From contig NZ_JBAGBW010000021.1 in NCBI RefSeq assembly GCF_039822205.1, forward strand, positions 1 through 31,312: DNA of 31,312 nt. Direction: 5' to 3'. The translations under genes were made by a program, and so were the position numbers. This stretch comes from Thermodesulfobium sp. 4217-1 (lineage in GTDB: Bacteria > Thermodesulfobiota > Thermodesulfobiia > Thermodesulfobiales > Thermodesulfobiaceae). Below, piece after piece: positions 1 to 31,312 of the stretch (positions are counted from its first letter, which is position 1; the number at the start of each line of letters is the position of its first letter). Under the pieces are notes generated by a model that was given only the letters and a program-made list of their open reading frames with translations, made no database searches and was not told the DNA's origin.

Positions 1-37
1 TTATAATATAAGATAAAAAGTCAGGGAGGTGTTATTG

Positions 38-517
38 GTGAGCGGCAGAAAGGATAAACTTTTCAAAGATTATCTTCACGATCCGTATTTCATTAAAGAA
101 AAATATTCTGAGCCATCGGTATGTGAGAGGTGTGGCGTAGTATTCGCTGACGGAATATTTACATGGGTAAAGCCTATACCAAAAGATTTTCCAAAAATGA
201 TTTGTCCAGCCTGCAAAAGGATTGAAGATAGATTTGAAGGCGGTATAGTTTTACTTTCAGGCAAATTTTTAAATCGACACAAAGAAGAGATTATAAACAT
301 AGTAAAAAATGTTGAAGCTTATAAAATCGAGAAGAGACCTCTTGAAAGGATTATGTCTATTGTTGAAATTGATAGCAAAATAGAGATAAAGACGACTTAT
401 GAGCATCTTGCCAGGAGAATCGGAGAAGCTATAAATAGCGCTTTTAAGGGAGAGCTTAAAATAAGCTATCCTGATGGAGAAAAATATGTAAGAGTGGGGT
501 GGTTTAGAGATGAATAA
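38..517 (+). CDS. BCAM0308-like zinc-ribbon protein
   Basis: The protein is about 159 residues and its function is unknown. Its N-terminal half carries a four-cysteine site: CERC near residue 30 and CPAC near residue 57, the arrangement of a zinc ribbon. The opening residues (SGRKDKLFKDYLHDPY) and overall length fit the small family often named BCAM0308, which resembles the zinc-binding part of NMD3. I chose GTG at 38 because the ribosome site gggaggt lies at 24-30. An in-frame GTG at 29 overlaps that site and cannot be the start. The gene overlaps the following SIMPL gene by 8 bases, so the two are probably co-translated. RNA or ribosome binding is only an inference from the NMD3 resemblance. 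A TATAAT at 2-7 may be its promoter, but the -35 region lies outside the window. Confidence 0.72.
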   Translation: MSGRKDKLFKDYLHDPYFIKEKYSEPSVCERCGVVFADGIFTWVKPIPKDFPKMICPACKRIEDRFEGGIVLLSGKFLNRHKEEIINIVKNVEAYKIEKRPLERIMSIVEIDSKIEIKTTYEHLARRIGEAINSAFKGELKISYPDGEKYVRVGWFRDE

Positions 518-1253
518 AATTTATAGTTTATTTTTTGTTTCCATATTTGTATTTTGCTTTTTGATACTTGTAAGCAAGCCATCATTCGCAGCGGAAAACA
601 CATACGATCTAAAAATTAACAACGATAAAACAATCTCAGTGGCGGGCTCAGGTTTAATTAAAGAAAAGCCAGACATTGCTTTGATTGATTTTGATATTAC
701 CTTAAAAAACAGCGATCCATCTGCTGCTATGGATAATCTATCACAGAAAGCCAACGATCTTTTACAAAAAATTTACGCACAGGGCATAAACAGAAGCGAC
801 ATAAAGACATCAAACATTTCTCTTCAACCAATATACGTATTCGATAAAAATTCCAATAAAGAGGTCTTAGATGGTTATAGCGCAACTGAATCCTTTACTC
901 TAAAAACATCAGTTGAAGATTCTGGCAAAACAATATCTTTACTTACCGATAACGGAGTAAATCAAATTAATAATATTAGATTTGAACGATCAGACATTAA
1001 TCAACTTAGACTTCAGGCGATAGAAAATGCAATGAGTGACGCAAGAAAGCAGGCTGATGCAGTATTGGACAAAACTATGTATAAGATAACTGGGATAAAG
1101 AGCGTAACAGTATCTCCAATTTCTGCACCTGCTCCTTTACTAAAAGAGAATCTATACAACAAATCTTTGGCAGGGGTAAATCAGCCATTACCTGTAGAGG
1201 GTGGTGAAATAGAAATAAGAGCAAACGTACAGGTTGTTTTTATATTTGAATAG
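510..1253 (+). CDS. Exported SIMPL-domain (DUF541) protein
   Basis: A 247-residue protein of the SIMPL/DUF541 family, whose bacterial members are periplasmic or surface-exposed; the best-studied relative is E. coli YggE, linked to oxidative stress. A signal peptide is visible: MNK, a hydrophobic run over about residues 5-22, and a likely cleavage after SFA near residue 27. Family signatures follow: ISVAGSG near residue 43, KPDIALIDFDI near 53, and the helix with AIENAMSDARKQAD near 170-183 that precedes the last strand. The start overlaps the end of the zinc-ribbon gene and has only a weak G-rich ribosome site, consistent with translational coupling. No enzymatic residues are apparent, and the biochemical role of the family is not settled. 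Confidence 0.85.
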   Translation: MNKIYSLFFVSIFVFCFLILVSKPSFAAENTYDLKINNDKTISVAGSGLIKEKPDIALIDFDITLKNSDPSAAMDNLSQKANDLLQKIYAQGINRSDIKTSNISLQPIYVFDKNSNKEVLDGYSATESFTLKTSVEDSGKTISLLTDNGVNQINNIRFERSDINQLRLQAIENAMSDARKQADAVLDKTMYKITGIKSVTVSPISAPAPLLKENLYNKSLAGVNQPLPVEGGEIEIRANVQVVFIFE

Positions 1254-1257
1254 ATTA

Positions 1258-1296
1258 TTAACCATAATTTAACTATAAATTAACTTCATATTAAAC
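1258..1296 (+). promoter_or_regulatory. Four 11-bp direct repeats, Pho-box-like
   Basis: TTAAC occurs at 1258, 1269 and 1280, and TTAAA at 1291, exactly 11 bp apart. This is the geometry of OmpR/PhoP-family operators, and the half-site resembles the Gram-positive PhoP box TTAACA. A TAATAT at 1306-1311 could serve as the -10 element for the DsrE-like gene at 1364. The binding protein is not in this window. Confidence 0.5.
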
Positions 1297-1363
1297 ATTA
1301 GTAACTAATATGATTAAGAAGGGAGATATGAATACTGAGTAAATAAAATCTGGAGGTTTAAAT

Positions 1364-1735
1364 ATGAAAATGTTATTTTATGCCTGCGAGGATCCATCAG
1401 ATTTTAGCAAATATTATCATTTTTTTAAGCATATTAAACTTTTGAATGAAACTGGAAATCAGGCAAAAATTATATTAGAGTGCAGAGCAGTGCTAATTAC
1501 TTCAGTTTTTGATGACTCATCAAATCCTTTAAATAGTCTATATGTCGATATTAGACAAAATATCTTAGGCGTTTGCAAGACATGTGCAACCAAATATAAC
1601 ACGATTGAACAGTGTAAATCCCAAGAATTACCCATAAAAGGTTTGTTGGGCTCTCACATTGCATGTGAATCGTACATAAGAAAAAACTATTATGCAATGT
1701 GCATATTTGCTAATAGTGAACCGATTAAGATTTAG
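1364..1735 (+). CDS. DsrE-like small cysteine-rich protein
   Basis: A 123-residue, probably cytoplasmic protein. Its C-terminal half aligns by eye with the product at 14913-15260: both have GVCK(T/A)C followed by a (T/I)E-type helix, then a (G/M)SGH- or GSH-like turn and a final strand. That places it in the DsrE/DsrF-like fold, whose members act in sulfur transfer or as peroxiredoxin-like proteins. Cysteines are abundant, including CKTC, ECR, a cysteine near residue 106 (HIAC) and another near 114. The ribosome site tggagg ends about 8 bases before the ATG. The gene stands alone behind the Pho-box-like repeats and converges on the amidotransferase with only 8 bases between stop codons. The substrate is unknown; family assignment rests on the paralogue comparison and general knowledge of the fold. 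Confidence 0.6.
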   Translation: MKMLFYACEDPSDFSKYYHFFKHIKLLNETGNQAKIILECRAVLITSVFDDSSNPLNSLYVDIRQNILGVCKTCATKYNTIEQCKSQELPIKGLLGSHIACESYIRKNYYAMCIFANSEPIKI

Positions 1736-1743
1736 TTAAAAGA

Positions 1744-2433
1744 TCACAACATATTATCAATCAGCGAAGTAAGATAACTTTGGATTTTCTTAACTTCTTC
1801 AGTTTTGCCTATTAATGAGCTTACATCTATCTTTTCTTCTCTTAATTCGTCAGAGTACAAATTTGCCCATTCTAATATCATATTTTGATCTACTTCAATA
1901 TGAAACTGTAAACCTATTGAATTTTTATAAATGAAACCTTGATTCTGATATTTTTCAGATGAAAATATGTGCAAAGAATCCTTTGGCAAATCAAAGGTAT
2001 CGCCATGCCAACAAAAAGCGTTAAATTCTCTTGGGAAATTATGGGTATATTTGTGATTGTATTGTTTAAACATTTTGTGCCAGCCGATTTCTTTTCCCAT
2101 TTCTCCTTTATATACTCTTGCCCCAAGAACATGGGCGAGTATTTGTGATCCTAAACAAATACCGATAATCGGAACATCTTTGTCTAAGGCACTTTCTACG
2201 ATTTTAAACTCATCTTTTAAAAATGGATATTTATCATATTCATAAACTCCCATATAGCCGCCCAAAATAATCAAAAAGTTGTATTCACTTAAGCTTATAT
2301 TATGGACAGTTTTTTTTGTAATATCACATATATCAATTATATTTGTTCCAATACCGAAACCTTTTTCTGAAAAAATGTTATATAGATAACCTGGTCCCTC
2401 TTCTTTTACATGTCTAATAGCTAAAATTTTCAT
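1744..2433 (-). CDS. Class I glutamine amidotransferase domain protein
   Basis: A stand-alone 229-residue type 1 amidotransferase of the GuaA-N-terminal or gamma-glutamyl-hydrolase kind. The catalytic triad is visible: Cys93 in GICLGSQ, and His178 with Glu180 in LQFHIE. The WHGDTFDLP motif near residue 142 is typical of the COG0518 group, which includes proteins that act without a dedicated synthase partner. No acceptor subunit lies next to it; the neighbour is a divergent radical SAM gene, so the acceptor substrate cannot be read from context. The start is clear, with ggaggt 5 bases upstream of ATG on the minus strand. Confidence 0.85.
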   Translation of the reverse strand: MKILAIRHVKEEGPGYLYNIFSEKGFGIGTNIIDICDITKKTVHNISLSEYNFLIILGGYMGVYEYDKYPFLKDEFKIVESALDKDVPIIGICLGSQILAHVLGARVYKGEMGKEIGWHKMFKQYNHKYTHNFPREFNAFCWHGDTFDLPKDSLHIFSSEKYQNQGFIYKNSIGLQFHIEVDQNMILEWANLYSDELREEKIDVSSLIGKTEEVKKIQSYLTSLIDNML

Positions 2434-2512
2434 AAAACCTCCAAAATTTACAATAAGTATAAATCAATATTATATTCCATAATAAAAATTTCACATAAAA
2501 TTGTATATTATA

Positions 2513-2541
2513 TTGGCAAAATCCAAAATTTATATTAAAAT
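2513..2541 (+). promoter_or_regulatory. Promoter of the radical SAM gene
   Basis: TTGGCA (2513-2518), a 17-bp spacer and TAAAAT (2536-2541) form a good sigma-70-type promoter. A second TATAAT at 2547-2552 has no matching -35. Transcription from the first would begin near 2548 and include the gggggt ribosome site. Confidence 0.5.
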
Positions 2542-2572
2542 AACCCTATAATAGCTATATATGGGGGTAATT

Positions 2573-3601
2573 ATGATTGATAAAATCTGGGACTGGATTC
2601 AGATAGAGGTTACATCCTTTTGCAATGCAAGTTGCAGTTATTGTCCTCATACTACCTATAAAACAACCTGGATCAATAGACATCTTGAATTCGAACTGTT
2701 TAGAAAATTAGAACGGTATTTACATAATACAGAACTCGTCTACCTTCAGGGATGGGGCGAGCCCTTCCTAAATCCCAGAATATTTGATATGATCAGACTT
2801 GCCAAAAACCTCGGTTGCAGAGTGGGCACTACTTCAAACGCAAATCTTATTGACAGGGAATTCTCTGAAAAAATAGTAATGTCTAAATTAGACAACATAT
2901 CTCTTTCGCTTGCAGGAGTGGATAAAGATAATGACTTTTATAGAAAGGAGACTTCACTCGAAAGAGTGTTAAACGCAATTGATGAAATCAACTACACTAA
3001 AAAGAAGTTAAAAGTTAATTTTCCAAAGATAAATATTGCATATTTGCTATTGGCTTCTGGATTAGAAAAAATTCATAAACTGCCAAATTTACTAAAGGGT
3101 AGAGGTATAGAACAAATTGTTATCTCTACACTTGATTTTATCCCAACAGAAAATTTTAATAATGAATCATTAAGATTTAAAGATTTAAATCAATCTAATG
3201 ACTTTCAAAAAGAAATTAAAAAATTGGTTGACCACGGAAAAGATTTTGGATTAGAAATATATTGTAATGTTCCAATATTATCAGAAAAGCTGCCAACTTG
3301 CAGCGAAAATCCTGAAAAAAGCCTCTTTATAGGGAGTGATGGTTCTGTGTCTCCCTGTGTTTTTACAAATTTGCCATTAGAATCAGATTCTGTAAATGCT
3401 GAAAATTACATTAAAATAATTTTTGGCAATATTACAAAAAAAGATCTTGGTGAAATTTGGAACTCAAAGGACTATAAGGATTTTCGATCTTCATTTGAAG
3501 ATAATTCTGGTTTTATGCCCTGTAAAAATTGTTTAAAAAGATACATTTATCCTATAGAAACAACTTTTAATTCAAACCTGGTATATTTACCTTTTAGCTA
3601 A
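2573..3601 (+). CDS. Radical SAM/SPASM domain protein
   Basis: About 342 residues. The N-terminus has the radical SAM cluster motif CNASCSYC (Cx3Cx2C), followed by GWGEPFLNP, which corresponds to the GGE SAM-binding motif. The C-terminal part has further cysteines: one in LPTCSENP, one in SVSPCVFTN and the closing CKNC. These fit a SPASM/twitch auxiliary iron-sulfur cluster, and the phrase GEIWNSKDYKDFR is characteristic of SPASM proteins. Such enzymes modify peptides or proteins, or act in cofactor synthesis; no precursor peptide is visible nearby, so the substrate is unknown. I prefer ATG at 2573 because gggggt lies just upstream. The in-frame ATG at 2561 contains that site and is less likely. 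Confidence 0.85.
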   Translation: MIDKIWDWIQIEVTSFCNASCSYCPHTTYKTTWINRHLEFELFRKLERYLHNTELVYLQGWGEPFLNPRIFDMIRLAKNLGCRVGTTSNANLIDREFSEKIVMSKLDNISLSLAGVDKDNDFYRKETSLERVLNAIDEINYTKKKLKVNFPKINIAYLLLASGLEKIHKLPNLLKGRGIEQIVISTLDFIPTENFNNESLRFKDLNQSNDFQKEIKKLVDHGKDFGLEIYCNVPILSEKLPTCSENPEKSLFIGSDGSVSPCVFTNLPLESDSVNAENYIKIIFGNITKKDLGEIWNSKDYKDFRSSFEDNSGFMPCKNCLKRYIYPIETTFNSNLVYLPFS

Positions 3602-3638
3602 TTAAGCCTTTTTTATAATAAGATACAAAATGCTTAAC

Positions 3639-3667
3639 TTAACATAATCCAAACTTTTTGGTAAAAT
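3639..3667 (+). promoter_or_regulatory. Promoter of the MFS permease, possibly leaderless
   Basis: TTAACA (3639-3644), exactly 17 bp, then TAAAAT (3662-3667). The expected transcription start, 7-9 bases downstream, coincides with the ATG at 3676, and no Shine-Dalgarno is present before that codon. Confidence 0.55.
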
Positions 3668-3675
3668 AAATATAT

Positions 3676-5037
3676 ATGGTTGAGAAAAATCTGGATGAAT
3701 TAAAACTAAGCAAGCACCACTTGAAAGCAATGTTTGTTTCGGGCATGGGGTTTTTTACCGATGCATACGACCTGTTTATTATAGGTGTAGCCCTCTCCTT
3801 GATAGCCCCAGTTTGGGGGCTAACGAGTTCTGAGATTGCAATTCTTGGGAGCAGCTCTCTTTTGGCTGCATTATTTGGGTCGGTTTTTTTTGGTAGATTT
3901 GCTGACAATTTTGGCAGAAAGAAAATTTATGGTCTTGAAGCTCTTATAATGACCATTGGTGCACTTATGTCAGCTTTTTCACCAAATTTTTTATTTCTTC
4001 TGATATCTAGGTTTATCTTAGGTATAGGCATTGGTGGAGATTACCCAGTAAGCGCAGTTATAATGAGCGAATATTCCAATAGAACTGATCGCGGTAAATT
4101 GGTCGGGCTGGTGTTTTCGATGCAGGCCCTTGGGCTAATAATTGGCCCTCTTGTGGCTTTAAGCTTGCTAATGTTACACATACCGCTTGATTTAGCATGG
4201 CGTGTCATGCTTGGTTTAGGTGCGTTACCCTCATTTTTCGTTATTTATCTTAGGAGAAAGCTGCCAGAGTCTCCACGTTATCTCTCTCAGATAGTTGGAG
4301 ACAAAGAGGCGGCCCTGTCTGCCTTTGGAGATTTTACAGGAAACAATCATAAAAATAACAAACCAGTATATGAAAATTCGAAAATAACCCACGGAATAAA
4401 AGAGTTTTTCTCAAACAGGCAGCACGTTATAACTTTATTTGGAACCGCTGGAAGCTGGTTCTTACTTGATTGGGCATATTATGGCAATACAATTTCTACG
4501 CCAATAGTAATGAATGCTATAACAGATAGCTCTTCCCTTGAATTGAAGATGATCTATTCACTTTTGATATTTGTTATATTTGCTTTACCTGGATATATAC
4601 TGTCAATAGTTTTTATGGACATTATAGGTAGGAAATATATCCAACTTATGGGTTTTGGCATTATGGCTTTTTCATTCTTGTTATTGGGAACGATCCCTGA
4701 TATAGAAAATAACGTAACGGGCTTTCTTATCCTTTATGGTCTTAGCTATCTGTTTACAGAATTTGGACCCAATACTACCACTTTTGTGCTGCCATCAGAG
4801 CTCTTCCCAACTGAATACAGGACGACTGGGCATGGCTTTTCTGCGGGAATTGGCAAACTGGGAGCTTTTTTAGGGGTTCTCTTTTTTCCTATTACAGAGT
4901 CATTTTTAGGATTGAATATGACATTTGTCATTGTTTCAATTATTTGTTTTTTGGGCATTATAACTACATCAGTTCTTACAGAGCCTAAAGGCAAGAGTCT
5001 TGAAGACTGCTCATACTCTAAGATAGTAGGAAAGTAA
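3676..5037 (+). CDS. MFS permease, phosphate:H+ symporter (PHS) type
   Basis: A 453-residue integral membrane protein with about twelve hydrophobic segments. The first helix region reads GMGFFTDAYDLFIIG, and GGDYPVSAVIMSE near residue 120 is very close to the signature of the PHS family (TC 2.A.1.9, Pho84-like) that takes up inorganic phosphate. The MFS loop 2-3 motif GRFADNFGRKK is present near residue 74. The C-terminal half has TEFGPNTTTFVLPSELFPTEYR, also typical of PHS proteins. PHS relatives can carry other anions, so phosphate is a family-based inference. It is followed by an arsenate reductase gene; phosphate permeases also admit arsenate, which gives the pair some logic. The start lacks a ribosome site and may be leaderless. 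Confidence 0.8.
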   Translation: MVEKNLDELKLSKHHLKAMFVSGMGFFTDAYDLFIIGVALSLIAPVWGLTSSEIAILGSSSLLAALFGSVFFGRFADNFGRKKIYGLEALIMTIGALMSAFSPNFLFLLISRFILGIGIGGDYPVSAVIMSEYSNRTDRGKLVGLVFSMQALGLIIGPLVALSLLMLHIPLDLAWRVMLGLGALPSFFVIYLRRKLPESPRYLSQIVGDKEAALSAFGDFTGNNHKNNKPVYENSKITHGIKEFFSNRQHVITLFGTAGSWFLLDWAYYGNTISTPIVMNAITDSSSLELKMIYSLLIFVIFALPGYILSIVFMDIIGRKYIQLMGFGIMAFSFLLLGTIPDIENNVTGFLILYGLSYLFTEFGPNTTTFVLPSELFPTEYRTTGHGFSAGIGKLGAFLGVLFFPITESFLGLNMTFVIVSIICFLGIITTSVLTEPKGKSLEDCSYSKIVGK

Positions 5038-5058
5038 TAAAATTCGTATTATTCTTCA

Positions 5059-5098
5059 TTAACAAGTTTTTAACAATAGTTTAATAAAATAATATATT
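5059..5098 (+). promoter_or_regulatory. Three 11-bp TTAACA repeats and -10 before arsC
   Basis: TTAACA at 5059 and 5070 and TTAATA at 5081 are spaced exactly 11 bp apart, followed by TATATT at 5093-5098 as a likely -10 element. This matches the Gram-positive PhoP box in both half-site and period. Confidence 0.5.
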
Positions 5099-5122
5099 AA
5101 ATTCCGAAATTAGGAGAGGTTA

Positions 5123-5533
5123 ATGAAGAAAAGAGCTTTATTTTTGTGCACTCACAATAGCGCTCGTTCTCAAATGGCACAAGGTTTGATGAACGCTTTG
5201 CTGTCAGAAAACTATGAAGCATTTAGCGCTGGCACTTTTGCCACATCTATTAATCCATTTGCCATAGAGGTTTTGAAAGAAATTGGGATCGATATCTCTA
5301 ATCAATATTCCAAAAATTTTGATATATATCTGAACGATGAATTTGATTATGTAGTAACCGTCTGCGATAACGCAAAAGAGGGCTGCCCATACTTTCCAGG
5401 AGGAAAGGATCAATTTCACAAAAGCTTCGAAGATCCTGCATCGTTTTCTGGAACCGAAGAAGAAAAATTAGATAAGTTTAGAGAAGTTAGAGATAAGATT
5501 AAAGACTGGATTGTGGATTATTTTCGAGCCTAA
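5123..5533 (+). CDS. arsC: Arsenate reductase, thioredoxin-coupled type
   Basis: A 136-residue low-molecular-weight-phosphatase-fold protein. It has the CX5R loop CTHNSAR (Cys9 to Arg15) and the redox pair Cys81 and Cys88 in VCDNAKEGCP. These match the positions of Cys10, Cys82 and Cys89 in the Staphylococcus aureus enzyme, and FEDPAS near residue 102 supplies the general-acid aspartate. The enzyme reduces arsenate to arsenite, passing the disulfide to thioredoxin. No arsenite exporter or ArsR repressor is in the window. The ribosome site aggagagg ends 4 bases before ATG. The upstream 11-bp TTAACA repeats suggest phosphate-type rather than ArsR-type control. It converges on azlD with four bases between stop codons. 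A pure tyrosine phosphatase role is less likely given the three cysteines. Confidence 0.88.
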   Translation: MKKRALFLCTHNSARSQMAQGLMNALLSENYEAFSAGTFATSINPFAIEVLKEIGIDISNQYSKNFDIYLNDEFDYVVTVCDNAKEGCPYFPGGKDQFHKSFEDPASFSGTEEEKLDKFREVRDKIKDWIVDYFRA

Positions 5534-5537
5534 CCAA

Positions 5538-5879
5538 CTAAAAGCGTAAAAAGTTCAATAAATTTAGCTGGACTAAAACCATATATACAAATGTACTTAC
5601 AAATATGCTCACAAAGAAGTTCCTAAACTTTAGGTGAAGAATTACTACGAATAAAATAGCAATTAATTCGTTTAATCCAAATGGAGGCTTTAAAAAGGAC
5701 ACATCTTTTAAACAATAGATTACCAAAATGGTAATGACGCTAAATGGAGCGTATTTACCAATAAAAACAACCATTTCAGGTGGCTTTTTCGAGCTGAAAA
5801 AAATAAAAGGAAACGCTCTTGCTAAAAATGTGATTAAAGCCATTATTGCAATAGATATTTCTATATTAGTTGCGTTCAT
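5538..5879 (-). CDS. azlD: AzlD-like small subunit of amino acid exporter
   Basis: A 113-residue, highly hydrophobic protein with about four membrane segments. It fits the AzlD family in length and in its early ALITFLARAFPF motif. AzlD partners AzlC in export of branched-chain amino acids and analogues. Its ATG lies 14 bases inside the end of azlC, so the two are translationally coupled in the order azlC-azlD. No independent ribosome site of good quality is seen. The pairing makes the call secure, although the exact amino acid exported cannot be told from sequence. Confidence 0.85.
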   Translation of the reverse strand: MNATNIEISIAIMALITFLARAFPFIFFSSKKPPEMVVFIGKYAPFSVITILVIYCLKDVSFLKPPFGLNELIAILFVVILHLKFRNFFVSIFVSTFVYMVLVQLNLLNFLRF

Positions 5880-6579
5880 TCTGAGCTATCACCGTCCCTT
5901 TAAAGATTATCAAAAGCAAAGTAGAGAATATTATCGAAGGCAAAAGCATGTTTTCCTTGCCTGCAACGAAAATTGATATTATGGCGCAGGTAGCGCCAAT
6001 CCAAAATGGCAAACGCGTTTTGTAAGATCGAAGCTGCTCAAGGAGAATTACCAAAAATAGTGCTGTTAGAGTAAAATCCAAACCCAATGTATTAAATTTT
6101 ATCGCATTACCCATAATAGCTCCTAAGATAGTCCCAAATACCCAATAAAAATGATTTAGTGCACTTATGTATATGTAAAATTTAGTTTTGTTAATACTAT
6201 TGGGCTCTTTTAAAGTCGTTAATAGGGCATAGGTTTCGTCAGTAAGAGTAAATATCATATATGGTTTAAGTTTTCCTGTAAGATTGAACTTATCTAATAG
6301 CGAAAGGCCATATAGCATATGTCTGCAATTTATTAACAGAGTAATAATTGCTATTGTAATAAGATTCGCATTTGATAAAAAAAACTGTATAGCTATAAAT
6401 TGCATTGAACCAGCATATACAAAAAGGCTCATAATAGGTGCAAAAATCCAAGGAATACCTTTGCTGGCCAATAACAATCCAAATGCTATTCCACCCGAAA
6501 CATATCCAAACATTATAGGCATTGTCGCTACAATGGCATGAAAGATGGTCATATCTGAAATATTTCTTTGAGCTCTCAT
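5866..6579 (-). CDS. azlC: AzlC family branched-chain amino acid exporter
   Basis: A 237-residue membrane protein with the typical AzlC opening: a cytoplasmic start, then PIMFGYVSGGIAFGLLLASKG near residue 16, and the conserved INCRHMLYGLSL near residue 84. Family members form the large subunit of the AzlCD exporter for branched-chain amino acids and toxic analogues such as 4-azaleucine. The ribosome site aaaggagga precedes the ATG by a few bases. It is transcribed divergently from an XRE-cupin regulator, and the 146-base gap between them holds a perfect 10-bp inverted repeat, so local control by that regulator is likely. This is the same arrangement seen for many AzlCD modules. Confidence 0.9.
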   Translation of the reverse strand: MRAQRNISDMTIFHAIVATMPIMFGYVSGGIAFGLLLASKGIPWIFAPIMSLFVYAGSMQFIAIQFFLSNANLITIAIITLLINCRHMLYGLSLLDKFNLTGKLKPYMIFTLTDETYALLTTLKEPNSINKTKFYIYISALNHFYWVFGTILGAIMGNAIKFNTLGLDFTLTALFLVILLEQLRSYKTRLPFWIGATCAIISIFVAGKENMLLPSIIFSTLLLIIFKGTVIAQNERN

Positions 6580-6610
6580 CTCTCCTCCTTTATGTTATTT
6601 ATAAAAATGA

Positions 6611-6639
6611 TTTAAAATAATAGTAGTAGTTATTTTAAA
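6611..6639. promoter_or_regulatory. Inverted repeat, candidate operator of XRE-cupin regulator
   Basis: Perfect 10-bp arms (TTTAAAATAA at 6611-6620, TTATTTTAAA at 6630-6639) flank a 9-base centre TAGTAGTAG. It lies in the divergent azlC / regulator gap, about 30 bases upstream of azlC. The size suits an HTH dimer. Confidence 0.5.
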
Positions 6640-6725
6640 GTATGTGCGTTATATTATATATTTGAGCGTTATGTTTAAAAATTATAACATCCTTTTTTAT
6701 AAATGCAATATTTTAGGAGGGTCCC

Positions 6726-7280
6726 TTGAACGATTTAAATTTTATAATAGCAAATAACTTAAAAAAAATAAGAGATGGAAGAAAACTGAGCCTTGATAAG
6801 CTTTCAGAAATTACAGGGGTTAGCAAGTCAATGCTTGGTCAGATTGAGAGAGGAGAGTCAAACCCTACTGTGACAACTTTGAAAAAAATAACTGCAGGGC
6901 TAAAGGTTTCGTTTACTGCGCTCTTAGACAATCCAAAGCCTAAGGTAGATGTAGTGAGATTTAACGATATTTTGCCTATTACCGAGGATGATGGCAGGTA
7001 TAGAGTTTATTCTGTTTTCCCATTTGATGAGAATAGACGTTTTGAGATATACATAATAGAATTTGATAAGGGCAGCCGTTTGAGAGCTGTAGCACACCCT
7101 GATGGAACACAAGAATTTATTACAGTTTTCGAAGGAGAGCTAAAGATTTCTTTAGGAAGTGAAGAGTTTATTGTTCAGAAGGGTGATTCTATAAGATTTC
7201 TCGCAGACAGACCACACATTTACTCTAATATCCATCCCTCACTTACAAGGCTTAGCTTGGTTCTTTATTATCCGCTTTAA
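6726..7280 (+). CDS. XRE-family HTH regulator with C-terminal cupin
   Basis: A 184-residue two-domain regulator. Residues 8-66 form an XRE/Cro-type helix-turn-helix (KLSEITGVSKSMLGQIERGESNPTVTTL is the core). Residues about 105-180 form a cupin barrel (HPDGTQEFITVFEGELKI, then VQKGDSIRF and HIYSN). Such proteins usually sense a small metabolite in the cupin and control a neighbouring operon. Translation starts at TTG, supported by aggaggg at 6714-6720. The gene is divergent from azlCD, so it is the likely regulator of amino acid export, with the inverted repeat at 6611-6639 as a candidate operator. The ligand is unknown; amino acids are plausible from context only. Confidence 0.88.
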   Translation: MNDLNFIIANNLKKIRDGRKLSLDKLSEITGVSKSMLGQIERGESNPTVTTLKKITAGLKVSFTALLDNPKPKVDVVRFNDILPITEDDGRYRVYSVFPFDENRRFEIYIIEFDKGSRLRAVAHPDGTQEFITVFEGELKISLGSEEFIVQKGDSIRFLADRPHIYSNIHPSLTRLSLVLYYPL

Positions 7281-7338
7281 TGATATGATTTAATCTCTGT
7301 CTTAAGTAGTTTTAGACTGTTAGAAAATGGAGGAAAAA

Positions 7339-9066
7339 ATGGAAATTTCTAATAAACCGAATGCACTGATAAACGAGAGTTCGCCCTACTTGCTTCAACA
7401 TTCACACAATCTGGTCAATTGGTATCCGTGGGGCGATGAGGCATTAGGAAAAGCAAAAGATGAGGATAGGCCTATCTTTCTGAGTATCGGTTATAGCAGC
7501 TGTCACTGGTGCCATGTAATGGAAAAAGAGTCTTTCAATAACGAAGAAGTTGCCAAAATCTTAAACGAAAAATTTGTTTCAATTAAAGTTGACAGAGAAG
7601 AGCATCCAGAAATTGACAAATTTTATCAAAACGTTCACGTAGTTTTCAACAATCGAACTGGCGGATGGCCTCTTAGCATATTTATGACCCATGATCTAAA
7701 GCCATTTTATGCTGCCACCTATATTCCAATAGAAAAGAAATCAAGTGGATATGCGTTTCCTGACATCTTAAACGCAATATCAACTCAATATCTTAACGAT
7801 AAGTCAAAGCTAATTAAATTCGGAGATGATATCCTAAGATACGTTGATTCATTGCACAAAGTTGAAGCGACAGTTGAAATAGGAGGCAATATATCCGATC
7901 TATTCATAAAAAAAGTAGAGGACAATTACGATGCTGTCTACGGTGGGTTTTCAGGAGCGCCAAAATTTCCTCAAGCCTCACTCTTAGACATCCTACTCTA
8001 TATTTACAATAGGACAAAAGAGAATAAACCCTTAGAAATGGTAGAAAATACCTTAAAAAATATGTCAATGGGTGGCATTTATGACCTTGTAGACGGTGGG
8101 TTTTGTCGATATAGCACAGACGATATCTGGCTCGTGCCACACTTTGAAAAGATGAGTTACGATAACGCGCTCTTGTCACAAGTTTATTTGGACACATATC
8201 AGGTTACAAAAAACGAATTGTATCTGAATATTGCCATAGAAACAATTGAATTTATGTTGGAAAAAATGCAAAAGAATGGACTATTTTATTCATCAAGCGA
8301 CGCTGATACCGAAGGAATAGAGGGCAAATACTATACATACGAATACGATGAAATTTCAAAAATTCTTGAAAAATATAGCATTGATCCTAAGGCATTGTCT
8401 GTCACAAAGGATGGCAACTTTGAAGGAAAAATTATATTAAGGCTCTCAAAAGATTCTGATAGAAGCAAATTGGCACCTTTGTTTAATGAGCTAAAAAATC
8501 TTAGAAAAGAGAAAAAATATCCCTTTATAGACGAGAAAATAATCACATCAATAAATTCAATGATGATAAAGAGCCTATTTAAGGCAGCAAAAGTTAATGA
8601 AAAATATTCTATATTAGCCAAAGGGTGTCTAAAAGCCTTACTAAAATTTCTGTATAAGGACGGCACTCTATATCACTGTGGAGTGCATGGCAAAGAAGTA
8701 AAGATAGAGGCATTTTTAGAGGACTACGCTTATCTTATAGATACTCTCATAGAAGGATATTACTTTACCCAAGAAGAAGAATATCTAAAATTGGCAATAA
8801 AATTCACAAAGGATGCAAATAACTTTTTTGATGAGCTCTGGCATTTTAGCTTGGATGGGTTTAAGACTACTGCAGATGTATTTGATGAATCTTATCCATC
8901 GAGCGCTTCCTTGATGATTATGAACAACATTAGACTAAATAGCTACGTCTCAGGTGAATTTTCTGACATCATAAAAAAGAGCATAAATAATTACTCTGGA
9001 AAGATATCAAAATATTCCCAGTACACAGCCCTTGCAGTAAAGTGCGTTTTGGAGAGTAAGATCTGA
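7339..9066 (+). CDS. YyaL-type thioredoxin-fold protein (DUF255)
   Basis: About 575 residues, of the family of Bacillus YyaL and human SPATA20. The first 150 residues are a thioredoxin fold (DUF255) with the hallmark [19 protein letters not shown] at the N-terminus and the redox motif CHWCHV near residue 55. The remainder is an alpha/alpha-barrel domain resembling N-acylglucosamine 2-epimerases and glycosyl hydrolases ([11 protein letters not shown] near 205; [18 protein letters not shown] near 245). Many relatives run to about 650-690 residues, so this copy is somewhat short at its C-terminal side. The biochemical function of the family is not established. The ATG at 7339 is chosen because ggagga sits at 7329-7334; an in-frame ATG at 7327 overlaps that site. 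It converges on the histidine kinase gene 43 bases away. Confidence 0.85.
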
Positions 9067-9109
9067 GAAGATATTCTAAAACTATAAATTTGATATTTTA
9101 GTTAGAAAC

Positions 9110-12100
9110 CTATAAGTCATTAACCTTTTTAAAGATTTCAAACTTATCTTTTAAACATTGCAATATTTCATTAACTTTTTTCAGATTTGAGCTCCTTGCG
9201 GCAAGTTCAATCTTAAATGAGCAGCTTTTTAGCTCATCATCTCCAAACTTTGAAAAATAATCTTTTAAGGTGTGAGCCGATAGTTCAATTTCAACTAAAT
9301 CTTGACTTGCCACGTGGCAGCAAAGACTCTCGATCTCAACTTCTAATTTGCGAATATCTATTGTGATCTCTTGTTCTGTATCAAAATTTCCAAATTCAAT
9401 TTGGTAGTCATCTGAAATCTTTATTGAACTTGAGTCATCTTTCTTTTCAGCCGAAGCATTTTTAGAACTATAAATTACCTTATCAAGCATTTTATATAAG
9501 TCTTTAGCCATAAATGGCTTTGATATGTATTCATCCATACCAACTGACAAAAATTTTTCTCTATCACCCTTCAAGGCATAGGCAGTAAGAGCTATTATAG
9601 GCGTTTTAACTCTATTCTCTTTTTCTTCAAGCTCTCTTATCTTTTTTGTAGCCTCCATGCCATCCATCACGGGCATCCGAATGTCCATTAATACTGCGTC
9701 AAAATTATCTTTCTTAAATATCTCAAATCCTTTTAACCCATTTTCAGCTAAAAATACTTCATATCCTCTATTTTTTAACATCATATTAGTTACCATAGAA
9801 TTAACTTTGTCGTCTTCCACAAGGAGAATTCTGAGATTGGAATTTATCTTTTCAAAATCTGGATCTGGGCTATCGTTTTCTTTTAAATATCCAGAGTATT
9901 TTTTGAATCTAATTGAAAATTCAAATCTTGAACCCTTACCCTTTTCGCTTTCTAAGCTTATATCAGAGCCCATAAGCTCGATTATCTTTTTTGAAATAGC
10001 AAGCCCAAGACCAGTTCCGCCATACCTTCTAGTAATAGAGGAGTCTATTTGATTGAATGGTTTAAATAGCTTGTTTTGATCCTCTTTTGATATGCCTATT
10101 CCTGTATCCTCAAATATAAATCTTATATTGCAAAAATCTTTAGAATCCTCTTCGCTATCTTCTAAAACTGTGAACTCAACAGCACCACGATCTGTAAACT
10201 TTATTGCATTTGTAAGAAGATTATTAAACACTTGCCTTAGTTTCTGAGAGTCTCCAATAATAAAATTAGGAATAGATTTATCAAATAAATATTTAAGCTC
10301 AATATTTTTTTCTTTAGCTTTAAAGGAATGAGTTTTAAAAACCTCATCTGAGAGCCTTCTTAAGTCAAAGATAATATTGTCCAACTTCATCTTTTTTGCT
10401 TCCATTTTGGAGAAGTCTAATATTTGGCTTATCAAGTCAAGCAGGTTATCAGAGCAATATTTAATAGTGCTAAAATAATCCTTTTGATCCTTTGTAAGAT
10501 CTGTCAATCCTATAAGGTCTATCATCCCTACAATCCCATTTAAAGGCGTTCTTATCTCATGACTCATATTCGCTAAAAATTCACTCTTTGCCAGGTTTGC
10601 TTCCTCTGCCATATCCTTTGCTACAATAAGGCTGCGTTCTGCTAACTTGCGTTCTGTAATGTTGTCAAATATAATCGCATAATAATCAGTTTCTGGACTA
10701 TATACTGAAATCTTGAACCACTGATCTATGGCATCGATATATATCTCGTTTATACAATAGAATTCACATCTTTTGGAAACAGAGCTGCAAATCCCAATGC
10801 TTATTAGGATATCTTCTATATAGCTCTTGAATGGCTCTGAGTTTATCTTTGCCAATGGAACGTTAAATGTCCATCCAAACATTTCATTTGCATCAATTAG
10901 CACGCAATCATCAATTATTTCAGTATTGTCAATAATTATTGCCTTAAAATAAAGAAATGGGCTGCTCAGATTAGAAAAGAGTTTTTGATATTGTCTTCGA
11001 ACTACAGCAAGTTTCGACTCAATAGAGATTCTGTTCAATATAGATTCAATCTGGCTCTCAATAACATTTAAGAGCTCATATATATCAGGATTGAAAATGT
11101 CATAGTTCTCTGACAAAAAAGATAGGTTGCCAATAATTTCGTTGTTCACACATATGCTTATAGATCCGCAAGAATTAATTCCATATTCCTTAACTAAAGC
11201 AGGAAATGGGCACAGATCAGTTAAATTTATATTATTAAACGCATAAAATCCCTTATTTTTTAATGATTGGCTACATGGCAATGAAGGATTGTTTAGAATT
11301 TTTTTAAAATCTTTATCAGAAATCATCACTTTTAACTTTGTTATATAAGAATAGTACTTTTGATTAGAACAATCATAGTACTGAATATTAAATTGTGAAT
11401 CTTCAACTGCAGTTATGTATGCAATTTCAAATTCTAAATCTCTGACAAAAATAGCAGTAAGTTTTTCAAGAAATTCCTCTTTTGACTCTATATTAAGGGA
11501 CAAGTTTGTAATGTGGAAGAGGGCTTCAAATATTTTGGAAGTTAATCTTAGAATTCTTTCATGATTGACTAATTCAGTTATGTCTTTGGAGAAGTCAACA
11601 AAATTTTCGATTTTGTCGTTTCGAATAAATGGGACAATAACCTTGTCCAGATAGAAAGTCGTATTATCTTTTCTCTTATTTGCCACTGTACCCTTAAAGG
11701 TATCAGCGCTTAAAATTGTATTCCATAGGCCTTTATAAAATTCAGCGTTTTGTTCGTTTGATTTGAATACCTTTGGATTGCTGCCAATAAGCTCATCCAT
11801 ACTGTAGCCAGAAATGTCTGAAACAGCTTTGCTTGCCTGAATAATAGTGCCATTTATATCTGTAATTAAAACCCATTCATGAGATGTCTCCAAGGCCTTA
11901 TTTAATATTAGAATATTTTTCCCTGATTCTAATTTTTCAACCGCAAACGAGAGGTCTTTTTGTATTTCTTCCAATAAAACAAGATGTTCATCGCTGAGTG
12001 AGCCCTTGTATTTATCGTGAATAACGATAATCTTATATACTTTATCATTTTTTAAAATAGGGATCGCACATATAAAATTGATATTGAATTCTTTAAAATA

Positions 12101-12808
12101 ATCTCTCCAATAGCTTAGCCTTTCTGATTTAAAGACGTCTTGAATGTAAGAGATCTTTTTTGTATGATATGTATCCGAAATGGTGCCTCTGCCATAAGGC
12201 GTATTTTGATTTACGCCAACTTTATCATTTTTTAATCGAAGAGCGTGATTGTTGTCTGATGTATAAATATAATCTTTTACAAATAGATCGTCTTCATCGA
12301 CATGCCCAACAACTGATGAGTCATATCCAACTTCAGTCACAAGGATTTTAACTATCTTAGAAAAGAGCTCATCTTCGTTATCTACTTTCACGATTAGTTG
12401 ATTTATCTGACTGAGGGCAAAAAAGAGCTTTTTATAAGATTCCTCTTTAGATCTATCTAATACGATTACAAGGCCAGAAAATTTTCCATTATAAATCGTT
12501 GTGTACACAAAAACTGAAACAGGCACTAAATGATTGTTTTTTGATAAGAGATAATAATCTGCTACCTCAACTTTGTCGACCTCGCCCTTTAGCCTCTTTC
12601 TAAGGTTATCTTTAACAATTCTTTTCTGTTCATCTTCTGAGTGCAGATCAAAGATAGTCTTACCAATTAACTCGTCTGGCGAATCATAGTCAAGAATCTG
12701 GGCAATGCGCTCATTTGCGAAGACAATCACTCCATCTTCAGTCTGATGAATATACACGCCAAATATTGAGGAATCAAGTAGTGCATCAAAATTATCTAAA
12801 CCGCTCAT
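9110..12808 (-). CDS. Hybrid histidine kinase with PAS/GAF sensors, receiver and HPt
   Basis: A very large (about 1232 residues) cytoplasmic multi-sensor kinase with no clear membrane segment. Domains in order: PAS (about 5-125), GAF (about 135-295), PAS (about 305-415), a second GAF-like region (about 430-595), PAS (about 605-725), HisKA with SHEIRTPLNG (phospho-His near 750), HATPase with NLLTNAIKF, EDTGIGIS and GGTGLGLAIS, a receiver with LVEDD and VLMDIRMP (phospho-Asp near 1042) and KPF, and a C-terminal HPt-like helical bundle with SAHTLKDYFSKFG (His near 1179). All residues for a full internal phosphorelay are present. No cognate response regulator gene is adjacent, so it is an orphan. 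ATG at 12808 is preferred, with ggggg four to five bases upstream; the TTG at 12820 lies before that site. The GAF and PAS domains contain scattered cysteines, but no cofactor site is evident. Confidence 0.92.
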   Translation of the reverse strand: MSGLDNFDALLDSSIFGVYIHQTEDGVIVFANERIAQILDYDSPDELIGKTIFDLHSEDEQKRIVKDNLRKRLKGEVDKVEVADYYLLSKNNHLVPVSVFVYTTIYNGKFSGLVIVLDRSKEESYKKLFFALSQINQLIVKVDNEDELFSKIVKILVTEVGYDSSVVGHVDEDDLFVKDYIYTSDNNHALRLKNDKVGVNQNTPYGRGTISDTYHTKKISYIQDVFKSERLSYWRDYFKEFNINFICAIPILKNDKVYKIIVIHDKYKGSLSDEHLVLLEEIQKDLSFAVEKLESGKNILILNKALETSHEWVLITDINGTIIQASKAVSDISGYSMDELIGSNPKVFKSNEQNAEFYKGLWNTILSADTFKGTVANKRKDNTTFYLDKVIVPFIRNDKIENFVDFSKDITELVNHERILRLTSKIFEALFHITNLSLNIESKEEFLEKLTAIFVRDLEFEIAYITAVEDSQFNIQYYDCSNQKYYSYITKLKVMISDKDFKKILNNPSLPCSQSLKNKGFYAFNNINLTDLCPFPALVKEYGINSCGSISICVNNEIIGNLSFLSENYDIFNPDIYELLNVIESQIESILNRISIESKLAVVRRQYQKLFSNLSSPFLYFKAIIIDNTEIIDDCVLIDANEMFGWTFNVPLAKINSEPFKSYIEDILISIGICSSVSKRCEFYCINEIYIDAIDQWFKISVYSPETDYYAIIFDNITERKLAERSLIVAKDMAEEANLAKSEFLANMSHEIRTPLNGIVGMIDLIGLTDLTKDQKDYFSTIKYCSDNLLDLISQILDFSKMEAKKMKLDNIIFDLRRLSDEVFKTHSFKAKEKNIELKYLFDKSIPNFIIGDSQKLRQVFNNLLTNAIKFTDRGAVEFTVLEDSEEDSKDFCNIRFIFEDTGIGISKEDQNKLFKPFNQIDSSITRRYGGTGLGLAISKKIIELMGSDISLESEKGKGSRFEFSIRFKKYSGYLKENDSPDPDFEKINSNLRILLVEDDKVNSMVTNMMLKNRGYEVFLAENGLKGFEIFKKDNFDAVLMDIRMPVMDGMEATKKIRELEEKENRVKTPIIALTAYALKGDREKFLSVGMDEYISKPFMAKDLYKMLDKVIYSSKNASAEKKDDSSSIKISDDYQIEFGNFDTEQEITIDIRKLEVEIESLCCHVASQDLVEIELSAHTLKDYFSKFGDDELKSCSFKIELAARSSNLKKVNEILQCLKDKFEIFKKVNDL

Positions 12809-12847
12809 ATGAACCCCCAATTTATATATATTGAAAAAAATTATAAT

Positions 12848-12912
12848 TTAATTAGTGAATTAAGTAAATATTTAAAAGATTATTAAGCTTATCTTAAACA
12901 CTAGTCTATAGT
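12848..12912 (+). promoter_or_regulatory. Phased TTAA repeats and -10 before the 13-15 kb operon
   Basis: TTAA occurs at 12848, 12860, 12872, 12883 and 12894; the last three are exactly 11 bp apart. The last unit, TTAAACACTAG, nearly matches the last unit at 1291, TTAAACATTAG. TATAGT at 12907-12912 is a possible -10. Weaker than the arrays at 1258 and 5059 because most units lack the C. Confidence 0.3.
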
Positions 12913-12995
12913 AAGTGATAAAATATGGTTATTGGTTTTCAATAAACATTATAAAGTATCAAATTTTCCTATCACTTTAAACAGAGGAGTACAAA

Positions 12996-13991
12996 ATGGA
13001 CAAAAAGCTTAAGGTAGTTCAGATGGGATTGGGACCTATAGGCACAGGCGTCACAAAATATCTAATGGAGAGGTCCAACATCGAAATTGTAGGGGCAATC
13101 GATAGCGATAAGTCAAAGCTTGGTAAAGATTTGGGTTTAATTGCAGGGCTTTCACCCACAGGCATCATGGTCTCAGATGATCTAAACAGCACATTGGGAA
13201 ACGAAAAGGTTGACGCCTTGATCCTAACTACCACATCAAGCTTGATTGGTATTTACGATCAACTAAAGACTATTTTGCCATTTGGCGTAAATGTAATATC
13301 ATCGTGCGAAGAGCTAAGCTATCCATGGTCGAACTCCAATATAGCTGAAAAAATAAATAGTTTAGCCAAAGATAATAAAGTTTCAGTTTTAGGCACAGGA
13401 GTGAATCCAGGATATCTGATGGATTATCTGCCAATGGTTTTATCTGGAGTTTGTGAAAATGTTACAAAATTTACTGTAGAAAGGATCCAGGATGCCAAGT
13501 ATAGAAGACTCCCATTTCAGCTTAAGATAGGTGCTAATACCACTATAGAGGAATTTGATAGTAAAGTTAAGGCAGGCAAATTGAAGCACGTTGGACTCTC
13601 ACAATCAATAAATATGATAGCATCATTTTTGGGCTGGGAAATTGATAGAATTGATGAGGTTATATCCCCAATAGTAGCTACACACAGGGTTGAATTCGAC
13701 AACGGCATTATTGAGCCAGGAAAGGTTCTTGGCGTTCAGCAAATAGGACTTGGGATAGCAAAAGGTGAAGACAAGATTAACATGATCTTTCGAGCTACTA
13801 TAGATGAGTGCGAACCAAGGGATAGAATAATCATTGATGGAAACCCTCCAATAGATATGTTAATTAAAAATGGGGTAAATGGAGATATTGCTACCTGTGC
13901 AATCCTTGTAAATTCAATTCCAAATCTAATTCAGGCTACACCTGGTTTGAAAACTATGCTTGACATAAACCCGCCCCATTATCATCTTTAA
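12996..13991 (+). CDS. 2,4-diaminopentanoate dehydrogenase-like oxidoreductase
   Basis: A 331-residue NAD(P)-dependent enzyme of the dihydrodipicolinate-reductase-like superfamily. The Rossmann glycine motif is GLGPIGTGV near residue 11. NVISSCEELSYPW near 99 and GTGVNPGYLMDYLPMVLSG near 133 are hallmarks of the group containing clostridial 2,4-diaminopentanoate dehydrogenase (Ord, EC 1.4.1.12) of ornithine fermentation. The partner genes of that pathway (ornithine aminomutase, 2-amino-4-ketopentanoate thiolase) are absent here, so the substrate may be another amino or keto acid. It heads a tight run with a PLP aminotransferase 18 bases downstream, which suggests paired dehydrogenase and transaminase chemistry. 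The ribosome site gaggagt is well placed before the ATG. Confidence 0.72.
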   Translation: MDKKLKVVQMGLGPIGTGVTKYLMERSNIEIVGAIDSDKSKLGKDLGLIAGLSPTGIMVSDDLNSTLGNEKVDALILTTTSSLIGIYDQLKTILPFGVNVISSCEELSYPWSNSNIAEKINSLAKDNKVSVLGTGVNPGYLMDYLPMVLSGVCENVTKFTVERIQDAKYRRLPFQLKIGANTTIEEFDSKVKAGKLKHVGLSQSINMIASFLGWEIDRIDEVISPIVATHRVEFDNGIIEPGKVLGVQQIGLGIAKGEDKINMIFRATIDECEPRDRIIIDGNPPIDMLIKNGVNGDIATCAILVNSIPNLIQATPGLKTMLDINPPHYHL

Positions 13992-14009
13992 AATGGAGGA
14001 AGCATAAAC

Positions 14010-14852
14010 ATGATCGTATATTTAAATGGCAAATGGTTAAAGGAATCTGAGGCTATGATCTCATTTCAAGATAGGGGATTTGTTTTTGCCGACTCTGTAT
14101 ATGACGCAACTATAATTTGCAATAGGACATATCACAGGCTGGATAGACATTTAAACAGACTGCAAAATGGATTGAATAAGTTAAAAATAGAATATGACGT
14201 GTCAAATCTTAGGACAATTTTGGATGAATTGCTGGATAGAAATAAGCAGATTGTTGATGAAGGAGAGCTATACATTCAGATATCTCGGGGTTGTGCCCCT
14301 TTTAGAGCGCATGGATTGCCAAAGTTAAAAGATCCTACGGTGCTTGCTTATGTGGACCTGATAAATCCTGCATATATGCCGCCAGAAAAGGGGAGGGCTA
14401 TATTGGTAGAAGACAAAAGATGGGAAATGTGCGATGTAAAGACTACGGGGATAATGCTTAATTGCATGGCGAAACAAATGGCGACTGATTCAGGTTGCAA
14501 TGCTGCAATATTTCACAGAAACCAGATAGTTACCGAAGCTCATGCATTGAACATTTTTATAGTAAAACACAATGAACTCTTTACACACCCAAATGGCCCA
14601 TGGATACTGCCTGGAATCACAAGAGAATTAGTAATTGAGGTCGCACAAGAATACAGTATAAAAGTAAATGAAGTGCAATTTACTACCCAAGATCTATTAG
14701 ATGCAGATGAGGTTTTTTTGACTGGTTCTGTAGGAGGGGTGATCCCTTATGTAGAAATCGATGGCAAAAAGATTAAAGATGGGACTATAGGGCCAATTTC
14801 TACGCTGCTAAGAAAAGAATATTATTCAGTTCTCTATAAGGAGACCCATTAA
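14010..14852 (+). CDS. PLP fold-type IV aminotransferase, D-amino acid transaminase-like
   Basis: A 280-residue class IV aminotransferase close in length and layout to Bacillus D-amino acid transaminase. DRGFVFADSVYD near residue 21 opens the active site. Lys144 in CDVKTTG is the Schiff-base lysine, and Glu176 in VTEAHALN contacts the PLP pyridine nitrogen. The substrate-carboxylate trap residues of DAAT appear conserved as Arg99 and His101 in PFRAHGLP, which favours D-amino acids over branched-chain L-amino acids. One oddity: the usual TEG(S/T)SSN loop is TEAHALN. The gene follows the dehydrogenase by 18 bases with ggagga before ATG. D-alanine or D-glutamate supply is the usual family role, but the neighbours hint at a dedicated catabolic or biosynthetic step. 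Confidence 0.8.
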   Translation: MIVYLNGKWLKESEAMISFQDRGFVFADSVYDATIICNRTYHRLDRHLNRLQNGLNKLKIEYDVSNLRTILDELLDRNKQIVDEGELYIQISRGCAPFRAHGLPKLKDPTVLAYVDLINPAYMPPEKGRAILVEDKRWEMCDVKTTGIMLNCMAKQMATDSGCNAAIFHRNQIVTEAHALNIFIVKHNELFTHPNGPWILPGITRELVIEVAQEYSIKVNEVQFTTQDLLDADEVFLTGSVGGVIPYVEIDGKKIKDGTIGPISTLLRKEYYSVLYKETH

Positions 14853-14912
14853 ATACTGCAATTAAGAGATATTGATTTAGTAAAGAAAATTAATTAATTT
14901 AAGGAGGATACA

Positions 14913-15260
14913 ATGAAAAACGTAGTGCTTTTTGCTTTCAGAGGAGATTCGATGTGTTTTATTCACGTATTGCTATATGGCATTGAGCTTAGTGAGAGCG
15001 GAATAAATACTCAGATAGTATTAGAGGGCGAGTCTACAAAATTGATTCCTGAGCTTTATAACGAAAATAGCCCTCTCTACAACCTTGCACAAAAGGCGCT
15101 AAAGCTAAACATAATTGAAGGCGTGTGCAAAGCTTGTTCAACCATGATGGGCACAATAGATGAGGCAAAAAAGAGAAATCTTAATATATTGTCTGATATG
15201 TCTGGCCATGCTGGAATGGCAAGATTTATTAATGAAGGATTTGAAGTAATAACTTTCTAA
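14913..15260 (+). CDS. DsrE-like small protein
   Basis: A 115-residue protein with the compact alpha/beta pattern of the DsrE/DsrF-like fold: an N-terminal strand (VVLFAFRGDS), a helix (FIHVLLYGIELSESG), a strand ending QIVLEGES, then GVCKACS near residue 71 and a closing strand FEVITF. It is paralogous to the product at 1364-1735, sharing GVCK(A/T)C and the region after it. Related proteins in sulfur-metabolising anaerobes act as sulfur carriers or peroxiredoxin-like proteins; no such activity can be assigned from this sequence. It lies 60 bases after the aminotransferase with its own aaggagga site and is probably the last gene of that operon. Confidence 0.65.
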   Translation: MKNVVLFAFRGDSMCFIHVLLYGIELSESGINTQIVLEGESTKLIPELYNENSPLYNLAQKALKLNIIEGVCKACSTMMGTIDEAKKRNLNILSDMSGHAGMARFINEGFEVITF

Positions 15261-15284
15261 AATTTGCTGAAAACAAACTAAATA

Positions 15285-15321
15285 TTTGATATTTATCAAA
15301 ACTAATCTCTGATTATATCAG
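15285..15321. terminator. Weak hairpins between convergent genes
   Basis: TTTGATA (15285-15291) and TATCAAA (15294-15300) form a 7-bp dyad, and CTGAT/ATCAG follows at 15309-15321 across the lysR stop. Neither has a proper U-tract, so any terminator function would be weak. Confidence 0.25.
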
Positions 15322-16202
15322 TCAGAATCGTGGGACTTGATAAGGCTTATAAAATTTTTTACTACCATAGATAAGTATGCATTTTTGAGCCAGATAACTA
15401 CAGCTTTTGTTTCTAAAGATTTATTGTTTATTTCGCACAGCTTCATTTCCCCAGGCTTAAAAATATTGATTGGCGGTTTGGGTACCATTGCGACTCCTAT
15501 GCCCAATTCTGCCCAGGTTATAATTGATCGAACGTCTTCACCTTTACATAAAATATTTGGTTCAATATCATACTTGCTGAATGCGTTCATAATAATCTGT
15601 TCATATCTACGGTGGATGATTAAGGGAATGCCTTTTAACTCACTTAAATCAATTTTTTCACCTTGGAACTTCCAGTTGTCTGTAAATATCGCTACCATAG
15701 GGTCGTCTGGTTCATTTGAGGCTTGAATAATATAATCATAGTTGTTTATGTTAAAGGGAGTTCTTACAATGCCAATATTTACAACACCTTTGCTTACCAA
15801 ATCCATAATTTTAATGGTGTTACCTTCTAAGACTTGAAAGGTAACGTCAGGATAGTTTTTATGAAATTCTTTGATAAATTTTGGCAGTATTGATGCCCCG
15901 CTTGAAGAAACAGTCCCAATGCTTATTGTTCCATGATGACCCTTGCTCAAATCAATTAATTCTTTTTTTGTCGAGCCTGCAAGATTCAATATTTGTTCTG
16001 CGCGAGCAGCAAACACCTGTCCAGCTTCAGTAAGTTCTACGCTTTTCGCACCCCGAATCAAGAGCTTTACCCCTAATTCCTTTTCAAGCAACTTTATCTG
16101 CTGGCTTAATGGTGGTTGTGCAATATTGAGCTTATATGCGGCTTTTGTAAACTGGCCTTCCTGCACTATAGCAAGAAAATATCGAATTTGCCTTATATCC
16201 AT
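15318..16202 (-). CDS. LysR-family transcriptional regulator
   Basis: A 294-residue LysR regulator. The winged HTH occupies residues 1-60, with the signature MDIRQIRYFLAIVQEGQFTK and AAYKLNIAQPPLSQQIKLLE. The effector-binding domain spans about residues 90-290 (GTISIGTVSSSGASILPKF begins it). aaaggaga lies upstream of ATG. The gene is divergent from an MFS transporter at 16384, the arrangement expected for a local activator of that transporter. A 7-bp inverted repeat in the gap is a possible binding site. The DNA-binding half resembles the CatR/BenM/CbbR-like type, but the effector cannot be predicted. Confidence 0.92.
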   Translation of the reverse strand: MDIRQIRYFLAIVQEGQFTKAAYKLNIAQPPLSQQIKLLEKELGVKLLIRGAKSVELTEAGQVFAARAEQILNLAGSTKKELIDLSKGHHGTISIGTVSSSGASILPKFIKEFHKNYPDVTFQVLEGNTIKIMDLVSKGVVNIGIVRTPFNINNYDYIIQASNEPDDPMVAIFTDNWKFQGEKIDLSELKGIPLIIHRRYEQIIMNAFSKYDIEPNILCKGEDVRSIITWAELGIGVAMVPKPPINIFKPGEMKLCEINNKSLETKAVVIWLKNAYLSMVVKNFISLIKSHDSD

Positions 16203-16248
16203 TGAAAGGGTCTCCTTTTAAATAAATTTATTATATTTAAATCGTATA

Positions 16249-16266
16249 ATCTAATATAAATTAGAT
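16249..16266. promoter_or_regulatory. Inverted repeat in the lysR / MFS gap
   Basis: ATCTAAT (16249-16255) and ATTAGAT (16260-16266) flank ATAA. It sits about 50 bases upstream of lysR, where LysR proteins often bind to control both themselves and the divergent gene. It is not a strict T-N11-A box. Confidence 0.35.
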
Positions 16267-16311
16267 ATTTTAAATATATCAATTTCTTTGTTATAGTATA
16301 TTCGCTTGAGG

Positions 16312-16341
16312 TTGTCAAGGACCTTGCAAAATATTTATACA
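16312..16341 (+). promoter_or_regulatory. Promoter of the MFS exporter
   Basis: TTGTCA (16312-16317), an 18-bp spacer and TATACA (16336-16341) give a reasonable sigma-70 promoter, about 45 bases downstream of the lysR-gap inverted repeat. Confidence 0.4.
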
Positions 16342-16383
16342 CGGCGGGATATACCGTTCTGTGCAATAAGGAGATGCTAAAAA

Positions 16384-17601
16384 TTGAGTTACATAGAGGT
16401 TGGAAGCAAAGAGTACAAAAAGGTTTCTGCAGGCATTTTGATTGGCAGTATAGTAAATTTTGCGTTGATGTATTCACCGCAGCCGCTAATTAGTCTATAT
16501 TCCGAGCTATATCATGTCTCACCTGAGACTGCAAGCTTGTCAATCTCTCTAACAACTATCACGATGTCGGTATGTTTATTTTTTGTATCACTTTTTATAA
16601 GTTCTTGGAATAGAAAATTGATAATGAGCTGTTCTTTGGTTTTGACATCTCTTTGTGCAATTTTAACAGCTTTTCTGCCTAACTTTTACTTGTTTTTGGC
16701 TCTAAGACTTTTTGAAGGAATAGTTGTGGCGGGCTTTCCATCCATTGCAATGACATATTTACACGAAGAATTTTCACCAAGAGATATTGGTAAGGTCATA
16801 GGATACTATGTTTCAGGAACTGCAATAGGTGGTTTTTCTGGCAGGATTTTGACGGGCATATTTACTGATGTATTAAATTGGCACATAGCATTCTTAATAC
16901 AAGGAATTATTTGTCTAATTGCCAGCATATGGTTTTGGCTTAACCTGCCTGAATCAAATAATTTTAATAAAACAAACATATCTATTCGACGTCTTAAATC
17001 TGTTTTGGTATTCACTCTATTTAACACAAAGCTTGCAAACCTATATTTAACTGGGTTTTTGTTGATGGGTGCATATATTACCGTTCTGAACTACATCGGA
17101 TATCCCCTCACAAGAGCACCGTACGATCTGAGCCAAACAGCTTTTGGATTTTTGTTTGTAGTAAATCTTGTCGGGGTATTTAGCTCAGCATTTTTTGGAA
17201 GGCTGGCAGATCAATATTCAAGAAAAATTATAATGGGCGTTGCCCTCTCAATCTTCATTGTAGGCGCCTTGCTTACATTAGAGCCATTTTTACTTGTTAA
17301 GATAATGGGCGTTGCCCTTGTAGCCTTTGGTTTCTTTGCAGGACATGCTGTAGCAAGTGGTTGGGTTGGCTTTCTTGCATCAAGGAAGCAAAAGTGTCAG
17401 GCAGCTTCTTATTATTTGTTTTTCTACTATTTGGGAGCAAGCCTATTGGGTTGGGCTGGCGGCTTCTTCCTTAAACCTTTTGGCTGGAGTGGAATAGTTT
17501 ACTATGTATGTATCTTGTTAATTATTGCGTTTCTTGCCTCAGTAAAGCCATTTTCTCACAGATTGAGCACAGGACTAGTAAGGGTTTTCTCAAGGTCATA
17601 A
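16384..17601 (+). CDS. MFS transporter, YnfM-like
   Basis: A 405-residue major facilitator with twelve predicted membrane segments. The early GSIVNFALMYSPQPLISLYSE, followed by loops such as LPESNNF near residue 188 and GRLADQYSRKI near 275, fits the drug:H+ antiporter-type group that includes E. coli YnfM. Translation starts at TTG, with aaggag at 16368-16373. It is divergent from lysR, so its expression probably responds to that regulator's effector. It lies next to the dehydrogenase/transaminase operon but on the other side of lysR, so any transport of that operon's substrate or product is inference. Confidence 0.85.
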   Translation: MSYIEVGSKEYKKVSAGILIGSIVNFALMYSPQPLISLYSELYHVSPETASLSISLTTITMSVCLFFVSLFISSWNRKLIMSCSLVLTSLCAILTAFLPNFYLFLALRLFEGIVVAGFPSIAMTYLHEEFSPRDIGKVIGYYVSGTAIGGFSGRILTGIFTDVLNWHIAFLIQGIICLIASIWFWLNLPESNNFNKTNISIRRLKSVLVFTLFNTKLANLYLTGFLLMGAYITVLNYIGYPLTRAPYDLSQTAFGFLFVVNLVGVFSSAFFGRLADQYSRKIIMGVALSIFIVGALLTLEPFLLVKIMGVALVAFGFFAGHAVASGWVGFLASRKQKCQAASYYLFFYYLGASLLGWAGGFFLKPFGWSGIVYYVCILLIIAFLASVKPFSHRLSTGLVRVFSRS

Positions 17602-17631
17602 AAGCTGAGCTCCACAGATAAAATATACAAA

Positions 17632-17645
17632 GTGAATTAATTCAC
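17632..17645. repeat. Perfect 14-bp palindrome
   Basis: GTGAATTAATTCAC lies about 30 bases past the MFS stop and 80 bases before the FMN reductase gene. No U-tract follows, so it is more likely a protein site than a terminator. Confidence 0.35.
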
Positions 17646-17668
17646 AACAAGCATTCGTGGTATCATTG

Positions 17669-17696
17669 TTGATATAGATTGATCTATATGTATAAA
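17669..17696 (+). promoter_or_regulatory. Promoter with an embedded palindrome
   Basis: TTGATA (17669-17674), a 16-bp spacer and TATAAA (17691-17696) precede the FMN reductase gene. The dyad ATATAGAT-TG-ATCTATAT (17672-17689) fills the spacer, so a bound dimer would sit on the promoter. An alternative -35, TTGTTG at 17666, gives a 19-bp spacer as in MerR-controlled promoters. Confidence 0.45.
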
Positions 17697-17724
17697 AGAA
17701 TAATATACTTATGGAGGAGCAAAA

Positions 17725-18270
17725 ATGTCTAAAAACATACTTGTTTTAACGGGTAGCCCCAGAAGAAAGGGAAACAGCGATCTTTTAGCGGATGCTTTTA
17801 TAGATGGAGCAAAAAGTGCAGGACACAGCATAGTGAAATTTGAAACTGCAGAAAAAAATATAGAGGGTTGCAAAGCCTGCAATAAGTGTTTTACAAAAGA
17901 TAGGGCGTGCTTCTTTTCGGATGATTTTAATGAACTGGCTCCCATAGTTATGAATTCTGATTTATTAGTAATCTCTACTCCTTTATATTGGTTTTCATAC
18001 CCATCTAAGCTGAAGGCTGCAATTGATAAATTCTATTCATTTCTTATTGGCAATGTTAAGCTGCAGGTAAAAGAGAGCTTGTTAATTGTTTGCGGTGCTG
18101 CAGAGAATCAAAAAGAATTTCAAGGAATTGTTAAATCATACGAATTAATAGCTGACTACATGAAATGGACCAGCAAAGGCGCAATAACAATAATGGGGAT
18201 GCACGAAAAGGACGATGTGTTAAAAACTGATTGGCTAAAAAAAATTGAAGAAGTTGGAAAAAATATTTAA
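17725..18270 (+). CDS. NADPH-dependent FMN reductase / flavodoxin-fold protein
   Basis: A 181-residue flavodoxin-like protein. The FMN phosphate loop is TGSPRRKGNSD near residue 9. GCKACNKCF near residue 47 carries three close cysteines, as in iron-sulfur flavoproteins and the related flavodoxin family of anaerobes. STPLYWFSYPSKLKAAIDKF near 85 is the second flavin-contact region. The longer cluster motif of true Isf proteins is only partly present (CKACNKC then a fourth cysteine at RAC), so a 4Fe-4S cluster is possible but not certain. The likely role is flavin-dependent electron transfer or quinone/NAD(P)H reduction. The ribosome site tggagga is well placed. It appears to be a single-gene unit under the palindrome-containing promoter. 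Confidence 0.82.
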   Translation: MSKNILVLTGSPRRKGNSDLLADAFIDGAKSAGHSIVKFETAEKNIEGCKACNKCFTKDRACFFSDDFNELAPIVMNSDLLVISTPLYWFSYPSKLKAAIDKFYSFLIGNVKLQVKESLLIVCGAAENQKEFQGIVKSYELIADYMKWTSKGAITIMGMHEKDDVLKTDWLKKIEEVGKNI

Positions 18271-18376
18271 AATTTAAAGGGGTGGAAATTAATTACAGAT
18301 TTTTAGAAATAAGTAGTTATTAGAAAGTTTAAAACGTACTTACTACAAAAAGATAAAATAAAAATATGATAAAAAA

Positions 18377-18452
18377 TGGAGCCGAGGATCAGAGTCGAAC
18401 TGACAACCTGCTGATTACAAATCAGCTGCTCTGCCTATTGAGCTACCTCGGC
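18377..18452 (-). tRNA. tRNA-Thr (TGT)
   Basis: The minus strand folds as a complete tRNA: acceptor GCCGAGG pairs with CCTCGGC, the D arm has AGCTC..GAGC, and the anticodon stem CTGAT/ATCAG encloses a loop with TGT. The T arm carries GTTCGACTC. The CCA end is encoded. A TATAAT (minus strand, 18462-18467) ten bases upstream is a likely -10 element. Confidence 0.95.
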
Positions 18453-18572
18453 AACGGCTAAATTATAACATAATAAATTAAATTTTGAAAAGTATCAAAA
18501 TACTTTAAATGAAAATAAACATTTAATTAAGAATAGATATATAATTAAATTATAAAAATAAAGGAGGAGCAT

Positions 18573-19232
18573 ATGAGTAAGATATTAGTTGTTTATTATT
18601 CTTTATACGGTCACATCCACGAGCTTGCTGAAGCTATTGGAAGCGGGGCTAGCAGTGTAGAGGGAGTAAAGGTATCTATAAAAAGAGTGCCAGAAACACT
18701 TTCAGACGATGTAATAGAAAAAATGGGGGCAAAGGAGATACAACAAAAAATAAAAAGCTCTATTCCTGAAGCATCATTGGATGATTTAACCAACGCTGAC
18801 GCAGTAATATTTGGAACCCCTACAAGATTTGGAAATATGTGCGCACAAATGAAGTCATTTTTAGACAGCACGGGTGGAGTATGGGCAAGGGGAGAGCTTT
18901 TTGGAAAAGTTGGCAGCGTATTTGCATCCTCAAACACCCAGCATGGCGGGCAAGAATCTACCATTCTTACCTTCATGCCATATTTATTTCACCAAGGAAT
19001 GATAGTAGTAGGGTTGCCATATCTTTTTAAGGGTCAAACTATTATGGACCAGATCACAGGTTGCTCACCATATGGCGCATCTTGTGTCGCTGGTGAAAAT
19101 TCATCAAGGAATGTATCTAAAAATGAGCTTGATGGTGCATTTTTTCAAGGCAAATATGTAGCACTCGTTACAAATGATATTTATAAAAACAGAGAGAGAA
19201 ATTTTAACTCGTTAATTTCACTGAATAATTAA
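18573..19232 (+). CDS. wrbA: NAD(P)H:quinone oxidoreductase, WrbA family
   Basis: A 219-residue flavodoxin-fold protein of the WrbA family, which reduces quinones to hydroquinones with NAD(P)H using FMN. Flavin loops are visible: YYSLYGHIHELA near residue 8, FGTPTRFGNMCAQMKSFLDS near 75, and SSNTQHGGQESTI near 117, the last being a WrbA hallmark. CSPYGASCVAG near 166 corresponds to the usual SPYGAST motif, with Cys in place of Thr. Typical WrbA proteins are 198-210 residues, so this one has a slightly longer tail. aaggagga precedes ATG. It is followed 16 bases later by a 2-hydroxyacid dehydrogenase, likely co-transcribed. Confidence 0.92.
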   Translation: MSKILVVYYSLYGHIHELAEAIGSGASSVEGVKVSIKRVPETLSDDVIEKMGAKEIQQKIKSSIPEASLDDLTNADAVIFGTPTRFGNMCAQMKSFLDSTGGVWARGELFGKVGSVFASSNTQHGGQESTILTFMPYLFHQGMIVVGLPYLFKGQTIMDQITGCSPYGASCVAGENSSRNVSKNELDGAFFQGKYVALVTNDIYKNRERNFNSLISLNN

Positions 19233-19248
19233 AACTTAGGAGGGAAAT

Positions 19249-20217
19249 ATGGCCAAAAAACCAAAAGTTATTATGACGAACAAAATATTGGATGAGCCTT
19301 ACAATTGGCTAAATGAAAGAGTAGAATTAATTTGTTGGGATCAGGAAAATCTGCCGCCACAAACAGTAATTAAAGAATGGCTCCAAGATGCTGATGGGCT
19401 ATATTCTGCATTCTATCCAGTAAACAAGTCTTTATTAGAGGACGCAAAGAACATTAAAGTAGTTACTCAATGTGCAGTTGGATACGACAACATTGACGTA
19501 AAATATTGTACAGAAAGAAAGATACCAGTATGCAATACTCCTTATGTGGTGGTAGAAGCTACTGCTGAACTTACTTACGGTTTGCTAATATGTGCCGCAA
19601 GAGATGTAATAAAAGCAGTAAATTATGTAAAAGAGGGCAAATGGATTAAAAATTTTGGATATCCATTATCTCACGATTTACACGGTAAAACTCTTGGTAT
19701 TTTCGGTATGGGAAATGTAGGCACTGCTCTGGCAAGAAGGGCTAACGCTTCGCTCATGAACGTAATATATCACAATAGAAAGCCAAAATCTGACGACAAG
19801 AACATAAATGCAAGATATGTAGGATTTGAAGAATTGATCGAAACCTCAGATTACATAGTTATACTTTCGCCATTGACACCTGAAACAAAGGGAAAGTTTA
19901 ATTATGATGTTTTTAAGAAGATGAAAAAGACTGCAATATTGGTAAACGCAGCAAGAGGCCCAATTGTAGTAACTGAAGATCTATATAAGGCTCTCTTAGA
20001 TAAAGAGATTGCATTTGCTGCATTAGACGTAGTAGATCCAGAACCAATTCCCAATAATAGTCTTCTCTTAACTTTACCAAACGTTATTATCACGCCGCAC
20101 ATAGGCACTGCTACATACGAAACAAGATTAAATATGATGCAGCTTGCAGCTGAAAATCTATTTGATGTGCTAGAAGGAAGAAAGCCAAAATATTGTGTAA
20201 ACCCGGAAGTTCTTTAG
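19249..20217 (+). CDS. D-isomer 2-hydroxyacid dehydrogenase, glyoxylate/hydroxypyruvate reductase-like
   Basis: A 322-residue NAD(P)-dependent enzyme. The Rossmann motif is GIFGMGNVGTA near residue 150. The catalytic triad is complete: Arg236 in NAARGP, Glu265 in DPEP and His284 in PHIGTAT. CAVGYDNID near residue 75 is the substrate-loop signature shared by glyoxylate and hydroxypyruvate reductases (GyaR/GhrB type). The family reduces 2-keto acids such as glyoxylate to D-2-hydroxyacids. taggaggg lies before the ATG, and the gene follows wrbA by 16 bases. Its stop is only three bases from that of the convergent GGDEF gene. Substrate preference cannot be read with confidence. Confidence 0.88.
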   Translation: MAKKPKVIMTNKILDEPYNWLNERVELICWDQENLPPQTVIKEWLQDADGLYSAFYPVNKSLLEDAKNIKVVTQCAVGYDNIDVKYCTERKIPVCNTPYVVVEATAELTYGLLICAARDVIKAVNYVKEGKWIKNFGYPLSHDLHGKTLGIFGMGNVGTALARRANASLMNVIYHNRKPKSDDKNINARYVGFEELIETSDYIVILSPLTPETKGKFNYDVFKKMKKTAILVNAARGPIVVTEDLYKALLDKEIAFAALDVVDPEPIPNNSLLLTLPNVIITPHIGTATYETRLNMMQLAAENLFDVLEGRKPKYCVNPEVL

Positions 20218-20220
20218 GGC

Positions 20221-21504
20221 TTAACTTTTTATTTTCTTTATAGAATACATCGCCTGATCAGCTTGATGAATTATTTTATCAATTTCTTTAAGCTGATCAG
20301 GTTTTATTTCTGATACGCCGCAAGAAACTGATAAATTGAAGTTCAAGGTTCCTGAAGAATTGAAATCATAAATCTTTTTGGATATCCTATCCAATATTTG
20401 ATCTGTGTTGCTTCTTGAATTACACATTACCAGCGCTACAAACTCGTCGCCCCCAAAACGAGCCAACAAATCATTTTCTCTAAATGCTGATTTTAAAATT
20501 TTTGCAATATTTTTTATAGCTATATCACCATTGACATGTCCATAGGTATCATTGATTATCTTTAGCTTATCAATGTCAAAGAAAAATAAAAATAACTTCT
20601 TACCATCTAATTTCATTTTTTCATAATTGCCCTTGATATGTACGAAAAAACCTCTTCTATTTAAAATTTCTGTAAGCGGATCAATATAAGAGAGATACAG
20701 ATTTCTGGTTGCAGTTTCTTTGTGTTTTGAGATGTCCATTGCAAAAATTGAAACCAGATCGTTGTTTAAAGAGTTTTTTAAGCTTGATATCATTACAGAA
20801 AAGGTTTTATTATTTTTAAAATCCATTTCTGAAGCAAAGTTAATTTTTTGTTTGACAACGTTTTCTATCTGACAATCCTCACACGGGCTCTCTCTCCCAA
20901 AAAGCAGCTTGTAGCAATTGGAGCTTGTATTGTCAAGGTTTCTTGCCTGTTGATTGGCAAAGATAACGTTATAGTTTCTATCTACAATTAACAAGTAAAA
21001 AGGTAAATTTTGGATAACTGTGGTTATAATTTCTTGATCCAGATTAGCAGATAGGTTTTCTTGTATCTTTTTTGTAATATCTTTATAAATTATTATTTTG
21101 CCCTTAAAATCTAAGCTGCCTGTAAGTGGAGTAGAGCGCCTTTCCAAAATAGTGCCATTTGTAAGCTCTACAATATCTGACGTTTCTTTGCTTAAATCTA
21201 AAATTTCAGAATTTCTTTTTAAAAAAGCAACTGAATTAATAACATTTTTTGATAAAAAATTATTAGATTCTTCTAAACTACAATCAAAAAAATCGCTTTC
21301 TTCTGAATCTAAATTCCATAGATTTAAATACTTGGAATTATAAAAAATACATTTTAGGTTGCTATCATATACGATTATTGCATCTTCAAAGTTTTCTAAA
21401 ATGTTTAAAAATAAAAATTTAAGTTTTTCTTCAGATAAGATGACATTATCTACAAGACAAGATCTTTTATAAAATGATCCTTGCCCTACATCATCAGAAT
21501 CCAT
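20221..21504 (-). CDS. Diguanylate cyclase with two PAS domains
   Basis: A 427-residue cytoplasmic signalling protein. Two PAS-like domains (about 28-145 and 160-262) precede a GGDEF domain (about 270-425). The active-site motif GGDEF is intact at residues 351-355, and the product-inhibition I-site RxxD (REND, 342-345) lies five residues before it, so it should make cyclic di-GMP with feedback control. The second PAS contains CYKLLFGRESPCEDC, a cysteine pattern recurrent in PAS domains. The gene begins six bases after the exported-protein gene and has no clear Shine-Dalgarno, so it is probably translated by coupling. No EAL or HD-GYP domain is attached. Confidence 0.9.
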   Translation of the reverse strand: MDSDDVGQGSFYKRSCLVDNVILSEEKLKFLFLNILENFEDAIIVYDSNLKCIFYNSKYLNLWNLDSEESDFFDCSLEESNNFLSKNVINSVAFLKRNSEILDLSKETSDIVELTNGTILERRSTPLTGSLDFKGKIIIYKDITKKIQENLSANLDQEIITTVIQNLPFYLLIVDRNYNVIFANQQARNLDNTSSNCYKLLFGRESPCEDCQIENVVKQKINFASEMDFKNNKTFSVMISSLKNSLNNDLVSIFAMDISKHKETATRNLYLSYIDPLTEILNRRGFFVHIKGNYEKMKLDGKKLFLFFFDIDKLKIINDTYGHVNGDIAIKNIAKILKSAFRENDLLARFGGDEFVALVMCNSRSNTDQILDRISKKIYDFNSSGTLNFNLSVSCGVSEIKPDQLKEIDKIIHQADQAMYSIKKIKS

Positions 21505-21510
21505 TATAGG

Positions 21511-21978
21511 TTAACGTTCTTTTGATGCATAAGGATCTTCATTTAATATGTTTGCCCAGCGCATTATCCAATCTCTAGTTTTGTTTGGGTCTACATTTGT
21601 CATTGAAATAAGAGATTTATCGTCAATATTAAAATCGAGCTGCGACTTTCTGAAACCAAGAAAATAATCCCTGGTAACTGCAAGCTCTAATTGATTAAAA
21701 TCTTCAGTAAGGCTATACTTGTTCATTATGTACCAGGCAGAGAAATCATAACCCATTTTAAAACTATCGTTAAAAAAGCTCTCTTTCTTATTCTTTTCAT
21801 AGGCATCAGAAGAGCAAATAACAAAATCAGTAGGAGTCTTTGCGCTTAGAGAGCAGTCTTTGGTCGAGTTATAACCCTTTAAAAAATCTGCTTGATTAAA
21901 ATCTGACGGCTTAGCCTGGGCGTTTAAAGAGATTAAAGTTAACAATAAAAATAAACATATACCAATTATATATTTCAT
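21511..21978 (-). CDS. Small exported protein of unknown function
   Basis: A 155-residue protein I do not recognise. The N-terminus is a classical signal peptide: MKY, a hydrophobic stretch over residues 4-16, and likely cleavage after AQA at residue 22. The mature part is about 133 residues, with two cysteines (near 42 and 55) that could form a disulfide in the periplasm. It is rich in aromatic residues and aspartate/asparagine. caggaggc before the ATG is a strong ribosome site, and a TATAAT a few bases further up may give it its own promoter. It lies between the WD40-like gene (42-base gap) and the diguanylate cyclase (six-base gap), so a sensory or envelope role linked to one of them is possible but unproven. 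Confidence 0.7.
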   Translation of the reverse strand: MKYIIGICLFLLLTLISLNAQAKPSDFNQADFLKGYNSTKDCSLSAKTPTDFVICSSDAYEKNKKESFFNDSFKMGYDFSAWYIMNKYSLTEDFNQLELAVTRDYFLGFRKSQLDFNIDDKSLISMTNVDPNKTRDWIMRWANILNEDPYASKER

Positions 21979-22020
21979 ATATGCCTCCTGTTACAAATTT
22001 ATTATATAGTTTATTATAAT

Positions 22021-23844
22021 TTAAAATTTCCAAAAATTAACAATTTTATCAAAACCTACTGATAACAGAATATTTGAATTACTTTTAAATTTAATATCTG
22101 CAATCTTATCATAGTGTCCGACAAATTGTTTTATTATCTCAGATGATACAACATCATATAGATAGATTTCATCATCGCAGGAAAACGCAAAATACATTCC
22201 ATCATCGGAAAAGGTCAATAAGTCTATCTTCTTTAGGTCAAATTTTATTTCAGCCAATAGTTTTCCCAATCTGTCATACATTTTTAGAACTTTATCATTG
22301 TAATATCCTATAATATTTAGCCTTGAGCAAACAGAAAACTTTCCATCGTCAATTCCAGTATTAAAGCAGTCAAATAAACTCTTAAGTTCTGCATCATATA
22401 TAAAAATCTGACCATCCTTAGTAGAAAGATAAAACCTATTTTTAAATAACAAAACTTTAAATGGGCTAAATTCAATTTCGAATGAATTTATGGAAATTTC
22501 TTTTTTTGTCAAATCTAATAAGTATAGTTTATTTTCTTTTTCAGTCCAGTAGGCAGCACTGTCAGCTGCTGATAGAGCAGTTTCAGCGTTTTTAACATTG
22601 ATAATGCTAAAATTTTTCAAATCTAAGCCATTATAAACATAGACATTATAATTTTTATTAAAACAGAGCAACTTTTCAGAATCAGTGTGAACAAAAATTT
22701 TATTAATTGGTACTTCTGGCTCCAATATCTCAGAAAAATTTACTTCTTGACTATTTAAAGAGCACTTCTTCAAGATCCCAGACTTTGTACCAAAATAAAC
22801 TTTTTTTATATCCTCTGAAATCAGGGCTGTTGAAATCTGCTCATTAAAATTGAAAATTTTTTTATTTGCTAAATCTGAGCTACTTTTGTTGTATTTAATA
22901 ATTATAGATTTTGATAAAGGGGAGTCTTTTTTTGTTAATATCTTAAGATTTGATGAAGAATTTATTACAGACATTGCGATATCTGAGTAGTTTACGAATT
23001 TAGCATCAAGACAGGTTCCATAAGTATTAGCAGTATAGATAGATTGCAGAGAGTCAAGCTTATAGATATTCAATGAGTTTGAATGAGATTCGTCTGTAGA
23101 CAGAACATATTTAACATCTACGGAGGCTGACAGATTAACTATCTTATTGTTGCTCATAAAAATTTTATTTTCTGAAATATTGGTATTGAAGTTAAAAATT
23201 TCAATCAAGCCATTCTCAAATCCTAAAAAAATTAAGTTTTCATTTAGCTTTATGTCATAAGAGGTAATTTTCAAGTTATTTTCATAGAGCAGAAGTTTTT
23301 TATTATTTTTTAATGACAAGAAGTAGATCTTGGAATCGTCTGTAAGATAAGATATTAAATCTAATCCATCAAAATAAAAAATTTTTCTTATCGGTTTATT
23401 CTCAATTTTTTTGTGATATATAATTTTTCCTTGAAGAATAGAATAAATAAAAATACATCCATCCCAAGTGCCGACTACTAAAAATTCTTCGTTGTCGCTG
23501 GATGATATTGCGATAATAGGGTTTTTAGATAAAAATATCTTTCCAAGAAAAAGTCCATCTAACATTGACCAAAAATTTATTGTGCCATCGAAAAAGCCCA
23601 GAATAAAATATTTGGCATTTTTGGATATTGATGAAACGGTAGGAAAGGAAGTATTCCAATATATCTTGTGCAATATATCAAAATCAATTTTTTTTATATC
23701 AGGAGATTTCTTATCCGATTTGAGATCAATCTCCATAAAATCTATTTCTTCAATGCTTCTAATAATAATCTTGTCCAAAATTAAAGAATTGGAAGAAATA
23801 TTAAACATCTTCGAATCAATAGGTTCTAAAAATTCATTTTTCAC
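22021..23844 (-). CDS. WD40-like beta-propeller protein
   Basis: A 607-residue protein without signal peptide or membrane segments, built of degenerate beta-propeller repeats. The clearest are GFFDGTINFWSM near residue 87, GTWDGCIFIYS near 128, GFENGLIEIFN near 211, and the C-terminal VGHYDKIADIKFKSNSNILLS followed by VGFDKIVNFWKF. These fit WD40 blades; the length suggests two seven-bladed propellers or one plus an irregular part. Lysine, asparagine and isoleucine content is high, as in its neighbours. Its ATG overlaps the stop of the J-domain gene by four bases (ATGA), so the two products are made together and may interact. WD40 propellers are usually scaffolds; I see no catalytic domain. 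Confidence 0.78.
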   Translation of the reverse strand: MKNEFLEPIDSKMFNISSNSLILDKIIIRSIEEIDFMEIDLKSDKKSPDIKKIDFDILHKIYWNTSFPTVSSISKNAKYFILGFFDGTINFWSMLDGLFLGKIFLSKNPIIAISSSDNEEFLVVGTWDGCIFIYSILQGKIIYHKKIENKPIRKIFYFDGLDLISYLTDDSKIYFLSLKNNKKLLLYENNLKITSYDIKLNENLIFLGFENGLIEIFNFNTNISENKIFMSNNKIVNLSASVDVKYVLSTDESHSNSLNIYKLDSLQSIYTANTYGTCLDAKFVNYSDIAMSVINSSSNLKILTKKDSPLSKSIIIKYNKSSSDLANKKIFNFNEQISTALISEDIKKVYFGTKSGILKKCSLNSQEVNFSEILEPEVPINKIFVHTDSEKLLCFNKNYNVYVYNGLDLKNFSIINVKNAETALSAADSAAYWTEKENKLYLLDLTKKEISINSFEIEFSPFKVLLFKNRFYLSTKDGQIFIYDAELKSLFDCFNTGIDDGKFSVCSRLNIIGYYNDKVLKMYDRLGKLLAEIKFDLKKIDLLTFSDDGMYFAFSCDDEIYLYDVVSSEIIKQFVGHYDKIADIKFKSNSNILLSVGFDKIVNFWKF

Positions 23845-24650
23845 AGGTCAATCTTTCCCAAGTTTTTAAGTTTTTTATTATATTTGTCTATCTCTAAGAG
23901 AATTGATGATTCAATTTTTGATAATAGATCTATGCCATATTCTAACATCTCATCAACCTTTTTATAAAGATTATAAATATTTAAACTCTTTAATTCTTGA
24001 ATTTTGATACTAACTTCTTCAATCTCATTATTTAAAGAAACTATCTTATTTCTTAGTATTTTTATTTGAGAAGCCAAAGAATCGTCATTTTCACATCCGA
24101 GAGCCTCAACCAATTCTTGTAATTTTCTAATGTCCAGCTGATCGTAGGCCAGGTTAATTTCTGACATTAAATTATGGAAAATAATTCTTTCCTGCTCAGA
24201 CCTAGCCTTATCTGGATGGAATCTGGAAGCAAGTTTCCTATATATTATCTTAATTTTGTCATAACTTGCGGGTACTAAATCTTCTGGCACTTCTTCGATG
24301 TCTTCATCGCCCGAAAGGTTTGAGCTGATCTCATCTTCAATTTTATTTAATTCCATTTCTTTTTCAAATAGAGATTCTTTAATATGATGTTTTATGAAGT
24401 CATCGTTTTTTTGATTAAGACTGTTATCCAATTGAATTTTAGCAAATTTTAATTTTAGCCTGTCAAGCTCCAAATACAGCTTTCCTATTCTATCCTGATA
24501 TGTCCTATAAAAGAAAGATAGTTTATTTTTAAGAGAAAGATAATCGCTTTTAATATTTTCAAGATCACGTTTTAATTTGTTAATATGTATTTGCAACTTT
24601 AAGATTTCATTGTTCATATCATATTCAATTTTTTTATCTTCATATTCCAT
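23841..24650 (-). CDS. Coiled-coil protein with central J domain
   Basis: About 269 residues. Long charged heptad-like helices at roughly 5-110 and 195-245 flank a J domain at about 128-182, recognised by YDKIKIIYRKLASRFHPDKA with the HPD tripeptide at 145-147. HPD stimulates DnaK ATPase, so the protein is probably a specialised DnaK co-chaperone; it lacks the G/F, zinc-finger and client-binding domains of DnaJ. An upstream in-frame TTG exists at 24749, but that extension runs into the divergent aguA start and encodes an unlikely hydrophobic leader. ATG at 24650 has no Shine-Dalgarno, and a TATAAT at 24658-24663 (minus strand) places the transcript start about at the ATG. The four-base overlap with the propeller gene implies a paired function. 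Confidence 0.78.
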   Translation of the reverse strand: MEYEDKKIEYDMNNEILKLQIHINKLKRDLENIKSDYLSLKNKLSFFYRTYQDRIGKLYLELDRLKLKFAKIQLDNSLNQKNDDFIKHHIKESLFEKEMELNKIEDEISSNLSGDEDIEEVPEDLVPASYDKIKIIYRKLASRFHPDKARSEQERIIFHNLMSEINLAYDQLDIRKLQELVEALGCENDDSLASQIKILRNKIVSLNNEIEEVSIKIQELKSLNIYNLYKKVDEMLEYGIDLLSKIESSILLEIDKYNKKLKNLGKIDL

Positions 24651-24709
24651 AGTAACAATTATATATAAAGAAGTTAAAATTATGTAATATAGAAAAATTG
24701 GAGGTTTAA

Positions 24710-25747
24710 TTGAATAATCTAATTTCAGAATGGGAACAACAAGATGCATTAATGCTCGTATATCCTCATGAGAAATCTGATTGGAACGATAATCTTTTAA
24801 AAGTCCGAACGTTATATCACGAGCTGATAAAGAAAGCCATCAAGTTTGGCAAAATAATATTAATAATACCTGAGAATATGAATTATAAAAATGAATTGAA
24901 TATCGATGATAAGAATCTGATATGCATTAAAGCTAAAACTAATGACACCTGGATTAGAGATAATGGACCAATTTTTATAAAAGAAAATGGGATTTTTACA
25001 GCTTTAAACTTTAAATTTAACGGTTGGGGAAATAAATTTAACTATAAATTAGATAACGATTTAAATAACAGGATATTTTCATCCAATTTACTTGCAAAAA
25101 GTGTAATGAAAAAAAATTTAAACTTTGTGTTGGAGGGGGGGAGTATTGATAACAATGGCGATGGAATAATTCTAACAACAGAAAATTGCCTACTAAATAA
25201 AAATAGAAACCCTCAGTATTCAAAAGATGCAATTGAAGGACTATTTTATGAGGTATTTGGACAAAATAAAATATTGTGGTTGAAGAACGGAAAATTAATG
25301 GGTGATCATACAGATTCTCATATTGATATGTTAGCAAAATTTGTAAACAAAGATACTATTGTGTACGTCAAATCAGCAAATAGAAATTACCCATATTTTA
25401 ATGAGCTAAAATTAATGGAAGAGGAATTGAAGGATTTTAGAGACTGCAATGACAAACCCTTCAACCTCGTACCTATAATTCTGCCTGAGATCAAAGATGG
25501 ACAAGGAAATTATTTGCCCGCTACTTATACTAATTTTTTAATATTTAATTCTGCTGTAGTTGTACCCATTTACAACTCAAAAGAAGATATACAAGCTATG
25601 AGCGTATTTGAAAGCATTTTCCTTAACAAAGAAATCATTCAAATTGACTGTAGAATATTAATTAGCCAGGGTGGAGCTATACACTGCACTACAAATAATA
25701 TTCCAAAGGGATTTCTAAACCAGGAGGTTTTAATAGATGAGCATTAG
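24710..25747 (+). CDS. aguA: Agmatine deiminase
   Basis: A 345-residue enzyme of the peptidylarginine/agmatine deiminase family that converts agmatine to N-carbamoylputrescine and ammonia. Family landmarks: WEQQDALMLVYPH near residue 8, TWIRDNGPIFI near 83, FNGWGNKFNYK near 104, LEGGSID near 141, HTDSHIDMLAKF near 202, and the C-terminal GGAIHCTTNNIP with the nucleophilic cysteine. His and Asp of HTDSHID complete the active site. Translation starts at TTG with ggaggt at 24699-24704. The end overlaps aguB by 11 bases. The divergent J-domain gene begins 59 bases away. Arginine decarboxylase, needed to supply agmatine, is not in the window. Confidence 0.92.
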   Translation: MNNLISEWEQQDALMLVYPHEKSDWNDNLLKVRTLYHELIKKAIKFGKIILIIPENMNYKNELNIDDKNLICIKAKTNDTWIRDNGPIFIKENGIFTALNFKFNGWGNKFNYKLDNDLNNRIFSSNLLAKSVMKKNLNFVLEGGSIDNNGDGIILTTENCLLNKNRNPQYSKDAIEGLFYEVFGQNKILWLKNGKLMGDHTDSHIDMLAKFVNKDTIVYVKSANRNYPYFNELKLMEEELKDFRDCNDKPFNLVPIILPEIKDGQGNYLPATYTNFLIFNSAVVVPIYNSKEDIQAMSVFESIFLNKEIIQIDCRILISQGGAIHCTTNNIPKGFLNQEVLIDEH

Positions 25748-26606
25748 AGTTTGTCTTGTGCAAAAAAAATGTAATTTTTCGTTAGATGAAAATATTTTAC
25801 AAGCTGAAAAAGCTATACTTGAGGCTAAACAAAAGGGAGCCGATATATTAGTATTTTCAGAACTATTTTTAAATAGTTATTTCTGTATATCGGAGAATCC
25901 AAATAATTTCGACCTTGCTTTAGAAAACAGTTCGAGCGTAATAAAACATTTTCAAAAATTAGCTCTTTCAAATAATTTGGTGATTATTTTTCCTTATTTC
26001 GAAAAAAGGTCACAAGGAATATATCACAATAGCGCTATAATTATCGATAAAGATGGCAGTATATCAGGCAAATACAGAAAGATGCACATTCCAGATGATC
26101 CAGGATATTTTGAAAAATTTTACTTTACACCTGGAGATTTAGGTTTTGAGCCAATTAATTGCAGTCTTGGAAGAATAGGCATTTTAATATGTTGGGACCA
26201 ATGGTTTCCTGAGGCAGCACGAATAATGGCGCTAAAAGGTGCTCAAATAATAATCTATCCTACTGCCATTGGATTTGATCCTCATGAAAAAAGATCTGAA
26301 CAAAAAAAACAGTTAGAAGCATGGCTTACCATTCAAAGATCTCATGCAATTGCAAACTCGCTATATGTCTTATCTGTAAACAGGGTAGGCACTGAGACCA
26401 AACATGGTCAAAAAATTAAATTTTGGGGAAATAGTTTTGTTTGTGGGCCTCAGGGAGAATTTATCGTAAAGGCAAAAGATAATGAAGAGATTATGTATGC
26501 AAACATTGATATAGGTAAAAATGAAGATGTCAGGCGTATATGGCCTTTTTTTAGGGACAGAAGGTGCTCTGATTACAAAGAAATAGGAAGTTGTTTTATC
26601 GATTAA
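25737..26606 (+). CDS. aguB: N-carbamoylputrescine amidase
   Basis: A 289-residue nitrilase-superfamily amidase that hydrolyses N-carbamoylputrescine to putrescine, carbon dioxide and ammonia. The catalytic Glu-Lys-Cys triad is visible: Glu42 in VFSELFL, Lys115 in YRKMHIPDDPGY, and Cys152 in ICWDQWFPEAAR. KMHIPDDPGYFEKFYFTPGD is close to the AguB consensus. It overlaps aguA by 11 bases with caggagg inside aguA as its ribosome site, so the two enzymes are co-translated and act in sequence. Together they provide the agmatine route to polyamines. Confidence 0.95.
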   Translation: MSIRVCLVQKKCNFSLDENILQAEKAILEAKQKGADILVFSELFLNSYFCISENPNNFDLALENSSSVIKHFQKLALSNNLVIIFPYFEKRSQGIYHNSAIIIDKDGSISGKYRKMHIPDDPGYFEKFYFTPGDLGFEPINCSLGRIGILICWDQWFPEAARIMALKGAQIIIYPTAIGFDPHEKRSEQKKQLEAWLTIQRSHAIANSLYVLSVNRVGTETKHGQKIKFWGNSFVCGPQGEFIVKAKDNEEIMYANIDIGKNEDVRRIWPFFRDRRCSDYKEIGSCFID

Positions 26607-26854
26607 ACTTGTGATCGGGTATATTTGTAAATTTCATTTGTTTGGACATGTAGATCAAAGCTGCACAATTAAAGCTTTATTTGAAATAATCTTTATAAAA
26701 TAGTAGATATAAATAGGTTTTTTTAAAAAGTTTTTCGTTAAAAATTGAATTGCACTTGAGATTATTACTTTATTTCATTAACAACGAATAAATTAAAAAT
26801 TTAAAAAATAATTGACAAAAAAAATTTTTAAACTATAATATTTCTTAGTCACTT
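26607..26854. other. 248-base non-coding gap before the tRNA pair
   Basis: A very AT-rich stretch with no open frame that looks like a gene and no clear hairpin terminator after aguB. The only defined signal I see is the tRNA promoter at its right end. Confidence 0.5.
26812..26839 (+). promoter_or_regulatory. Strong promoter of the tRNA-Leu/tRNA-Gly unit
   Basis: Consensus TTGACA (26812-26817), a 16-bp spacer and consensus TATAAT (26834-26839). Transcription would begin about 9 bases before tRNA-Leu. It is the best sigma-70 promoter in the window. Confidence 0.8.
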
Positions 26855-26938
26855 GGGCGAGTGGCGGAATGGCAGACGCGCCAGGCTTAGGACCTGGTGG
26901 ATAAAACCGTGGGGGTTCAAGTCCCTTCTCGCCCACCA
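26855..26938 (+). tRNA. tRNA-Leu (TAG)
   Basis: A class II tRNA with a long variable arm. Acceptor GGGCGAG pairs with CTCGCCC, anticodon stem CCAGG/CCTGG holds loop CTTAGGA with anticodon TAG, and the T arm has GGTTCAAGTCC. The 3' CCA is encoded. Confidence 0.96.
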
Positions 26939-26948
26939 GAAAATAAAT

Positions 26949-27023
26949 GCGGGAATAGCTCAGCGGTAGAGCATCGCCTTGCCAAGGCGAGGGTCGTGGG
27001 TTCGAATCCCATTTCCCGCTCCA
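26949..27023 (+). tRNA. tRNA-Gly (GCC)
   Basis: Acceptor GCGGGAA pairs with TTCCCGC, the D arm is AGCTC..GAGC, the anticodon loop TTGCCAA gives GCC, and the T arm is GTGGGTTCGAATCCCAT. CCA is encoded. It lies ten bases after tRNA-Leu and shares its promoter. Confidence 0.97.
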
Positions 27024-27062
27024 TATTCTAAATAAAATAATGAACTTATAATAATAAACAAA

Positions 27063-27079
27063 TTCTTCTTGAGGAGGAA
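27063..27079 (+). promoter_or_regulatory. Hairpin covering the dapL ribosome site
   Basis: TTCTTC (27063-27068) can pair with GAGGAA (27074-27079; one U-G pair) around a 5-base loop, burying most of the GAGGAGG ribosome site of dapL. A short, weak stem, but precisely placed. Confidence 0.35.
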
Positions 27080-27085
27080 CCAAAA

Positions 27086-28252
27086 ATCAGAACTGCAAAC
27101 AGAATCCAAAACGTACCACCTTATCTATTCTCTGAGATTGACAAAAAGAAAAATATGCTTAGAGCACAAGGAAAAGATCTAATAGATTTCGGAATTGGAG
27201 ATCCAGATCTACCAACTCCAATGTTCGTGGTAGATGCAATGAAAAAATATGTAGAAGACCCGAAAAATCATAGATACCCACCATACGAAGGAACCCTATC
27301 CTTCAGAAAAACCGTTTCTGAATGGTTTTTGAAAAGATTTAATGTAGCTCTCGATCCTGACAGTGAAATAATGGCCCTCATAGGATCCAAAGAAGGCATC
27401 GCTCATCTTCCTTTTGCATTCGTTGACGAAGGAGATTACACACTTGTACCGAATCCTGCATATCCGGTTTACAACGTAGCTACCATTCTCTCAGGTGGCA
27501 AACCATATTTTATGCCTTTAAATGATAGCAATAACTTTTTGCCAGAATTAGAAAAAATTCCAACTCAGGTCTTAGAAAATACAAAAATTTTATTTTTAAA
27601 TTATCCAAATAATCCAACAGGAGCTGTGGCAAGTTTAGAGTTTTTTGAAAAAGCAGTTAATTTTGCTAAAAAATATGACTTTCTAATTTGCCACGATATG
27701 GCTTATTCTGAAATGACTTATGATAATTACGTAAGCCCTAGTTTATTGCAGGTCGATGGGGCAAAAGAAGTAGCCATTGAATTTCATTCACTCTCAAAGA
27801 TGTTCAATATGACAGGTTGGAGAGTTGGTTTTGCAGTTGGTTCCAAATTAGCCATAAAGGCTTTGGGAATTATTAAAACCAATATTGACTCGGGACTTTT
27901 TGTGGCTATCCAGCAGGCATCAGAAATTGCTTTACAGGATGACTCTAATTTCATTGCGAAGATGAACAAGATTTATATAAAGAGAAGAGATCTTTTAGTA
28001 AGCGGTCTTCAAAGCCTTGGCTCAGACATAGTAGCTCCCAAAGGATCATTTTACCTCTGGGTAAAAACTCCTACTGGTTTTAATGCTTCTACTTTTACAG
28101 AAAGATTGATGTTAGAAACAGATATAGTTGTAACGCCTGGTAGCGGATATGGGTCTGAGGGTGATGGATATGTTAGATTTGCTATTACCGTAAGTGAAGA
28201 AAGAATTGGAGAGGCCATTGAAAGAATGAAGTCAAGAAGCATCCAATTTTAA
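27086..28252 (+). CDS. dapL: LL-diaminopimelate aminotransferase, ATC start
   Basis: A class I PLP aminotransferase that makes LL-diaminopimelate from tetrahydrodipicolinate in one step of lysine and cell-wall synthesis. Landmarks: IDFGIGDPDLPTP, YPPYEGTLSFRKTVSEW, LNYPNNPTGAVAS, and the PLP lysine in HSLSKMFNMTGWR, then VGF. The first canonical start codon, ATG at 27155, would delete about 23 residues of the family's N-terminus. Reading upstream in the same frame gives RTANRIQNVPPYLFSEIDKK, which matches the conserved opening of DapL (RxADRIxxLPPYLFxEID). The only plausible start there is ATC at 27086, seven bases after the strong gaggagga site at 27071-27078. The resulting 388 residues match the usual length. 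Either ATC is a real non-canonical start or an ATG was lost to a base error. The gene heads dapL-hflX-rho. Confidence 0.9.
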   Translation: MRTANRIQNVPPYLFSEIDKKKNMLRAQGKDLIDFGIGDPDLPTPMFVVDAMKKYVEDPKNHRYPPYEGTLSFRKTVSEWFLKRFNVALDPDSEIMALIGSKEGIAHLPFAFVDEGDYTLVPNPAYPVYNVATILSGGKPYFMPLNDSNNFLPELEKIPTQVLENTKILFLNYPNNPTGAVASLEFFEKAVNFAKKYDFLICHDMAYSEMTYDNYVSPSLLQVDGAKEVAIEFHSLSKMFNMTGWRVGFAVGSKLAIKALGIIKTNIDSGLFVAIQQASEIALQDDSNFIAKMNKIYIKRRDLLVSGLQSLGSDIVAPKGSFYLWVKTPTGFNASTFTERLMLETDIVVTPGSGYGSEGDGYVRFAITVSEERIGEAIERMKSRSIQF

Positions 28253-28265
28253 CAACTTGTTAAAA
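28247..28265 (+). repeat. 19-bp palindrome across the dapL stop and hflX start
   Basis: TTTTAACAA-C-TTGTTAAAA is perfectly symmetrical. The left arm contains the dapL stop and the right arm begins with the TTG start of hflX. As RNA it could form a weak 8-bp A-U-rich hairpin. Confidence 0.45.
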
Positions 28266-29519
28266 AGCAAGTTTAAAAATGCTTTAATTTTAGAAACATT
28301 TCATCCCCATGAAGATGTAGAATATTTTTTAGAAGAGACTAAAGCTCTATGTCTAACAGCAAATTTTAATCCTGTTTTATCAGTTTTGTACAAATTAAAT
28401 AGAACTGATAAAGTTTTTCGAATTGGTAAGGGTAAGGCAGAAGAAATAAAAAATTTAATTTTAGAAAACGATATTGAGGCAGTAATTGTAGACAGTGAAA
28501 TAAACCCTCATACCTATAGAAATCTAATTGATATATGGAATGTAGAAGTAGTTGATAGAAATGCCCTTATAATATCAATATTTGCAAAAAGAGCCAGCAC
28601 TAAACAGGGGAAATTGCAGGTAGAATTGGCAAGACTAAATTATCTGTTATCACAAACATCTGGTTGGGGAAAAGTTTTGTCAAGATTAGGCGGCGGCATT
28701 GGCACAAGAGGACCAGGAGAAACAAAAAAAGAACAGGACAGAAGAACATTAAGATTAAAAGTTAGCAAATTAAAAAGTGAAATAAGTACTATTGAAAAAA
28801 GAGATAAAGTTATTAAAGAGAATATAAACAACTCAAGTTTTCCAAAAATTTCTTTAGTGGGCTATACAAATGCAGGAAAATCTACACTGATGAAGGTGTT
28901 AACAGAATCTGATGTTTTAGTACAGGATCAGCTTTTTTCAACACTTGACACAAAAACTGCTATAATAAAGTTTGACGATAGAACAAAAGTTTTTCTTACA
29001 GACACAGTAGGTTTTATTAGAAAACTTCCACACAAGCTGATAGAAGCTTTTAAAGCTACCTTGTCACAAATAAGCGATTCAAATTTTTTATTACATGTTG
29101 TAGATGCCTCAAAACCCATTGAAATGGTAAAACAAGATATCAATAACGTAAATAGTGTTCTTAAAGAAATAAATGCAAATGATATTCCAAGCATACTAGT
29201 TTTTAACAAAATTGATGAGTGTGTGTATTTGGATGAAATCTATAGTCTTGCTGAGCTTTATAAGCCATATTGTTTCATAAGTGCGTTAAATGGAACGGGT
29301 ATCAACCAGCTATTAGATAAAATTAAACAATTTATTTATCCAAACAGAATAAAGATTAAAATATTTTTACCACACAACAAAACAAAAATTATTAATTTAA
29401 TTAAAAATTTTTCAGGAAGGATATTGGAAGAAGAATGGTCTACATTAGGGGTAACAATTGTCTTAGACATACCTCAAGATTATGCCGATTTTTTAAATGA
29501 CTATATTATTGAAATCTAA
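28257..29519 (+). CDS. hflX: Ribosome-associated GTPase HflX
   Basis: A 420-residue TRAFAC GTPase that binds the 50S subunit and rescues or splits stalled and heat-damaged ribosomes. The N-terminal HflX domain has RIGKGKAEEI near residue 56 and the family signature SRLGGGIGTRGPGETK near 142. The G domain has G1 GYTNAGKST near 204, G3 DTVGF near 249, G4 NKID and G5 SALNGTG. A C-terminal beta region follows. The start is TTG four bases after the dapL stop; it is the only canonical start after an in-frame stop at 28227 and has no Shine-Dalgarno. Translation therefore probably depends on termination at dapL. A perfect palindrome covers this junction. Confidence 0.92.
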   Translation: MLKSKFKNALILETFHPHEDVEYFLEETKALCLTANFNPVLSVLYKLNRTDKVFRIGKGKAEEIKNLILENDIEAVIVDSEINPHTYRNLIDIWNVEVVDRNALIISIFAKRASTKQGKLQVELARLNYLLSQTSGWGKVLSRLGGGIGTRGPGETKKEQDRRTLRLKVSKLKSEISTIEKRDKVIKENINNSSFPKISLVGYTNAGKSTLMKVLTESDVLVQDQLFSTLDTKTAIIKFDDRTKVFLTDTVGFIRKLPHKLIEAFKATLSQISDSNFLLHVVDASKPIEMVKQDINNVNSVLKEINANDIPSILVFNKIDECVYLDEIYSLAELYKPYCFISALNGTGINQLLDKIKQFIYPNRIKIKIFLPHNKTKIINLIKNFSGRILEEEWSTLGVTIVLDIPQDYADFLNDYIIEI

Positions 29520-29524
29520 AAACC

Positions 29525-29570
29525 GAAAGGAGGAAGGACAAGGGAGCATCCCAAGTCTTGCTTAGATCTT
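29525..29570 (+). promoter_or_regulatory. rho leader: distant Shine-Dalgarno and two hairpins
   Basis: A strong site, aaaggaggaagg (29526-29537), lies about 33 bases before the rho ATG. Between them, GGGA-gca-TCCC (29542-29552) and AAGTCT-tgctt-AGA(T)CTT (29553-29570) form two hairpins that touch each other and the ATG, leaving about four unpaired bases. Folding would bring the site to the start codon. Confidence 0.45.
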
Positions 29571-31163
29571 ATGAAATTTACAAATGAAGAATTGAACGAA
29601 AAATCTGTAAAAGAGCTCAGAATAATAGCGAAACAGGTAGGGGTTACAGGATACTTTATAATGAAAAAGACGGAGCTGGTAGACAAAATTTTTAAAGCTA
29701 TAAAAAATATTGAAGGTAGCGAAGAAAAAAAACCTATTAAAAGAGAGAGTGTAAAAGACGAATCTAAAACCAAGACTAAAGCACCCATAGATACCAAAAA
29801 TTTGGAATTACTTCTTGATAAAGTTTCCGATGCTAAGATAGAATTAAAAAATACTCGAAAAAAAGAGGTTGTGAAACCATCAACTCAGGGTGAAATACAA
29901 ACTCCAAAAGTTGAAGAGCCAAAAACTGTCCAGACGCCAGAGAACAACAACAATCTTCTAAAGAGCAAAGAAACAAACACCTTTCAGAAAAAAGAATTTT
30001 ATACTTTTAAGGACAAGCAGTATCCACGTGATGACAAAAGAGACGATCTAGTAAGGTCAAAAGGAATACTGGATATCACACAAGATGGTTATGGGTTTTT
30101 AAGAGTAAAAAGTTACCGATCATCTCCAAATGATATTTACGTAGCCCCATCTCAGATAAGAAGATTTGATTTAATTCAGGGAGATGAAATTTCTGGCTTA
30201 ACTAGACCTCCAAGGGATAGCGAAAGGTATTTTAGCTTAATCAAAATAGATCACATAAACGATCTTTTGCCAGAGGACCTGAGAAACAGAAAACATTTTG
30301 AATCGCTGACTCCTGTATTTCCTCATAAGCGCTTCAGGTTAGAGAGCTCATCAGAAGATGAATCTACAAGGATAATCGATCTTTTTACTCCAATTGGTAA
30401 GGGTCAAAGAGGTCTGATAGTCGCACCTCCAAAAGCTGGCAAGACAACACTTTTAAAGAAGATAGCACAATCAATAGAAATTAATCATCCAGACACTCAT
30501 TTGATGGTAGTCCTGATTGATGAAAGACCAGAAGAGGTTACAGATTGGAAACGCTCAGTAAAAGGCGAGGTTATAAGCTCAACTTTTGATGAAGAGCAAG
30601 AAAATCACACAAGACTTTCTGAGCTGGCACTTGAAAGGGCAAAAAGGCTTGTCGAAACTGGCAAAGACGTTCTCATACTTATGGATTCGATCACAAGATT
30701 AACCAGAGCATACAACACTACGATACAGACCACTGGAAGAACCCTATCAGGCGGAATCGATGCATCTGCCATTCATAAACCAAAAAGATTTTTTGGTGCA
30801 GCAAGGTCGGTAGAGCAGGGCGGGAGCCTTACAATATTGGCTACATGTCTTGTAGAAACAGGCAGCAGGATGGACGACGTTATCTTCGAAGAATTTAAGG
30901 GAACTGGAAACTGGGAATTGATATTGGATAGAAAGCTCGCAGATAAGAGAATTTTCCCCGCATTCGATCTGAAAAAATCTAGCACTCGTAAAGAAGAACT
31001 TCTTTTGACACCCGAAGAGCTAAGAAAAATATGGCATCTTAGAAGGGTTCTTGCCTCCAGAGAGGGTAGCGACGTTACAGAACTTATTCTCGAATACATA
31101 AAGAAAACTAAAAATAATAAGGAATTCTTAGCCAAGATAGACGAAAGAGGAGCACAGTTTTAA
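29571..31163 (+). CDS. rho: Transcription termination factor Rho
   Basis: A 530-residue hexameric RNA helicase that ends transcription. Residues 1-46 are the Rho_N helical domain (ELRIIAKQVGVTGYFIMKKTELV). About 50-155 is a lysine-, glutamate- and asparagine-rich insertion not found in the 419-residue E. coli protein. The cold-shock RNA-binding domain follows (GILDITQDGYGFLR near 165). The ATPase core has the P-loop APPKAGKTT near 285, Walker B DVLILMDS near 366, and the Q/R-loop region DASAIHKPKRFFGAARSVE near 397. All catalytic motifs are intact. No other ATG, GTG or TTG exists in frame between the hflX stop and 29571, so that ATG is the only canonical start; its strong ribosome site lies far upstream, with hairpins between. 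It is downstream of hflX in the dapL operon. Confidence 0.95.
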   Translation: MKFTNEELNEKSVKELRIIAKQVGVTGYFIMKKTELVDKIFKAIKNIEGSEEKKPIKRESVKDESKTKTKAPIDTKNLELLLDKVSDAKIELKNTRKKEVVKPSTQGEIQTPKVEEPKTVQTPENNNNLLKSKETNTFQKKEFYTFKDKQYPRDDKRDDLVRSKGILDITQDGYGFLRVKSYRSSPNDIYVAPSQIRRFDLIQGDEISGLTRPPRDSERYFSLIKIDHINDLLPEDLRNRKHFESLTPVFPHKRFRLESSSEDESTRIIDLFTPIGKGQRGLIVAPPKAGKTTLLKKIAQSIEINHPDTHLMVVLIDERPEEVTDWKRSVKGEVISSTFDEEQENHTRLSELALERAKRLVETGKDVLILMDSITRLTRAYNTTIQTTGRTLSGGIDASAIHKPKRFFGAARSVEQGGSLTILATCLVETGSRMDDVIFEEFKGTGNWELILDRKLADKRIFPAFDLKKSSTRKEELLLTPEELRKIWHLRRVLASREGSDVTELILEYIKKTKNNKEFLAKIDERGAQF

Positions 31164-31247
31164 AATAGTTTACCAATCAAATAAACTAAACAAAATCTTA
31201 TTTATACAAATATAAATTATTGTTATATAAAAATATAAATATTTTGC

Positions 31248-31276
31248 TTGCATTGATTTGATTTATATATTAATAT
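31248..31276 (+). promoter_or_regulatory. Candidate promoter for the next gene
   Basis: TTGCAT (31248-31253), 17 bp, then TAATAT (31271-31276) lie after rho. The window ends in gaaaggaga (31301-31309), a strong ribosome site, so a gene starts just beyond the edge. In many genomes rho is followed by rpmE (ribosomal protein L31); that identity is a guess here. Confidence 0.4.
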
Positions 31277-31312
31277 ACATTATAAGTCAAATATTACTTA
31301 GAAAGGAGATTT

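Follow-up and report, generated by a model that had tools for sequence, protein, structure and literature searches.

The dapL locus

The window, by which we mean the whole stretch of 31,312 nucleotides that was analysed, is contig C21 of a 2.0-Mb host genome in 69 contigs. On the forward strand it carries, from 5′ to 3′, a sigma-70-type promoter, a tRNA-Leu (TAG) gene (26855–26938), a tRNA-Gly (GCC) gene (26949–27023), and a predicted LL-diaminopimelate aminotransferase gene, dapL (27086–28252). The promoter (TTGACA-16-TATAAT; 26812–26839) matches the consensus at 12 of 12 positions, and G001 and G003, two of three further genomes of the same genus, share the conserved block. Both are complete, single-contig genomes that carry dapL; in the third, G002, dapL was not found, probably owing to an assembly gap.

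The tRNA-Gly gene ends 62 nt 5′ of the dapL ATC described below, and no terminator-like site is seen between the two. Because the tRNA promoter is perfect and no terminator precedes dapL, the gene may be read from that promoter, which is the likely source of dapL mRNA by read-through. The arrangement of tRNA-Leu, tRNA-Gly, and dapL (26812–27086) is conserved in the three species and suggests a tRNA–mRNA co-transcript. Elsewhere in the window, a J-domain-like ORF (23841–24749, reverse strand) and an agmatine-deiminase-like ORF (24710–25747, forward strand) share 40 bases in head-to-head orientation with the starts as called, and one of these starts has therefore probably been placed too far upstream.

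The dapL frame is open from an in-frame TGA (27041–27043) to the stop codon at 28250–28252. As the original prediction had it, no ATG, GTG, or TTG lies in frame between this TGA and the ATG at 27155–27157, which is codon 24 of the gene counted from an ATC at 27086–27088. The ATC is in frame with IRTANRIQNVPPYLFSEIDKKKN-MLRAQ..., the conserved N-terminus of DapL, and from position 27071 the window reads GAGGAGGAACCAAAA-ATC-AGA-ACT-GCA-AAC-AGA-ATC. A Shine-Dalgarno (SD) sequence, AGGAGG (27072–27077), is positioned 8 nt 5′ of the ATC. The strong site claimed in the original prediction is therefore present; the spacing of 7 given there counts from AGGAGGA, and that of 8 nt from AGGAGG.

Read from the ATC, the protein has 388 residues and matches the subfamily profile NF006756 over residues 2–383 with 591.7 bits, above the curated cut-off of 507, by which the gene is predicted to encode DapL. 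The match to the equivalog profile TIGR03540 scores 579.8 bits, just under the cut-off of 593.25, and PF00155 is matched as well. Residues 2–3 of the protein align with positions 2–3 of the profiles, indicating that the N-terminus is full-length and that, as had been claimed, its conserved part is encoded 5′ of the first ATG. A mechanical ORF caller places the start at 27155 and yields 365 residues; the 23 residues that it removes include this N-terminus, the very truncation that had been foreseen. Thus dapL, a gene of lysine and cell-wall synthesis, appears to start at a rare ATC codon.

The ATC is conserved in three species

The original prediction had proposed alignment with the dapL genes of close relatives as a check. 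The comparison comprises three loci, those of the window genome, G001, and G003, and the DapL protein is 86% identical to that of either relative. A separate scan of genome contigs gave matches in distant phyla only, with congeners absent from them. At the equivalent place, both G001 and G003 read GAGGAGGAACTAAAA-ATC-AGA, with AGGAGG 8 nt away as in the window. The order tRNA-Leu, tRNA-Gly, dapL is common to all three loci and is followed by a diverged spacer, after which comes a near-invariant block, TTGAGGAGGAAC(C/T)AAAAATCAGAA.

Since the window comes from a 69-contig assembly, the ATC might be a sequencing or assembly error for ATG. The same codon is found in two other genomes, each a single contig, and the chance of such an error is negligible.

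The ATG at 27155 is the sole ATG near the 5′ end of dapL in the window genome, and a start there would leave the upstream stretch untranslated. However, this ATG is replaced by AAG or AAA in G001 and G003, where the first NTG 3′ of the ATC is codon 45, past the conserved GIGDPDLPTP, and no SD precedes 27155. From the ATC up to 27155, the three genes differ at 1, 2, and 11 sites in codon positions 1, 2, and 3, respectively, indicating that this stretch is translated in the dapL frame, in agreement with its alignment to the DapL profiles from residue 2–3. We therefore regard initiation at 27155 as very improbable. Together, the match among three species and the coding-like character of the upstream stretch exclude, for practical purposes, both a sequencing error and the downstream ATG.

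Starts further upstream are not shared. An in-frame TTG is present 17 codons 5′ of the ATC in G001, and an NTG 29 codons 5′ of it in G003. Both are unconserved, and the window genome lacks any in-frame upstream NTG. The ATC itself is held fixed. The three dapL genes have 23 Ile positions in common, of which only eight use an identical codon throughout; codon 1 is alone among them in being ATC in each gene. The conserved SD at proper spacing and the lack of a fitting in-frame NTG are what would be expected of an AUH start (AUU, AUC, or AUA), and the initiation codon originally proposed thus holds in all three species.

Within the window, about 26 genes have an ortholog in the sample, and dapL is the only one without an NTG start close to where conservation begins; this count leaves out a large sensor-like ORF, which aligns only in part (46% identity), and an ORF that lies antisense across the tRNAs.

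Other probable non-NTG starts in the genus

G001 and G003 were scanned against each other for genes in which conservation of the coding frame sets in well before the first NTG common to both. The sample comprised 477 ortholog pairs in 600 kb of each genome and 506 pairs with 800 kb, the last 200 kb adding only about 29 orthologs because synteny broke; the scan covers about one third of the genus's genome. Gene names in the scan rest on reading of the N-terminus, except for DapL and IF3, which were assigned by family search.

Several genes other than dapL probably start at codons that gene-finding programs refuse. In four species, smc and yebC each have an ATT start behind GGAGG and at least 31 codons after the ATT without NTG. 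The next NTG in smc is 62–63 codons in, and the N-terminus of YebC is ISGHSKWANIKH, which we take to be the usual one. ATT starts with a conserved SD are also found in a glycosyltransferase gene (four species) and a sulfotransferase gene (three species). For a polyprenyl synthetase gene, CTG is the only SD-supported start in four species; its frame overlaps the 3′ end of smc. For a regulator-like gene, the start is TTG in three species and CTG in the fourth; infC has an ATA start in each of the three genomes of the genus in which it was read.

Three further candidates are less certain: an ATT or ATC start of rph, because an NTG lies 2–6 codons upstream in three of the four species; an ATA start of a pcnB-like gene, with an NTG 12 codons in; and a CTG start of an rqcH-like gene, with a weak SD. 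Two candidates were dropped. The SD of an ftsQ-like gene with a candidate CTG lies inside the apparent end of the upstream gene, and the substitutions there are not third-position biased; the fhs candidate is internal, with an upstream ATG in both species. A looser automatic filter admitted internal sites and was discarded.

In a control genus (G039 and G062, 400 kb each; GC content 43–45%, median identity 75%), only infC (ATA) has a non-NTG start among 387 gene pairs. A relA/spoT-like gene of the control genus has more than 50 codons without an in-frame NTG in both species, and a weak ATT candidate. The excess of non-NTG starts over the control genus is suggestive, not proven: the control is a single genus, less AT-rich and more diverged than the test genus, the criterion was set post hoc, and infC falls within the control sample but not within the test sample.

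Probable initiation at AUC

The initiator tRNA gene looks normal, with GGG-CT-CAT-AA-CCC as its anticodon arm; a pattern search found no initiator-like tRNA with another anticodon. Therefore, fMet-tRNA(CAU) probably reads AUC. We consider it highly probable that dapL is translated from the AUC at 27086 by this ordinary initiator, with the strong SD compensating, as part of a genus-wide habit of starting at AUU, AUC, AUA, and CUG. The initiator would read the codon with a mismatch at the third position, AGGAGG at 8 nt would offset the weak codon–anticodon match, and DapL would begin with methionine at 27086. Initiation would be expected to depend on IF3 and to be several-fold less efficient than at AUG. 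With dapL mRNA supplied by read-through from the strong tRNA promoter, the weak start would hold DapL output down and may set it at a modest level. The AUC would then belong to a habit of the genus in a small conserved gene set, rather than being a device specific to dapL.

IF3 discriminates against AUU, AUC, and AUA, and its own gene has an ATA start in this genus. The AUC of dapL could accordingly be regulatory, a form of the start-codon-dependent control suggested in the original prediction, such that dapL output tracks the activity or level of IF3 as in infC autoregulation and links the supply of lysine and peptidoglycan precursors to translation capacity. The start block of dapL is more conserved than the spacer 5′ of it, and the AUA start of ccpN in Staphylococcus aureus shows a medium-dependent effect (PMC13009471). 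However, the same class of starts includes the unrelated genes smc, yebC, and the sulfotransferase gene. In addition, the dapL leader is not structured (folding z-scores 0.33, 0.89, and 1.47), no Rfam leader was found 5′ of dapL, and the sequence would look alike under regulation, constitutively weak initiation, and tolerated drift. We think a regulatory role unlikely.

The checking of start codons may instead be relaxed in this genus, for example through changes in IF3, with the ATC of dapL being tolerated drift from ATG that the strong SD keeps usable. That roughly one third of the genome yields several AUH or CUG genes, compared with infC alone in the 387 control pairs, points in this direction, within the limits of that control given above. 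So does IF3 itself: in the genus, it is changed at ten positions whose conservation among 35 other IF3s is at least 80%. The changes include Tyr to Phe before the linker and His to Asn, and the C-terminal EGR motif has lost its Gly. With regard to start-codon checking, these departures are a lead only. Low IF3_C scores occur in other phyla too, and drift alone would not favour the strict conservation of the ATC. We regard relaxed checking as a real possibility, somewhat short of an even chance. A broader proposal holds that the start check is relaxed or re-tuned and that each genome has perhaps two dozen genes with AUU, AUC, AUA, or CUG starts, an IF3-dependent set that standard callers mis-annotate; it is put forward tentatively and is rather doubtful.

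On the preferred reading, initiation at AUC by the ordinary initiator behind a strong SD, smc, yebC, infC, and the rest of the wider set would offer a natural system for the effects of start-codon identity and IF3 on many genes. Callers restricted to ATG, GTG, and TTG truncate or misplace such proteins.

Comparison with known systems

In bacteria, starts at AUU, AUC, and AUA are rare but already known; what the genus would add is a new and larger set of this kind. To our knowledge, very few native AUC starts have been documented in bacteria; the one in dapL is kept in three species, in a gene of amino-acid and cell-wall synthesis. Our literature search returned no paper on the start codons of the probable genus.

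The classic case is infC, encoding IF3, which starts at AUU, AUC, or AUA and is autoregulated in Escherichia coli. Like infC, which in the genus itself starts at ATA, dapL has a strong SD ahead of an AUH start that is kept across species. Unlike IF3, DapL is a metabolic enzyme without a known role in initiation, and therefore no feedback loop is implied. A second case is pcnB of E. coli, whose AUU start limits expression (Binns and Masters 2002, cited in PMC13009471). It too is a housekeeping gene with a non-NTG start, and the pcnB-like gene of the genus seemingly starts at ATA; dapL is a different gene, with AUC in place of AUU.

Ribosome profiling in S. aureus identified four non-NTG starts, those of cvfC1 (AUU), ccpN (AUA), citZ (AUA), and infC (AUA) (PMC13009471). 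In this respect, the original statement that ATC starts are very rare stands for bacteria generally, but not for the genus, where several genes start alike. The S. aureus AUU and AUA starts, with extended SDs, give about 10% of the output of AUG in poor medium, the ccpN start gives up to 30% in rich medium, and the AUH starts of cvfC1 and ccpN are conserved between species (PMC13009471). The two sets share AUH starts with strong SDs, the lowered output being a feature of the S. aureus set. The S. aureus starts were found by ribosome profiling, whereas those of the genus were found by conservation. The S. aureus set comprises four sites, whereas the genus appears, apart from infC, to have six or more in roughly one third of its genome, including AUC and CUG.
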